Positions 1 through 64,000 of a stretch of 64,000 nt of DNA are shown here, piece by piece. The DNA is from Bacilli bacterium (lineage in GTDB: Bacteria > Bacillota_I > Bacilli_A > RF39 > UBA660). The stretch is from positions 1 through 64,000 of the forward strand of contig JAFYER010000008.1 of the NCBI GenBank assembly GCA_017544165.1, written 5' to 3'. Under the pieces are notes generated by a model that was not told the DNA's origin, did no database searches, and worked only from the letters and a program-made list of their open reading frames with translations. The translations under genes and the position numbers were made by a program. Each line of letters begins with the position of its first letter. The stretch's first letter is position 1.

Positions 1-8
1 AAACACTG

Positions 9-644
9 CTAAGCGCAGCGTTCATCTTCAAAATCAATAACTTTGTCTTCGGAAGGTAGTTTTTCAAAAACTATCTTTTGTTTTTTAGAGGATGATTTAC
101 CAGAACCATCAGTAATTGTGTATTTAATCCAGTATTGGTCAATATTTTTTTGCTCATCAACTTCGTGACATATAATATGAGTTATTTCATATTCATCGCT
201 ATCATCCCAAGCTGTTAAGTGTTTATAATTAATATCTTTAATACTTATAACATTATAAACATTATCATTAAACTTAATCGTAGGGGTAGCTACATCAATT
301 TTGCCATTATATGTTTCAACATATTTTGTTCCTTTTTTTGGATTGGCTACCCAGCCAGTTCCAGTGTTTTTAAGCTTAATTTTATACCAATAATTTCCTG
401 TGTTATTAACTTCATAATCTTCGATAGTAAATACTTCACCTTTTTTGACAGTATCTAAAATTTTAGAATGTTGATTGGCTTCATCGCGAACATTTAATTC
501 ATCAACAAGCACTTCAAGATACCAACCTTTCTTTACTTTTTCCTCATATTTTTTATTATCAATATTGTGTTTAATTGTTTTAATACCTAGGAATGCAAGC
601 CAAAAGGCTATAACTATTAAAAATAAAGTAAAGATTTTTTTCAT
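9..644 (-). CDS. secreted or membrane-anchored SH3-domain protein
   Basis: A 211-residue protein with one N-terminal hydrophobic segment (about residues 4-21) that can act as signal anchor or signal peptide. Residues about 48-98 read like a bacterial SH3 (SH3b) domain: an LNVRDEAN start, a KKGEVF turn and a GTGWVAN end. Such domains usually bind peptidoglycan in cell-wall proteins. The rest (about 100-211) matches nothing I recognise; it has two Cys (near residue 159 and at the C-terminus). The start is supported by GGGAGG just upstream. It diverges from pcrA; on its strand a TTGCAA/TATGAT pair with an 18-bp spacer lies upstream. Exact role unknown. Confidence 0.75.
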   Translation of the reverse strand: MKKIFTLFLIVIAFWLAFLGIKTIKHNIDNKKYEEKVKKGWYLEVLVDELNVRDEANQHSKILDTVKKGEVFTIEDYEVNNTGNYWYKIKLKNTGTGWVANPKKGTKYVETYNGKIDVATPTIKFNDNVYNVISIKDINYKHLTAWDDSDEYEITHIICHEVDEQKNIDQYWIKYTITDGSGKSSSKKQKIVFEKLPSEDKVIDFEDERCA

Positions 645-763
645 ATATACTACCTCCCAAATAAAATATCATATTTTTGCTATTTATTCAATTGCAATAC
701 TTTGTAAAGTTTCTTTTTTTATATGTATTAATTTGTTATAATATTTATTAATAAGGTGATAAA

Positions 764-2851
764 ATGAGTTACTTAGATAGTTTAAATACAAATCAATTAG
801 AGGCGGTAAAACATATAGATGGACCATGCCTTGTTGTTGCCGGCGCTGGCTCTGGTAAGACTAAAGTTTTAACAACGCGAATTGCTTATCTTATTGATAG
901 TGGTGTAAGATCAAGCAACATTTTAGCAATCACTTTTACAAATAAAGCGGCTAATGAGATGCGAACTAGAGTAGAAAATTTAATCGGAGCTCATAGTGCT
1001 TTCGTGGGGACGTTTCACTCTTTTGGTTTAAAGATAATCAAGGAAAATACGGAAGTTTTAGGAATGTCTAAAAACTTTACGATTATTGATACTGAAGATG
1101 TAAATAGTGTAATAAAGAAGATTCTAAAGGATTTAAATATTGATTCTAAAGAGTATTCACCAGCCTTTATTAGAAATAAAATATCCTTTATTAAAAATAA
1201 TATGTTATCAGAATCTGATATTGATAAATTTTTAACATCTCCTCCTGAAAAGATTGCTGTAAGAGTATATTATGAATATGAAAAAATTTTAAAGAGAAAT
1301 AATACAATTGATTTTGATGATTTACTTAAAAAACCAGTTGAATTATTTAATAAATATCCTGAAATACTTGAAAAATATCAAGAACACTATCCATATATAT
1401 TAATTGATGAATATCAAGATACTAACGAAGTTCAATATAAAATGGTAAGACTGCTTGCTAAGAAATATCGAAACCTTTTTGTAGTCGGAGATCCCTCTCA
1501 ATCAATTTATGCTTTCAGAGGTGCTAATTTCCAAAATATTTTAAATTTTGAAAAAGACTATCCTGATTGTAATGTTATTAAATTACCTCAGAATTATCGA
1601 AGTACCCAGACAATTTTAAATGCCGCGAATGATGTCATAAAAAACAATAAAGAAAGAAAAGATATTGACTTATTTAGTAATCTTGGAACAGGAAGAAAAA
1701 TTAAATATTTTAGGGCTTTCAATGATGAAGCGGAAGTAGCCAAAGTAGTAAGTGAAATAAAAGATTTATTACTCGAAGGATATAAAAAGAAAGATATAGC
1801 TATTTTTTATCGAACCAATGCTCAATCAAGAGCTATCGAAGACAAAATGGTTAAAGAAAATATACCTTATAAAGTATATGGAAGTTATTACTTTTATAAA
1901 AGAAAAGAAATAAAAGATTTACTTGCTTATTTAAAACTGATAGCTAATCATGATGATGACATATCTTTAAAGAGAATTATAAATGAGCCAAAAAGAAAAA
2001 TTGGTGAAAAAACGATTGATAATTTAGAAAATTTAGCTATAGCTGGCAACACTTCAATGTTTAATGCTATCTCATCTGGCAAAGAATTAGAATTTAAGGA
2101 ACTAATTATTGATCTTACTAAAGATGTTGAAAGTTTATCTTTAACAGAGCTTATTGATGCTGTTTTAGAAAAAAGTAAGATGAAAGAGGTTTTAGAAAAA
2201 GATAAAACTTTAGAAAGCGATTTGCGATTAGAAAACTTAATGGAGTTTAAAAGTGTTACTGAAAATTATGAAAAAGTAACAGGCAGTGTCAATTTAAATG
2301 ACTTTTTAGAGGAAGTAAGTTTAGTAGCCGATGCCGCGGATTATTCGGAAGATGGTGATGCGATAACTTTAATGACCGTTCATAGTGCTAAGGGGCTTGA
2401 ATTTAAAGTTGTCTTTATTATCGGCCTTGAGGAAAATATTTTACCACATGTCAATAGTTTATTTGATGAATCACAGCTTGAGGAAGAACGTAGACTAATG
2501 TATGTAGCTATCACTAGGGCAAAAGAAAGATTATATTTCTTAAATGCCCAGAAAAGAATGTTATTTGGTAGAATAACAGTTAATCAACCGAGTCGTTTCA
2601 TAAGCGAAATTAATTCAGATTTACTCGAAGTAGAAAATCAACAACTTGAAACCGCTAAGATTAATAAATCCCTTTTATATGATGAACAAGGAAATGGAGC
2701 CGATTATAAAAAAGGTGATTTAGTAGCACATATTACATATGGAAAAGGCATTGTTATGGATGTCGATGAACGATTTATTACAATTGCTTTTAATTATAAA
2801 ATAGGAACAAAAAAATTATTGAAAAATTATAAAGGTTTAAAGAAGGTGTAA
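764..2851 (+). CDS. pcrA: ATP-dependent DNA helicase PcrA/UvrD family
   Basis: Superfamily 1A 3'-5' helicase of 695 residues, used in replication restart and nucleotide excision repair in Gram-positive bacteria. The Q-motif (NTNQLEAV) is at about residues 8-15, the Walker A GAGSGKT at 27-33 and the Walker B DEYQD at 215-219. QNYRST and the MTVHSAKGLEF and YVAITRAKE motifs follow in order. The last 50 residues (KGDLVAHITYGKGIV...) are the Tudor-like domain that binds RNA polymerase in PcrA. AAGGTG precedes the ATG, and a TATAAT (737-742) lies upstream. It is followed after 2 nt by a nucleotidyltransferase and then ligA; pcrA-ligA adjacency is common in Bacillota. Confidence 0.97.
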   Translation: MSYLDSLNTNQLEAVKHIDGPCLVVAGAGSGKTKVLTTRIAYLIDSGVRSSNILAITFTNKAANEMRTRVENLIGAHSAFVGTFHSFGLKIIKENTEVLGMSKNFTIIDTEDVNSVIKKILKDLNIDSKEYSPAFIRNKISFIKNNMLSESDIDKFLTSPPEKIAVRVYYEYEKILKRNNTIDFDDLLKKPVELFNKYPEILEKYQEHYPYILIDEYQDTNEVQYKMVRLLAKKYRNLFVVGDPSQSIYAFRGANFQNILNFEKDYPDCNVIKLPQNYRSTQTILNAANDVIKNNKERKDIDLFSNLGTGRKIKYFRAFNDEAEVAKVVSEIKDLLLEGYKKKDIAIFYRTNAQSRAIEDKMVKENIPYKVYGSYYFYKRKEIKDLLAYLKLIANHDDDISLKRIINEPKRKIGEKTIDNLENLAIAGNTSMFNAISSGKELEFKELIIDLTKDVESLSLTELIDAVLEKSKMKEVLEKDKTLESDLRLENLMEFKSVTENYEKVTGSVNLNDFLEEVSLVADAADYSEDGDAITLMTVHSAKGLEFKVVFIIGLEENILPHVNSLFDESQLEEERRLMYVAITRAKERLYFLNAQKRMLFGRITVNQPSRFISEINSDLLEVENQQLETAKINKSLLYDEQGNGADYKKGDLVAHITYGKGIVMDVDERFITIAFNYKIGTKKLLKNYKGLKKV

Positions 2852-2853
2852 AA

Positions 2854-5749
<2,896 letters not shown>

Positions 5750-5770
5750 ATCTTATCTACCAAAACCCTC

Positions 5771-5799
5771 TTGATATATATATATATATATAGTACAAT
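5771..5799 (+). promoter_or_regulatory. promoter with a TA-repeat spacer, candidate phase-variable switch
   Basis: TTGATA (5771-5776) and TACAAT (5794-5799) are separated by exactly 17 bp. The spacer consists almost entirely of alternating T and A. The start codon of the downstream surface protein is at 5821, after an AGAGGT ribosome site. Gain or loss of one TA unit would change the spacing to 19 or 15 bp, which normally weakens a sigma-A promoter. That the element switches is inference; the geometry is seen directly. Confidence 0.75.
5774..5792. repeat. (AT)n dinucleotide tract
   Basis: A 19-nt uninterrupted alternating A/T tract (about 9.5 dinucleotide units) between the -35 and -10 boxes of the surface-protein gene at 5821. 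It is the longest dinucleotide repeat I noticed in the window. Such tracts are prone to slipped-strand mispairing. Confidence 0.9.
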
Positions 5800-5820
5800 G
5801 GGAAAAAGTAGAGGTATGGT

Positions 5821-7317
5821 ATGAAAAAAGATATTAAAAAAACTACTATTTTTTCTATTTCTTGCGTTACTATAACAGCTATATTAGTAATTATAATGTT
5901 TGCATCGACATTTTATTTTAAAGACAAAAACGAAGTAATATTAAGTGATGGTATGTCGATAGCCATGTATGTAGATAATAACGAAGTAGCAAACTTAAAT
6001 GATGTACCTTCGGGGTATGTTATTGATACTACCCAAAGTTATTGTTATAAAACCGATCGAAACACACCCGATACTGGAGCAATTTTGCAAACTAATGGCA
6101 GTGGTGAACATATCATAGGCAATCTAGTAAAAAATGAAAAATGCATGTTATATTTTAAACCATCATTAGCTACTTGGCTTGTTAATAGTGCTCCAAGAAG
6201 TGGGATAGATGCCGTATCAAGTAGTAATTGGATACTGACTTCTGATCATACAAATGAATGGCGTTATGCGGGGAAGAATCCTGATAATTACATCCAGTTT
6301 AATGGAGAACTATGGCGCATAATCGGTGTAATGCCCAATATGACATATTGTACAGGCACATATGGTAATGCAAATGAATGTAATACAACTGCAACAGGTA
6401 GTTTAGTAAAAATAATTAGAAATCAAACAATCAATGGTAGTAACATGCGCTGGGATTATAAAACTACAGCCGTTGGCTCTGCAACTTCGGGATATGGCTC
6501 TAATGATTGGAGTGATAGTCAGTTAATGCTTATGCTCAATGGAACTAATTATTTAAAAACCGGTTATGATGTAAATGGAAATCAGCTGCATACTAGCTAT
6601 ACAATAACAAGTAATGTAGTAGCAGGAAATAATCGTAACTATTATAATGCATCTTATAGCTATTTGGATGGAAATGGAACAACGGTGTATGTGCCTAGCC
6701 AGGCTTCGGCAGCACAAAATGGTTATACAGCTACAAGTGGAACTTTAACAAAAAAAATTGAAGCGTCTGCTCTTTCAAAAATAGCAACAGTCAAATGGGA
6801 TTTGTATGGAACAAATAGTGATACAACTGCAGCTGAAGGTAGTCCATCAGCTTTTTACAATAAAGAAAGAAATATAAATAGTTTAGGAGCAGTATATACA
6901 AATTCATCACTTCTTGAAAACAGGCCAGTATATTGGTATGGAAAAATAGGACTAATGTACCCCAGTGATTATGGATATGCCACAAATGGAGGAAGCACTT
7001 ACAATAGAAGTGTTTGTTTAAATTATCAAATGTCTGGATGGAATAGTGATAGTTATAAAACAGATTGTGCCGCTAATAGTTACTTATGGTATAGAAATAT
7101 AACGTCAACAGCCCCTGGAACATCAGGCAATAGTTCTTTTACATTAAGCCCCCGTTCAAGTTATGCTTACCAAGTGTTTTCTGTTGATAGTTCTGGAAAG
7201 ATTAACGTTCCTACTTGTTCTAATAACCTCGGGGTTCGCCCTGTTTTATACTTAAAGGCTGATACCATATTTACTGGTGGATCTGGCACTTGGAATGATC
7301 CATATACAATAGTTTAA
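5821..7317 (+). CDS. surface protein, RPVLYL/DPYTI lectin-like family, paralog 1
   Basis: A 498-residue protein with an N-terminal membrane segment (about 10-33) and a long exported region. Residues about 40-117 share a small module (DVPSGYVID... then paired Cys) with the protein at 31300. Residues about 118-498 are the domain common to five proteins here: a WRYAGKNPDNYIQFNGELWRI-type block near the start, NDWSDSQLMLMLNG in the middle, a WYGKIGLMYPSDYGYAT block, then SPRSS...VRPVLYLK and a final GTWNDPYTI. The overall order resembles C-type-lectin/FGE-like surface domains; this is by pattern only. No sorting signal or second membrane helix is seen. Its promoter spacer is a TA repeat and it ends in its own terminator, so expression is probably independent. 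Confidence 0.8.
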   Translation: MKKDIKKTTIFSISCVTITAILVIIMFASTFYFKDKNEVILSDGMSIAMYVDNNEVANLNDVPSGYVIDTTQSYCYKTDRNTPDTGAILQTNGSGEHIIGNLVKNEKCMLYFKPSLATWLVNSAPRSGIDAVSSSNWILTSDHTNEWRYAGKNPDNYIQFNGELWRIIGVMPNMTYCTGTYGNANECNTTATGSLVKIIRNQTINGSNMRWDYKTTAVGSATSGYGSNDWSDSQLMLMLNGTNYLKTGYDVNGNQLHTSYTITSNVVAGNNRNYYNASYSYLDGNGTTVYVPSQASAAQNGYTATSGTLTKKIEASALSKIATVKWDLYGTNSDTTAAEGSPSAFYNKERNINSLGAVYTNSSLLENRPVYWYGKIGLMYPSDYGYATNGGSTYNRSVCLNYQMSGWNSDSYKTDCAANSYLWYRNITSTAPGTSGNSSFTLSPRSSYAYQVFSVDSSGKINVPTCSNNLGVRPVLYLKADTIFTGGSGTWNDPYTIV

Positions 7318-7338
7318 GTGGAGGAATCCACTTTTTTG
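7316..7338 (+). terminator. terminator of surface protein paralog 1
   Basis: AAGTGG (7316-7321) and CCACTT (7328-7333) flank a 6-nt loop and run into T residues. The stop codon TAA ends at 7317, so stop and hairpin overlap. Confidence 0.8.
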
Positions 7339-7418
7339 TTTGGTTAATGTGGTTTAAATGTTAGATTTGAATAAATTTATATTGTGTAGTATAATGTTAA
7401 TACTTAAGAAGGTGAATA

Positions 7419-7898
7419 ATGAAAAAATTATGGCGTGAAAATAGGGTATTACTCCTTTTAATAACGATATTAATTATTTGTTTTATTGCAATTGTTTGCG
7501 TTGCATTAACATTTTTTTATTCTAAAAATGTAAGTAGTTATGGAACAAGACTAGATGGTATTGAAAAACATCCTGTAAGTGATAAATTTAAAAATAAATA
7601 TGAAGATGCTCTTTTAGAAAATGAAGAGGTAACTAAAGTAAAAATAAATGTTAAAGGTCGAGTAATTTATGTCCATTTACATTTTGCAGACGAAGTCTCT
7701 TTAGAGGATGCTAAAAGTCTAGCAATTGATTCTTTAGAGTTGTTTGATGAAAAAATATTATCATATTATGATATAAATTTTGCTTTAAAAAATAGTGAAT
7801 TTATTATGTATGGTGCTAAAAATACGATAACTGACCACGTATCATGGAATAATAATACAGAAATAGTAGTTGAGGAAGAAGAAACTGATGAAGACTAA
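7419..7898 (+). CDS. unknown membrane-anchored protein
   Basis: A 159-residue protein not recognised. A short basic N-terminus is followed by one hydrophobic segment (about 10-34); the remaining ~125 residues are probably outside the cell and end in an acidic tail (EEEETDED). AAGGTG lies 5 nt before the ATG and TATAAT further upstream, so it begins an operon. The next gene starts inside its 3' end (11-nt overlap), suggesting that it works with the substrate-binding/GGDEF-like receptor. Function unknown. Confidence 0.75.
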   Translation: MKKLWRENRVLLLLITILIICFIAIVCVALTFFYSKNVSSYGTRLDGIEKHPVSDKFKNKYEDALLENEEVTKVKINVKGRVIYVHLHFADEVSLEDAKSLAIDSLELFDEKILSYYDINFALKNSEFIMYGAKNTITDHVSWNNNTEIVVEEEETDED

Positions 7899-9900
7899 AA
7901 AAATTGCCTTAATTGGGGTTATTTGTGTGATAACTCTTGTGGCACTAGGTATAGTTTTATACTTAATAAAAAACGCAAGTGGACTTACCATAAATGAAAA
8001 AAATTGGCTCGATCAAGCTAGACAATCAGGCCAAGTTATCAATATTAATGTTATAAATGATGCCGACGTATTTGGAAGTAATGGTGCCGGAGTCTTTTAT
8101 GACTTTATTAATGATTTTAAAACTGATTATAGTTTAAATATTAATGAAATAACTTATAATTATGGATCTGTCAGTAATGATATTTCTTTAGGCATAAAGA
8201 CTAATTTAAATGAATTTGATAAGATTTTTTATACTGACCATTATGTCTTGGTGGGTAAGAATTACACAATAATAAACAAAATAAGCAATCTTAATGGTAA
8301 AAATGTTGGTGTTTTAAGTAGTGAACTTGCTTATATATCAAATTATTTAAAAGATTCAACAATTATCTATAAAACATATGATAATAAAGATAGTTTATTA
8401 ACTTCTTTTAATGATAATGAATATATTATTGTACCTTTGCATTTATATTTAAAGGATATTATTAAAAATAATTTAAGAGTTTGTTATCATTTTAGTGATA
8501 TAAATATTTACTTTACTCTTACTACAGGAGATAGTGAACTTAGCAGCATTATTAATAAATATTTTGAAACATGGAAGTCAAAATATAATGATTATTATAA
8601 TGATAATTTATTTGCTTTAGTAACAAATAATTTAAATATATCATCGACTGAGATAGATGCCATGCGAAGTATGACTTATGAATATGGTTATATTAATAAT
8701 TCTCCATATGAAGTTATTTCAGGCGGTAACTATGGTGGTATTGCAGCCGTTTATCTAAAAGGTTTTATTGATTTTGCTGATGTTGATTTTAATTTTAAAA
8801 AGTATAGTAGCTTTAATCGGTTTACTAAAGCCATTGCTAAAGGTAATGTCGATATTTTCTTTGGCTATAGTAATTTAACTAGTGATTTTTCTAAAACGGA
8901 AGGTGGACTTAATAGTTCATATGTAGTAATTGCTAATGTAAAAAATAGTATTGTGGTAAACTCTCTAAATTCCCTTATTGGCAAAACTGTATATGTTGAT
9001 AAGAATTCTATTTTTGTTAAATATTTAAGTGCCGTTAATGGTATTGATATTAAATATTACAGTAGTAATAAGGATCTTGTTCGGTTAAATAAAAAAGATG
9101 AAATAATATTACTTGATAAAAATATTTTTGAATATTATAAATCTCACGGATTAGAGAATTATTCCGTTCGTTTTGAAAATAATTTAGATTACATTTATGG
9201 ATTTAATGTTAAAAATAGTAGTGCAATGTATAAACTTTTAAATGCTTATTTAAATATTTCGGATCCAAATCAAATATTAATTGAAGGGTTGTATAATCAC
9301 GAAAAAACGGTTAGATCAGGTAGAGTAATAGGATTTGTTGCTAAATATTTTATTGCCGTCGTATGTATTTTAGTTGTGGTTTTATTGATGTTTATTAAAA
9401 AAACAAAGAAAATAGTAATCGCTAAAAAAATAAAGAAAGATGATAAAATTCGTTTTATTGATCAATTAACTCTTTTGAAAAATCGGAGTTATTTATCTGA
9501 AAATATTAAAAAATGGGGTAATAATAATATTTATCCTCAGACAATACTTGTTATCGATTTAAACCATTTACAATCAATTAATGATGTCGAAGGATATGAA
9601 GAGGGTGACAAACAAATTAAAGCGGCCGCTAATGCATTAATAAAGACCCAACTTGATAATTCAGACATTATTCGAACTGACGGAAATGAGTTTGTTGTTT
9701 ATATGGTAGGATATTCCCAAAAACAAATAACAAATTATATACATAAATTAAATAGAGAATTTAAAAAATTACCTTATAATTATGGCGCTGAATATGGTTA
9801 TTCAATGATTTTAGATGATATTAAGACAATTGAGGATGCATTAAATGAAGCAACTAAAATTTTAAAAGAAAAAAAGGAAGAAAATGAAAAAAAGAATTAA
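7888..9900 (+). CDS. receptor with extracellular solute-binding-like region and degenerate GGDEF domain
   Basis: From the ATG at 7888 the protein has 670 residues; a TTG 18 nt earlier is possible, but GAGGAAG at 7872-7878 fits the ATG. A first membrane helix (about 5-25) and a second one (about 485-508) enclose some 450 extracellular residues that look like two periplasmic-binding (SBP_bac_3-type) lobes or repeats. The cytoplasmic end (about 525-665) follows the GGDEF fold: DQLTLLKNRSYL, DLNHLQSINDVEGYEEGD, then RTDGNEF in place of GG(D/E)EF. The first Gly and the third residue of the signature are replaced, so diguanylate cyclase activity is doubtful; it may bind nucleotide or a partner. It overlaps both neighbours, so the three genes are co-transcribed. 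Confidence 0.8.
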   Translation: MKTKKIALIGVICVITLVALGIVLYLIKNASGLTINEKNWLDQARQSGQVININVINDADVFGSNGAGVFYDFINDFKTDYSLNINEITYNYGSVSNDISLGIKTNLNEFDKIFYTDHYVLVGKNYTIINKISNLNGKNVGVLSSELAYISNYLKDSTIIYKTYDNKDSLLTSFNDNEYIIVPLHLYLKDIIKNNLRVCYHFSDINIYFTLTTGDSELSSIINKYFETWKSKYNDYYNDNLFALVTNNLNISSTEIDAMRSMTYEYGYINNSPYEVISGGNYGGIAAVYLKGFIDFADVDFNFKKYSSFNRFTKAIAKGNVDIFFGYSNLTSDFSKTEGGLNSSYVVIANVKNSIVVNSLNSLIGKTVYVDKNSIFVKYLSAVNGIDIKYYSSNKDLVRLNKKDEIILLDKNIFEYYKSHGLENYSVRFENNLDYIYGFNVKNSSAMYKLLNAYLNISDPNQILIEGLYNHEKTVRSGRVIGFVAKYFIAVVCILVVVLLMFIKKTKKIVIAKKIKKDDKIRFIDQLTLLKNRSYLSENIKKWGNNNIYPQTILVIDLNHLQSINDVEGYEEGDKQIKAAANALIKTQLDNSDIIRTDGNEFVVYMVGYSQKQITNYIHKLNREFKKLPYNYGAEYGYSMILDDIKTIEDALNEATKILKEKKEENEKKN

Positions 9901-10732
9901 AGATTTTTTCACAAGAATTATCAAAGTTAATAAAAGACCAGATATGATACTACTTCCTGGTCAATTAGCTTTTTTTCTTGTTTTAGCAACTATTCCTACG
10001 ATTACCTTAATAACTTATGGAGCATCAATTTTAAATCTATCTACTGACTTTTTGAAAAGTTTCTTTGTCAAAGCTTTTTCCAAAGATATAGCGGATTTAC
10101 TTTTAAGTGTTTCCAATGCCTCGAATGCGGGTATTAAATTAACACTTGCGCTATTATTTAGTTACTATATTGCAAGTAATGGGGCATCATCAGTTATTAT
10201 TACGTCAAATCAAATATATGGCCTTGAAAATGGTAGCTGGAGTAAAAGAAGATTAAAAGCTATTTTTATGACTTTTATCTTTGTTCTTATTATTGTTTTT
10301 CTTTTGATTATTCCAATATTTGGTGATCAAATTGTTTATGTCATTCAAAAGGTTAATATGAACCCAAAAGTTACATCGCTAATTGTAACAATATTTAATT
10401 ATTTAAAAAGTCCAATAATGTGGATATTCTTATTTTTACTTATTAAACTGATTTATGTTATGGCTCCAGATAGATATATAAAATCACATAATGCTAATTA
10501 TGGTGCTATCTTTACAACGATTTCCTGGATTTTAACAACAGAGATTTATTCATATTATATTAATAATATTGCTAATTACTCTGCTTTATATGGTAGCCTT
10601 ACCGGAATATGTGTTTTAATGATTTGGTTTTATTTCATCTCTTACTTTTTCGTTATTGGCCTTAGTCTTAATTTTCAAAGAGAAAACGAAGAATTGGAAA
10701 AAACTGCTAGTTTAATTAACTATGATGAGTAA
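9884..10732 (+). CDS. YihY/BrkB-type inner membrane protein
   Basis: A 282-residue protein with about six hydrophobic segments. The order LPGQLAFFLVLATIPTI near residues 25-42, the middle YYIASNGASSVIITSNQIYG and GSLTGICVLMIWFYFISYF near the end is typical of the YihY/BrkB (formerly 'ribonuclease BN') family. Transport of a lipid or envelope precursor has been suggested for the family, but the function is not settled. It starts inside the GGDEF-like gene (17-nt overlap) after AAGGAAG and ends before a terminator at 10741. Confidence 0.88.
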   Translation: MKKRIKDFFTRIIKVNKRPDMILLPGQLAFFLVLATIPTITLITYGASILNLSTDFLKSFFVKAFSKDIADLLLSVSNASNAGIKLTLALLFSYYIASNGASSVIITSNQIYGLENGSWSKRRLKAIFMTFIFVLIIVFLLIIPIFGDQIVYVIQKVNMNPKVTSLIVTIFNYLKSPIMWIFLFLLIKLIYVMAPDRYIKSHNANYGAIFTTISWILTTEIYSYYINNIANYSALYGSLTGICVLMIWFYFISYFFVIGLSLNFQRENEELEKTASLINYDE

Positions 10733-10740
10733 ATATTATA

Positions 10741-10784
10741 AATAGTGCTATTACAGGTATTACTTATATAGCATTATTTTTCTT
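10741..10784 (+). terminator. terminator after the YihY operon
   Basis: AATAGTGCTAT (10741-10751) pairs with ATAGCATTATT (10768-10778) with one G-U pair, followed by a T-rich run. Confidence 0.65.
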
Positions 10785-10811
10785 TAATATCAATCTAGTA
10801 TATTAACTAAC

Positions 10812-10830
10812 GATATTAAGGAGTAATATC
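10812..10830. repeat. short perfect hairpin between two terminators
   Basis: GATATTA (10812-10818) and TAATATC (10824-10830) form a 7-bp stem with a 5-nt loop. It sits between the YihY terminator and a second perfect terminator although no gene is visible between them, so a small RNA is possible. Confidence 0.45.
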
Positions 10831-10833
10831 TAA

Positions 10834-10867
10834 AAAGAAGTATAAAATTGATACTTCTTTTTTTTTA
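10834..10867 (+). terminator. second terminator in the 10733-10891 gap
   Basis: Perfect 10-bp stem AAAGAAGTAT (10834-10843) and ATACTTCTTT (10851-10860) followed by a run of T. Located immediately before the -10 box of the next surface-protein gene. Confidence 0.8.
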
Positions 10868-10891
10868 TTATTTTTGTTATAATAGGGTTAT

Positions 10892-12670
10892 ATGAAAAAT
10901 AAAAATGTATTAATCTATGGTGGTGTATTGATTATTACTATATTAATATTAGTAATATCTTTTTCATTTGCTTTTTTGGGAGCTACTAAAAACTTAGTAA
11001 ATAATTTACCAGTAAATGTTACTTTTGCTGATGGTGTAGCTGCTAATTTTATAGTTACTGGTAACACTAATATTTCTTTAAATATTCCTGGAAACGAAAT
11101 GTTAATGGACACTGTTGGTGAAGTGGTTGCTCAAAATTCAATTGGCATTAATGTTAGCTTACAAAGTAGTTTTAATCTAACTTGTTCATATGCTATAACC
11201 TGGAAATGGCTCGAAGATTCTGATGTTTATGAAAGAAGTTTTTCTGCCGACAATGAGTTTGTTGTAGCAGGTACTGATGGGACCCAAAATCTTGGAGAAA
11301 TAAATGTTCCTTATGAAGATTCTTTGGTTTTGGGAAGATATATTATTTCTACGAATAATGCGACAACTACGCAAAATTGGACATTTACTAGTAAATTCTA
11401 TAATTTAGATGTTAATCAAGATCATCATGAAAATAAAACCTATGAAGGCCAAATTGCTATAGAAAATGCTCATTGTTATGAAACCTCTAAACCAGCACTT
11501 GTTAATTATATTATAAATAATGCTGCAAGTTCTGGTGTTGACTCTCAAGGAAACAATTGGTATTTCTATTCAACAACCCATAGTTCAGATAGCAAAACCG
11601 ATTATCGGTATGCAGGCAAGAATCCCAATAATTTTATCGAATTTAACGGGGAAATGTGGCGAATTATTGGTATAATGCCGGTTGAATATGATACTAATTC
11701 AGATGGTGTTGCCGATACCCAAGGAAATTTAATTAAAATAATTAGAAACACCTCGTTTAATACAGGCGCGTCACTTGACTATAAGCAAGTAGGGGTTGGC
11801 TCATCAACTTATAGTTCAGGTTCCAATGCTTGGTCTGATAGTCAAACAATGTTAATGTTTAACCCTTCAATTTTTTATACAACTGGTTATACCGTTGGGC
11901 GAACTGTACCAATATTAAGTACTATTCGTAATAGTTATTCTGTTGATGAAAATGGAATTAAATTTTATCGTAATCCTGGTAGTTTATGGGATACCAGTCT
12001 TTATTCTATATATCGACCGGCAGCTGCGACAACAACAGGTGGCTTTACTTCATCTAATACATTCACTAAATGTTCTGACACTACTGTTGAAAATTGTTTC
12101 AAACAGTTAGATGGCGATTCACAAGGAATGGTAGCAACAGTTAAATGGAATTTAGGGGGCATTTCAACTGTAGCAGCGAATGCTGAGACGATATATGCTA
12201 ATGAACGGGGTAATTCTGTTTGTGCAACAATTTCAGGTTCAACTTGTACTCCTGGAACTAACTCACTAATAAGGCCAACTTATTGGTATGGTAAGGTTGG
12301 ACTTCCTTATGCTAGTGATTTTGGATTTGCAGCGGGTGGATCAAATGATGGTACAACGTATCCGAGAGCTAATTGTCTAACAGCTAATTTAAATGCTTCA
12401 GGTAATTATCGCACTTATTGTGGAGTTCCTAACTATTTAATTTTTAAAAATGCAACTGCTTCGGCTAATGGTACTGCCTTAGGTGGAACACTGTTGACAG
12501 CTTTTTCTACTAACACATATTCGGTTACGTATATGACTACTAGTGGTTATGTTTATTCTACTTCTCCTTCGTCGACATCATATTATACTAGACCTACACT
12601 TTATTTAGATCCTCGTGCTGTTTATATTAGTGGTGATGGATCTTATAATAATCCATATCGTTTCTTATAA
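10892..12670 (+). CDS. surface protein, RPVLYL/DPY lectin-like family, paralog 2
   Basis: A 592-residue exported protein. The N-terminal hydrophobic segment (about 7-28) ends in SFAFLG, close to the FAY/FAF ends of paralogs 3 and 5. Residues about 30-200 form a beta-rich stalk shared in outline with the protein at 50860. The family domain follows (about 205-592): DYRYAGKNPNNFIEFNGEMWR, SNAWSDSQTMLMFN, IRPTYWYGKVGLPYASDFGFA, then a diverged end (TRPTLYLDPR ... GSYNNPY). It is the most divergent of the four large members; its terminal variable site has no Pro-Val. TATAAT at 10878-10883 lies 8 nt before the ATG and no ribosome site is seen, so the mRNA may be leaderless. Confidence 0.78.
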   Translation: MKNKNVLIYGGVLIITILILVISFSFAFLGATKNLVNNLPVNVTFADGVAANFIVTGNTNISLNIPGNEMLMDTVGEVVAQNSIGINVSLQSSFNLTCSYAITWKWLEDSDVYERSFSADNEFVVAGTDGTQNLGEINVPYEDSLVLGRYIISTNNATTTQNWTFTSKFYNLDVNQDHHENKTYEGQIAIENAHCYETSKPALVNYIINNAASSGVDSQGNNWYFYSTTHSSDSKTDYRYAGKNPNNFIEFNGEMWRIIGIMPVEYDTNSDGVADTQGNLIKIIRNTSFNTGASLDYKQVGVGSSTYSSGSNAWSDSQTMLMFNPSIFYTTGYTVGRTVPILSTIRNSYSVDENGIKFYRNPGSLWDTSLYSIYRPAAATTTGGFTSSNTFTKCSDTTVENCFKQLDGDSQGMVATVKWNLGGISTVAANAETIYANERGNSVCATISGSTCTPGTNSLIRPTYWYGKVGLPYASDFGFAAGGSNDGTTYPRANCLTANLNASGNYRTYCGVPNYLIFKNATASANGTALGGTLLTAFSTNTYSVTYMTTSGYVYSTSPSSTSYYTRPTLYLDPRAVYISGDGSYNNPYRFL

Positions 12671-12719
12671 TGCACTTGCAAAATGTATAAATTGTGTTAA
12701 ACTATAAATGTAATCGCTG

Positions 12720-12890
12720 AAGAAAGATGATATTTATTGATATTTTTTAAAGAGAGTTCTTGGTTGGTGGAAAAGAATAAATATAATAATTATTTGCTAC
12801 TTTCGAAGATTAAATGGTGAAGACCTATAAAACTAAAAAGTGAAATAAAGGATGGTACCGCCTTATAGGCTCCTTGGTATTATCCTTTTT
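12720..12890 (+). promoter_or_regulatory. T-box riboswitch, alanine specifier
   Basis: Leader of the kinase-alaS operon. AGAGAG and GGTTGGTGG (about 12750-12770) fit stem I of a T-box. GCT at 12796-12798, in a loop-like context before TTTCGAAG, fits an alanine specifier codon. AAGGATGGTACCGCC (12848-12862) is the T-box antiterminator sequence that pairs with the uncharged tRNA end. AAGGATGGTACC can alternatively pair with GGTATTATCCTT to form a terminator followed by a T run (to about 12890). Uncharged tRNA-Ala should allow transcription; this is the established mechanism. Exact 5' end not determined. Confidence 0.88.
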
Positions 12891-12913
12891 ATTTTTAAAG
12901 AAAGGAAGATTTT

Positions 12914-13438
12914 ATGAGAATTTTTTTAGTAGCGGGTAAAGCCGGCAGTGGTAAAAATGAAGTTGCCAAATTAATAAAGGAGTATTATATTTACAAACTT
13001 GAGGAGTGTGCAATTACTAGTTATAGTAAATATATCAAACAGTTTGCAAGAGAGCTTACGGATTGGGATGGGATGGATGCCAATAAACCTCGGGATTTTA
13101 TGCAACAAATTGGCGATAAAATAAGAAAGATTGATCCTTATTATTTTACATCTAATATGATAAAAGATATTTCTATTTATAAGGAATATGTTAATAATCT
13201 TGTTATTTCAGATGTGAGAATGCCTGAGGAAATTGAAGAGATTAAAGAAAATTTTGATGAAGTATATGCAATTTATGTTGTCAATCAATTTGGAAATAGT
13301 TCATTAACTATAGAACAACAATCACATATTACTGAAACGGCTTTAGAAAACTACGATGAATTTGATTATACTTTAGCAAATGATACAATGGAAAGCTTAA
13401 AAGATAAAGTATTTAAATATTTGGAGACGTTAAGATGA
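12914..13438 (+). CDS. P-loop (deoxy)nucleoside monophosphate kinase-like protein
   Basis: A 174-residue P-loop protein: Walker A GKAGSGKN at residues 8-15, then ISDVRMPEE near residue 97. Fold and size suggest a phosphotransferase like dephospho-CoA kinase or phage-type deoxynucleoside monophosphate kinase; the substrate is not clear from sequence. It starts after AAAGGAAG and overlaps alaS by 4 nt (ATGA), so it is the first gene controlled by the alanine T-box. Why a nucleotide kinase should be induced on alanine starvation is not evident; the two may simply share a transcript. Confidence 0.75.
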   Translation: MRIFLVAGKAGSGKNEVAKLIKEYYIYKLEECAITSYSKYIKQFARELTDWDGMDANKPRDFMQQIGDKIRKIDPYYFTSNMIKDISIYKEYVNNLVISDVRMPEEIEEIKENFDEVYAIYVVNQFGNSSLTIEQQSHITETALENYDEFDYTLANDTMESLKDKVFKYLETLR

Positions 13439-15177
13439 ATTTAAAAGATTTATATATTAATTTTTTTATTGAAAAAGGTCATAAGCAAATACCAAGTGCA
13501 CCAGTTGTACCGGAAAATGACCCATCTGTTTTGTTTAATACAGCTGGTATGCAACCATTAATACCATATTTAATGGGGCAACCACATCCATATGGAACAA
13601 GACTATGTGATTATCAAAAATGTATTAGAACTAATGATTTGGATAATATCGGCGATACTTATCATCATACATTTTTTGAAATGCTTGGGAATTGGAGTTT
13701 GGGCGATTATTTTAAAGACGAAGCTATAGAGTGGAGTTTTGAATTTTTAACTAAAGTACTTAACATTCCTGTTGAAAGACTTGCGGTTACTGTCTATGCG
13801 GGTAAGGATAATATTCCTTTTGACCAAACTAGTTATGATAAGTGGTTAAGTCTAGGAATTAAACCAGAAAGAATTGCTAAAACTGTAGATGATAATTTCT
13901 GGATAGCAGGTGATACTGGACCATGTGGACCAGATAGTGAAATGTTTTATTGGCGTAGTAATGACCCAATTCCTGAAAAATTTGATACTGAAGATGAACG
14001 TTGGGTTGAAATATGGAACGATGTTTTCATGCAATTTGAAAAGAAAGCTGATGGCTCAGTAATTGAACTTCCAAATAAAAATGTCGATACTGGGATGGGT
14101 GTTGAAAGAACTACTGCCATTTTAGAGGGTGTTACTGATAATTATGCCTCAAGTATCTGGAAAGATGTTATAGCGCTTATTTCTGATATTTCAGGTAAAC
14201 CATATGAAGGTAATGAAAAATCAATGCGTATCATTGCGGATCACTTAAGAACTGCAGTCTTTATTTTAGCTGATCCTGCCGGAATTAAACCAAGTAATAC
14301 TGATCAAGGATACATTTTAAGAAGGCTTATTCGAAGGGCTATTAGACACGCAAAAGCACTTGATATTGATATCAATAGCGATTGGGAAGAACAAATAGCT
14401 AAACTATTATTATCAAAATATGATGTTTATTATAGTGAACTTAAAGATAATCGTGATGTTGTCTTAACGGAACTTAAAAACGAAAAGGTTAAATTTAATC
14501 GTACATTAGAAAAAGGCTTAAGACAATTTGAAAAAGAAGTTCAAAGAGGTGAAGATATTGATGGAGAAACTGCATTCCATTTATTTGATACGTTTGGTTT
14601 TCCATTAGAACTTACTGTCGAACTTGCTAAAGAAAAAGGTTTAAATGTCGATACTAAAGGCTATGAAGAAAAGTTTAAAGAGCATCAAGAAAAGAGTAGA
14701 ACCGCCTCACAAGGTAAGTTTAAGGGCGGGTTAGCCGGTGATTCAGAAACAGAGACTAAATATCATACCGCAACTCATCTTTTGAATGCTGCCTTAAAAA
14801 GAGTAGTTGGCCCAGAAGTTCATCAAAAAGGTTCTAATATTACTGATGAAAGAATGCGTTTCGACTTTTCGTGTGATCATAAGTTAAGTGATGAAGAAAA
14901 AGAAAAAGTTGAAACTCTTGTCAATAATTGGATTAAAGAAGGCTTAGAAGTTAGATGTGATGAAATGTCCAAAAGTGAAGCTATAGCATCCGGAGCAGAA
15001 TGTATGTTTATTGAAAAATATCCAGATGTTGTAACTGTCTATACAATTGGCGATGTTTCTAAAGAATTATGTGGAGGTCCACATGTTAAAAATACTTCTG
15101 AATTAGGAGAATTTAAAATTTTAAAGGAAGAAAGTTCCTCTTCTGGTGTAAGACGTATTAAAGCAGTATTAAAATAA
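13435..15177 (+). CDS. alaS: alanine-tRNA ligase, compact form lacking C-Ala
   Basis: Charges tRNA-Ala. The 580-residue protein has the class II core (RTNDLDNIGDTYHHTFFEML, then GDTGPCGPDSEMFYW and NKNVDTGMGVERT), the tRNA-recognition region, and the editing domain with its metal ligands (HTATHLL near residue 443, CGGPH near 545). It stops there: the DHHA1/C-Ala domain that brings most bacterial AlaRS to about 870 residues is absent. No frameshift remnant follows, only a short terminator, so this is a natural short form. From memory, this domain order and the GDT..HHTFFEMLGNWSLGDYF wording resemble compact AlaRS of Patescibacteria. It is under the alanine T-box. Confidence 0.95.
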   Translation: MNLKDLYINFFIEKGHKQIPSAPVVPENDPSVLFNTAGMQPLIPYLMGQPHPYGTRLCDYQKCIRTNDLDNIGDTYHHTFFEMLGNWSLGDYFKDEAIEWSFEFLTKVLNIPVERLAVTVYAGKDNIPFDQTSYDKWLSLGIKPERIAKTVDDNFWIAGDTGPCGPDSEMFYWRSNDPIPEKFDTEDERWVEIWNDVFMQFEKKADGSVIELPNKNVDTGMGVERTTAILEGVTDNYASSIWKDVIALISDISGKPYEGNEKSMRIIADHLRTAVFILADPAGIKPSNTDQGYILRRLIRRAIRHAKALDIDINSDWEEQIAKLLLSKYDVYYSELKDNRDVVLTELKNEKVKFNRTLEKGLRQFEKEVQRGEDIDGETAFHLFDTFGFPLELTVELAKEKGLNVDTKGYEEKFKEHQEKSRTASQGKFKGGLAGDSETETKYHTATHLLNAALKRVVGPEVHQKGSNITDERMRFDFSCDHKLSDEEKEKVETLVNNWIKEGLEVRCDEMSKSEAIASGAECMFIEKYPDVVTVYTIGDVSKELCGGPHVKNTSELGEFKILKEESSSSGVRRIKAVLK

Positions 15178-15246
15178 ATGCTGCTTTTTTTCTTGAAATA
15201 AATAATTAAAAAAGTTATAATTTACATATAATAAGGGGATGAAAAA

Positions 15247-16386
15247 ATGAATAATGTTTTTCCAAACGAAAATACTGATATTGGCACTGACCCAACAATG
15301 CTTCAAGTAATTGATTCGCTTGATGTTGAACCGCCAAAAGAGGTATTGGAATCTCTTTCAAAACAGGAAAATAATGAAAATGGCCCAGGGGAACCAACTG
15401 ATAAAAATAAAAAAGGAAAGCACTCAAAAAAAGAAAAAAAGAAAAAAAGTATGACACCTAATCCTGATAAAAAACCACATGATACTTTAAAAAAAGTAAT
15501 TTTTGTTATTGTTATTTTATTATTGATGGGAGCTGTCGCATTTGGTTTATATTTTTATCTTTCTTTGGGAAACAAGAAAAAAGATTTATTCTCAATAAAC
15601 GATGTTCAAGTTTATGTTGGTCAAACAATTTCTAATAACATCAGTGATTACGGTTCTTTTTCAAAAGTTGACGTGGCATCATGCTTAATAACCGGCCTTG
15701 ATAAAGTAGATATTAATACTCCAGGTGTTTATGAATATTCTGTCACATGTGATAAGATTAAGCGTAGTGCCAAAATTGAAGTTCTTTCTTTAGTTGATGT
15801 TAATTTCTCAACAAATATTTTGTATAAAGCCGAAAACGATGTGCCAACTGCTCAAGAATTTATCAATGCTGAAAATGAATATGATTATTTAACAGACGAA
15901 ATGAAGCTAAAGGATTACTCTAAAACTAAAGGGGGTCCACATGGTATTGGAGTAACTATCAGCCATAAAAGTGGTACGGAACGAGTTGGTTATGCTGTAT
16001 TATATGTAGTGGAAACTGCTCCTTCGATGAACTTAAGTTGTACAAATAATACAATTGATAAAACTAAATATGAATATAGTGTATCAGATTACTTCATTTT
16101 CGATGAAAATCGTAAAGATTTAGGAAATTCACTAAGATTATATAATTACAAATTTAAGGAAGTCGAGGACTTTAATAACGCTTTATTAAATGTTGAAAAT
16201 AATAAAATCACTATAGATAATAAAGAAGGCTATTTTGTAATGGACACCAACGAATTAATTATAAAAATTGTTACTAAGTTAGATAAAGAAATGATTAGCA
16301 AAGATAATACACCGGATTTTCCAACAACATATACGGCAATTAGCTCATATTATACAAATACCAAAAATTATACTTGTTCAAATTAA
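15247..16386 (+). CDS. membrane-anchored protein with Ig-like extracellular region
   Basis: A 379-residue protein. About 80 cytoplasmic residues are followed by a membrane helix (about 82-105) and an extracellular part. The cytoplasmic region contains a very basic stretch (KKGKHSKKEKKKKS near 55-70) that could bind nucleic acid or lipid head groups. Extracellular residues about 115-180 resemble a bacterial Ig-like (DUF5011-type) domain with DINTPGVYEYSVTC. The remainder is unrecognised. AAGGGG precedes the ATG. It converges on the sortase gene across a shared terminator. Function unknown. Confidence 0.7.
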   Translation: MNNVFPNENTDIGTDPTMLQVIDSLDVEPPKEVLESLSKQENNENGPGEPTDKNKKGKHSKKEKKKKSMTPNPDKKPHDTLKKVIFVIVILLLMGAVAFGLYFYLSLGNKKKDLFSINDVQVYVGQTISNNISDYGSFSKVDVASCLITGLDKVDINTPGVYEYSVTCDKIKRSAKIEVLSLVDVNFSTNILYKAENDVPTAQEFINAENEYDYLTDEMKLKDYSKTKGGPHGIGVTISHKSGTERVGYAVLYVVETAPSMNLSCTNNTIDKTKYEYSVSDYFIFDENRKDLGNSLRLYNYKFKEVEDFNNALLNVENNKITIDNKEGYFVMDTNELIIKIVTKLDKEMISKDNTPDFPTTYTAISSYYTNTKNYTCSN

Positions 16387-16414
16387 AAAATGACTTATAT
16401 GAAGTCATTTTTTT
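16387..16414. terminator. bidirectional terminator between 15247 gene and sortase B
   Basis: AATGACTT and AAGTCATT flank ATATG, with A residues on the left and a T run on the right, so it can serve both converging genes. Confidence 0.8.
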
Positions 16415-17972
16415 ATTCTTCGATTAAAACACCATGAACTACAAGTTTTTGAGTTTCATCATGACAAGTCGATAATGTTATTATTTTACTATCTTTGTTT
16501 AAATCAATTTTAAAATCATATATACTACGATTTTTAATAAGCTCTAAAAATGCTATCTTTTCATCATCCTTGAAGAATGTTGTGGTCATATAGTCGTTAG
16601 TAGTAGGGATAACATATATCGAAAAAATCTTATATTTATATGATCCATATAAAGTATCAAATCTAATAATTTGATTCTCGGGATTTGTATACCAATTTTT
16701 GTATAAAACATTATTTAGGGTTCCAAACATTACGCCATTTATTAATCGGTTGTGGCCATAGATGATTGTGTTATCATCAACTATATCAGTTCGATTCTCA
16801 TAATCTAAAAATAACCACCCATTTGGATCTTGCTCTTTATAAATATTATGAGAAAGATAGAATTTGTTATCATAATATTGTAATACGGCATAATCGATAT
16901 TCGTATTATTTACTTTCAACCATCCGACTGCGTCTGAATTAATTGTCATTAAAGCTGCGATATAGTCATTTTTAATTTTGTTTTTGCTATCTTTTTCCAA
17001 ATCCTTTACTATGTCTTCGACATCAGTTGCAATAATATGGGTTTGAATTTCTTTTTGGATTTTAGAAACTTGCTTTATTGATTTGTAATTATCAAATAAA
17101 ACCATTCCTATTGAACCTATCGCCAAGGCAAACATTAAAATGGCACAAGCTCTTAATATGGAATTGTTTGCTTCATAAACAATATTTTCTTCGATAAACT
17201 TTTCACTATATTTTATTTTTATTAGTATTTTATATCTTTTTTTGATTGTTTTGTTATGCTTTTTTAGATATTCAATTATATCTTCATCTATCTGGTCACC
17301 ATGAATTAATAATCGAATGTTCTTATGGCGATATTCTTTTAAAATATAAATAATTTCCTCGAGATTGATTTTAGTTGGCATATTGACATGAACAATTTTT
17401 AAATGTTTATTAATTTTACAAAAAGTACTAAAATCTTCGAGGTCTTGGTTTGAAAGAGGGTAATCAAGTAAAACGCTATATTTATAAAAGATTGTTGAAT
17501 ATGTTGTGAGCCCGTTTAATTCCATAAAACTTGATGTATATAAAACTTCATCACGTGATTCGGGAATGATTCCGTATTTATCGAGCATTTCAAACATAAA
17601 CTGGGGAATATAACCAGCGCTTATATATTTAATATTATTACATTTGAGTAAGTACTCACACATTTTATATGGTAAAACTTCTTCAGAGGCATAATAAATG
17701 GAATTAATATTTTTAATTTTGTTAAAAATAGGCATAATTAAAAGAGCAACTTCCATTGTTTGAAATGATAAAATATTTAAATTATATGTTTTTGTTAGTT
17801 CACTAAAAAAAGCTGAAAGAATTTTGTAATTTTTTCTTATATATTCATCGCTAAATACAAGTTCATCATTGCTAATTACGTTTGTATTTAACATATTTTT
17901 ATATTCGTAATTTAATTTTTTCCTGTTTAGAAAAGAAAGTTTATTATCTTTTATTTTAACAAGAATTTTCAC
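16413..17972 (-). CDS. class B-like sortase with a ~265-residue N-terminal domain
   Basis: From the GTG at 17972 (a GGTGG lies 5 nt upstream) the protein has 519 residues. Residues about 1-265 contain no signal sequence and no known motif. A membrane helix follows (about 268-288), then a class B sortase domain: YAVLQYYDNKFYL, IIYGHNRLINGVMFGTL with His407, and TLSTC with Cys503. The usual catalytic Arg a few residues after the Cys is Lys509 (QKLVVHG). Sortases anchor proteins to the wall by transpeptidation. Because the large N-terminal part precedes the only helix, it should lie in the cytoplasm, which is unusual. The gene diverges from a candidate substrate 136 bp away. Confidence 0.85.
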   Translation of the reverse strand: MKILVKIKDNKLSFLNRKKLNYEYKNMLNTNVISNDELVFSDEYIRKNYKILSAFFSELTKTYNLNILSFQTMEVALLIMPIFNKIKNINSIYYASEEVLPYKMCEYLLKCNNIKYISAGYIPQFMFEMLDKYGIIPESRDEVLYTSSFMELNGLTTYSTIFYKYSVLLDYPLSNQDLEDFSTFCKINKHLKIVHVNMPTKINLEEIIYILKEYRHKNIRLLIHGDQIDEDIIEYLKKHNKTIKKRYKILIKIKYSEKFIEENIVYEANNSILRACAILMFALAIGSIGMVLFDNYKSIKQVSKIQKEIQTHIIATDVEDIVKDLEKDSKNKIKNDYIAALMTINSDAVGWLKVNNTNIDYAVLQYYDNKFYLSHNIYKEQDPNGWLFLDYENRTDIVDDNTIIYGHNRLINGVMFGTLNNVLYKNWYTNPENQIIRFDTLYGSYKYKIFSIYVIPTTNDYMTTTFFKDDEKIAFLELIKNRSIYDFKIDLNKDSKIITLSTCHDETQKLVVHGVLIEE

Positions 17973-18108
17973 TTGCAACCACCATCTTACTATAATATGA
18001 TAACACACCTTTACACCAAATAATACATTTTTTTAAAAAATATATTGCTTTTTTGAATTTTATGTTATAATTAAGACATAATAAAGAGAGGATAGGAGTG
18101 AGAGTATT

Positions 18109-18648
18109 ATGAAAAAACTTTTTGCGTTATTATTAGTATTAGGAGTTCTTTTAGCATTTCCACTTAATGCGTTAGCGGATGTTTCATTTAAATTGCCAAG
18201 TGATCCGAATAAAAAGGAGGATGTTGGTAACAATACAATGAAGTATTACTACAACCTAAAATTAGTTAATACTGATGATAGTGAAATTGAAGGTACTAAG
18301 TTAGTATTTAGAGGTGGCCCTGCAGTTAAATCATTTACTTGTGTAGCTAATGATAATTTTACAGTAACTCAAGATGTTGATGATGATTTGACAGTTTGTG
18401 AGTTTACTCCAAAAAATGACGATGCTGTTTCAGGCGAAACAATTGAGCTTGGACAATTAGTTGCTCTAATTGATTTAAATGCAAAAGATGAAGATTGTAC
18501 TATTGAATATGGTTTGAAGCAAGTTACTGGAAAGATTACTGTTAATACTGGTTCTAGTGTTCCTTATATTATAATTACTGGTGGAATAGTATTAGGCGCA
18601 ACTGTATATTTTGCTACAAAGAAAAAATCTAAACTACAAAGAATATAA
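18109..18648 (+). CDS. secreted protein with a sortase-type C-terminal sorting signal
   Basis: A 179-residue protein with a signal peptide (about 1-23, ending ALNALA-like) and a ~120-residue acidic beta-rich domain with three Cys. The C-terminus has NTGSSVP, a hydrophobic helix (YIIITGGIVLGATVYFA) and the basic tail KKKSKLQRI. This motif-helix-tail order is that of wall-anchored sortase substrates, although the motif is neither LPXTG nor the canonical class B NPQTN. It is transcribed divergently from the sortase at 16413, which suggests that the two form an enzyme-substrate pair. A TATAAT and GGATAGGAG lie upstream. Ligand or function unknown. Confidence 0.78.
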   Translation: MKKLFALLLVLGVLLAFPLNALADVSFKLPSDPNKKEDVGNNTMKYYYNLKLVNTDDSEIEGTKLVFRGGPAVKSFTCVANDNFTVTQDVDDDLTVCEFTPKNDDAVSGETIELGQLVALIDLNAKDEDCTIEYGLKQVTGKITVNTGSSVPYIIITGGIVLGATVYFATKKKSKLQRI

Positions 18649-18658
18649 TTTTTAAAAG

Positions 18659-18687
18659 CTATTAGGTATTCCTAATAGTTTTTTTTT
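18659..18687 (+). terminator. terminator after the sortase substrate
   Basis: CTATTAGG (18659-18666) and CCTAATAG (18671-18678) form a perfect 8-bp stem with a TATT loop and a long T run. Confidence 0.9.
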
Positions 18688-18715
18688 GTGATAAACTATT
18701 GCTAGGTGAGAGAAA

Positions 18716-20203
18716 ATGAGAGAATTTACGGAACAAGAAGTTATACGTAGGGAAAAAAGCGAGAATATAAGAGCACTTGGAATAGACCCTTTTGGCCATC
18801 GCTTTGACAGAACGGCTTTTGCTAAAGACATTAAAGATAAATATCAAGATGTTCCTCATGACGATTTTGAAAATATGAATGATATTGCTACGGTAGCAGG
18901 AAGAATTATGTTTATTCGTAAAATGGGTAAAGCATCTTTTTTTGCTCTTCAAGATAAAACTGATAAAATTCAAATATACATTTCTATTAATGATGTAGGT
19001 GAAGATGTTTATAATTTGTTTAAAACAGCTGACATTGGCGATATTGTTGGTGTAACCGGTAAAATAATGAAAACCCAAACCGGTGAAGTTACAATTAAAT
19101 GTTTGGAGTATACACATTTAGTTAAGGCATTAAGACCGCTTCCTGAAAAATTTCATGGACTTACTGATACTGAAGAAAGATATCGTCGTAGATATGTTGA
19201 TTTGATGATGAATGAGGAATCAAGAAACATTGCTTTTATGCGTCCAAAAATTATTAGATGCATTCAAAACTTTATGGATAATGAAGGATTTACCGAAGTT
19301 GAAACACCAATTTTAACTAGTCTTTTGACCGGAGCTTCAGCAAGACCATTTGTTACTCATCATAATACGCAAGACATGGATATGTATTTAAGAATAGCAC
19401 TAGAACTTCCATTGAAAAGATTATTAGTAGGTGGTATGGAAGCTGTCTATGAAATAGGTCGTGTATTTAGAAATGAAGGAATGGATCCAAAACATAATCC
19501 AGAATTTACTTTAATGGAAGCTTATCTTGCTTATTCAGACTTAGAGGGCATGATGGATTTAACGGAAAAGATGTTTACGAATATTGCTAAAAATGTAACT
19601 AATAAAATGGTTTATAATTGGTGTGGTAATGAAATAAACCTTGAAGGTCCTTGGAAAAGAATTAGCATGACTGATGCTATTAAAGAAAAAGTAGGAATTG
19701 ATTTTAAGGAAGAAATGTCTGTAGAAAAAGCTTTAGAGCTTGCCAAAGAACACGAAATATATCCTGAGGAACATGAAAAAACAGTGGGGCACATTATTAA
19801 TTTGTTTTTTGAAAAGTATGTTGAAGACACATTAATTCAACCAACATTTTTATATGGCCATCCAGTAGAGATTTCACCTCTTACGAAGAAAAACCCAGAA
19901 GATCCAAGATTTGTCGATCGTTTTGAATTATTTATTGGTGGTAAAGAATTTGCTAATGCCTATACAGAGCTTAATGATCCAATTGATCAACTTGAAAGAT
20001 TCGAAGAGCAATTAAAGGAAAAAGAGCTTGGTAATGAAGAAGCAAATGATATCGATATGGACTTTATCGAAGCTTTAGAGTATGGTATGCCTCCGGCTGG
20101 TGGAATTGGTTATGGAATTGATCGTTTATGCATGTTATTTACTGAACAAGAAACCATTAGAGAAGTAATATTATTTCCAACGATGAAAAATATTAACAAG
20201 TAG
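18716..20203 (+). CDS. lysS: lysine-tRNA ligase (class II)
   Basis: Charges tRNA-Lys. The 495-residue length is normal. An N-terminal OB-fold anticodon domain (VAGRIMFIRKMGKASFFALQD near 60-80) is followed by the class II core: RPKIIRCIQNFMDNEGFTEVETP (motif 2 region begins about 250, with RVFRNEGMDPKHNPEFT), and the C-terminal GYGIDRLCML with the class II motif 3 Arg. AGGTGAGAG precedes the ATG. It follows a terminator, so it has its own promoter. Confidence 0.97.
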   Translation: MREFTEQEVIRREKSENIRALGIDPFGHRFDRTAFAKDIKDKYQDVPHDDFENMNDIATVAGRIMFIRKMGKASFFALQDKTDKIQIYISINDVGEDVYNLFKTADIGDIVGVTGKIMKTQTGEVTIKCLEYTHLVKALRPLPEKFHGLTDTEERYRRRYVDLMMNEESRNIAFMRPKIIRCIQNFMDNEGFTEVETPILTSLLTGASARPFVTHHNTQDMDMYLRIALELPLKRLLVGGMEAVYEIGRVFRNEGMDPKHNPEFTLMEAYLAYSDLEGMMDLTEKMFTNIAKNVTNKMVYNWCGNEINLEGPWKRISMTDAIKEKVGIDFKEEMSVEKALELAKEHEIYPEEHEKTVGHIINLFFEKYVEDTLIQPTFLYGHPVEISPLTKKNPEDPRFVDRFELFIGGKEFANAYTELNDPIDQLERFEEQLKEKELGNEEANDIDMDFIEALEYGMPPAGGIGYGIDRLCMLFTEQETIREVILFPTMKNINK

Positions 20204-20216
20204 TTTGACGGCAATA

Positions 20217-20522
20217 ATGAATAAAAAGGTAGTTTATATTTTATTAATCATATCGATTTTAACAATTCTTTTTGGTTTTTTTGCAGCAAGTAATATTAGA
20301 AATGAATTAGTTAGTGGATATAATGAAACTAGTGTAGCTTCTGCAGTTGCTGAAATAGGATCATCATTTATGAGCGTTGTTATAGTATCTTTTTCCTTTT
20401 TCATAGTAGGTATTATTTGGCTAGTATATTTTGCAATTAATTTTGTAAAAAGAAAAAATAGTTTAGATTATATAACGAAAAAAAGCAATTTTGCTTTTTT
20501 TTTGTTTGCAGTAGTGCTATAA
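20217..20522 (+). CDS. small unknown membrane protein
   Basis: About 101 residues from the ATG at 20217; a TTG at 20205 would add four. Two clear hydrophobic segments (about 5-22 and 48-73) and a basic loop after the second. It begins 13 nt after lysS and is probably cotranscribed. The last 15 codons contain a strong A-run/T-run hairpin that looks like the transcription terminator of the lysS unit, so the C-terminus may be poorly conserved. Not recognised. Confidence 0.5.
   Translation: MNKKVVYILLIISILTILFGFFAASNIRNELVSGYNETSVASAVAEIGSSFMSVVIVSFSFFIVGIIWLVYFAINFVKRKNSLDYITKKSNFAFFLFAVVL
20477..20503 (+). terminator. terminator inside the 3' end of the small membrane protein gene
   Basis: AAAAAAAGCA and TGCTTTTTTT flank ATTT and run into more T. 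It lies within codons of the 20217 gene and upstream of a TATAAT for the next gene. Confidence 0.65.
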
Positions 20523-20542
20523 TTTGGATAAGGAGGTAAATT

Positions 20543-22021
20543 ATGGGAAAGGTTATTGGCATTATTGTTGTATTAGCTCTTGCAATTTTTATGGCTGTAC
20601 TAACTTGTAAGTCAAAACATAATGACCTATTTAAATGGGTAGGAATTGTTATCTTTGTTGCATTTTGTTTTACATGGGTATTACCTTATGGACAATTTCA
20701 AAGCGGAACATTCTATGAAGCTGGAATGAATCGCTTAGGTTTAAATGATATACCGCAACTTTTGTATTATGCAGTATATTTTTGCTTAACAACAATTCTA
20801 TACTTATTTGCAATAGGAGGCTTTTACGGAGTATTATCAAAAACGAAGAGTTATCAAGCATTAGTAAAAAAATGGTCTAAATTTGTTACTGGTAAAGAAG
20901 TACCTGTATCAATTATTTTAATCATTTTATTAGCTGCGCTTACTTCAATTTTAAAAAGTACGCTTATTTTACTTGTGTTTGTACCATTTTTAATTAGTGT
21001 TCTATTAAATGCTAAATTTGATAAAATAACTACAATGGGTTTAACTTTTGGTTCTATACTTGTAGGTTCAATTGCTGGTACATATGGAACAGATAGCTTA
21101 TATTGGTTTAATAATTATGCTAATTCTACCGTAACTGTTGGTATTTATCATCGTTTAATAATCAGCTTAATTGCTCTTGTATTATTTGTTGGTTATAATG
21201 TTTATCGCGTTTTAAAAATGAAGAAAAACAAAATTAAAAACGCTGGTATTGAGGACGATCCATTTGTCATCGAAGATGTAAAAGGAAAAACAAAAACTTG
21301 GCCAATGGTTGTTATCTTTGTATTCTTATTTATATTTGTCATTTTAGGCTATATTAATTGGAATGCAAACTGGGGAATTGAGTCATTTAATAAATTCCAT
21401 ACATGGTTAACTGAGCTTTCTATCGGTAAAGAATTTAATTTATTTAGTTATATTCTTGGTACTGGTTCTGTAGCATTTGGTATGATGGAAGTAAGCAACA
21501 TGATTGTTGTATTAATACTTTTATCAATTCTAGTAGCCTCTATTGGAAGATTAAAACCAAGCGAATTTGTAACATCTTTTTGCGAAGGACTTGGTAGATT
21601 AATTAGACCGGTATGTTTATATGCTTTAACATATATGATATTTATTATTACATATATGACACCTTTTGTACCAACAATTACAGATTGGGCATTTAGTTTA
21701 ACTAAGAAGTTTAATCCATTTATTGCACTTTTAACCGGCTTTATATCATCTATTTTCCATTCTGACTTAGGATATACTTCATATCTAGTTAGTAGTGTAC
21801 TTACAGTTAAGTATGCAAGTGATTTCAACTTACTACATACTATCTATGTAACTACATATGGTCTAGTTCAAATATTTGTTCCTATTGGTGGATTACTATT
21901 ATTTGGTCTAGCATATTTAAAATTAGATTATAAATCATGGTTCAAGTATATTTGGATATTTGCTCTTGCAATGCTTATAGTAATGCTTATTTTTGTAGCA
22001 ATTGTCAAATACGCAATGTAA
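20543..22021 (+). CDS. polytopic carrier, ion-transporter (DcuC/YfcC-like) superfamily
   Basis: A 492-residue protein with about twelve hydrophobic segments and two halves separated by a charged loop near residues 220-250. FGSILVGSIAGTYGTDS (near 170-190) and FISSIFHSDLGYTSYLVSS (near 405-425) look like the paired re-entrant regions of IT-superfamily carriers such as DcuC, YfcC or AbgT. Substrate could be a dicarboxylate, an amino acid or a short peptide; the sequence does not say. AAGGAGG is ideally placed before the ATG and GCTATAAT lies just upstream, so expression is probably independent of lysS. Confidence 0.65.
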   Translation: MGKVIGIIVVLALAIFMAVLTCKSKHNDLFKWVGIVIFVAFCFTWVLPYGQFQSGTFYEAGMNRLGLNDIPQLLYYAVYFCLTTILYLFAIGGFYGVLSKTKSYQALVKKWSKFVTGKEVPVSIILIILLAALTSILKSTLILLVFVPFLISVLLNAKFDKITTMGLTFGSILVGSIAGTYGTDSLYWFNNYANSTVTVGIYHRLIISLIALVLFVGYNVYRVLKMKKNKIKNAGIEDDPFVIEDVKGKTKTWPMVVIFVFLFIFVILGYINWNANWGIESFNKFHTWLTELSIGKEFNLFSYILGTGSVAFGMMEVSNMIVVLILLSILVASIGRLKPSEFVTSFCEGLGRLIRPVCLYALTYMIFIITYMTPFVPTITDWAFSLTKKFNPFIALLTGFISSIFHSDLGYTSYLVSSVLTVKYASDFNLLHTIYVTTYGLVQIFVPIGGLLLFGLAYLKLDYKSWFKYIWIFALAMLIVMLIFVAIVKYAM

Positions 22022-22030
22022 GAATAAAAT

Positions 22031-22062
22031 GACAAGCAGATTAATAATTTGCTTGTTTTTTT
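22031..22062 (+). terminator. terminator after the carrier gene
   Basis: ACAAGCA and TGCTTGT arms around an AT-rich loop, followed by a T run. Confidence 0.8.
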
Positions 22063-22111
22063 TGAATAAATTTATAAATATCAAACATAATTAATATAAA
22101 GGAATGATAAA

Positions 22112-23908
22112 ATGTTTGATAAATATGATATAAAATGTTTAAAACTGTTTAAGGAAGCAGAAAGACAAAGAGAAATACTTCATCATGAATATGTCGGAAC
22201 CGAGCACTTATTGCTAGCTATCTTAAACAATAATCCAAAATTAGAAAAACAATTAGGTATTAATTATGATCTTTTTTATAAAGAAGTTAAAATGGCTATA
22301 GCCCCCGTTCGTAAAAAAATAACAAATAATATATATACTCCCTTATTAAAAAAGATAATTAATAAATCCTTAAATGATGTAAAGGTGGATGAAACAAAAT
22401 TATTATTTCATATTTTAGATGAAGGCGAGGGTGTAGCCATCCGCATTTTACTAGGAATGGGAATTGATATTGATTCTTTGTACAATTTGCTTAAGAACAA
22501 TTTAGAAATAGACAAACATATTGAATTTGACAGTTATGGAAATCTCCTTAATAATACTATTGATTTAAATGAAAAAGTGGTAGGGCGTGAAAAAGAAATC
22601 AACTTAATAATTGAAACATTATTAAGAAAGAAAAAAAATAATCCGCTTTTGGTTGGGGATGCAGGTGTTGGTAAAAGTGCCATCGTCGAAGAACTTGCTC
22701 GAAGAATAGTTAAAAAAGAAGTTCCAGAACAATTATTAGATGCTAAAATAATCATGCTTGATATGGCAAGTATTTTATCGGGGACGAAGTATCGTGGCGA
22801 ATTCGAAGAAAAACTAACTACTTTAATTACAAAAATTAAAGACAATCCTAATATTATTTTATTTATTGATGAGATTCATACGCTAGTTAATGCTGGCGCA
22901 TCCGAAGGAGCTATATCAGCTTCTGACATATTAAAACCATATTTAGCTCGCGGAGATATTAAATGTATTGGCGCTACCACTAAAAAAGAATATGAAAAAT
23001 ACTTTGTTAAAGACAAAGCTCTTTCTCGAAGATTTGAACTTCTTCTAGTCGAAGAGCCTAACGAAGAAGAGACCTTTGCCATTTTAAAAAGCATTAAAGA
23101 AGAGTATATAAATTTTCATAAAATAAATATAAGTGATGATTTATTAAAAAGTTTAGTTCATTTAACAAAAGTGTATTTTCCTAATAAATATAACCCGGAT
23201 AAGTCAATTGAATTATTAGACTCAGTTATGTCATTTGTTAAATTAAAAAAACAAAGTAAAATAATAAAAGACAAAGAAAACGATTTAAAAAAGATAGAAC
23301 TAACAAAAATTAAACTAATCGAAAATGGTGACTTTAAAAAGGCATTACAAACCAATATTTTAGAGGACAAAATAAAAAAAGAGTTACAAGCAATTAAAAA
23401 TAATAATCAAATTTTTATAACATCCGAAGATATCATGGATATATTGGAGTATAAAAATAATATTATCAATAATAGAAAAATTAAAATAATAAATTCATAT
23501 GATAAAAGTATGATTAGATTAATAAATAATACATTGAAAAAACCAGGTGTAAAATCTTTTAAAACAAATGATATACCTGATAGTATTATTGAAAATATTG
23601 CAAAAGAGATTAATTATCAGGTGATTAAACTAAATAGTGAAAAATCCATAGAAAAGATGTTTAATAAAGTTAAATATTATCCAAGTACAATTATTATTGC
23701 AAGTGATAATGTAAATGAAATAAATAGTATTTTAACAAAAATATATAAAGATGGATTAGTTGAGCATAATGATGAATATATTAATTTTAATAATGTCATA
23801 TTTTTCATCAAAACCTCAAATAAAAGTATGGGCTTTAATGCAAATGCAATTAGTAATGTTCCTTATGATGAAATACTTGAGTTTAAAACAAATAAAATTC
23901 CTGCATAG
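22112..23908 (+). CDS. ClpC-like AAA+ protein with a degenerate, truncated second ATPase domain
   Basis: A 598-residue protein against about 810 for ClpC. The N-domain (about 1-145, HHEYVGTEHLLLAIL) and first AAA+ module are intact: Walker A GDAGVGKS near 185, Walker B ILFIDEIH near 254, and the sensor region CIGATTKKEY. A coiled-coil-like middle region follows. The second module (about 455-590) keeps faint traces of a Clp D2, for example YPSTIIIASDNVNEINSIL and FNNVIFFIKTSN at the Walker B and sensor positions. It has no Walker A, no acidic Walker B pair, no pore loop and no ClpP-binding loop. It is therefore unlikely to be an ordinary ClpP partner; it could be a one-ring regulator or remodeller. 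Confidence 0.82.
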   Translation: MFDKYDIKCLKLFKEAERQREILHHEYVGTEHLLLAILNNNPKLEKQLGINYDLFYKEVKMAIAPVRKKITNNIYTPLLKKIINKSLNDVKVDETKLLFHILDEGEGVAIRILLGMGIDIDSLYNLLKNNLEIDKHIEFDSYGNLLNNTIDLNEKVVGREKEINLIIETLLRKKKNNPLLVGDAGVGKSAIVEELARRIVKKEVPEQLLDAKIIMLDMASILSGTKYRGEFEEKLTTLITKIKDNPNIILFIDEIHTLVNAGASEGAISASDILKPYLARGDIKCIGATTKKEYEKYFVKDKALSRRFELLLVEEPNEEETFAILKSIKEEYINFHKINISDDLLKSLVHLTKVYFPNKYNPDKSIELLDSVMSFVKLKKQSKIIKDKENDLKKIELTKIKLIENGDFKKALQTNILEDKIKKELQAIKNNNQIFITSEDIMDILEYKNNIINNRKIKIINSYDKSMIRLINNTLKKPGVKSFKTNDIPDSIIENIAKEINYQVIKLNSEKSIEKMFNKVKYYPSTIIIASDNVNEINSILTKIYKDGLVEHNDEYINFNNVIFFIKTSNKSMGFNANAISNVPYDEILEFKTNKIPA

Positions 23909-23922
23909 CCAGGAGTTTTTTA
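23896..23922 (+). terminator. terminator overlapping the end of the ClpC-like gene
   Basis: AATTCCTG and CAGGAGTT arms (one G-U) with loop CATAGC, then T residues; the stop codon lies in the loop. Confidence 0.65.
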
Positions 23923-23929
23923 ATAGATA

Positions 23930-23958
23930 TTGAAGTGCATTTCATTTTTTGATATACT
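23930..23958 (+). promoter_or_regulatory. promoter of surface protein paralog 3
   Basis: TTGAAG (23930-23935) and TATACT (23953-23958) with a 17-bp spacer; the ATG at 23994 follows AAGGGAG. Confidence 0.65.
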
Positions 23959-23993
23959 AATAGTAAGAAAAATAAAAATAAGGGAGATAAACT

Positions 23994-25778
23994 ATGCGAA
24001 AGATTTTACTATATATAATAATTATTGCTTTAGCTATTTGTACATATCTTTCAATTTCATATGCCTATTATTCTATATCAATTGGGACAAATCAAAATAT
24101 AACTACCAATGTGGCAATAGATGCGTGTATTACACTTACGGTTAGTACTCAAATAAATCTTAGTGGTGATAAAGCTGTTCCTATAAATGACAATAGGGCT
24201 TTGACAAATACTAATTATCGGACGGCTTTTACTGTTTATAATAAATGTTCCACAGCTCAAAATGTTGACATAGCATTTGCTCCTGGTTCTGCTAATACTA
24301 TGCCAATAGAAGCTATAAAATATGCCATTTATGAGCAAGGAGCTACAGTTCCAACCGCAGGAACCGCATTAAGCACAAATAAAATAAGATTATATGATAG
24401 GGTAATAAGTGAAACATTATCTTCAATAAGTGAAACAGTTGAATATGGCTACCTAATCGGAAATAATTTATCAATCCCTGCTAATAGTAGTAAAGCTTAT
24501 TATGTTAATACTTGGATAGATTATTCTGAAGGTGGTGGCGGTAATCTTTCTACAGCGAATAAAACAGCAAGATTACATTTACTTGCTGCAAGGAAGGGCG
24601 AAATAGGGGGTCCATTATTAAATGAGTGGCTAGTAAATACAGCTCCAAAAAGTGGAACAGATGCCGTATCAAGTAGTCCATGGATATTAACATCAGATCA
24701 CACAGGTGAATGGCGCTATGCTGGAAAAAATCCTGATAATTACATCCAGTTTAATGGAGAACTATGGCGAATAATAGGGGTAATGCCTGATATGATGTAT
24801 TGTACAGGTACATATGGTTCTTCGGATGAATGTTATTATGAGAATTGGCAAAGCGGACCATTAGTTAAAATAATAAGAAATCAACTAATAAGCAGTAGTA
24901 CCTTAAGTTGGGATTATAAACAAACTGGAGTAGGTTCGGCAACAGAATCTTATGGTTCAAATGACTGGTCAGATAGCCAATTAATGCTCATGCTTAATGG
25001 TACAAATTATTTAAAAACTGCCTATGGTGGTAATATGCAAAATAGGGTTGGTCTCCATTCTAGTTATACAATAACAAGTAATGTTGTAAAAGGAAATGGT
25101 TATAACTTTTATAATGCAACGTATAGTTATCTAGATGGAAATGGAACAACAATATATAAACCAAGCAGCGCTACCAAAAGTAGTTATACAGCAACCAGCG
25201 GAACCTTATATAAGAAAATCGAAAGCTCTGCACTATCAAAAATAGCTTCAGTAGGATGGGGTTTATATGGAACAAATTCATATGATACTGCAGCTGAAGG
25301 TAGTCCATCAGCCTTTTATAATAAAGAAAGAAATATAGATAATACAGGATTGGTGTATACAAATTCATCATTGCCAGAAATGAGACCATTTTTATGGTTT
25401 GGAAAAATAGGATTAATGTATCCAAGTGATTTTGGATATGCAACAAATGGAGGAACAACATACGATAGAAATGTATGTTTAGGATATCAAATGTCAGGAT
25501 GGAGTAGTGGAAGTTATCAAACAGATTGTGCATTAAATAGCTATTTATTATTCCAAAATATAACATCAACAGCGCCTGGGACAAGCGGAACAGCACAATG
25601 GACATTAAGCCCGTCCTCTAGTGGCGCGAACGCTGTGTTCCGTGTCGATAACGGCGGCTACGTGGGCGTCAGCGCCGCCAGCGGCAACATTGCGGTCCGG
25701 CCCGTCTTGTATCTTAAAGCTGAAACAATCTTTACTGGAGGAACTGGCAAATGGAATGATCCTTATACAATAAGTTAG
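23994..25778 (+). CDS. surface protein, RPVLYL/DPYTI lectin-like family, paralog 3, with GC-rich variable-like site
   Basis: A 594-residue exported protein. The N-terminal helix (about 4-23) ends in SYAYYS. Residues about 25-205 form a stalk domain resembling camelysin/TasA-type or adhesin beta-folds only in general outline. The family domain (about 210-594) has WRYAGKNPDNYIQFNGELWRI, NDWSDSQLMLMLNG, WFGKIGLMYPSDFGYAT and VRPVLYLK...GKWNDPYTI. The segment encoding about residues 539-571 (25608-25706) is GC-rich and full of NNC codons, unlike the rest. An 86-bp block just upstream is identical to the gene at 50860. No membrane anchor at the C-terminus is seen. Probable ligand-binding surface protein; function inferred. 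Confidence 0.8.
   Translation: MRKILLYIIIIALAICTYLSISYAYYSISIGTNQNITTNVAIDACITLTVSTQINLSGDKAVPINDNRALTNTNYRTAFTVYNKCSTAQNVDIAFAPGSANTMPIEAIKYAIYEQGATVPTAGTALSTNKIRLYDRVISETLSSISETVEYGYLIGNNLSIPANSSKAYYVNTWIDYSEGGGGNLSTANKTARLHLLAARKGEIGGPLLNEWLVNTAPKSGTDAVSSSPWILTSDHTGEWRYAGKNPDNYIQFNGELWRIIGVMPDMMYCTGTYGSSDECYYENWQSGPLVKIIRNQLISSSTLSWDYKQTGVGSATESYGSNDWSDSQLMLMLNGTNYLKTAYGGNMQNRVGLHSSYTITSNVVKGNGYNFYNATYSYLDGNGTTIYKPSSATKSSYTATSGTLYKKIESSALSKIASVGWGLYGTNSYDTAAEGSPSAFYNKERNIDNTGLVYTNSSLPEMRPFLWFGKIGLMYPSDFGYATNGGTTYDRNVCLGYQMSGWSSGSYQTDCALNSYLLFQNITSTAPGTSGTAQWTLSPSSSGANAVFRVDNGGYVGVSAASGNIAVRPVLYLKAETIFTGGTGKWNDPYTIS
25482..25567 (+). repeat. 86-bp exact direct repeat, copy A
   Basis: Identical base for base, by my reading, to 52351-52436 in the paralog at 50860. 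Flanking sequence diverges on both sides, so the identity is a local tract, as left by gene conversion. Confidence 0.85.
25608..25706 (+). other. GC-rich variable-region-like patch in surface protein paralog 3
   Basis: By hand count 68 of 99 bases are G or C, in an otherwise AT-rich gene. Most codons end in C (GGC, GTC, GCC, AGC, AAC, TAC, TTC). It encodes SPSSSGANAVFR... to ...AVRPV, the site where the other paralogs also differ most, just before the conserved YLK. The following 72 bases are AT-rich again. The pattern resembles the variable region of a diversity-generating retroelement, in which template AAC codons are changed at the A positions. No template or reverse transcriptase is in the window. 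Confidence 0.6.
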
Positions 25779-25800
25779 AGGCAGTCCGAAGATAGGCGTC

Positions 25801-25825
25801 CCTGCCGGCTCGTGGGTCCGGCAGG
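25801..25825 (+). other. GC-rich perfect hairpin after the surface-protein stop
   Basis: CCTGCCGG (25801-25808) and CCGGCAGG (25818-25825) form an 8-bp stem with loop CTCGTGGGT. It lies in a GC-rich island (about 25779-25827) starting just after the stop codon, with no T run, so it is not an ordinary terminator. A hairpin or cruciform a short way after the variable region is a known cis element of diversity-generating retroelements. Confidence 0.7.
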
Positions 25826-25867
25826 ACATATATATGAAATTTATCTGAGAAATATACATTTATATAT

Positions 25868-25903
25868 TAAAAAAAGCTCGATAATTTGATAATCGGGCTT
25901 TTT
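25868..25903. terminator. bidirectional terminator between paralog 3 and nucleoside hydrolase
   Basis: AAAAAAGCTCGAT and ATCGGGCTTTTTT arms (one G-U) around an AT loop, with A and T runs on opposite sides. Confidence 0.85.
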
Positions 25904-25906
25904 TGT

Positions 25907-26794
25907 TTAATTAAAAGTATCTTTGAAGAGTTTTCTAAATAGTTCTAGGTCAAAGTCTTTTGATATATATAAATTGCTATTATCTTGTTTTGTAACAATA
26001 CATTCCATATCATCATTTATTTCTATTTTAGCAGGAATAAATTTGACTATATTTGGGTCAATTATCGAAGCAATGGTTGTTGGATCTGGCGTACCTAGTC
26101 CAATTGTTCCATAATGTTCAAAACTAAATTCAATATATTTTTGAGCAATATTACTTAAGAAACGGGTTACGATGTCTTCTGAATCATGTAATGAATTGAT
26201 GTATTCTTTTTCAATAAATGACTTAATTCCTATTTCATGGGTAACAACATCAATTCTTTTAAATGGCGCATTAAACACAGCTTGGGCTGCTTTAGGATCA
26301 ATTTTAACATTGAATTCAATATATTTATTTTTAGCATAAGGATTATATGAAGCACCCATTACAACAACTTTATTAATCCTATTTGGAAGATTAGGATCTT
26401 TTTTGATTGCATTAGCAAGATTAGTAAGAGGTCCTAAACAAATAATTGTTAAATTATCTTTATATTTTTTTGATGCTTTAATCATAAAGTTTTCAGCATA
26501 AGTTCTTTCAACTTTACGATGTCTATTTACTGGATATACTGCATAACCTAGACCATCTTTACCATGTGCAAATTCGGCACTTTCTAATCTGCATTCATTT
26601 AATTTTTTACCACGATAAATAGGTTTATTGATTTTTAAAAATTCTTCGATTATTTTGAGGTTATTTTCACATTTTTCAACAGGTATGTTACCACTTGCAA
26701 TGGTAAAACCAATAACATCTAATTTGTTTTTAATGGCTAGCATGATAGCTATAGCATCATCAATTCCTGGGTCAGTATCAATAATATATTTCAT
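25907..26794 (-). CDS. inosine-uridine preferring nucleoside hydrolase
   Basis: Hydrolyses nucleosides to base and ribose. The 295-residue length is standard. The Ca2+/ribose-binding signature DTDPGIDDAIAI is at residues 7-18; further family elements are ASGNI, VVMGASY, and EFNVKIDPKAAQAVF (near 170-185), which carries the Asn/Asp ligands. A His late in the protein fits the usual leaving-group region only loosely. Start ATG gives DTDPG at the expected distance. It diverges from the Ca2+ ATPase gene. Exact base preference cannot be read from sequence. Confidence 0.92.
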   Translation of the reverse strand: MKYIIDTDPGIDDAIAIMLAIKNKLDVIGFTIASGNIPVEKCENNLKIIEEFLKINKPIYRGKKLNECRLESAEFAHGKDGLGYAVYPVNRHRKVERTYAENFMIKASKKYKDNLTIICLGPLTNLANAIKKDPNLPNRINKVVVMGASYNPYAKNKYIEFNVKIDPKAAQAVFNAPFKRIDVVTHEIGIKSFIEKEYINSLHDSEDIVTRFLSNIAQKYIEFSFEHYGTIGLGTPDPTTIASIIDPNIVKFIPAKIEINDDMECIVTKQDNSNLYISKDFDLELFRKLFKDTFN

Positions 26795-26905
26795 CTTATC
26801 ACAACCTATTCTAAGATAATTATATTATAAATTAGTTTTAAAATCATTAATAATCCATCATTTTCATATTATTTGACGATGTAAATATAATTTACTGGAG
26901 GAAAT

Positions 26906-29467
26906 ATGACTTTGGGTTTAAATGATGAAGAAGTTAAAAAATCGCGTATTAAAAATGGTAGTAATAAAATAGATAGTAAAAGATCAAATACATTTTTAAA
27001 ATTATTAATCGAATCTTTAGGAGATCCTATTATTAAAATATTGTTAATTGCTTTAGCTATCAAAGTTGTATTTTTATTTAAAAATTTTGATTTTTATGAA
27101 ACGATAGGTATTTTAATAGCTATTTTTTTAGCTTCTTTTATATCTTCGATTTCTGAATATGGCTCTAATAAAGCTTTTGAAAGGCTTTCAAAAGAATGCG
27201 AAGAAATAGATGTTAGAGTTTATCGTAATGGAAAATTAATAACAGCTAAATCTTCGGATATAGTAGTGGGTGATATTATAAATGTAGGTAGTGGTGATAA
27301 ATTACCTGCGGATGGTCATATTATTTCAGGTAATCTAAGCACCGATGAATCTTTTTTAAGTGGAGAAACAAAGGAAGTTATCAAAAAAGTAGGAAGTAAA
27401 GTTTATGGAAGTAGTGTGATTTATAAGGGAAGTGCCAATGTAAAAATTGATAGTGTAGGATTAAATACTTACATTGGTAAAATAACAAAACAAATGGGTA
27501 TAAAAAATGAGGATAGTCCCCTTCGAAAAAGGCTTAGAACTTTAGCAGGACAAATTAGTAAACTTGGTTATCTTGGTGCAATACTTGCAAGTTTGTCTTA
27601 TCTTTTTCTAAAGATTGTAGTTAATAATCATTTTGATTTAGTTTTAATATTTAATACAATTAAAAACTTTCCTTTGATGATGGAATATTTTATTTATTGT
27701 TTAACACTTTGCGTGACAATTATTATTATGGCAGTACCAGAAGGCCTACCGATGATGATTACATTAGTTCTATCTTCGAATATGAAAAAGATGCTTAAGG
27801 ATAATGTTTTGGTAAGAAAAATGGTAGGAATTGAGACAAGTGGTTCTATAAATGTTTTATTATGTGATAAAACAGGTACTTTAACCGAGGGAAAACTAGG
27901 TGTCAAAAAAATAATAACTAAGGATGGTATAGAATTTAGTAATCTAAATATCATTAATTATTATCAAAAATATAGTAAGGTTTTATATGATTTATTATCT
28001 CTAGATAACGAATGCGTTATAAGTGATAAAAAAATAATTGGGGGTAATGCCACTGATCAAGCTATTCGAAAATTTATTATAAACTATCAAAGTGATTTAA
28101 ATGTTTTAAAAACAAAAGAGTTTGATAGTGATACTAAATATAGTTATATTTTAGCTAGTGACAATAATTATTATATAAAAGGTGCTAGTGAAATAATCTT
28201 GCCTAAATGTCAAAGATATTTAAGAACAGATGGGCAAATATGTGATTTACATAATTATAATTTTTTACTAAATGACATAAAAAAATATACACAAAAAGGT
28301 TACCGTGTTCTTGCATGTGCTTATGGAAAAGCTCTAGATAATCTTATTTTTGTAGGTTTTATAATTCTTTCCGACACCATTAGGAAAAATGCTAGGGAAA
28401 GTATTGAAATGATTAAAAAAGCAGGCATTAAACCAATTATGATAACCGGGGATGCCAAAGATACGGCTATTAGTATTGGTAAAGAAATAGGGATAGTTAG
28501 CGATAATAGTATTATTCTAACGCATGATGATTTAGAAAAATATAACGATGAAAAATTAATAGAAATGTTAAAAAAATTATCTATTGTTGCAAGAGCGCTT
28601 CCCGAAGATAAAAGCAGGTTAGTTAGTCTTTATAAAAAATTAGGTTATGTCGTTGGAATGACAGGAGATGGAATAAATGATGCGATAGCTCTCAAAAAAA
28701 GCGATGTTGGTTTTGCATTAGGAAGCGGAACTGAGGTTGCTAAAGAGGCTGCCGATATCGTAATCATGGATGATAATATATCTTCGATTTGTAAAGCAGT
28801 TTTATATGGACGAACAATTTTTAAAAGTATTAGGAAATTTATTATTTATCAATTGACAGTTAATATTTGCGCCTTACTTCTTTCAATTATTGGAACTCTT
28901 ATCGGTTATGCTTCCCCAATTACAATTGTTCAAATGCTTTGGCTTAATATGATTATGGACACCTTTGCCGGTCTTGCTTTTTCTTATGAACCACCTCTTT
29001 TAGAATATATGAATGAGCCTCCGAAAAAGAAAGATGAGAAAATAATAAACGCTTATATGTTAAATCAAATCAAAGTCAATGGTTTATATACAAGTATTTT
29101 ATGTATTTTGTTTTTAAAACTACCTTTTGTTAAATCTTTTTTTAGATTTGATCTACATGGAAACTATTTTTTAACTGCTTTTTTTGCATTATTTGTCTTT
29201 CTTGGCATAATAAATTCATTTTTAGCAAGAACCCATAGACTAAATATTTTTGCAAATATCCAAAAAAACAAAATGTTTATTTTTATTAATCTTTTTACAA
29301 TAATAGTCCAAATGATAATTATTTATTATGGAGGAAGTGTATTTAGAACATATGGATTAACTTTAAAAGAATTATTCTATGTTATATTTATTTCTTTAAG
29401 TTTATTTATTGTTGATTTTTTAAGAAAAAAACACTTACAAAAGAAAAATATCACTTTAGGAGTATAA
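26906..29467 (+). CDS. P-type cation ATPase, Ca2+-transporting type (P2)
   Basis: An 853-residue membrane pump that exports a cation, probably Ca2+. The N-terminal cation-ATPase domain is followed by two helices, the actuator domain (SGETKEV near 150), and the helix pair with PEGLPM, whose Glu/Pro ligand region is typical of Ca2+ pumps. Next come the phosphorylation site DKTGTLTEG (near 323), the nucleotide-binding domain, and MTGDGINDA. Six C-terminal helices include NMIMDTFAGLAFSYEPP. Ion choice between Ca2+ and Mn2+ is inference. GGAGG precedes the ATG. Confidence 0.93.
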   Translation: MTLGLNDEEVKKSRIKNGSNKIDSKRSNTFLKLLIESLGDPIIKILLIALAIKVVFLFKNFDFYETIGILIAIFLASFISSISEYGSNKAFERLSKECEEIDVRVYRNGKLITAKSSDIVVGDIINVGSGDKLPADGHIISGNLSTDESFLSGETKEVIKKVGSKVYGSSVIYKGSANVKIDSVGLNTYIGKITKQMGIKNEDSPLRKRLRTLAGQISKLGYLGAILASLSYLFLKIVVNNHFDLVLIFNTIKNFPLMMEYFIYCLTLCVTIIIMAVPEGLPMMITLVLSSNMKKMLKDNVLVRKMVGIETSGSINVLLCDKTGTLTEGKLGVKKIITKDGIEFSNLNIINYYQKYSKVLYDLLSLDNECVISDKKIIGGNATDQAIRKFIINYQSDLNVLKTKEFDSDTKYSYILASDNNYYIKGASEIILPKCQRYLRTDGQICDLHNYNFLLNDIKKYTQKGYRVLACAYGKALDNLIFVGFIILSDTIRKNARESIEMIKKAGIKPIMITGDAKDTAISIGKEIGIVSDNSIILTHDDLEKYNDEKLIEMLKKLSIVARALPEDKSRLVSLYKKLGYVVGMTGDGINDAIALKKSDVGFALGSGTEVAKEAADIVIMDDNISSICKAVLYGRTIFKSIRKFIIYQLTVNICALLLSIIGTLIGYASPITIVQMLWLNMIMDTFAGLAFSYEPPLLEYMNEPPKKKDEKIINAYMLNQIKVNGLYTSILCILFLKLPFVKSFFRFDLHGNYFLTAFFALFVFLGIINSFLARTHRLNIFANIQKNKMFIFINLFTIIVQMIIIYYGGSVFRTYGLTLKELFYVIFISLSLFIVDFLRKKHLQKKNITLGV

Positions 29468-29504
29468 TCGTGCTATAATCTTTTTGAGAAAAGGCGGTGC
29501 ATGT

Positions 29505-30839
29505 ATGAAAGAGAAAATACTTGCTTTAATTGAAAATGGTGAATATCAAAATTTAAAAAAAGATCTCGAAGAATTAAATGAACAAGATATTGCTGATATT
29601 CTCGAAGAGGTTAGCTCAAATGAAGTAATTAAAATATTTCGTTTACTTCCCAAAAATAAAGCAGCCGATGTCTTTGTATATTTACCACTTGATGATCAAC
29701 ATGAAATCATTTCGCTAATGAGTCTTAAAGATGCTGGTTCTTTTGTTGATATGCTAGCATCCGATGATGCTACCGACCTTTTAGATGAAATGCCCGCCAA
29801 TGTTGTAACTAAAATACTTGCTAATACCACTAAAGAAACTCGAAAAGGCATCAATGAACTTTTAAAATATCCTGATTCTAGTGCAGGAAGTATCATGACT
29901 TTGGAATATTTGGATTTCAAAAATAATATGACCATTGGTAAATGTCTTGAGAAAATTCGTAAAGAGGGTAGCGATAAAGAAACTATTACTAATTGTTATG
30001 TCCTTGATGAAAATAGAACTCTTTTAGGTAGTGTCGAAATCAAAGATTTATTACTTGCCGACATTGACCGCAATATTACGACCATTATGGATGAAGATGT
30101 TATTTCAATTGATACGTTAGTTGACCAAGAGATAGCAGCCGAAATGTTTAAAAAATATGACCTTTTAGCAATGCCCGTTGTCGATAGTGAAAAAAAGATG
30201 GTAGGAATTATTACTATTGATGATATTGTCGATATCTTAGAAAAAGAAACCAATGAAGATATTGCGAAGATGGCCGCGATTACACCCTCAGATAAACCAT
30301 ACTTAAGTTCTTCAATTTTTGAGATATTTAGAAAAAGAATACCCTGGCTTTTACTACTTATGATATCAGCCACATTTACAAGTTTAATAATTCAAAAATA
30401 TGAAGCAGCACTCGCAACAATGGTTATATTAACGTCTTATATTCCCATGTTTATGGACTCCGCAGGTAACGCTGGTAGTCAATCATCTGTAACAATTATT
30501 CGTAGTTTAGCTATAAATGAAATTGAATTTAGAGACTTTTTAAAAGTTATTTGGAAAGAATTAAGGGTTTCTATTTTATGTGGTTTAACTTTGGCTTTAG
30601 CTAATTTAGTTAAACTTTTAGTTATTGATAAAATAAGTATTAAAGTAGCTAGCGTTGTCTGTTTAACTCTTTTTATTACTATTATCTTTGCTAAAATGAT
30701 TGGTTCAACGCTTCCTCTTATAGCTAAGAAATTGGGTTTTGATCCTGCGGTTATGGCAAGCCCCTTTATTACAACAATTGTCGATGCTGTATCATTAATT
30801 GTATATTTTAATATTGCTACACTTATTCTTGGCATTTAA
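29505..30839 (+). CDS. mgtE: magnesium transporter MgtE
   Basis: Mg2+ channel with cytoplasmic gating. From the ATG at 29505 it has 444 residues; AAAGGCGG favours it over the in-frame TTG at 29484. The N-terminal MgtE domain (about 1-125, repeats such as LPKNKAADVFVYLP and LLDEMPANVV) is followed by two CBS domains (about 130-250, MDEDVISIDTLV, GIITIDDIVDIL). Five membrane helices contain the family signature FMDSAGNAGSQSS and the pore region. No Mg2+ riboswitch is visible; it lies 37 nt after the Ca2+ ATPase gene and may be cotranscribed. Confidence 0.95.
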   Translation: MKEKILALIENGEYQNLKKDLEELNEQDIADILEEVSSNEVIKIFRLLPKNKAADVFVYLPLDDQHEIISLMSLKDAGSFVDMLASDDATDLLDEMPANVVTKILANTTKETRKGINELLKYPDSSAGSIMTLEYLDFKNNMTIGKCLEKIRKEGSDKETITNCYVLDENRTLLGSVEIKDLLLADIDRNITTIMDEDVISIDTLVDQEIAAEMFKKYDLLAMPVVDSEKKMVGIITIDDIVDILEKETNEDIAKMAAITPSDKPYLSSSIFEIFRKRIPWLLLLMISATFTSLIIQKYEAALATMVILTSYIPMFMDSAGNAGSQSSVTIIRSLAINEIEFRDFLKVIWKELRVSILCGLTLALANLVKLLVIDKISIKVASVVCLTLFITIIFAKMIGSTLPLIAKKLGFDPAVMASPFITTIVDAVSLIVYFNIATLILGI

Positions 30840-30854
30840 TTCATATATTTTAAT

Positions 30855-31238
30855 ATGGAAAAAGATGATCTAAATAGTAAACTAAAAGAGATTGATATTG
30901 AAAATCGGATTTGGTTTATCTATATTGGTATCATCTTTTTAAGTTGGCAAGCAAATTATTTTGAAAAAAAATATTATCTTAATAACGACCTTCAAAGTAA
31001 GAAAAAATATCAAACAATAATGATATTTATTTTTACAATCCTTTTACTTGTTTATGCTTATTTTTTAAAAAGCTCATATGAAAGCGTTAAGAAAATAAAA
31101 CCAAATGATAGTAATAAGAAAAAACTATTAATATATGGTTCATATTTAGCATCACTTTTAATTTTTATAAGCGGACTAATTTTTTTAATTATTACGATTA
31201 GTGACAATAATCTAGATGTTGAAGTAGCTTTTGATTAA
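30855..31238 (+). CDS. unknown small membrane protein
   Basis: A 127-residue protein with about three hydrophobic stretches (about 17-35, 53-70, 90-114) separated by charged, Lys-rich loops. Not recognised. It begins 15 nt after mgtE and has no ribosome site; TATATT at 30844-30849 ends only 5 nt before the ATG, so a leaderless mRNA is possible. The sequence ATTCATATATTTTAATATG spanning this start also spans the start of the ylmC-like gene at 43492. Confidence 0.6.
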   Translation: MEKDDLNSKLKEIDIENRIWFIYIGIIFLSWQANYFEKKYYLNNDLQSKKKYQTIMIFIFTILLLVYAYFLKSSYESVKKIKPNDSNKKKLLIYGSYLASLLIFISGLIFLIITISDNNLDVEVAFD

Positions 31239-31240
31239 TA

Positions 31241-31269
31241 TTGAATAATTATCATTTTTAAGTTATACT
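31241..31269 (+). promoter_or_regulatory. promoter of small surface protein at 31300
   Basis: TTGAAT (31241-31246) and TATACT (31264-31269) with a 17-bp spacer. AAGGAG is upstream of the ATG at 31300. Confidence 0.65.
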
Positions 31270-31299
31270 AAGTGTAGTAATAATTCAAAGGAGTTTGTT

Positions 31300-32061
31300 A
31301 TGAAACAATATAAAAGTGTTATTATTGTTATATGCTGTTGCCTATTTGTATTGTTAGTATCAGGAACTTATCTAGCATCCTATGCTCAATTTGTAAAATA
31401 TTCGTCAAAAACAGTTTTATTTAATGGAACGGTCTATGGTAATTATGCTGATATTATAATTTCAAAAGTTTACTCTAATGGCACCGAAGTAGCTGGTATG
31501 AATGCTGTTCCTGCTGGTTATTCACTCGATCAAGAAATGACAGGCTGCAAATATGGATCTGCGTTTTATACAAATGCCAATAATGAAACTGTCATAAAAA
31601 AGCTTACCCATGGTGATAGATGTGATTTATATTATGTTCCCCATCTTGTTTATTGGAATAACAGTAGTAATACTATGCTTTCTCCTGGTAGTTATCCAGC
31701 TACTACATATGAAACTGCAGCAGCAGCGGCAACGTATGGTTTTTGCATTGCATCTAATAGTTCAAAGCATTATTTATGTGATACGAGTTATGGGGTTCCG
31801 GTTTGCGTTTCCCAACCATATACAAAATATGGCTTAACTGGTCATACGGCAGGAAGCAATTTTACTACAGCCCAACAAACAAGTGCCAAAGCCGCACTTA
31901 CCGAACTTTTTGCTAAACATGGTATTACTGTAACATGTGCATCAGCAACAAATTATGTAAGCTGCGGTGGAATTAGACTAGCTACAGATGGACTGTTTGA
32001 TAGGCAGGGTGCATACTTGTGGTGCGAACTTTATGCTAATGGTAAAGCTAATTGCGGTTAA
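31300..32061 (+). CDS. secreted cysteine-rich surface protein related to paralog 1 N-terminus
   Basis: A 253-residue protein with an N-terminal helix (about 6-29, then YLASYAQF). Residues about 50-115 match the module after the helix of the 5821 protein: VYSNGTEVAGMNAVPAGYSL against MYVDNNEVANLNDVPSGYVI, followed by paired Cys and DLYYVP. The C-terminal half (about 130-253) has about nine Cys and no family WRYAGKN domain; it ends in GAYLWCELYANGKANCG. Likely a disulfide-stabilised exposed protein. It has its own promoter and terminator. Function unknown. Confidence 0.65.
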   Translation: MKQYKSVIIVICCCLFVLLVSGTYLASYAQFVKYSSKTVLFNGTVYGNYADIIISKVYSNGTEVAGMNAVPAGYSLDQEMTGCKYGSAFYTNANNETVIKKLTHGDRCDLYYVPHLVYWNNSSNTMLSPGSYPATTYETAAAAATYGFCIASNSSKHYLCDTSYGVPVCVSQPYTKYGLTGHTAGSNFTTAQQTSAKAALTELFAKHGITVTCASATNYVSCGGIRLATDGLFDRQGAYLWCELYANGKANCG

Positions 32062-32075
32062 TAGATAACATAAAT

Positions 32076-32111
32076 AAAAAACTGATGAATTTTTAAAAAT
32101 CATCAGTTTTT
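32076..32111. terminator. bidirectional terminator
   Basis: AAAAACTGATGA (32076-32087) and TCATCAGTTTTT (32100-32111) form a perfect 12-bp stem. The stop of the minus-strand gene is in the loop. Confidence 0.9.
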
Positions 32112-32641
32112 TTAGGCTCTTCAGGACTTAATCCATAGATTGGTAGTTCAATATCATTTTCTTGTAAAATATATTGTAATTCAATTTTTTCAATATATTT
32201 GATTTTATCATCAATAGTTATAGCTGCATAATCATCCTCAACTTTATATTTTAAACTATCAATACTTTTTTCTCTAATAGCATCTAATATTTTTTGAACC
32301 GTATCTCTTTTTAATTCTTTTTCATAATCTTTATGAATACCTTGCATTGGATCAATTACGTAGTACCAATCATAATAGTAAGAAAATATTATATTATTTT
32401 TTGTTATGTATAAGTAGGTATTATTATCTTTATTAATTTTTCTTAATAAAGCATTTTTTTCTTGAAGAACTCTTTCTCTTTTTATAACTCCTAAATCTAC
32501 TTCGAGATACATTTCACTTTTAAGTAGTTTCTCAAAATCTTTTCTTTTTTCACTTCGATATACAAAGAAGGCTATTATACCTACAATTACGATAACTAAA
32601 CCTAGTATCAATACAAAACCATCATTTCTTTCTCTTTTCAT
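32093..32641 (-). CDS. unknown membrane-anchored protein downstream of murC
   Basis: A 182-residue protein with one N-terminal helix (about 10-28, FVLILGLVIVIVGIIAFFV) preceded by KRERND, and a basic/acidic mixed domain that is probably outside. Not recognised. It begins 2 nt after the murC stop, so it is in the same transcript and may have an envelope-related role, by context only. Confidence 0.7.
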   Translation of the reverse strand: MKRERNDGFVLILGLVIVIVGIIAFFVYRSEKRKDFEKLLKSEMYLEVDLGVIKRERVLQEKNALLRKINKDNNTYLYITKNNIIFSYYYDWYYVIDPMQGIHKDYEKELKRDTVQKILDAIREKSIDSLKYKVEDDYAAITIDDKIKYIEKIELQYILQENDIELPIYGLSPEEPKKTDDF

Positions 32642-32643
32642 TC

Positions 32644-34008
32644 TTACTCCTTTACTAATTTATTTGCAACTTCATTAATTGGGCCAGCGCCGATCGTTAT
32701 TACTAAATCATTTTCTTGAACTTTTTCTTTTAGATAATTTGCTATTTTATCAAATGTATCTAAATAAATAGCATTATTATTGCCATTTTTCTTAATTAAT
32801 TCTACTAGATCTTCTTCATGAACATTGTAAATGTTTGTTTCTCTAGCAGGATATATTTTAGCTATAATAACATTTTCAAATTTAGATAATACTTTAGCAA
32901 ATTCTTCGAGATGATCTTTAGTTCTTGAAAAGGTATGTCCTTGGAAAACAGCGTACTCGTGTTTATGCGGTGTTTTCTTAACTGAATCATAAGTTGTTTT
33001 AATCTCACTTGGATGATGAGCATAATCATCATAAACAAGAGCACCATTACATTTACCAAGTAGTTCAAATCTTCGACCAACTCCATGATAATTATATAAT
33101 GCCTTTTTAATTGTATTAAGGTCTATATCATATTGATGAGAAAGGGCAGTAGCGGCTAAAGAATTTAAAACATTATGATTGCCACTTACACTAAGTGAAA
33201 TATCTAATTTATATTCATTATTGACATATAGTTTATATGTTGGATGACCTAGATTATCAAAGGTAATATCTTTTGCCATATACATTGCCTGATTTTTAAT
33301 ACCATAAGTAATTATCTTTTTATCATAGTCTTTGACAGCCATTAAAGTATTTTCATCATCATTATTAACAACTAAAATACCATTTTCCGGTAAAAGATTG
33401 GTAAATCTTTTGAAAGAGTGAATGATATTATCTAAATTCTTAAAATAATCTAAATGATCATTGTCTATATCTAGTATTATTTCAGCAGTAGGGAAGAAAT
33501 CTAAAAAACTATCTACATATTCACAAGCTTCGGCAATAAAATATTCTTTACTACCAACATGTTCATTACCACCGATAAGAGGCAATATTGCACCAATTTG
33601 AATTGTTGGATTTTTTTCTGCTTCCATGAAGATAGTGGATACCATACCAGTTGTAGTACTTTTACCATGAGTACCGCATATACATAAAACATTTTTATAA
33701 TCTTTCATCATTAAACCAAAGAAAACACTTCGTTCATATAATTCTTTGTTGAGCTTTTCTGCATGAACTAGTTCCTCATTGTCTTTAGGAATAGCAGCAG
33801 TATAAACCACAATATCGGCATTTTCAACATTTTCTAAACATGGAGTATATGATACTTTGATTCCTTTTTGGATAAGCTCCTTTGTTAAATCGGATTCATT
33901 TGCATCATATCCCGTTATTTGACAATCAAATGATAAAAGTATTTTAGCTATACCACTCATGGAAATGCCACCAATACCTATCATATGGATTTTTTTGTTT
34001 TTAAACAT
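32644..34008 (-). CDS. murC: UDP-N-acetylmuramate-L-alanine ligase MurC
   Basis: Adds L-Ala to UDP-MurNAc, the first amino acid step of peptidoglycan synthesis. I place the start at 34008, where GAGGTG lies 9 nt upstream, giving 454 residues; an open frame continues to 34059 without a better site. MIGIGGISMSGIAK (residues about 8-21) is the nucleotide-binding start, GTHGKSTTT (near 108-116) the ATP loop, DIDNDHLDYF the central Mur ligase signature, and YDDYAHHPSEI the MurC-type C-terminal motif. Normal length. Confidence 0.96.
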   Translation of the reverse strand: MFKNKKIHMIGIGGISMSGIAKILLSFDCQITGYDANESDLTKELIQKGIKVSYTPCLENVENADIVVYTAAIPKDNEELVHAEKLNKELYERSVFFGLMMKDYKNVLCICGTHGKSTTTGMVSTIFMEAEKNPTIQIGAILPLIGGNEHVGSKEYFIAEACEYVDSFLDFFPTAEIILDIDNDHLDYFKNLDNIIHSFKRFTNLLPENGILVVNNDDENTLMAVKDYDKKIITYGIKNQAMYMAKDITFDNLGHPTYKLYVNNEYKLDISLSVSGNHNVLNSLAATALSHQYDIDLNTIKKALYNYHGVGRRFELLGKCNGALVYDDYAHHPSEIKTTYDSVKKTPHKHEYAVFQGHTFSRTKDHLEEFAKVLSKFENVIIAKIYPARETNIYNVHEEDLVELIKKNGNNNAIYLDTFDKIANYLKEKVQENDLVITIGAGPINEVANKLVKE

Positions 34009-34159
34009 AATATTCACCTCAGTTATCATTATTATAATATTATTTTTTTGGAAGTGCAATTATAGTTATTTGTCGAAAATTGACGAATTGCTTTAAATAA
34101 TTATTATTGTTTGATATAAATAAGGTGCTCGTAAAAAATATCACATATGGAAAGGATTT

Positions 34160-35053
34160 ATGAAAAGATTATTACTTGTTTTAATATTACTTTTACCATG
34201 CCAAGTTTTTGCACATAGTTTTGAACTAAAAAATACAAATTATGCTATTTGTGATGAAGATGATACTTTATATCCAATTCATTATTTAACCTACAAAAAT
34301 TCGCCGGTATATTTTTTAAATTTAAATGATAATTACAATTATGCTTTGGGTACATATCATGAGTATATTGAAGTAGATGATGCTTTTTTTCTTTCTGAGT
34401 ATTTATGGGCATATCCAGTAGTTAACTTTCAAACATATTATGATTATCATATGCAATTTATCACAAGACTTTTATGGGAGGATTTATACTATGAAAAAAC
34501 TTTTAATTTTTGTAATGAGGAAGAAGAAGTTTTGGAAAGAAAAGAAGAAGAGTACCAGTTAGTTAAAAATAGGGTTAATAAAGTTTTGGAAGGGATTGAT
34601 ATTCTTAATGAAGATCATATTCAATATCAAGGACAAAGTGTTATTTATACTGATGATTTACTTCAGTTTTATACTTTAGTAAATGATAATGGTTTAGATG
34701 TTGTTATGGATGATAACAGTATTACTATTACTGGTGATGTTGGCGAGTATTTTTTAGATTTTTATTTAAAAGATAATTATGTAGGCAATGAATTAACCTT
34801 TACAGACGGTAAAAATAGATTAGCCACCATGCATCATCCTCCTTTTAATACATATGCCATGCATGTTACTATCTTAGAACTTGAAGATAATGAAGATAGT
34901 TTTGAACAAGAACAAGAAGCAATAATACTTGAAGAAACCCAAATTCTAATTGAAGAACCCGAGGAAAAGGAAATTTTTATAAATATTGATGATGAAACTG
35001 AAAATAATATTTCTTTTATCGCTAAAAATACTTTTGTGTCTACTTTGTTTTAA
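34160..35053 (+). CDS. secreted unknown protein with acidic C-terminal region
   Basis: A 297-residue protein with a clear signal peptide (MKRLLLVLILLLPCQVFA). The first domain (about 25-130) is rich in Tyr/Phe and contains two Cys (near 32 and 119). A coiled-coil-like segment (EEEEVLERKEEEYQLVKNR) follows, then a beta domain and a Glu-rich stalk with repeated EE(P)E (about 245-280). The end overlaps the start of the sortase-like gene by 65 nt. Signal peptide, domain and stalk suggest a surface protein, but there is no sorting motif or final helix. I considered a thioester adhesin domain; the expected Gln position is not convincing. Confidence 0.6.
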   Translation: MKRLLLVLILLLPCQVFAHSFELKNTNYAICDEDDTLYPIHYLTYKNSPVYFLNLNDNYNYALGTYHEYIEVDDAFFLSEYLWAYPVVNFQTYYDYHMQFITRLLWEDLYYEKTFNFCNEEEEVLERKEEEYQLVKNRVNKVLEGIDILNEDHIQYQGQSVIYTDDLLQFYTLVNDNGLDVVMDDNSITITGDVGEYFLDFYLKDNYVGNELTFTDGKNRLATMHHPPFNTYAMHVTILELEDNEDSFEQEQEAIILEETQILIEEPEEKEIFINIDDETENNISFIAKNTFVSTLF

Positions 35054-35462
35054 TCCGCTTAATATAAAAGAAAATAATTATTATAGTAATGGTTATCATT
35101 TGATAATCGATAGTATTAACATGGATATTTTCTTTGAGGAGAATAGTACTTTAAATGAGGGTCTAGAACTTCATGAAATATCTAAAAATAATGGGCCTTT
35201 AATTATATCTGGCCATTCAGGAACAGGAAGCCTTGCCCTTTTTAATGATTTAGAATATTTAGAAAAAGGAATGATTATTAAAATAATTCATGAAAATTAT
35301 CAAAAAGAATACAAAATAATTGATGTAATCTCTTATGAAAAGTTTAGTAAAGTAAATATTCCTGATGATAATAGTTATTTATATTTAATAACTTGTGATA
35401 AATATGACATGCAAAAACAACTAATAATTGATGCCAAATTAGCCAATATTATCTATTTTTAG
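34989..35462 (+). CDS. sortase-like transpeptidase, small
   Basis: From the ATG at 34989 the protein has 157 residues, small for a sortase. An N-terminal helix (about 5-20) is followed by a compact domain with LIISGHSGTGSLALFNDL (His76) and YLYLITCDKYDM (Cys136), the His and Cys regions of sortases. The Arg expected after the Cys is replaced: the sequence is QKQLIIDAK, giving Gln at the aligned place. No well-spaced ribosome site is visible; it starts 65 nt inside the upstream secreted-protein gene, so translation is probably coupled. The upstream product may be its substrate or partner. Confidence 0.7.
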   Translation: MMKLKIIFLLSLKILLCLLCFNPLNIKENNYYSNGYHLIIDSINMDIFFEENSTLNEGLELHEISKNNGPLIISGHSGTGSLALFNDLEYLEKGMIIKIIHENYQKEYKIIDVISYEKFSKVNIPDDNSYLYLITCDKYDMQKQLIIDAKLANIIYF

Positions 35463-35481
35463 ATAAAAATTGGCTTTTTTG
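35443..35481 (+). terminator. terminator after the sortase-like gene
   Basis: GCCAAT and ATTGGC arms around a 20-nt AT loop, followed by TTTTTT. The left arm is coding sequence. Confidence 0.7.
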
Positions 35482-35540
35482 CTGTAAAAAAAAAGGAAAT
35501 TGAGTATGTTGCTTTAATATATAAGGTTGTAGGGGATAAA

Positions 35541-37283
35541 ATGGCGTATATAAGTGAAGAAGAAATTAACAATATTAAAAATGAAGCAAACATTGTCGAT
35601 ATTATTGGTAGTTATATAACTTTAAATAAAAGTGGCAATGATTATGTGGGAATGTGTCCATTTCATGATGACCACTCTCCAAGTATGCATGTTTCAACTA
35701 AACTTGGCATTTTTAAGTGCTTTGTCTGCAATACTGGTGGTAATGTTTTTACATTTGTGCAAAAGTTTGAAAATGTATCTTTTCCTAAAGCAATTGAAAT
35801 TGTGGCTAATAAATGTGGAATAACATTTAATCATACGATAGAGAAAAATGTCAGTTCTAAATTTAAAAAAGAATATGAAATAATGGAACTTTCTTCGAAA
35901 TTTTATCAAAATAATTTAGCCTCCAAAGAGGGAGTTGAAGCAAAAGAATACCTTTTGAAAAGAGGTATTGATGATTCAATTATAAATGAATTTAAAATAG
36001 GTTTATCCTTCGAAGATAACAAATTAAGAGAGTTTTTTGAAAATAAAAAGATTGATTTAGAAAAAGCATATGAAATAGGCCTTTTAAATAAAGTAGGCAT
36101 CGATTATTATGATATGTTTATCAGCCGAATTATGATTCCTTTACATGACATGCAAGGTAATTTAGTGGGTTATACTGCAAGATGCTACAAGACGGATGAG
36201 AAAAACAAATATATTAATTCCAAAGAATCAATTATTTATAAGAAAAGTAGCATGTTATTTAACTATTATAATGCCAAGGAAACGGCTAGAAATCTAAAAC
36301 AGATGATAATAGTCGAAGGAAATATGGATGCAATTAGCTTAGCAAGCCATGGTATTAAAAATGTCTGCGCGCTTATGGGTGTCGTTATTTCTAAAGTACA
36401 GATTGATTATTTAAAAAAATTAAATAGTAAAATTATTTTAATGCTCGATAATGATGATGCTGGTTTAAAGGCCACTTTATCAGTAGGCGATGACATGTAT
36501 AACGCAGGAATTGATTTATATGTTGTTAGATTAAGTGGTGCCAAAGATCCTGATGAATATATTCGTAAATTTAGTAAAGATGAGCTTCTTAATAACATTA
36601 ATCATCCCCAAAAGTATTTGGATTTTAAAATTGAGTATCTAAAAAAGAATCGTAATTTAGATAATATCGAGGAACTAACCGAATATGTCAAAGAAGTAAT
36701 CGATTCACTGCAAGGGGCATCAACCATAGAAAGAGAAGTATTTATCGGAAAGATTAGTAAAGAATATAATATTGATGCTGAATTTTTAAAGAAAAGTCTT
36801 ATTCCTGTCAAAGAGGAAAAAAAGATAATTAATAATCCTGTTTCGAAAGAAAAGAAAAGCAAATATACGCTAAGCGTAGAAAATCTTATTTATGCAATGC
36901 TCCTTGATAAACGTTTTTATAAGGTTTATGCAGACAAATTAGGATACTTACGAAACAAACTTGAAAGAGATATTACCCATCAAATAGGGGAATATATTGA
37001 AAAATATAAAGATATTGATATATCATCATTTATTAGTTTCATTGGTAATAATGAGGAAATGGCCAACTATATAAGTGAAGTTATTGCAATAAATCATAAA
37101 GAAAGTATCGACGAAAAGGAATTTTGTGATATACTAAGTGCCGTCATTAAATGTATTGACGAAGAGGAAATAAAAGAATTAAAGATAAAAATTAAAAATG
37201 AGCAAGATGTTGCTAAAAAAATTGAATTAATTGAAAAATTAACAGAACTAAAAAAGGGAAGTGGTAATAATGAAGGAAATTAA
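35541..37283 (+). CDS. dnaG: DNA primase DnaG
   Basis: Makes RNA primers for replication. The 580-residue protein has the N-terminal CHC2 zinc finger ([13 protein letters not shown] ... [11 protein letters not shown], about 38-68), the RNAP-like primase core, and the TOPRIM motif [10 protein letters not shown] (near 258) with DNDDAGLKA further on. The C-terminal helicase-binding region is recognisable only by position. AGGGG is upstream. The next gene, rpoD, begins inside its 3' end, the standard macromolecular-synthesis arrangement. Confidence 0.97.
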
Positions 37284-38373
37284 AACATTTAAAGAAAGAG
37301 AAGAAGAGTTAATTGCGGAAGGTAAAGAAAAAGGTTATATAACTTATGAGCAATTAGCGGCTAAATTAAAAGGACTTGATATTGATAGTGACTTACTTGA
37401 TGAACTTTATAATCATTTAATTGAGCAAAATATTACTGTCATATCACAAGCTGATGTCGATGAAGGTGAATCAGGAAAAGCAAGAAAAATTGAGGATGAA
37501 GAACCAATTTTACTTGATGATGAGGAAATTACAAAGGATATTAATATTAATGATCCTGTTAGAATGTATTTAAAGGAAATTGGTCGTATATCTTTGCTTA
37601 CCCCAGAAGAAGAGCAAGCATTGTCTGCTCGAATTAATGAAAATGATGAAGAAGCTAAGAGAATCCTTGCGGAAAGTAACCTTCGTCTTGTTGTATCAAT
37701 TGCTAAAAGATATGTTGGTCGCGGTTTATTATTTCTTGATTTAATTCAAGAAGGTAATATTGGCCTTATGAAAGCTGTTGATAAATTTGACTCTGAAAGA
37801 GGATATAAATTTTCAACATATGCAACATGGTGGATTCGTCAAGCTATAACTCGTGCTTTAGCGGACCAAGCAAGAACCATCAGAGTTCCAGTTCATATGG
37901 TTGAAACAATCAATAAGATGGTTAGAATTCAAAGACAAATGACTCTTGAATTAAATAGGGAGCCTTCGGATGAAGAACTTGCTAAAAAAATGAATTTAAG
38001 TGTTGAAAAAGTAAGAGAAGTTATTAAAATATCTCAAGATCCAGTTTCTCTTGAAACGCCAATTGGGGAAGAAGATGATTCCCATTTAGGCGACTTTTTA
38101 AAGGATGAAAGTAGTCTTTCTCCAGAGGAGTATACCGAAAATGAAATCTTAAAGGAAGAAATTAAACAAGTTTTAATGAGCCTTCAACCGAGAGAACAAG
38201 AAGTACTTGAACTTCGTTTTGGTTTAATCGATGGAACTTGCCATACCCTTGAGGAAGTTGGTAAAAAGTTTAATGTTACAAGAGAAAGAATAAGACAAAT
38301 TGAGGCTAAAGCTTTAAGAAAATTGCGTCATCCTTCGCGTGCCAAAAAATTAAAAGACTTCATGGAGGAATAA
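37270..38373 (+). CDS. rpoD: primary sigma factor
   Basis: RNA polymerase housekeeping sigma (SigA). I use the ATG at 37270 after GGGAAGTGG; 367 residues. Region 1.1 is short; region 2 contains [17 protein letters not shown] and [13 protein letters not shown] (-10 recognition), and regions 3-4 contain LRFGL and the helix-turn-helix end [22 protein letters not shown] (-35 recognition). No region 1.2-2 insert is present, as expected for Gram-positive SigA. The overlap with dnaG by 14 nt suggests one operon. Confidence 0.97.
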
Positions 38374-38990
38374 TGTTAAAAAAGCGGTTAATGGCAATTG
38401 CAAATTTAGTTAAGAAAGATGCTATTGTTATCGATGTTGGAACCGATCATGCTTATTTACCAATTTACTTATCTCAAAATAAAATAGCTAAAAAAATTAT
38501 AGCTACAGATATTAGTCAAAATGCTTTAGATGGTGCTCAAAAAAATATTGAAAAAGCAAATATTAAAGATATTACATTAATATGCACTGATGGCCTTAAT
38601 GGTATTGATATTTTCTATGATACTCTCATCATCAGTGGCATGGGCGCTAGTCGCATTATAAATATACTTGATAATCATAATCTTCCTAATTACATTATAT
38701 TAAGCTCCAATAATGACTATTATAAACTACGTAAATATATGAATAAGATAGGTTATAAGATTATCAAAGAACTAGTCGTTTTAGAAAATGATAAATATTA
38801 CGATATTATTTCTTATGAAAAGGGTAATGAAAAACTATCAAATATTAATTTAAAATACGGTATTAGTAAAGATAAAAAATATTATAAGTATTTATATCAA
38901 AAACAAAAAGAAATATTTAAAAAAGCAAATTTTATAAAAAAAATGTTAATTTTTAAAGAATTAATTATTCTAAAAAAATTATCTATTTAA
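38373..38990 (+). CDS. trmK: tRNA (adenine(22)-N1)-methyltransferase TrmK
   Basis: Methylates A22 of tRNAs. A 205-residue SAM-dependent methyltransferase: IVIDVGTDHAYLPIYL (motif I with GTDHAYLP, typical of TrmK/YqfN) near 20-36, ATDISQNALDGAQKN, and DTLIISGMGA near 86. Its ATG overlaps the rpoD stop by 1 nt, the usual rpoD-trmK neighbourhood in Bacillota. Confidence 0.93.
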   Translation: MLKKRLMAIANLVKKDAIVIDVGTDHAYLPIYLSQNKIAKKIIATDISQNALDGAQKNIEKANIKDITLICTDGLNGIDIFYDTLIISGMGASRIINILDNHNLPNYIILSSNNDYYKLRKYMNKIGYKIIKELVVLENDKYYDIISYEKGNEKLSNINLKYGISKDKKYYKYLYQKQKEIFKKANFIKKMLIFKELIILKKLSI

Positions 38991-39207
38991 AAAAAGTAGG
39001 ATTATTTACTCTAATAATAGTGTTTTCCTTTTTTGGGGAAACGCATTTTATTTGTTTTTGATTATTTTGTTTAAAACTATTAACTATTTTTTTAAAACTA
39101 TTTGTCATTGGCTTTGCTTTTTCATAAAGGGGAATCATTTTATTAGCAATATTTAAAGTGCTAGAAATGCCAGAAATAATTCTAGAAAATAAAGAATTTG
39201 GATACAT
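38983..39207 (-). CDS. small basic protein, possibly YqfQ-like
   Basis: A 74-residue basic protein. AGGTGG is correctly spaced before the ATG at 39207, so it is more than a chance frame. The core IPLYEKAKPMTNSFKKI reminds me of YqfQ/VrrA-type spore or wall-associated small proteins that occur near rpoD-trmK in Bacillus; the match is weak. No signal sequence. It converges on trmK and overlaps it by 8 nt. Confidence 0.55.
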   Translation of the reverse strand: MYPNSLFSRIISGISSTLNIANKMIPLYEKAKPMTNSFKKIVNSFKQNNQKQIKCVSPKKENTIIRVNNPTFFK

Positions 39208-39306
39208 ATAACCACCTAATTCATTATATGAAAAAACTGCTTATTAAGTACTAGAATAGATTAATCATTTATGTTATACTTATTTTAATAGGAAAGGGAT
39301 TTGAAG

Positions 39307-40884
39307 GTGGACAGTAGCATAATTAGTGATACCAAGAAAATGCCAAGTTCCAATATGTTCATCGACTTTTTCAAAGCATGGCCATATCTTTTTTTGTATG
39401 CCTTAAGAGGTTTAAAATATATTTTACTTGATATGTGGATATCCCTTTTTTCTCATGTAAGTGTCAGCGTTGATAAAAGCGTCAAAAATGTTCAAACAAA
39501 TGAATTAAAAGAAGGCGAAGCCTTATATGAAAAAACCAGAAGTCAAACTAAGAAAAAAATTTATAAATACAGTAAATCAACTTTAGCTCGTTATGAAAAG
39601 ATGAAGCTTGAGTTAAATAAGGATTTACAAGCTTCTGGAGCAACGCGTAGCAAAGTGCCTAACGTCTATCAATTTACGGTTCGCGATGTAAGGGGTAATG
39701 GTAAAATATTTACTGATACGATGCCAGGTTTTTCAAAACTTGATATTAATTCTTTTTTAGTTAATCAAGGTTATGAAGTATATAGTATTAAAACTAGTTC
39801 ATTTATAAATTTTGCATATAAAGATTCAGCAATTTTAGGTCGACCAATGAGCATGAAAGACCTCGTGTTTTTACTTACTCAAATAGCAACTTATTTAAGA
39901 GCTGGTATTACATTAAATGATGCAGTTAATATAATGTCAAAGCAATTAGGCAAAAATAAAAAAGCCCAAAAAACATTTAAAGCTATTAGTTATGAGCTTT
40001 CTTTAGGAGAGTCTTTTTCTAATTCACTAGCTAAACAAGGTAATTATTTTCCACCCCTACTAATAAATATGATTAGAGCAGCCGAGGCAACTGGTACTTT
40101 GCAAGAAACACTCGATGATATGGTTAAATATTATACAGAAGTAAATTCAACTCGGAAAGAGATGAAAAGTGCATTAATATATCCTGCTGTTATCTCAGTT
40201 TTTTCGATAGCGGTTGTAACTTTTATCATTATTTATGTTGTTCCTCAATTTACAAAAATATATGATCAATCTGGGTTGGAGATAACGGGAATGACAGCCT
40301 TTATCATTAAGTTAAGCGGTTTTTTACAAAAAAATATTGCTATAATTATTTTGCTATTTGCTTTTACAATGATTGCTGTTTATTTTGCTTATAAAAAAAT
40401 CAAATCATTCAGAACAAGTATTCAAATTATTTCTATGCATCTTCCGGTTTTCAAAGATATAATTATTTATAAAGAGTTAAATATTTTTGCGAAAACTTTT
40501 GCGTCTTTGCTTAGAAATAATATATTTATTACAGATAGTATTGATATTTTAAGTAAAATAACGGAAAATGAAATATATAAAGCAATTTTATTTAGGACAA
40601 TTAACAATATAGTAAAAGGTGATAAGATTTCCGAAGCCTTTAAAGATCACTGGGCAGTTCCCGAAGTTGCTTATCACATGATTGTAACCGGTGAATCTAC
40701 GGGGCAACTTGCTGATATGATGCAAAGAGTAAGCGATTATTATCAAGAACAACACAAAAATATTGTTTCTGCTTTAAAAAGTTTGATAGAGCCATTTATG
40801 ATAGTTTTCCTGGCAGTTATGGTTGGTGTTATTTTACTTGCCGTTATTGTCCCAATGTTCCAAATGTATGATCAAATTATGTAG
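39307..40884 (+). CDS. type II secretion/type IV pilus inner-membrane protein, GspF/PilC family
   Basis: Platform protein of pilus-type machines. I favour GTG 39307, 8 nt after AAAGGG; TTG 39301 is in frame. About 525 residues. The N-terminal third has a membrane-associated segment near residues 20-45 and a basic region; two T2SF domains follow (about 185-310 and 390-515), each with hydrophobic helices and ending LAVIVPMFQMYDQIM. Immediately downstream is the prepilin peptidase. The motor ATPase and pilins of such a system are not in this window. Confidence 0.9.
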   Translation: MDSSIISDTKKMPSSNMFIDFFKAWPYLFLYALRGLKYILLDMWISLFSHVSVSVDKSVKNVQTNELKEGEALYEKTRSQTKKKIYKYSKSTLARYEKMKLELNKDLQASGATRSKVPNVYQFTVRDVRGNGKIFTDTMPGFSKLDINSFLVNQGYEVYSIKTSSFINFAYKDSAILGRPMSMKDLVFLLTQIATYLRAGITLNDAVNIMSKQLGKNKKAQKTFKAISYELSLGESFSNSLAKQGNYFPPLLINMIRAAEATGTLQETLDDMVKYYTEVNSTRKEMKSALIYPAVISVFSIAVVTFIIIYVVPQFTKIYDQSGLEITGMTAFIIKLSGFLQKNIAIIILLFAFTMIAVYFAYKKIKSFRTSIQIISMHLPVFKDIIIYKELNIFAKTFASLLRNNIFITDSIDILSKITENEIYKAILFRTINNIVKGDKISEAFKDHWAVPEVAYHMIVTGESTGQLADMMQRVSDYYQEQHKNIVSALKSLIEPFMIVFLAVMVGVILLAVIVPMFQMYDQIM

Positions 40885-40896
40885 GGGTAAATAAAA

Positions 40897-41655
40897 ATGG
40901 TATTGATGTTTTTTCTAATAGGCTTATGTTTGGGTTCCTTTTATTTAGTTATAGGTAAAAGACTTCCACAAGGATTAAATGCTATAAATGATCGCAGTAA
41001 ATGCGATAAGTGTGGTCATAAACTTGCTTGGTATGATTTAATACCAATTTTTTCTTATGTCTTCTTAAGAGGTAAATGCCGTTATTGCAAAGCTAAAATT
41101 GATATTTTAAATCCTATCATAGAAATAAGTATGGGCCTTTTGTTTGTTTATGCTTATAAACATTTTCAAATAGGTTATGAGATGTTTATGTTTATGATAA
41201 CATCTTCCCTAATGATGATCATTTTTATCAGTGATTTTTCTTATTATATTATTTTAGATTCGCCACTAGTTTTAAGTGGGATATTAATATTAATCTTAAA
41301 ATTATCATATTTAGGTTTAAAAGAAACAGCTTTTTCAATTTTAGCTGGTATAGCTTTATTTTTCTGTATGCTATTTATTAAAATTATCGGAGATAAAATC
41401 TTTAAAAGAGAAAGTTTAGGTGGTGGCGATATTAAATTTGCTTTTATTATTGGCTTAACCCTTGGTTTTCAACTAGGATTATGTGCTCTTATATTATCGA
41501 CTTTTTTAGCTTTACCATATTCTTGTGCGGCTTTAATGCTCAAAAAAAATAATGAAGTGCCATATGGACCATTTTTAGCATCTTCATTATTTATTGTTTT
41601 TACTTTTTCTACTAAGTTTATAAATCTTTTAGATTTAATATTTATTAGTTTATAA
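40897..41655 (+). CDS. prepilin peptidase (A24 family)
   Basis: Cleaves and often N-methylates type IV prepilins at the membrane. The 252-residue length is normal. The N-terminal domain has the two CxxC pairs (CDKCG near 35, CRYCKA near 64) of zinc-binding PilD/ComC. Aspartate-containing motifs include ISDFSYYIILD and GGGDIKFA (near 178-186), the two catalytic aspartate sites. AGGGG precedes the ATG. With the GspF-like gene it forms a partial competence/pilus module. Confidence 0.95.
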   Translation: MVLMFFLIGLCLGSFYLVIGKRLPQGLNAINDRSKCDKCGHKLAWYDLIPIFSYVFLRGKCRYCKAKIDILNPIIEISMGLLFVYAYKHFQIGYEMFMFMITSSLMMIIFISDFSYYIILDSPLVLSGILILILKLSYLGLKETAFSILAGIALFFCMLFIKIIGDKIFKRESLGGGDIKFAFIIGLTLGFQLGLCALILSTFLALPYSCAALMLKKNNEVPYGPFLASSLFIVFTFSTKFINLLDLIFISL

Positions 41656-41742
41656 AACGTAGGCTAAAATACCTGCGACAACTGAGGCAAGCATAAGAAT
41701 TACCATAATCCATGCTGCTATTTTTTGAGCTTTTTTATTCAT
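41650..41742 (-). CDS. 30-residue membrane peptide, Prli42/DUF4044-like
   Basis: A complete small gene on the minus strand: MNKKAQKIAAWIMVILMLA begins the product, followed by a short helix end and stop. AAGGAAG is correctly spaced upstream. A three-to-five residue basic start and a single transmembrane helix rich in Met/Leu/Val resemble Prli42, the Bacillota mini-protein that tethers stressosomes, or the similar DUF4044 family. I cannot separate the two by eye, and no stressosome genes are in the window. Overlaps the end of the prepilin peptidase gene by 6 nt. Confidence 0.7.
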   Translation of the reverse strand: MNKKAQKIAAWIMVILMLASVVAGILAYVL

Positions 41743-41808
41743 TATTTCAACTTCCTTTTCATAAATAATTTATCATAAATATCGATTATTATCAATATAA
41801 TTAAGTAT

Positions 41809-42324
41809 ATGAAAAAAATAATCGTCATTCTAACAGTTATGATATTTATCGTAGGATTTATAACTAGCATTTTAAATAGTACTTCCTTTCCTAATGAATT
41901 ATTATTTTCGAATAATAATTTTTTCTTTTTTTTAAATCTTTTAATAATAATTTCTTCTTTCGGACTTACTTTTATAGGTGTTCCGGCATTTTTATTTGTT
42001 TATATATTTGAATCATTTATGATGGGCTTTTGTACATTTTTGTTTCTACTAAATTTTGGCTTAAAAGGCATTATATTTATTATTTTTCTTTTAATATATA
42101 AGTTAATTATGCTTTTCTTTTTACTACTTAATAGTTTTTATTATATTAAATATATAATCCATCTTTTTAATTATTTCTTTAAAAAAATATACATAAGTAA
42201 ACATAATATAAAACTATACTTAAAGAAAATAACTATTATTACATGTTTTATTTTAATTTTATTAGTTAGCTATTATGGTTTTGCATTGAAAGTGCTTATT
42301 CCAATGCTTAATAAGCTATTATAG
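41809..42324 (+). CDS. membrane protein, possibly SpoIIM/DUF95 type
   Basis: A 171-residue protein with about five hydrophobic segments. The part FIGVPAFLFVYIFESFMMGF (near 52-72) followed by GLKGIIFIIF resembles SpoIIM-type proteins, which act in engulfment peptidoglycan remodelling in spore formers; similarity is moderate. No ribosome site; TATAAT (41796-41801) ends 7 nt before the ATG, so the mRNA may be leaderless. The next gene has the same feature. Confidence 0.6.
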   Translation: MKKIIVILTVMIFIVGFITSILNSTSFPNELLFSNNNFFFFLNLLIIISSFGLTFIGVPAFLFVYIFESFMMGFCTFLFLLNFGLKGIIFIIFLLIYKLIMLFFLLLNSFYYIKYIIHLFNYFFKKIYISKHNIKLYLKKITIITCFILILLVSYYGFALKVLIPMLNKLL

Positions 42325-42356
42325 ATTTTAATGACATATTTTGATATAATTGTTAT

Positions 42357-43472
42357 GTGATTGAAATGAAAAAGGTTGTTGTAGGAATGAGCGGGGGCGT
42401 TGATAGCGCTGTTGCTGCTTATTTACTAAAAAAAGAGGGGTATGAAGTCATTGGCCTTTTTATGCGCAATTGGGATAGCAATATCAATAATGATATTTTA
42501 GGTAATCCCAATGATTTTAATGACATTTGTCCCCAAGAAAAGGATTATAATGATGCCTTAAAAGTTTGTGAAAAACTGGGTATCAAACTTTTTCGCGTGG
42601 ATTTTATTAAAGAATATTGGGATTATGTATTTAAATACTTTTTAGATGAACTTAAAAAAGGAAGAACGCCAAATCCTGATTTATTATGCAATCGTTTCAT
42701 TAAATTTGATTTATTTATTAAAGAGGCAAGAAAACTAGGGGCAGATTATATTGCAACTGGTCATTATGCTCGAATCGAAAATGGTAGACTTTTAAGAGCT
42801 AAAGATTTAAACAAAGATCAAACATATTTTTTAGCAGATGTACCAGTATCTAATTTTAAAGATGTTTTATTTCCAATTGGGGATTTCCTAAAAGAAGAAG
42901 TTCGTAAAATTGCAAAGGAACAAGATCTTATTGTTGCTGATAAACGTGATTCTACAGGAATATGTTTCATTGGTGAACGTAACTATCAAGAATTTATTAA
43001 AAATTATTTGAAACCTAATCCCGGAGATATTGTGGATGTCGAAACTAAAAAGGTAATAGGTAAGCATAAAGGTCTTATGAATTACACAATTGGTCAACGC
43101 CGTAATGTGGGAATTTCGGGTGATGAAATGCGCCATTATGTATGTGGAAAAAATGTTAAAGATAATATCTTATACGTGGCATTTGGCGATTCCAAATATT
43201 TATATTCCGATGAGTGTATTATTGAAAATGTCAACTTTATTTCGGCAACCAGACCTGCATTTTGTACCGCAAAATTTCGTTATCGGGGCGAAGACCATCC
43301 CGTAAGTTTAGAGTATCTTGATAATAATGAAATTAAAGTCAAATACGAAGGGCTTGCTAAAAGCGTTACGCCAGGTCAAGCATGCGTTTTATATCTCGGA
43401 CAGGAGTGCCTAGGATGCGGCTTTATTAGAGAATTATATAAAGATGGTAAGAGTTTATGGTATTTAAAATAA
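42357..43472 (+). CDS. mnmA: tRNA-specific 2-thiouridylase MnmA
   Basis: Makes 2-thiouridine at wobble U34 of Lys/Glu/Gln tRNAs. PP-loop ATP site GMSGGVDSAVAAYLL near residues 10-24, catalytic Cys in LLCNRFIKF, second Cys in STGICFIGERN, and the C-terminal GLMNYTIGQRRN domain; about 370 residues. The frame opens with GTG 42357, and ATG 42366 (MKKVVVG) is the family's usual start. No ribosome site precedes either, and TATAAT (42345-42350) puts a transcript start near 42357, consistent with a leaderless GTG start or a very short leader. Confidence 0.95.
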   Translation: MIEMKKVVVGMSGGVDSAVAAYLLKKEGYEVIGLFMRNWDSNINNDILGNPNDFNDICPQEKDYNDALKVCEKLGIKLFRVDFIKEYWDYVFKYFLDELKKGRTPNPDLLCNRFIKFDLFIKEARKLGADYIATGHYARIENGRLLRAKDLNKDQTYFLADVPVSNFKDVLFPIGDFLKEEVRKIAKEQDLIVADKRDSTGICFIGERNYQEFIKNYLKPNPGDIVDVETKKVIGKHKGLMNYTIGQRRNVGISGDEMRHYVCGKNVKDNILYVAFGDSKYLYSDECIIENVNFISATRPAFCTAKFRYRGEDHPVSLEYLDNNEIKVKYEGLAKSVTPGQACVLYLGQECLGCGFIRELYKDGKSLWYLK

Positions 43473-43473
43473 A

Positions 43474-43498
43474 GTATTCATATATTTTAATATGAATA
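43474..43498 (+). terminator. weak terminator-like hairpin at the ylmC-like start
   Basis: ATTCATAT (43476-43483) and ATATGAAT (43490-43497) flank a 6-nt loop and lead into T residues. The start codon of the next gene (43492) lies inside the right arm. It may end mnmA transcription or shape translation. Confidence 0.45.
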
Positions 43499-43719
43499 TT
43501 TTTTTATCAGAAATGCAAGATAAACAAGTCATTTCCATTATAAATGGAATGAGCTATGGCAAGATAATTGATGTGGAAATTAATGAAAATGGGCAAATAA
43601 TGTCGATAATCGCAGAAAATCATAAAATGTTTAGAAAATCATTTAAAAATGAAGAGGTTTCATTTAAATTTAGTGATATTGAAAAAATAGGAAAGGATGT
43701 TATTTTAGTAAAAGTATAA
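43492..43719 (+). CDS. YlmC/YmxH family PRC-barrel protein
   Basis: A 75-residue protein matching the small YlmC/YmxH family: LSEMQDKQVISIINGMSYGKI at the start, a VEINENG turn, and FKFSDIEKIGKDVILVKV at the end. In spore formers these are linked to sporulation; the molecular role is not known. The single PRC-barrel is the whole protein. There is no ribosome site; TATATT at 43481-43486 ends 5 nt before the ATG. The next gene begins on the last base of its stop. Confidence 0.8.
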   Translation: MNIFLSEMQDKQVISIINGMSYGKIIDVEINENGQIMSIIAENHKMFRKSFKNEEVSFKFSDIEKIGKDVILVKV

Positions 43720-44204
43720 TGAAAATAATATTTATATCAGATATTCATGGTCATATAGAAAATTTAAAAAAGATATCTTTTGATTGTGATAAATTAGTCG
43801 TTTTAGGAGATTTGTTTGGTTATTCATATGAAAACAATGATTTTGTTTTTAATTTTTTAAAAAATAATCAAGATAGATTAATTCTTTTGAAGGGTAATTG
43901 TGATAGCGATGAGTCATTAATGTTATTAGGTTTAAATTATTATGATTATTATGATTTAAATGTTGATGATATTGTTATAAGATGCACACATGGTAATAAA
44001 GAATATTCAGGTAATTTTGATGTTTTAATATTCGGCCATAAACATTATCCTTTTATTCAAAAAGAAGGAAATATTTTCAATATTTGTGTGGGATCTATAG
44101 AAAATCCAAGAAATAATAGTAATTATTCATATTGTATATATGAAAATCGATGCTTTAAACTAATTGATATCGATGAAAATGTACTAGAGGAAATAACTCT
44201 TTAA
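43719..44204 (+). CDS. YfcE/MJ0936-type metallophosphoesterase
   Basis: A 161-residue phosphodiesterase with metal-ligand motifs: FISDIHGH (5-12), LGDLFGY (near 32), KGNCDSDE (near 63), THGN (near 91) and FGHKHYPF (near 107). This compact form acts on phosphodiesters, with the physiological substrate unknown. It is stop/start coupled to the ylmC-like gene and followed 27 nt later by obgE. Confidence 0.92.
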   Translation: MKIIFISDIHGHIENLKKISFDCDKLVVLGDLFGYSYENNDFVFNFLKNNQDRLILLKGNCDSDESLMLLGLNYYDYYDLNVDDIVIRCTHGNKEYSGNFDVLIFGHKHYPFIQKEGNIFNICVGSIENPRNNSNYSYCIYENRCFKLIDIDENVLEEITL

Positions 44205-44231
44205 TGGTATACTTAATGGTGGTGATGGACA

Positions 44232-45506
44232 ATGTTTGTCGATGAAGTAAAAATAAAGGTTATAGCAGGAAGTGGTGGTGCTGGTTGTACATCATTTCGT
44301 AGAGAAAAGTTTGTTCCGATGGGCGGACCAGATGGCGGAAATGGTGGAAGAGGCGGTAGCATCGTTTTTGTCGGTGATAAATCACTTAAAACCTTAATTG
44401 ACTTGCGCTATCAAAAAATCATCAAAGGTAATAAGGGCCAAAACGGCGAAGGCTCAAATCGCTATGGTAAAAATAGTGATGATGTTATCATAAAAGTACC
44501 TTTGGGAACGACGGTTTATGACGATGATACGGGCCTTGTTATCAAAGATATCATCGAAGATAATGAAGAAGTCATTGTGGCTCAAGGTGGTCGTGGGGGC
44601 CGTGGCAATAAAGCTTTTGCTACTCACGAAAATCCTGCTCCTAAGTTTTCAGAAAAAGGTGAGCCGGGAGAAATTCGCTATTTAAGATGTGAATTAAAAG
44701 TTCTTGCTGATGTAGGAATAATTGGTATGCCAAGCGTTGGTAAAAGTACATTGCTTTCGGTTATCAGCAGTGCTAAACCTAAAATTGCTAGTTATCATTT
44801 CACCACGTTATCACCAAATCTTGGTGTAGTAAAACTTAAAAACAATGATTCTTATGTCGTTGCGGATTTACCTGGACTTATCGAAGGAGCTCACGAAGGC
44901 GTTGGTCTTGGCGATAAATTTTTAAGACATGCTGACCGTTGTAAGATACTATTACATATGATTGATATGTCTTGCGAAGAGGGAAGAAATCCTGGCGATG
45001 ATTATAAAATTATCCGTAATGAACTTGTTAAGTATTCAAAAAAACTTGCTCAAAAAAAAGAGATTATTGTAGCAAGTAAGATGGATACCAAAGGCTCATT
45101 AGATAATTTAAATAATTTTAAAAAAGAAAATCCTAATTTGACCATTTATCCAATTAGTTCCTATACTGGTGAGGGAATTGACGAATTATTAATAAAGATT
45201 AATGATATTTTAAAAGAAATAGAAAATCAAGATGTATATGATGAAGATGAGATTGAGGAAAAAGTTTATATAAAATTTAAAACAGAAAAACCCTATACGA
45301 TAACAAAAGAAAATGATGTTTGGGTTGTTCGAGGCAAAGAAATAGAAAGATTATTTGCGATGACTAAATTTGAAGAAGAAGAGGGAGTTTTACGTTTTGG
45401 TAGAATTTTAAGGGCAATGGGTATTGAAGATGAACTTGCAAGTCTTGGTGCTAAGCCTGGTGATGATGTTGTAATAAATGATTTTTTATTTACGTACAAA
45501 GGTTAG
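44232..45506 (+). CDS. obgE: GTPase Obg
   Basis: Essential ribosome-assembly and stress-linked GTPase. The 424-residue protein has the glycine-rich Obg fold (FRREKFVPMGGPDGGNGG and QGGRGGRGN), the G domain with GMPSVGKST (near 167-175), DLPGL (G3) and SKMD (G4), and the Obg C-terminal (OCT) domain typical of Gram-positive forms (VWVVRGKEIERLF). GGTGGTG lies upstream. The 3' end overlaps the convergent DUF192 gene by 21 nt. Confidence 0.97.
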   Translation: MFVDEVKIKVIAGSGGAGCTSFRREKFVPMGGPDGGNGGRGGSIVFVGDKSLKTLIDLRYQKIIKGNKGQNGEGSNRYGKNSDDVIIKVPLGTTVYDDDTGLVIKDIIEDNEEVIVAQGGRGGRGNKAFATHENPAPKFSEKGEPGEIRYLRCELKVLADVGIIGMPSVGKSTLLSVISSAKPKIASYHFTTLSPNLGVVKLKNNDSYVVADLPGLIEGAHEGVGLGDKFLRHADRCKILLHMIDMSCEEGRNPGDDYKIIRNELVKYSKKLAQKKEIIVASKMDTKGSLDNLNNFKKENPNLTIYPISSYTGEGIDELLIKINDILKEIENQDVYDEDEIEEKVYIKFKTEKPYTITKENDVWVVRGKEIERLFAMTKFEEEEGVLRFGRILRAMGIEDELASLGAKPGDDVVINDFLFTYKG

Positions 45507-45815
45507 TTTATCGCCAATTTTAATTGTTTTACTAGTATTACTAGGAAGTTCTAGAATACTAGTTTTTTTTGCTTTATTTTTAACTGCGATTATTTTGTTT
45601 TTGGCAACGTCTTCACACTTTAAAATTACTTCGTTATTTTCATCAAGAGCTAGTATATCGATGTTTGCTTTCATAAAAAAAGTATGAACGCTATTAGTAT
45701 GTGGAAAAAACATACCATGATTTATTTCTTTTTCGCCAAGAAGACCTATAAGTCTTTTCAAAAATGTATTAGCATTATAAACTTTTATTTTTTGATTATC
45801 AATAATTAAATACAT
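45486..45815 (-). CDS. DUF192 family protein
   Basis: A 109-residue protein of the DUF192 fold: FLKRLIGLLGEKEINHGMFF followed by SVHTFFMKANIDILALDENNEV, the conserved core of the family. Many members have a signal peptide; this one does not, so it is cytoplasmic. Function of the family is not established. Reading on the minus strand, it overlaps obgE by 21 nt. Confidence 0.85.
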   Translation of the reverse strand: MYLIIDNQKIKVYNANTFLKRLIGLLGEKEINHGMFFPHTNSVHTFFMKANIDILALDENNEVILKCEDVAKNKIIAVKNKAKKTSILELPSNTSKTIKIGDKLTFVRK

Positions 45816-45895
45816 TTTATTTTCACCTTAAATAAATTATAACAATAAATATAAAAAATATGAATAATAATTGACAATAAATAATATTTAAGATA

Positions 45896-45924
45896 TTGAC
45901 TATAAATATAAAATAAGGTATGAT
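45896..45924 (+). promoter_or_regulatory. strong promoter of surface protein at 45954
   Basis: TTGACT (45896-45901) and TATGAT (45919-45924) with a 17-bp spacer. A second TTGACA at 45871 lies 19 bp upstream. The gene start has a strong AAAGGAGG. Confidence 0.75.
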
Positions 45925-45953
45925 TGAATTAATAATAATAAAGGAGGAAATGT

Positions 45954-46904
45954 ATGAAAGAGGTTAGAGAGGAAAAAGACGATTCAAAGAAAAATGTTAT
46001 AGTACTTACTATTATAGCTATTGCTACAATGATTGTTGTTCTTGTAGGAGCTACATTTGCATATTTGGCTAGTCAAGTAGCTTCAAATGACGTTGCAAAT
46101 ATCGAAGCTGCTACCAATGCTGGAAATGATATGTTATTAATCAATGCTGGTGGTGACATGGAAATTAATGCTAACACTGAAAATTTCTATTCAGGTGCTG
46201 GTAATCAATCTGATAATACAGAAGCTACAGTAACACTTCAATCTGCATCAACAAGTCAAGTAACATATACTTATAATGCATATGTATCAGTAACTGCTAA
46301 TGATTTTGAATATACATCTGGTGCTTGCTATCGTATAGCTACTGAAGTTACTGGTGTAACTGAAGAACAATGTACAACAAATAATAATTCATGGGCTAAT
46401 ACTGCTAATGGTTATAAGTGCTATTCTGGAACATTTGAAGCTGTTGAAGGATCATTTAGCAATAACGAAGTTGGCTGTTTAACTGATGTTGGTAATATGT
46501 GGGTTCCTGAAGATGCTGCTGAACTTGTAATCGATTTATATAAAGTAGATGATACATATACTACTCAAGGTACATGTGAAGTTACAGGCGTTTGTGTAGA
46601 TCCAATGCATGCAATAGTAAATGGCGTTTCAGCTGAAGCAAATTGTACAGGTTCAAATACATGGATTGCAAGTAAATTCCAAAATAATATGTGTTATGTA
46701 CCTATCGCTACTCGTGATTTAACAACTGCTGCTAGTAGCACTAATGTTCAATTAGTAAATAATGCTACTATTTCAGTAACAAATGACATAGTAACAGATC
46801 GTTATTTTGTTGAAGTAACTCTTATTAATTTTGACCATAACCAAATTGTTAATGGTAATAAGACTTTCAGTGGACAATTAACATTCGAAAGAGTAACAGG
46901 TTAA
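45954..46904 (+). CDS. abundant-type secreted surface protein with FAYL signal end
   Basis: A 316-residue protein. A charged N-terminus (KEVREEKDDSKK) is followed by a helix (about 15-36) ending GATFAYLAS, the wording seen at the end of TasA/CalY-type signal peptides cleaved by SipW-like peptidases. The rest is Asn/Thr/Ala-rich, has at least seven Cys and low basic content, typical of an exposed beta-rich protein. Strong promoter, AAAGGAGG and own terminator suggest high expression. No sorting signal and no WRYAGKN family domain. A matrix or S-layer-like role is speculation. Confidence 0.72.
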   Translation: MKEVREEKDDSKKNVIVLTIIAIATMIVVLVGATFAYLASQVASNDVANIEAATNAGNDMLLINAGGDMEINANTENFYSGAGNQSDNTEATVTLQSASTSQVTYTYNAYVSVTANDFEYTSGACYRIATEVTGVTEEQCTTNNNSWANTANGYKCYSGTFEAVEGSFSNNEVGCLTDVGNMWVPEDAAELVIDLYKVDDTYTTQGTCEVTGVCVDPMHAIVNGVSAEANCTGSNTWIASKFQNNMCYVPIATRDLTTAASSTNVQLVNNATISVTNDIVTDRYFVEVTLINFDHNQIVNGNKTFSGQLTFERVTG

Positions 46905-46911
46905 TAATTAA

Positions 46912-46942
46912 TTAAAAAAACTATTTTAAATAGTTTTTTTTT
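46912..46942 (+). terminator. terminator after the 45954 surface protein
   Basis: AAAAACTATTT and AAATAGTTTTT arms and a long T run. Confidence 0.85.
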
Positions 46943-46981
46943 GTGGTAAAATTTTGATATAAGGTAAGGTTGTGATTAAAA

Positions 46982-47344
46982 ATGGAAAACAAGTTAGAGT
47001 TTTTAAAAAGTAAAGGTTTCGATATTGAAATGGGTCTTTCATACTTAGGTGATGAAAATATGTATATTGAAATACTTACGGATTTTAAAAATAACTTTGT
47101 CAATCAAATGAATGAAATTAAAGAAAAATTCGAAGGTAAAGATTGGCCTAACTATGTTATTTTAGTACATGCTTTAAAGAGTAATTGTAAGACTCTAGGA
47201 ATTATGTCTCTTGCGGATCTTGCATATAATCATGAAATGAAAGGCAAAGAAAATGACATTGATTATATTAATCAACATGTTGGTGAACTTTTTAATAAAG
47301 CAAACGAAATATACGCAATAATAGATGCCTTTTTTAAAATGTAG
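46982..47344 (+). CDS. histidine phosphotransfer (Hpt) protein
   Basis: A 120-residue all-helical Hpt domain that carries a phosphoryl group between receiver domains. VHALKSNCKTLG gives the phospho-acceptor His63 in the standard H-x-x-K-(S/G) context. No other domain. It is the first gene of a set with a receiver/HD-GYP-like regulator and a hybrid kinase, so a complete relay can be built from the three products. Confidence 0.92.
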   Translation: MENKLEFLKSKGFDIEMGLSYLGDENMYIEILTDFKNNFVNQMNEIKEKFEGKDWPNYVILVHALKSNCKTLGIMSLADLAYNHEMKGKENDIDYINQHVGELFNKANEIYAIIDAFFKM

Positions 47345-47359
47345 TAAAGGGGTATAAAA

Positions 47360-48913
47360 ATGGATACTAGTTTAATTAGTGAGAACATTTTAACAATTTT
47401 TAATTCTATAACCTTAATTGATATTCAAAATGATAAGGTTGTTTTGTCATCTGCAAGTGGTGGCACTGAAAACGCAATAACATATGAAGAGTATATCGAG
47501 AATTTAAAAAAGATTATTCATCCAGACTATTCAACTGATTATTTCAATAAGATTAGTTTAAATGAGTTAAAAAATCAAGATATTACTATTATTAAGTATG
47601 TAAAATTATCCAGCAATTTAGCTTTTGATAATTATGTTGATATTATAAAAGTATTAAATGATGATAAAATACTTATTTTGACTTTAAAAACTAACTTAAA
47701 TGATGGAGAAAAAAGTCAAAATGATAATTCTGCTAAAGTTGCAGCTGACTTTATTATAGAAGTTGAAAATACTATTAATAATATAAAAAATAGCGATAGT
47801 GAAGTAGTAAGCACAGTTAAATATCTAGGAGAATTAATAAATGATTTGCTTCGTAAGAATGCGAGTATATTAAATGAATACAAAAATAATGTTACTTTAG
47901 AAGTTAATAAAACTTATAGTTCTTTATTAATAGTCGATGATGATTCTTTAACTAGAAATATTTTCAAAAAGGTTTTTGAAAGTCAATACAATATAATCGA
48001 AGCCAAAAATGGTTCGGAAGCTGTAGAAATAATTGAAAAAAACGTTATAAAACCAAGTGGTGATCAACCTCAAAATATTGTTGGAATATTTTTGGATTTG
48101 AAGATGCCAGTTATGGATGGATTTGGTGTTTTAAATTATTTACAAGATAAAAGGTTACTAAACAAAATGCCAGTTGTTATAGTTTCCGCAGATGATGCTA
48201 AAGAAACCAAAGAACAAGTTTATGCATATGATATTGCTGATATGATTGAAAAACCATTTAATTTTGAATTAATCAAAAAAAGAGTTAACAATATGATATC
48301 AATGTATATGAAGAGTAATTCCTTAAACGAAATGGTTAGAACTCAAGACAAAACTTTAAAGAAAATTGTTGCATCATATGCAAATGCATACTTAGTTGAT
48401 TATGAAAAGGTTAATGAACAAATCGCTAAATATGCAAAAATTTTATTGGAAAAATATAAATCTGAGTATAATGTTAATTTAGATGTTGATCAAATAGTAA
48501 GTGTTATAAAATATTTTGATATTTCACTTGATGCTGTACCAAGAACTTACATAGATAATATTAAAAATATCTCTGAAAGTGAAAAAAAGGTTGTTACAAA
48601 CTATCCAATGATTGGTATTGATATGATTAAATACCTTTCTGATGATATGAGTGAAAGTCAAATTCGTTATGCTTCTGAAATTATTAAAATGCATAATGAA
48701 AGATTTGATGGACTTGGTTTTCCAAGCAGTCTTCAAAAAGAAGAGATACCTATGTATATTTATTTAGTTAATATAGCTATTGAATATGCTAATTTTATGT
48801 TAAAAAATAGCAATAGTGAAGAAATAGTTAATACAATTAGTAGTAAAAGTGCTAGCAAATATGATCCAAGAGCGGTTGCTATATTTGTATCTATAAAAGA
48901 TAACTTGAAGTAG
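47360..48913 (+). CDS. response regulator with degenerate HD-GYP-like output
   Basis: A 517-residue cytoplasmic protein. Residues about 1-185 are unrecognised, perhaps a sensory or dimerisation region. A receiver domain follows (about 192-318): VDDDSLTR acidic pocket, phospho-acceptor Asp246 in LDLKMPVMDG, VSADDA and KPFN. The C-terminal part (about 335-517) has the helical plan of HD-GYP, including MHNERFDGLGFPSSL at the place of the usual HHExxDGxGYP. The HD pair and the second His are missing, so cyclic-di-GMP hydrolysis is unlikely. AAAGGGG precedes the start. Cotranscribed with Hpt and the kinase. Confidence 0.88.
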   Translation: MDTSLISENILTIFNSITLIDIQNDKVVLSSASGGTENAITYEEYIENLKKIIHPDYSTDYFNKISLNELKNQDITIIKYVKLSSNLAFDNYVDIIKVLNDDKILILTLKTNLNDGEKSQNDNSAKVAADFIIEVENTINNIKNSDSEVVSTVKYLGELINDLLRKNASILNEYKNNVTLEVNKTYSSLLIVDDDSLTRNIFKKVFESQYNIIEAKNGSEAVEIIEKNVIKPSGDQPQNIVGIFLDLKMPVMDGFGVLNYLQDKRLLNKMPVVIVSADDAKETKEQVYAYDIADMIEKPFNFELIKKRVNNMISMYMKSNSLNEMVRTQDKTLKKIVASYANAYLVDYEKVNEQIAKYAKILLEKYKSEYNVNLDVDQIVSVIKYFDISLDAVPRTYIDNIKNISESEKKVVTNYPMIGIDMIKYLSDDMSESQIRYASEIIKMHNERFDGLGFPSSLQKEEIPMYIYLVNIAIEYANFMLKNSNSEEIVNTISSKSASKYDPRAVAIFVSIKDNLK

Positions 48914-48921
48914 GTGATGCT

Positions 48922-50784
48922 ATGATAAAAAGTGTTTCAATTCAATTCTTATCATTAATATATTTAATATTAGTACTTGGTGTTTTCTTATATAAGAAAA
49001 ATAGCCATAATCTAGAAGGAGTTTTATATCAAGTATTATTAATATTAACAATAATTGTTGTTGGCTTTGACATTGCGTCAAATTTACTTATTCCATATCA
49101 CGAGTCTCTTGAAATGATTAATATCATTTTAGGAAAAGGTTATTTAGTTGCTTCTATTATGTGGTGTGCATGGCTTACTATGTATGTTTTCCATATTAAT
49201 TCAGATGGGAATAGTTCCTTTAGGGATATTATCAAAAATGAACCGTTTTTGAGATGGGGAATTATATTTACTATCGCTTTTTGTATAGGCGCTTGTCTTT
49301 TAAAAACTACTTTTGTTTATGATAGTGATTTAATGCTTAGTTATCAAGTCGGGGAAGCTTTATATTTTACGTTTGTAGTCAGCTTTGTTTATATGGGTTT
49401 TACCGCTATATACATGATATATAATCCTAAAAAAATATCATTTGCCCAAAGGATTCCCATTTTTGTGTTTTTATTACTTGCTTTAATGGCCGTAGTTCTT
49501 CAATGGATGCATAGTTCTATTCACTTAGTAAGTTCCGTAATGTGTTTTGTTATGTTATTCATATATTTTACAATGGAAAATCCCGATCAAAAGATTATTA
49601 GTGAACTAGAAAAGGATAAAGAGGTTGTCGAGGAAGCTTCAAAAGCTAAAACAGACTTTTTATCTAACATGAGTCATGATATCAGGACACCGATGAATGC
49701 TATAATTGGCTTTAGCGAATCTCTTTTGATGGAGGAGCTTACTGATCATCAAAAATCAGAAGTTCAAAACATATATGAAGCGGCGACTACATTACTTGCA
49801 ATTATTAATAATATATTGGATGTATCTAGAATCGAAAGTGGTAAAGAAGAGAAAAAGGAAAGACCATATGAATTCCGTAAGATTATTATGCAAATTACAA
49901 GTGTTATTACTTCAAAAATTGACGTTAATAAAATAAAGTTTAATATCAATATCGATAAAAATGTTCCAACGCATTTTATTGGTGATGAATTAAAGATTTA
50001 TCAAATACTTATGAATCTACTTTCTAACGCAGTAAAATATACTAATGAAGGAAGTATTGATTTTAGTGTAAGTGCTGATATTTTTGAAGACAAGGCTACT
50101 TTAAAGTTTATAGTTAAAGATACGGGTATAGGTATTAAGAAAGAAGACTATGATAAAATATTCGTCAAGTTTTCAAGAATTAATAATCCTGAAAATGATC
50201 ATGAAATCGAAGGAACGGGGCTTGGCCTTGTAATAACCAAATCCCTTACAGAACTTTTGGGTGGAACGATAGATTTTGAAAGTGAATATGGGGTAGGGAC
50301 AACATTTAAGGTTAATATTCCTCAAAAAATCTATTATGGTGCAGTTCAAGATGGAGTATCAGCTATTAATAATGGACCTTTAAATGTCAATAATGTTCAT
50401 TTCGATGGATCTTTATATGATATTTTAATAGTTGATGATAACAATTTAAATTTAAAAGTTGCGGAAAGAATACTTAGTGATTATAAATTTCAAATTACAC
50501 TTGCTAGTAGTGGTGAAGAGGCATTAGATAAAATAAAAAATGGTGCGCGATATGATCTTATTTTCCTAGATCATATGATGCCGGGAATGGATGGTATTCA
50601 AACACTAAAGGAACTTAAAAGTCTTCAAGGCGTTAAAATACCACCAGTTATAGCTCTTACCGCTAATGCAATGGTTGGAATGAAAGAAATGTATTTAAGT
50701 GAAGGATTTGATGGATATATTTCAAAACCGATTAATCGTGAAGAGTTGCAAGATTTATTAAACAATACATTTTGTCGTAAATAA
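48922..50784 (+). CDS. hybrid sensor histidine kinase with seven-helix sensor
   Basis: A 620-residue membrane kinase. About seven hydrophobic helices (1-225) form the sensor, followed by a short coiled coil, HisKA with His252 in SHDIRTPMNAIIGF, HATPase (NLLSNAVKY N-box, DTGIGI and GTGLGL), and a C-terminal receiver with Asp550 in LDHMMPGMDG. Phosphoryl flow His252 to Asp550 to Hpt His63 to Asp246 of the upstream regulator is the likely relay. AGGTGATGCT precedes the ATG. The signal sensed is not evident. Confidence 0.95.
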   Translation: MIKSVSIQFLSLIYLILVLGVFLYKKNSHNLEGVLYQVLLILTIIVVGFDIASNLLIPYHESLEMINIILGKGYLVASIMWCAWLTMYVFHINSDGNSSFRDIIKNEPFLRWGIIFTIAFCIGACLLKTTFVYDSDLMLSYQVGEALYFTFVVSFVYMGFTAIYMIYNPKKISFAQRIPIFVFLLLALMAVVLQWMHSSIHLVSSVMCFVMLFIYFTMENPDQKIISELEKDKEVVEEASKAKTDFLSNMSHDIRTPMNAIIGFSESLLMEELTDHQKSEVQNIYEAATTLLAIINNILDVSRIESGKEEKKERPYEFRKIIMQITSVITSKIDVNKIKFNINIDKNVPTHFIGDELKIYQILMNLLSNAVKYTNEGSIDFSVSADIFEDKATLKFIVKDTGIGIKKEDYDKIFVKFSRINNPENDHEIEGTGLGLVITKSLTELLGGTIDFESEYGVGTTFKVNIPQKIYYGAVQDGVSAINNGPLNVNNVHFDGSLYDILIVDDNNLNLKVAERILSDYKFQITLASSGEEALDKIKNGARYDLIFLDHMMPGMDGIQTLKELKSLQGVKIPPVIALTANAMVGMKEMYLSEGFDGYISKPINREELQDLLNNTFCRK

Positions 50785-50793
50785 AATCGTATA

Positions 50794-50829
50794 AAAGCGT
50801 TAAATTAATTGTTAATAACGCTTTTTTTT
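50794..50829 (+). terminator. terminator after the phosphorelay operon
   Basis: AAAGCGTTA (50794-50802) and TAACGCTTT (50816-50824), 9-bp stem, followed by T residues. Confidence 0.85.
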
Positions 50830-50837
50830 GTTATAAT
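50809..50837 (+). promoter_or_regulatory. promoter of surface protein paralog 4
   Basis: TTGTTA (50809-50814) and TATAAT (50832-50837), 17-bp spacer. The -35 box is inside the upstream terminator. Confidence 0.6.
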
Positions 50838-50859
50838 GATTGTGAATAGAGGATAAGAA

Positions 50860-52647
50860 ATGAAAAAGAAAAAGGCAATATATATAGCTAGTATTATATT
50901 TGTTATATGTTTAGCAAGCATTTTTGCTATTGCTTTTGCTTATATTGGTAAACCGACAGAAACTGGTAATGCCAATATTAATGTAAGTATAGTGTCCGAT
51001 GATGGTATTGATTTTCAATATACCGGTACAGCAACTTTAAATTTAACGGCAGCTTTAAGCAATTTGGCACTAGCAAATGCTTCGAACTCTTATACAAGTT
51101 ATTCGGTGTCTGAGCTAACAAATAGAACAGTAAGTATGACAAGTAATGCAACAATGTACCCTGGTGGTTTGACTTGTTCATATGATATTGTTTATACGCC
51201 AACTGTTGCTTATACACAGACACCTGCAGCGACTTCGGCTGGGTTAAATGAACTAGTTTTAAGAGGTAAAATAGGGAGTACGGTTTATTTTGAAACAAAT
51301 GTAGCTGGAAGTAGTCCTGTTGTACTTTATACTCATTCAATAAGTACAACTTCAGCTGCATCAACAACTAATCAAGAATGGGGATTTTCTGCTCGTTTTT
51401 ATAATTTAAATATTGATCAAAGTCAAGCGTCTGGCCAAAATCCAACGGGTGTAATATCAATAGAAAATGTTAAATGCACTGATCGGTCTTTAAGTGCTTT
51501 TATTACCACTAAAGCTCCAAGAAGTGGAACAGATGCTGTATCAAATAGTCCATGGATTTTAACTTCTGACCACGATGGAGAATGGCGATATGCCGGTAAA
51601 AACCCTGATAATTATATAGAGTTTAATGATGAGTTATGGCGTATAATTGGTATAATGCCAAATATCAAATATTGTACGGGTACATATGGGACAAATACAG
51701 AATGTAATTCAACTAGAATTGGTAGTTTTGTTAAAATAATTAGAAATGGTTCTTTAGGAAGTTTTCTATGGGATTATAAGCAAACAGGAGTTGGCACATC
51801 AACATCAGCTTATGGTTCCAATGATTGGAGCGATAGTCAATTAATGCTTATGTTAAACGGATCAAACTATTTATTTACGGGATATGATGTAAGTGGAAAC
51901 AAGTTACATCAAATGTATGGTAATGGTATTATGCAAGGAATGGTAAAAGATTTAAATGGCAATAATTTTTATAATGTATCATCACCAGGAGGTTATTTAG
52001 ATGGAAATGGAACTACAGTAAAAATACCAAGTAGCGCTACAACAAGTAGCTATACCGCAACAAGTGGAACGGTCCCAAAGAAAATAGGAGCAACAGCATT
52101 ATCCCAAATAGCAACCGTAAAATGGGATTTATATGGAACAAATAGTTATACAACAGCAGTCGCAGGATCACCAGCAGCCTATTATAATAAAGAAAGAAAT
52201 ATTGGTAACACAGGTGCTGTTTATTATGTATCTGCAACTGGACGTGAAAAAAGAGCAGTATATTGGTATGGAAAGATAGGACTAATGTATCCAAGTGATT
52301 ATGGATATGCAACTGGTGGTGGAACAACTTACGATAGAGATACGTGCTTGGGATATCAAATGTCAGGATGGAGTAGTGGAAGTTATCAAACAGATTGTGC
52401 ATTAAATAGCTATTTATTATTCCAAAATATAACATCTACATCACCGGGAACAAGCGGAACAAATCAATGGACAATAAGCCCATATTCTAGTACAGCGTAT
52501 AGCTTATTTTATGTCTATAGCACCGGAAGTATAAACTATGCCAGCGCTACCAGCACTAGTGCAGTTCGTCCAGTTTTATATCTAAAACCAGATATAACTA
52601 TTACCGGTGGAACTGGTAAATGGAATGATCCATATACAATAAGTTAG
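50860..52647 (+). CDS. surface protein, RPVLYL/DPYTI lectin-like family, paralog 4
   Basis: A 595-residue exported protein. The N-terminal helix (about 5-28) ends AIAFAYIG, like paralogs 2 and 3. A beta-rich stalk (about 30-210) resembles that of the 10892 protein (TFYLTCSYDI-type Cys pair, SARFYNLNIDQ). The family domain (about 215-595): WRYAGKNPDNYIEFNDELWRI, NDWSDSQLMLMLNG, YWYGKIGLMYPSDYGYAT, SPYSSTAYSLFYV...VRPVLYLK and GKWNDPYTIS. It shares an exact 86-bp block with paralog 3. Its terminal variable site is AT-rich, so it lacks the GC-rich patch. AGAGGATAAG precedes the ATG. Confidence 0.8.
   Translation: MKKKKAIYIASIIFVICLASIFAIAFAYIGKPTETGNANINVSIVSDDGIDFQYTGTATLNLTAALSNLALANASNSYTSYSVSELTNRTVSMTSNATMYPGGLTCSYDIVYTPTVAYTQTPAATSAGLNELVLRGKIGSTVYFETNVAGSSPVVLYTHSISTTSAASTTNQEWGFSARFYNLNIDQSQASGQNPTGVISIENVKCTDRSLSAFITTKAPRSGTDAVSNSPWILTSDHDGEWRYAGKNPDNYIEFNDELWRIIGIMPNIKYCTGTYGTNTECNSTRIGSFVKIIRNGSLGSFLWDYKQTGVGTSTSAYGSNDWSDSQLMLMLNGSNYLFTGYDVSGNKLHQMYGNGIMQGMVKDLNGNNFYNVSSPGGYLDGNGTTVKIPSSATTSSYTATSGTVPKKIGATALSQIATVKWDLYGTNSYTTAVAGSPAAYYNKERNIGNTGAVYYVSATGREKRAVYWYGKIGLMYPSDYGYATGGGTTYDRDTCLGYQMSGWSSGSYQTDCALNSYLLFQNITSTSPGTSGTNQWTISPYSSTAYSLFYVYSTGSINYASATSTSAVRPVLYLKPDITITGGTGKWNDPYTIS
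52351..52436 (+). repeat. 86-bp exact direct repeat, copy B
   Basis: Same sequence as 25482-25567. It is immediately upstream of the site where the two paralogs differ most. Confidence 0.85.
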
Positions 52648-52658
52648 TGTGAAATTCC

Positions 52659-52688
52659 TTGACAAAATAATGATGTATTTAATATAAT
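52659..52688 (+). promoter_or_regulatory. rpsO promoter
   Basis: Consensus TTGACA (52659-52664) and TATAAT (52683-52688) with an 18-bp spacer. The ~75-nt leader to the rpsO start could hold an S15 autoregulatory structure; I cannot confirm one by eye. Confidence 0.8.
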
Positions 52689-52771
52689 TAACTAGAAGTT
52701 TTTACTTAGTTTTGATGGAATCCTTCTCATCATTACTCAGTTTAAACGGATATAAATATAAGGAGGATAAA

Positions 52772-53041
52772 ATGGCTTTAACAAAAGAAGAGAAGTCCAA
52801 ACTTATTAAAAAGTTTGCTAAGAATGAAAAAGATGTTGGTTCTGCTGAAGTTCAAATAGCTATTCTTACTAAAGAAATTGAAAGCTTAACTGAGCATTTA
52901 AAAGTTCATAAACATGATTATCATTCTAATCGTGGCTTACTTATGAAAGTTGGACGTAGAAAAAAATTACTTGAATATTTAAAGAATAACGATGTAAAAA
53001 GTTATCGTGAAGTAATTAAAGAATTAAATTTAAGAAAATAG
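52772..53041 (+). CDS. rpsO: ribosomal protein S15
   Basis: The 89-residue S15 begins [12 protein letters not shown] at 52772 after AAGGAGG; an upstream in-frame ATG (52712) is leader sequence. S15 landmarks: [24 protein letters not shown] and [11 protein letters not shown]. Binds 16S rRNA in the 30S platform. A hairpin separates it from pnp, the classical rpsO-pnp pair. Confidence 0.97.
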
Positions 53042-53070
53042 GCACTAAAATATTTTTAGTGTCTTTTTTT
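53041..53070 (+). terminator. intergenic hairpin between rpsO and pnp
   Basis: GGCACTAAAA and TTTTAGTGTC with a short loop and a T run. It may be a partial terminator or an RNase processing site. Confidence 0.8.
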
Positions 53071-53095
53071 ACTAAATAAATGAAAGGAAGTAATT

Positions 53096-55255
53096 ATGAA
53101 AAGAGAATTTAAATTAGATTTTTTAGGAAGAGATTTAGTTGTTGAAACTGGTCAGCTAGCCAAACAAACAAACGGTAGTGTCTTAGTTAGATATGGTGAT
53201 ACTGTTGTTTTATCAGTTTGCGTTATGGGAAATACACCTGTATCTCAAGATTTTTTCCCACTTCAAGTGCTTTATCAAGAAAAATTATATTCAGTTGGTA
53301 AGATACCTGGTGGATTTATAAAAAGGGAGGGAAGACCAACTGATGCAGCTACACTTGCGGCAAGACTTATAGATAGACCAATTCGTCCAATGTTTGATGA
53401 AAACTTACGTAATGAGATTCAAGTGGTTAATACTGTATTATCAGTAGATCAAGATAATTCACCAGAAATGGCTGCAATGTTTGGTACATCACTTGCGCTT
53501 GGCATTTCTGATATTCCATTTGATGGACCAGTAGCAGGCGTTATGGTTGGTATGGATGAAAATGGTGAGTTTATTATTAATCCCACTGCTGAGCAAAGTG
53601 AAAAAAGTCCACTTTCCTTAACAGTTGCCGGAACTAAAGATGCAATATGTATGGTTGAGGCTGGAAGCAAAGAAATATCTGAAAAACAAATGCTTGAAGC
53701 ATTAATGTTTGCTCATGAAAATATTAAAACATTATGTGATTTCGAGGAAAAGATTATTGCGGAAATTGGTAAAGAGAAGGTTGTATTAGAACCTGCAGTT
53801 ATTGATCCAGAAGTTGAGGCATCAGTTCGTGAATTTGCTACTGATGACATGCTTAAAGCAATTCAAATTAAAGAAAAACTTGAAAAATATGCAAAAATCG
53901 AAGAAGTTAAAAAGACAACAATTGAACATTTCTCAGCTCTTTATGAGGGAACTGAAGATTATGACAAAAAGATGCGTGATGTTGAAAAGACTGTTCATTT
54001 AATTGAAGGTAATGAAGTAAGAAGATTAATTATTGAAAAACATATTCGCCCTGATGGAAGAAAAATGGATGAAATTAGACCACTTTTTGCGGATATCGAT
54101 ATTTTACCAAGAACCCATGGTTCAGGACTTTTCTCAAGAGGAGAGACACAAGTTCTTGCAACAACTACACTTGGGCCACTTTCTGATCATCAAGTATTAG
54201 ATGGCCTTGGTATTGAGGATGAAAAAAGATTTATGCTTCATTATAACTTCCCAGCATTTTCCGTTGGTGAAGTTGGAAGATATGGTTCACCTGGTCGAAG
54301 AGAAATCGGTCATGGAGCACTAGGTGAAAGAGCCCTTTTACAAGTTATTCCTTCGGAAGAGGAATTTCCATATACTATAAGAGTAGTATCAGAAGTACTT
54401 GAAAGTAATGGTTCATCTTCACAAGCAACAATTTGTAGTGGATGTTTGTCATTAATGGCTGCGGGTGTTCCAATTAAGGCTCCAGTTGCGGGTATTGCTA
54501 TGGGATTAATATCAAATGGTAAGAAATACACGATTTTAACTGATATTCAAGGCCTTGAAGACCACATGGGTGATATGGACTTTAAAGTAGCAGGTACTCG
54601 TGAAGGTATTACAGCTTTACAAATGGATATTAAGATTAAAGGTGTAACAAAAGCAATTTTAAAGGAAGCTTTAGAGGAAGCTAAAAAGGCTAGAATGAAG
54701 ATTCTTGATGTTATGGAAGAAAAAATTGCTGAGCCACGAAAAGAATTATCTAAATATGCTCCAAAAGTTGTTACATTTACAATTGACCCTGAAAAAATTA
54801 AAGATGTCATTGGTAAGGGTGGCGAGATGATTACCAAAATCATTTTGGAAGCTTCAAATGTTAAGACAGTTAATGATAAAGATGCTGTTAAAGTTGACCT
54901 TGAGGATGATGGAAGAGTAATAATTTATCATACAAGTCAAGAAATCATCGATAAAACAAGAAAGATGATTGAAGATGTTATCAAAGAGGTTGAAACCGGC
55001 AAAGTCTATACTGGAAAAGTTACAAAAGTTGAAGATTTTGGTTGCTTTGTAGAACTTTGGCCAGGTTGTGAGGGACTTGTTCATGTATCACAACTTGATT
55101 ATAAAAGAGTTGAAAAACCAAGCGATATGTTTAGAGTTGGTGATGAAATTCTTGTTAAATCACAAGGTTATGACAATAAGGGTAGACTAAATCTTTCAAG
55201 AAAAGAAGCTTTACCAAAACCTCAAAAAAATGAAGAGAAAAAAGAAAATGAATAA
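53096..55255 (+). CDS. pnp: polynucleotide phosphorylase
   Basis: Phosphorolytic 3'-5' exoribonuclease of the degradosome. The 719-residue length is normal. First RNase PH domain begins [20 protein letters not shown]; the second contains [16 protein letters not shown] (near 340) and [15 protein letters not shown]. The KH domain ([12 protein letters not shown] near 566) and S1 domain ([19 protein letters not shown]) close it. GAAAGGAAG precedes the ATG. Acidic/basic tail is EEKKENE. Confidence 0.98.
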
Positions 55256-55256
55256 A

Positions 55257-55285
55257 AGGTCAGTTTAAACACTGACTTTTTTTGA
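55257..55285 (+). terminator. terminator after pnp
   Basis: GTCAGT and ACTGAC arms around TTAAAC, followed by TTTTTTT. Confidence 0.8.
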
Positions 55286-55325
55286 CTAAAAAATCTTTGC
55301 TTTAAATTGTATTAGAAATATTTAA

Positions 55326-55351
55326 TGGAATCAAAAAAGATTCCTTTTTAG
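55326..55351 (+). terminator. second hairpin before the 55411 gene
   Basis: GGAATC and GATTCC around AAAAAA, followed by TTTTT; could be a second pnp terminator. Confidence 0.6.
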
Positions 55352-55410
55352 TTGAATTCGTGGACTTTTTATTCCTTTTTTAGTATTATTATAATAATGG
55401 AGATAATAAT

Positions 55411-56637
55411 ATGCGAAAAAGATTTAAAAACATGCTTATTTTAATAGTTGTTTTAATAATATTATTACTTGTTTTGGGTGTGTTTTATATTATATATAAA
55501 AATGTTAAAGACGAAGCTGTCATAAAGACTTCTGGTGTTTTATCAATTAATTATGAAAATGGTTATAAACTTAAGATATCTAAGAATAAAGAAGTTAAAT
55601 TTTCTGTTATTAATTCTTCGGATGAAAAAGCTTATTATTATATTGAGTTTTTTAATCCCAAAAATGTCAAAGGTGATATTAAATATACTCTGACAAATGG
55701 AGAAAATGTAACAATTAGTGATACTCTTAATTCATATAGTACGATTATTTCAAGTTATATAGAAATCGAAGGTAATCACACCCATAATTACACTTTAACT
55801 ATTACCTCTAAGGAAAACATTGCTTATAGTTTAGAGCTTGGTATTAGTATCGAAAATGATGAAATAATTAATTTTGCTGATACTATTTTAGCAAATAATG
55901 TTGTAAAAGAATCACCTTTAACAATTCCAGGTAAAGAAATTGCTATTGAAGATGAAGGCTTAATTAAAACAAGCGATGATTATGGATCAGCTTATTATTT
56001 TCGGGGTAACGTTCAAAATAATAATGTTGTTATTGATGATTTAAATTACAAAATCGTAAAGATAAATGGTGATGGCTCAGTAAAACTCGTTTTAGATGGA
56101 GTAACTGATACGATTAAAAAGTATTATGATAATGTTAATAATTATAGTTATAAAAATTCTAATATTAATACTTATTTAACTAACGATTGGTTTAATAAAA
56201 ATATTAATAAGTCAAAATTTTATATTGCTAATCAAAAATACTGTAATGATAATACCAAAAATGGTGATGATTTACTTGCTTTGACAAGAATTAAAGTCGA
56301 TAATATTCCATCATTTGTTTGTCTTGGCGATCGATACTTGAGTAAGGTCGGATTACTTACTGTTGATGAAGTTATCTATGCGGGTGCTACGATGGACGAA
56401 GAAAACGATAGTTTTTATTTATATAATAAAAATATTTCTACCAGTTATTTTTTAATGACGGGGGCCTCTCTTGACAATGAAGAGTATTACCCATTTACAG
56501 TAAGTGCCGATGGTAAAGTCCTTGATACCGATTTAGGAAGCCATCTTAGGGCTGTAAGACCTGTTATTACCATTATTAAAACAGCAGTTGTAACGGGAAG
56601 CGGAACAGTTGATGATCCGTATATGTTGACACAATAA
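55411..56637 (+). CDS. surface protein, short member of the RPV/DPY family, paralog 5
   Basis: A 408-residue protein with an N-terminal helix (about 8-30). A beta domain (about 38-150) carries few Cys. The C-terminal half (about 175-408) shows the family plan in reduced form: YYFRGNVQNNNVVIDDLNYKI at the place of the WRYAGKN block, a YLTNDWFNKN block, SKVGLLTVDEVIYAG for the YPSDYGYA block, and LRAVRPVITI...GSGTVDDPYML at the end. The terminal variable site is short and AT-rich. GGAG precedes the ATG and a TATAAT is at 55390-55395. Confidence 0.68.
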   Translation: MRKRFKNMLILIVVLIILLLVLGVFYIIYKNVKDEAVIKTSGVLSINYENGYKLKISKNKEVKFSVINSSDEKAYYYIEFFNPKNVKGDIKYTLTNGENVTISDTLNSYSTIISSYIEIEGNHTHNYTLTITSKENIAYSLELGISIENDEIINFADTILANNVVKESPLTIPGKEIAIEDEGLIKTSDDYGSAYYFRGNVQNNNVVIDDLNYKIVKINGDGSVKLVLDGVTDTIKKYYDNVNNYSYKNSNINTYLTNDWFNKNINKSKFYIANQKYCNDNTKNGDDLLALTRIKVDNIPSFVCLGDRYLSKVGLLTVDEVIYAGATMDEENDSFYLYNKNISTSYFLMTGASLDNEEYYPFTVSADGKVLDTDLGSHLRAVRPVITIIKTAVVTGSGTVDDPYMLTQ

Positions 56638-56660
56638 AAAAGTAAATAAAATATCAATTG

Positions 56661-56689
56661 TTGGCAAGTAAGTGCAAATGTGCTAAAAT
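56661..56689 (+). promoter_or_regulatory. promoter of the 56708 gene
   Basis: TTGGCA (56661-56666) and TAAAAT (56684-56689) with 17-bp spacer, then GGTGG before the ATG. Confidence 0.65.
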
Positions 56690-56707
56690 GAATATGTGGT
56701 GGTTATT

Positions 56708-57181
56708 ATGTTTAATGACATAGTATTATTTTTAAGAAATTTATCGTTTATTGACTATATTTTCTTTTTCACAGTGGTATTTTTAATCATTCTTGTTGTC
56801 AGTTTGATATATTTTATTCGTATCAACGAAGATATTATTGAAAAAGAGGAAGAAGTAACAGATCCTGACAATTTGCAAAGCATTGCTAGCGCAATTAAAA
56901 ATGATGCAAAACCTATTACTTTTACGTCTTATGAAAAAGAGCAGGAAGATAAAGCAATTATTTCATATGATGAATTGGTATCAAATACGGGTAATTATAC
57001 ATTTAATTATACTTCTGAAGATGACAAGGATGGCGTAAGTATTAAAAAATTTGACTTAGATAATTTAATAAGTGAAAGTGCTAAAAAAGAAGAACCAAAA
57101 ATCGAAGTACATTTGTTTTCACTTAAGAGGGAAGAAGAGTTTTTAAAAGCTTTAAAAGAATTGCAAAAATCATTAAATTAG
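56708..57181 (+). CDS. unknown membrane-anchored cytoplasmic protein
   Basis: From the ATG at 56708 after GTGGTGG; about 157 residues. One helix (about 14-39), then a mainly acidic cytoplasmic region with a low-complexity middle and a helical end (REEEFLKALKELQKSL). Not recognised. It precedes mtaB by 10 nt and shares the promoter at 56661. Confidence 0.7.
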   Translation: MFNDIVLFLRNLSFIDYIFFFTVVFLIILVVSLIYFIRINEDIIEKEEEVTDPDNLQSIASAIKNDAKPITFTSYEKEQEDKAIISYDELVSNTGNYTFNYTSEDDKDGVSIKKFDLDNLISESAKKEEPKIEVHLFSLKREEEFLKALKELQKSLN

Positions 57182-57191
57182 GGGGATATAC

Positions 57192-58427
57192 ATGAAGTTT
57201 AATATTATTACTTTAGGATGTAAAGTTAATATGTATGAATCAAATTATATAAGTGAATCATTAGTTAATAATGGTTTTTCTTTTTGTGAGGACAACAAAT
57301 TATGTGATGTTATTATTGTTAATACATGTAGTGTCACTGATACCTCAGATAAAAAGTGTTTAAAAACGGCTCGAAGAGTTAAAAGAGAAAATCCTAATGC
57401 TATTTTAGTAATATGCGGTTGTTCTAGTCAAAATAGCTTTGAACCATATAAAAACATAGGTGCTCAAATCATAATTGGTACTAAAGATAAATCCAAAATA
57501 GTAGATTTAATAAAAGATTATCAAAAAAGTCATCAGGATTATTGTTATATAACAAAAGATAGAGAAATACCTTTTGAAACAATGAGTTTAAATGATTTTA
57601 ATCAAGTAAGAGCTTATATCAAAATTCAAGATGGCTGTAATAATTTTTGCTCTTATTGTATCATCCCTTACGTAAGAGGAGACATTCGTTCAAGAGATTT
57701 TGCAAGTATTATAACTGAGGCTCAAAGCCTTGCTCAAAAAGGTTTTAAAGAAATCGTTCTTACCGGTATTCATACAGGATCTTACAATGATTCTGACAAA
57801 GATTTATATGATTTAATCGAAGAACTTTCTAAAATCGATAGCCTCAAAAGAATTAGACTTTCTTCGATTGAAATAACTGAGCTTAATGATAAATTTATTA
57901 ATATCTTAAAAACTAATAAAAAGTTTTGTGACCATTTACATATCCCGCTTCAATCTGGATGTGATGAGATATTAAAGGTAATGAATAGAAAATATGATAC
58001 CACTTATTACGAAGAAAAAATAAAACTTATTCGCAGCATTAGGCCAGATATTTCTATCACCACAGATGTCATAGTGGGTCATAATTATGAAACAGATGAG
58101 CTATTTATGAAAACTTATGAGTTTTGTCAGAAAATTGATTTTGCTAAAATTCATGTTTTCCCATATTCAAAAAGATCAGGTACGGCTACAAGTAGGATGA
58201 AGGGTGAAGTAAGCGAACCTGATAAAAAGAAAAGAACTAGACAACTTATTAATTTATCAGAAATTCTTGAAAAGAAATATTATGATAAGTTTATTGGTAA
58301 AGAACTTGATGTTTTAATTGAGTATAATCATGATGGTAAAAGTTTTGGACATACCTCTAATTATTTGGGAATAACTGTTGATGAATTATTAAAGGTAAAT
58401 GAAATATACCAAAGGAAAATTCAATGA
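57192..58427 (+). CDS. mtaB: tRNA threonylcarbamoyladenosine methylthiotransferase MtaB
   Basis: Radical-SAM enzyme that makes ms2t6A at position 37 of tRNA. The 411-residue protein starts with TLGCKVNMYESN, which marks MtaB rather than MiaB, and has further Cys in NTCSVTD and CGCSSQ for the second cluster. The radical-SAM triad is in CNNFCSYCIIPYVRGDIRSR. The C-terminal TRAM region is short. AGGGGGATATAC precedes the ATG; the stop overlaps the recD2 start by 4 nt. Confidence 0.95.
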   Translation: MKFNIITLGCKVNMYESNYISESLVNNGFSFCEDNKLCDVIIVNTCSVTDTSDKKCLKTARRVKRENPNAILVICGCSSQNSFEPYKNIGAQIIIGTKDKSKIVDLIKDYQKSHQDYCYITKDREIPFETMSLNDFNQVRAYIKIQDGCNNFCSYCIIPYVRGDIRSRDFASIITEAQSLAQKGFKEIVLTGIHTGSYNDSDKDLYDLIEELSKIDSLKRIRLSSIEITELNDKFINILKTNKKFCDHLHIPLQSGCDEILKVMNRKYDTTYYEEKIKLIRSIRPDISITTDVIVGHNYETDELFMKTYEFCQKIDFAKIHVFPYSKRSGTATSRMKGEVSEPDKKKRTRQLINLSEILEKKYYDKFIGKELDVLIEYNHDGKSFGHTSNYLGITVDELLKVNEIYQRKIQ

Positions 58428-60622
58428 CTTCATTTATCAAGGGCAAATTTAAAAAGATTATTTATCAAAATTTAGAAAGCAATTATTTAGTTGCTCTTTT
58501 TAAAGTTAGTGAAACGGATAATGAAGTTATAAATAGTTTAGAAAAAAAATTAATTAATGTAACTGGTTTAATAAATGATTTAAAACTAGAAATAGATTAT
58601 CTTTTGAAGGGCGAATTTGTTATGCATCCTAAATATTCTTGGCAATTTGCTTTTTCCTCATATGAGGTAGTTAAACCGGAAGGAAAAGATGCCATACTAG
58701 CCTTTTTACAAAGCAGTTTTGTATCAGGATGTGGTAAAACTACTGCTAAAAAGATTGTCGATAAATATGGCGATAAAGCCCTTGATAAGATCAAAGAGGA
58801 TGTCAACAATTTATTAGTCATCGATAAAATGACTGCTTTAAAAGCTATGAAAATCTATAATAGTATTATGGAATTTGAAAAAAACGATCAAATTATCATG
58901 GATTTAACTAAAATGGGTTTTTCTATCGAAGATAGTGCTAAAATTCTTGCTAAATATATTTTAGACATTAACCTGATTAAGGAAGGTAATTTATACCTTT
59001 TAAAAGATCTTTTTGATTTTAAAAAACTTGATGATATTTATGTGAATAATTTTGATAAAGAAAGCGATTTAAGATGTAAAGAATGCATTTTAAATAGTAT
59101 GCTTCAAATAAGTTTTAATGAGGGTAGCACTTATTATACATATGATGAAATATATAAGGCACTAACAGTTCTTTTTAATTTAAATATCAGTAGTGAAAAA
59201 TTTATGGGATATTTAGAAAAATTAACTGAGGAAGGTGAAATAGTTGTATTAAACAAAAGATTTTATTTAACTAAATACTTTATGGAGGAAAAAATAATTT
59301 CTCAAGATTTACATAGTATTTCAAAAAATAAAGTTAAGAAAATAAAAGATTTCAATAAAAAAATCAATGATTTTGAAAAGAAACAAAAGATTATTTATAA
59401 TGATGAACAAAAAAGAGCAATTTTAAGTGCTCTAACTAACAATATTTCGATTATATCCGGTGGACCTGGTACTGGTAAAACTACGATTATCAAAGCAATT
59501 GTTGATTTATATATCAAAGAAAATCATTTAATGAAAGATGAAGTTTTAAAACATATTGCTCTTTTAGCTCCGACGGGTAGGGCTAGTAAGAAACTTTCAC
59601 TTTCAACAGGCCTTCCTGCTTATACAATCCATCGCTTTTTAAAATGGCATAAAGAAACAGATACTTTTGAGTATGATGAAAATAATAAAATAATTCAAAA
59701 ACTTGTGATAGTCGATGAAACATCAATGATTGATATTTCCCTTATGAAAGCCTTAATTGTCGCTTTAAATAAGAATTGTAGTTTGGTATTTGTCGGGGAT
59801 ATCTATCAGCTTCCTTCGGTTGGACCAGGTCTTGTTTTACAAGATATGATTAATAGTGATTTATTTTCCTATATACCATTAAATATTATTTATAGGCAAA
59901 GTGATAATTCTTATATTCCATTTTTAGCAAAAGATATCAAAATGCAAAATATTGATGAAGAGTTCATGTTTAAAAGAGATGATTACAATTTTATTCCTTG
60001 CGTAGATGAAGAAATTTTATCAAAAGTTATATCGTCAGTTAAATATGCACTTTCAAAAAATATTAACGAAGATAAAATGCAAATACTTGCTCCAATCTAT
60101 AAGGGAGTAAATGGCATTGATAATTTAAATATTAAACTTCAAGAAATCTATAATCCACCAAGTTTTGATAAAAACGAAATAAAATATGGCGATAAAATTT
60201 TTAGAGAAAACGATAAAGTTTTACAACTGGTAAATGATTCAGAAAAAAGCGTCTTTAATGGGGACATTGGTAAAATCATAATGATTAATAAACATATAAA
60301 TGGCAAAGAAATAATTCAAATTGATTTTGATGGCAATATTGTCTATTATGAGAAAAAAGAACTAAAAAACATCACCCATGCTTATGCAATGACTATTCAT
60401 AAAAGTCAAGGTAGTGAATTTGAACATGTCATTATGCCAATTAGCAAAAGTTACTATAATATGCTTTATAATAAACTACTTTATACAGGTGTATCAAGAG
60501 CTAAAACAACACTTACTTTAATCGGAGACCCTAGATATTTTACAACAGGTATTCAAAACAATTATTCCTCTTTAAGAAAAACAAGTTTACAAGATTTTTT
60601 ACTTGATGATTTTGCTGAATAA
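58424..60622 (+). CDS. recD2: RecD2-family DNA helicase
   Basis: A 732-residue SF1B 5'-3' helicase not associated with RecBC. An N-terminal region with helix-hairpin-helix (FVSGCGKTTAKKIVDKYG) is followed by a helicase core with SGGPGTGKTT (near 345), the VDETSMID Walker B, GDIYQLPSVGPG (motif III), and the C-terminal ITHAYAMTIHKSQGSEF and YTGVSRAKT. It is slightly shorter than usual at the N-terminal OB region. Start overlaps mtaB, so the pair is cotranscribed. Confidence 0.95.
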   Translation: MTSFIKGKFKKIIYQNLESNYLVALFKVSETDNEVINSLEKKLINVTGLINDLKLEIDYLLKGEFVMHPKYSWQFAFSSYEVVKPEGKDAILAFLQSSFVSGCGKTTAKKIVDKYGDKALDKIKEDVNNLLVIDKMTALKAMKIYNSIMEFEKNDQIIMDLTKMGFSIEDSAKILAKYILDINLIKEGNLYLLKDLFDFKKLDDIYVNNFDKESDLRCKECILNSMLQISFNEGSTYYTYDEIYKALTVLFNLNISSEKFMGYLEKLTEEGEIVVLNKRFYLTKYFMEEKIISQDLHSISKNKVKKIKDFNKKINDFEKKQKIIYNDEQKRAILSALTNNISIISGGPGTGKTTIIKAIVDLYIKENHLMKDEVLKHIALLAPTGRASKKLSLSTGLPAYTIHRFLKWHKETDTFEYDENNKIIQKLVIVDETSMIDISLMKALIVALNKNCSLVFVGDIYQLPSVGPGLVLQDMINSDLFSYIPLNIIYRQSDNSYIPFLAKDIKMQNIDEEFMFKRDDYNFIPCVDEEILSKVISSVKYALSKNINEDKMQILAPIYKGVNGIDNLNIKLQEIYNPPSFDKNEIKYGDKIFRENDKVLQLVNDSEKSVFNGDIGKIIMINKHINGKEIIQIDFDGNIVYYEKKELKNITHAYAMTIHKSQGSEFEHVIMPISKSYYNMLYNKLLYTGVSRAKTTLTLIGDPRYFTTGIQNNYSSLRKTSLQDFLLDDFAE

Positions 60623-60661
60623 ATATTGTTTTTCTGGCAACACTATTAAAAGAGGTGAAAA

Positions 60662-60808
60662 ATGAAAAAAATGATGGGACCTTTTAGTATTGGGTTAATT
60701 ATGGGAGCATCAATGACTGGAGCTTATTTTATGATGCCAAAAATGAAAAATATGAAAAAGATAATGAGTCCTTATACAAACAATTTAACTAGTGATAAAG
60801 ATAAATAA
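60662..60808 (+). CDS. 48-residue unknown protein
   Basis: AGAGGTG lies 5 nt before the ATG. The product has a Met-rich helix (GPFSIGLIMGASMTGAYFMM) followed by a basic segment, then a short polar tail. Likely a small membrane peptide. It follows recD2 by 39 nt. Not recognised. Confidence 0.55.
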   Translation: MKKMMGPFSIGLIMGASMTGAYFMMPKMKNMKKIMSPYTNNLTSDKDK

Positions 60809-60838
60809 ACTTCATTAGAAAACGTGAAGTTTTTTTTA
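60807..60838 (+). terminator. terminator after the 48-residue gene
   Basis: AAACTTCA and TGAAGTTT arms followed by T residues; begins on the stop codon. Confidence 0.8.
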
Positions 60839-60919
60839 TCAAAAAATTTTAATTAATTAGCATTTTTTCATTTTTTTAATAAAAAAAATATAGTATACTT
60901 ATAATATAAGGAGTAGGCA

Positions 60920-61951
60920 TTGAAGAAGGTAAATATCTTTTTAATTATATTAGGTTTTTTATTTATATTAGTTCCGTTTTTAGTAAACATATATAATCTT
61001 TTGAGATTATTATCCATTTTGATTGGCATTATTATTCTTTCAATCGGCTTAATTATATATTTACCAAGAAAAGTTATTAGGACAATTTTTATTCCTATCT
61101 TTTTAATTATTTGTGTATGTCTTTTAGATTTTTTTCTTGTCAATATTTTTAATTATTATCCAATTATAGCTGTAAAACATGTTTCTTCTTCGAAAGTAAA
61201 AGTTTTTAATAGTTTATTTTATCGAGTTTATTCATGTAATAATGATTTAATAGTTGATAACAATTATAAAAAAGGATACCAATGTGGTAATGATGATATA
61301 ACAAAAGTAAATATCAATAAATTTTTGGAAAATCCTTATGAAACATATGATGAATATCATGGAAAATTTGTTCATATCGAAGGCAAAGTAACTATGATAG
61401 TCGGTTCAACAGGTTTAAGTATGTCTGCTTATGAAGATAAGATTAGTGTAAATGGTCATGTGTCATTTGATCACGAAAAAAAGGTTGTAGTTGACAATAT
61501 AAAAATTAATCCTTCTGATTATTATGTCTATGATTTTATCGAAGTAATAGGTCTTGTCAGCAGCATAAAAAAGGTAGATGATGCAATCGAGATTCATTTA
61601 ACCGAGGCTAAAATAATTCCTTCCTCAATATATGATAGTTATGAACTTATAGTTAATGAAATAGATGATCAAACGATTACTAAAACCGAAGAAAAGTATT
61701 TTTATATGGGCCTTCAAGGGATATATTATCGATATGATGAAAATAATATTTATGAACTTCCTTATTTGCTTTTAGATAAAAGAGAAACAATCGATAATTT
61801 AATAAAAAATACAAAAGCTATCGAGGAAGAGAAATTTAGTTATTATTCTCTAAAGGATTATACATTAGTCAAATGTCCTAAAGAAAAAATAATCTTTGTC
61901 AATAAAAATATTACCGATTTCGAAGACATATGTAGTGCAAATACGAATTAA
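60920..61951 (+). CDS. unknown membrane protein with large soluble region
   Basis: A 343-residue protein from a TTG start, with AGGAG 7 nt upstream. Three or four hydrophobic segments occupy the first ~95 residues; the following ~250 are soluble and beta-rich. No family recognised. The soluble part has a GKFVHIEGKVTMIVGSTG segment and a VIGLVSSIKKVDDAIEIHL segment that look like repeated beta modules (OB-like). Context suggests an envelope gene, because the mre-like cluster follows 27 nt after it. Confidence 0.7.
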   Translation: MKKVNIFLIILGFLFILVPFLVNIYNLLRLLSILIGIIILSIGLIIYLPRKVIRTIFIPIFLIICVCLLDFFLVNIFNYYPIIAVKHVSSSKVKVFNSLFYRVYSCNNDLIVDNNYKKGYQCGNDDITKVNINKFLENPYETYDEYHGKFVHIEGKVTMIVGSTGLSMSAYEDKISVNGHVSFDHEKKVVVDNIKINPSDYYVYDFIEVIGLVSSIKKVDDAIEIHLTEAKIIPSSIYDSYELIVNEIDDQTITKTEEKYFYMGLQGIYYRYDENNIYELPYLLLDKRETIDNLIKNTKAIEEEKFSYYSLKDYTLVKCPKEKIIFVNKNITDFEDICSANTN

Positions 61952-61978
61952 AAGTTATTAAATGGCTATAATAAAAAT

Positions 61979-62545
61979 GTGAAAGCATTTATTACTAAAA
62001 GTCCATATTTAATAACTTTTTTTATTTTACTTATCATTAAACCTTTTTTATATGGACTATTAATTCCCAAAAAAGAAATAACTTTAAATACTATTAATAT
62101 AAATAATTATACTTATGGCAATCTTTTATATCAAAATCCTTATAAGTTTAATGAAGAGTTTGTTATTGCCATTGATGATGACTTAGTAAAAATAAATGAT
62201 TATGTCATAAACGAAAAGGGACTTCTCGGTATTGTTTCTAAAAAATTTCATAATATGGCGATTGTTAAAATGCTTACTAGTAAAGACTTTTTATTACAAG
62301 TTAAAATTAACAATTGTTATGGCCTTTTAAATAATTCACTTATTACAAACGTTGATGCACATTGTGATATAAAAAAGGGTGATATAGTTTATACTTCAAA
62401 TCTATATTATGTCAAAGAAGTGATAAAGGTGGGAACAATTTCTAAAGTAATAAAAGACGAAAATAATATTGCTGATAGCTTTGAAATATCTTTTTTCAAC
62501 AATGAAATAATCCCTGAGGAAGTTTTAGTAATAGGTGATAAATGA
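61979..62545 (+). CDS. mreC: MreC-like cell-shape protein, short
   Basis: A 188-residue protein from GTG 61979; MreC usually has about 280. One N-terminal helix (about 9-28) is followed by a region without the usual coiled coil, then IKKGDIVYTSNLYYVKEVIKVGTISKV, the conserved MreC beta-barrel end. MreC organises elongasome peptidoglycan synthesis. TATAAT at 61967-61972 is 6 nt before the GTG and no ribosome site is seen, so it may be leaderless. It overlaps mreD by 4 nt. Confidence 0.72.
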   Translation: MKAFITKSPYLITFFILLIIKPFLYGLLIPKKEITLNTININNYTYGNLLYQNPYKFNEEFVIAIDDDLVKINDYVINEKGLLGIVSKKFHNMAIVKMLTSKDFLLQVKINNCYGLLNNSLITNVDAHCDIKKGDIVYTSNLYYVKEVIKVGTISKVIKDENNIADSFEISFFNNEIIPEEVLVIGDK

Positions 62546-62853
62546 TTCTAATAGATATTTTTAGTTCCTATAATACAGTCTTTTTTTTAAATGTTTTAAA
62601 TAGTAAGAACATCTATAAGATTATTTTATATGGCCTAATTATTGACTTTATTATTGCCTTTTCACATGGTTTCATAACTGTTTTTTTGATAATAGGTTAT
62701 CTTATTTCTAAATATATTAAAAACTATTATGTATTTAATATTTTGATCTTTATTTTATTTTCCCTAATTTTTTTTAAGACAGTCCTTTTAGATAGTTTTT
62801 TATTACAAGTTATATTCATAGTATTAAATAAAAATCATATAATTAACTGGTGA
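62542..62853 (+). CDS. mreD: MreD-like membrane protein, short
   Basis: A 103-residue protein that is almost entirely hydrophobic (about four helices), after AATAGGTGATAA. Its position after mreC and its helical content fit MreD, although typical members have about 170 residues; the sequence itself is too poor in motifs to prove it. mreB and minCD are not present between it and the following gene. Confidence 0.6.
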   Translation: MILIDIFSSYNTVFFLNVLNSKNIYKIILYGLIIDFIIAFSHGFITVFLIIGYLISKYIKNYYVFNILIFILFSLIFFKTVLLDSFLLQVIFIVLNKNHIINW

Positions 62854-62857
62854 AAAT

Positions 62858-63424
62858 ATGGAAGAGAAACTATTAAAGCAGTATTTAAATAAGCCAAATA
62901 CTCGTAAGAAATTTAGTAAATTTTTAACGAAAATAATGATAGTAATAATTATCGTGCTTTGTAGTTTAATATATACATCGTTAAGTGATAATAATTTAAA
63001 CAAATTTAAAAAATATGTTTTTGAAGATACATTTAATTTTGCTAAATTTAAAAAAGCTTATCAAAATATCAAAGGAATTAACCCAACTGATGCGTTAGTA
63101 GTATCTAAAAATGTTGAATTAACAAGCTATGAAAAATATTTAGATGGAATGGTCTTTAATGTGGATAGTAATTATCCTGTTAAGACATTAACCCAAGGAA
63201 TAGTCATTTTTATTGGCCCAAAAGATAGTTTCGGCAACACTGTAATTATCCAGGGTAGTAATGGTTATGATATTTGGTATAGCTCACTTGAAAATATCAA
63301 TGTCAAAATGTATGACTATGTCAAAGAGAATACTATTTTAGGGGAAGTTCAAAATAAACTTTATATGTTAATTACTAAAGATGGCAAATTCTATTCTTAT
63401 GAAGAATATCAAAATCAAATTTAA
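62858..63424 (+). CDS. SpoIVFA-like membrane protein with M23/LytM-type domain
   Basis: A 188-residue protein: a basic start, one helix (about 26-44), and a C-terminal domain (about 90-185) with the lysostaphin/M23 fold order FNVDSNYPVKTLTQGIVIFIGPKD, NTVIIQGSNGYDIWYSSL and VKENTILGEV. The M23 metal-ligand His residues are missing, as in SpoIVFA, which is non-catalytic and holds SpoIVFB inactive. The next gene is the M50 protease, matching the spoIVFA-spoIVFB order. Confidence 0.78.
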   Translation: MEEKLLKQYLNKPNTRKKFSKFLTKIMIVIIIVLCSLIYTSLSDNNLNKFKKYVFEDTFNFAKFKKAYQNIKGINPTDALVVSKNVELTSYEKYLDGMVFNVDSNYPVKTLTQGIVIFIGPKDSFGNTVIIQGSNGYDIWYSSLENINVKMYDYVKENTILGEVQNKLYMLITKDGKFYSYEEYQNQI

Positions 63425-64000
63425 TTATGTCACTTTATATCTTTTGTTAATTGCTTTACTATGTGGCTTTATTAAATATGCATTATATGTAACATTTATT
63501 ATTCTATTTCATGAAATAGGGCATGCATTTATAGCAATAATACTAGGTTATAACATCAAAAGTATTGAAATATTTCCTTTCGGTGGTATGAGTAAGCTAG
63601 ATAAACCACTTAATACACCAATTATTCATGATCTTTTGATAGCCATCATGGGAATTGCTTTTCAATTAATACTTTCTTTATTAGGCCATCTATTACATAT
63701 TGACTATATGTTTTTAAAAATAAATCAAACAATTATGTTATTTAATTTACTACCAATTATTCCTTTGGATGGCTCAAAAATTCTTTTTGAAATTATTTGT
63801 CTTTTTTTATCTTTTAGAAAATCAATTAATTTTTATTATATATCTTCATTTCTTTTTTTGATAATTTATCTTATTTTTAGTTATAAATACATTTTAAGCA
63901 ATTACTTAGTTATAGCTCTTTTTATTTATAAGACAATCGAAGTAATAAAGAATAGAAAAATCATATGTCAAAAATTTATTTTAGAAAGATGTTTATATAA
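63399..64000 (+). CDS. spoIVFB: M50 site-2 protease, SpoIVFB-like (partial at window end)
   Basis: Open from ATG 63399 to the window edge (200 codons seen). Helix-rich intramembrane metalloprotease: FHEIGHAFIAI gives the HExxH zinc site and NLLPIIPLDGSKILFE the conserved NxxPxxxxDG with the third ligand Asp. It overlaps the SpoIVFA-like gene by 26 nt. In spore formers SpoIVFB cleaves pro-sigma-K; in an organism with few sporulation genes the substrate could be another membrane-bound regulator. The C-terminus is outside the window. Confidence 0.9.
   Translation, partial: MKNIKIKFNYVTLYLLLIALLCGFIKYALYVTFIILFHEIGHAFIAIILGYNIKSIEIFPFGGMSKLDKPLNTPIIHDLLIAIMGIAFQLILSLLGHLLHIDYMFLKINQTIMLFNLLPIIPLDGSKILFEIICLFLSFRKSINFYYISSFLFLIIYLIFSYKYILSNYLVIALFIYKTIEVIKNRKIICQKFILERCLY

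Follow-up and report, generated by a model that had tools for sequence, protein, structure and literature searches.

The segment at 25602-25703 is the variable region (VR) of a surface protein gene that is targeted remotely, in trans, by a chromosomal diversity-generating retroelement (DGR), with a probability of about 0.93. The window is the whole 64-kb stretch of DNA that was analyzed. It is very probable that this uncultured bacterium purposely mutates the face by which its own surface proteins bind. The genome assembly examined contained 1.05 Mb in 13 contigs and was 87.8% complete.

Target gene and GC-rich patch in the window

The target gene (23994..25778, forward strand) is an open reading frame (ORF) of 594 amino acids. 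It encodes an N-terminal hydrophobic signal or anchor and a C-terminal DUF6273-like domain. The original prediction reported a 99-bp patch with 68 G/C inside this AT-rich gene, followed by coding DNA that is again AT rich. Exact counting of 25608-25706 gave the same 68 of 99, which is the maximum among all 99-mers of the window (mean GC 0.29). No 99-mer elsewhere in the window attains 55 G/C. The patch lies near the 3' end of the ORF, immediately ahead of RPVLYLK. The edges of the GC jump are sharp, and the GC content is back down to 0.35 over the last 72 bp of the gene. Comparison of the paralogues also bore out the claim that they diverge most strongly in the segment directly before RPVLYLK. 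An Rfam search of the window and of the cassette described below returned nothing useful.

DGR cassette on contig C1

A complete DGR cassette lies elsewhere in this genome, on contig C1. It contains, in order, a target gene, a template repeat (TR1), a MutS_I-like ORF, an Avd-like gene, and a reverse transcriptase (RT) gene. The usual DGR order is target, TR, accessory, and RT. The target gene before TR1 is a paralogue of the window gene and is followed by the same post-stop hairpin. TR1 (G000:C1:5636-5737) is AAC rich and noncoding and lies upstream of the other three genes. No phage genes were noticed beside the cassette.

The RT gene (C1:6894-7958) is the single RVT_1 match in the genome. 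Its translation contains the motifs IGNMSSQ (IGxxxSQ type) and YMDD. The nearest solved structure is 8ub7 (E 2e-16), which we take to be the BPP-1 DGR RT. The enzyme is of the DGR type by its [ILV]GxxxSQ motif and its best solved-structure match; NCBIfam gave a sub-threshold match only, to a group II intron RT. The Avd-like gene precedes the RT gene and overlaps its start. Its matches to NF033474 (E 2.6e-11) and to bAvd (E 2e-7) do not reach the curated cut-offs. The ORF ahead of Avd (L017 6162-6551) encodes 129 amino acids, and its match to MutS_I is weak (E 0.0016, under the cut-off). A MutS-like DGR accessory is known in the literature.

These findings uphold the original reading of the patch as a DGR target. 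It had placed the driver outside the window, within which neither an RT nor a template was found, and the genome-wide search found the only RVT_1 match and the only template repeat, which is adenine biased, together on C1. The sister target on C1 is altered at template adenines only.

In the proposed mechanism, the RT and Avd encoded by the C1 cassette would act on template RNA, which the RT would copy with errors at adenines. The mutated cDNA would then replace the 3' part of the target genes, with the GC-rich 3' end of the repeat (GTCCGGCCC) and the DNA hairpin after the stop codon as guides. Template AAC and AAT codons would become NNC and NNT, and these changes would alter residues on the presumed ligand face of the DUF6273 (C-type-lectin-like) domain. 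Rewriting of adenines would leave a GC-rich patch in an AT-rich gene. We infer that the C1 enzyme writes the window VR.

Post-stop hairpin and 3' elements

The hairpin after the window gene (25801..25825, forward strand) is GC rich and lies about 98 bp downstream of the VR. It consists of CCTGCCGG, 9 nt, and CCGGCAGG, which form a perfect 8-bp stem, and no T-run follows it, so that its description as something other than a T-tailed terminator held. Its folding energy with DNA parameters is -10.5 kcal/mol, whereas random pieces from the window average -3.8. The hairpin recurs, with a changed loop, after two other genes of the genome, the C1 target and a third target on contig C10 (C10:28024-29172). 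The GC-rich post-stop hairpins of the genome belong to exactly the three genes with a GC-rich VR. The ends of the other paralogues are AT rich, in some cases with ordinary AT-rich stems; no GC-rich hairpin follows any paralogue that lacks such a VR.

The hairpin lies in a conserved block that begins with the stop codon (25776..25832, forward strand) and is common to the C1 and C10 targets. Over 60 bp 3' of the stop, where there is no coding constraint, identity is 85% with C10 and 80% with C1. Among relatives, all 18 of the DGR targets checked have a GC-rich hairpin soon after the stop codon; with one exception, the energies lie between -9 and -13.2 kcal/mol (45-nt window). Across species, the structure stays and the sequences differ. 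In the phage consensus that Guo et al. described (PMC3240598), the loop is a 4-nt GRNA and the spacing from the VR is 4 to 34 bp; the window hairpin departs from it, with a 9-nt loop and a spacing of about 98 bp.

By analogy with the initiation-of-homing (IMH) element of BPP-1, the segment at 25695..25723 (forward strand) is a putative IMH-like segment. It begins with GTCCGGCCC (25695-25703), which is common to the window VR and TR1. It continues with GTCTTGTATCTTAAAGCTGA, which is identical in the C1 target and absent from the TR.

Variable regions compared with TR1

The window VR (forward strand) aligns without gaps to TR1 and to the VRs of the C1 and C10 targets, and its differences are concentrated in TR1-adenine columns. 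In the C1 VR, 20 of the 38 TR1 adenines are changed and none of the 64 other bases is (p=4e-11). For the window VR, the counts are 25 of 38 adenines and 12 of 64 other bases (p=2.4e-6), and for the C10 VR they are 21 of 38 and 14 of 64. A direct comparison of the window and C10 VRs gives differences at 29 of the 38 TR1-adenine columns and at 8 of the 64 others (p=9e-11), and each VR was therefore rewritten independently. The original prediction expected a template nearly identical to the patch, with differences at adenines only. An adenine-biased template exists, but the patch has 12 non-adenine differences from it. The window VR is thus enriched for adenine-column changes but was not copied from TR1 in its present form.

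TR1 is the only template found and the adenine enrichment of the window VR is significant, and one could suppose that TR1 wrote this VR directly and that the 12 non-adenine differences are later point mutations. We consider this very improbable. In nine of the 12 columns, the window has the base of the C10 VR, unlike the base shared by TR1 and the C1 VR. In the remaining three, the window base is A, as expected if a second template (TR2) had A there. The C1 VR shows what copying from the same TR1 leaves, namely no non-adenine differences. The gene bodies are most alike between C1 and C10 (83% over 900 bp) and least alike between the window and C10 (76%). The nine bases are shared despite this, and therefore TR2 probably wrote both the window and the C10 VRs, each in its own round of rewriting from one template that is absent from the assembly. 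We give still less credit to horizontal transfer or gene conversion without a retroelement, which the original prediction named as plain import of GC-rich DNA and ranked as the main alternative. It would account for the sharp-edged GC jump, and VR-like segments were found in other genera, but it does not predict VR differences that sit in template-adenine columns. Import is not needed with a DGR RT, Avd, and TR present in the genome.

The rival to be taken more seriously is a sub-case of the DGR reading, with the same origin and a different present activity. The window VR may be an old product of a previous DGR, or of a TR1 version that preceded the present one, and may now no longer be rewritten, with TR1 serving the C1 target only. 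The non-adenine differences from TR1 run along the whole window VR and TR2 is missing from the assembly, as this account would have it. It also has a precedent in Treponema denticola SP32, where a remote VR matches the template of another DGR type (PMC4891356). The hairpin is nevertheless intact, as is the 29-bp IMH-like segment, which is identical to that of the C1 target, and the window and C10 VRs have been rewritten independently of each other. We regard loss of activity as possible but rather doubtful. On the preferred reading, TR2, which also served the C10 target, was the last template to write the window VR, and the window site would still be active.

Search for a second template

A search with a reconstructed TR2 yielded no second template, either in the genome or in nine other species of the genus, and no close match in 386 genomes of the family. 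No second copy of the TR1 3' element was found in the assembly. Contig ends were tested for fragments of RT, Avd, or targets, and none was found (two small contigs were masked; the whole-assembly searches cover the ends too). The TR2-diagnostic columns are frequent among the templates of relatives.

Inspection by eye led to the rejection of an AAC-rich segment 3' of the C10 target (C10:29241-29414) as a candidate for TR2. The segment has TR1-like bases at columns 15 and 27 and becomes a VR-like coding end.

The larger region after the C10 target and its hairpin (G000:C10:29231-29417; L018 14232-14418) has a TR-like start that passes into a VR-like coding end. It may be what remains of recombination between a template and a target once located downstream, a scar left by a lost cassette.

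Target protein family and fold

The genome contains about 15 genes of the target family. Paralogue identity over the C-terminal domain is 61 to 74%, plus one at 39%. The window contains three further paralogues (5821-7317, 10892-12670, and 50860-52647), which have neither a GC-rich VR nor a GC-rich post-stop hairpin.

The AF2 model of the C-terminal 390 residues, built with 25 aligned sequences, has a pLDDT of 90.4 and a pTM of 0.93. Foldseek with this model placed DUF6273 phage proteins among the top viral matches. It also matched the Thomasclavelia IgA peptidase, whose family has an N-terminal domain annotated as DUF6273 (PMC12402451). Against the C-terminal domain of Legionella Lcl, the match covers 42 residues only, with an E value of 1.3. 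Pfam DUF6273 (PF19789) scores 15.1 to 16.4 bits, below the gathering cut-off of 23.5; 7 of the 25 aligned relatives match it at E <= 0.01. The predicted fold is that of a DUF6273-like domain, and we name the protein only DUF6273-like because the Pfam sequence match is below the cut-off. DUF6273 is described as C-type-lectin-like and is a published DGR target domain that carries the VR (PMC10743442, PMC11792537).

DGRs and template arrays in relatives

At most RT-bearing loci of uncultured Bacilli, TR and VR are paired without a single non-adenine mismatch in 60 bp. In one genus, templates lie away from the RT, in tandem units about 280 bp apart. There are 5 such units after the target in G250 and 13 in G147. 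In each unit, an AAC-rich repeat is accompanied by a conserved 3' element whose stem appears to covary. An RT was found in both genomes, on a different contig from the array.

The 5-unit array (L127 [G250:C21] 7933-9236, reverse strand) directly follows the target gene at 9529-12798. The VR of this target (9602-9695) differs from unit T4 (8867-8961) at 11 of 28 adenines and at 0 of 66 other bases. T4 is the only unit with zero non-adenine differences; the other units have 2 to 11.

The 13-unit array (L111 [G147:C11:9000-17000], about 2741 to 6308, reverse strand) is noncoding and has a period of 270 to 306 bp. The RT and Avd are on another contig. The G147 VRs have no exact match to any single unit. 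For the VR linked to the array, a mosaic of two units is the better explanation, a comparison made without a formal null. In G326, the VRs checked match RT-unlinked templates better than they match the RT-linked template.

Two different targets flank one TR in another locus (L046, at 1534 and 5171). Their VRs are identical over the 60 bp compared, and their C-terminal ends are identical. Relative to the TR, both VRs are changed at 11 adenines. The two genes were either written by a single cDNA or share a copied 3' end.

Given the arrays in relatives, a second, RT-unlinked template for the window VR is plausible. There is close to an even chance that the DGRs of this family use a bank of alternative templates, many of them RT unlinked and some in tandem. 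Targets would then be diversified by template choice and adenine mutation together, and the window and C10 VRs would come from a template other than the RT-adjacent one.

Comparison with known systems and significance

The BPP-1 phage DGR (Brt, Avd, TR, mtd VR, and post-VR hairpin) has the nearest solved RT structure. It also shares Avd, the adenine-specific change from TR to VR, the C-terminal VR, and a GC-rich 8-bp hairpin after the target. Unlike BPP-1, the system described here is chromosomal and has several targets, with the window target in trans and a DUF6273-like domain instead of Mtd. Its hairpin is farther away (about 98 bp), the loop is longer, and there is an extra MutS_I-like ORF.

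The DUF6273 DGR targets of gut phages and Faecalibacterium prophages (tentaclins; PMC10743442, PMC11792537) have the same fold, with the VR at the C-terminal end. Here, in contrast, the targets are bacterial surface-type proteins with about 15 paralogues.

The DGR of Treponema denticola is also chromosomal, with remote surface targets and one remote VR that matches a nonresident template (PMC4891356). It differs in its target protein and host and has an HRDC accessory, whereas this genome has Avd and a MutS_I-like ORF. DGRs with more than one TR have also been reported (PMC6642488). Because T. denticola SP32 (PMC4891356) and the multi-TR DGRs (PMC6642488) precede it, the system is of a known kind. 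A literature search for RF39 and DGR found no paper.

A GC anomaly seen by eye betrayed a trans DGR target on a different contig from its enzyme. The RT-unlinked template arrays would be new if confirmed. Arrays of 5 and 13 units with the RT on another contig raise the testable question of whether one DGR combines template choice with adenine mutagenesis. An Avd-like match was found in 151 of 386 genomes of the family, most under the curated cut-off. This suggests that DGRs are common in a family of uncultured Bacilli with small genomes, where the proteins they diversify would be those of the host surface and not phage tails.
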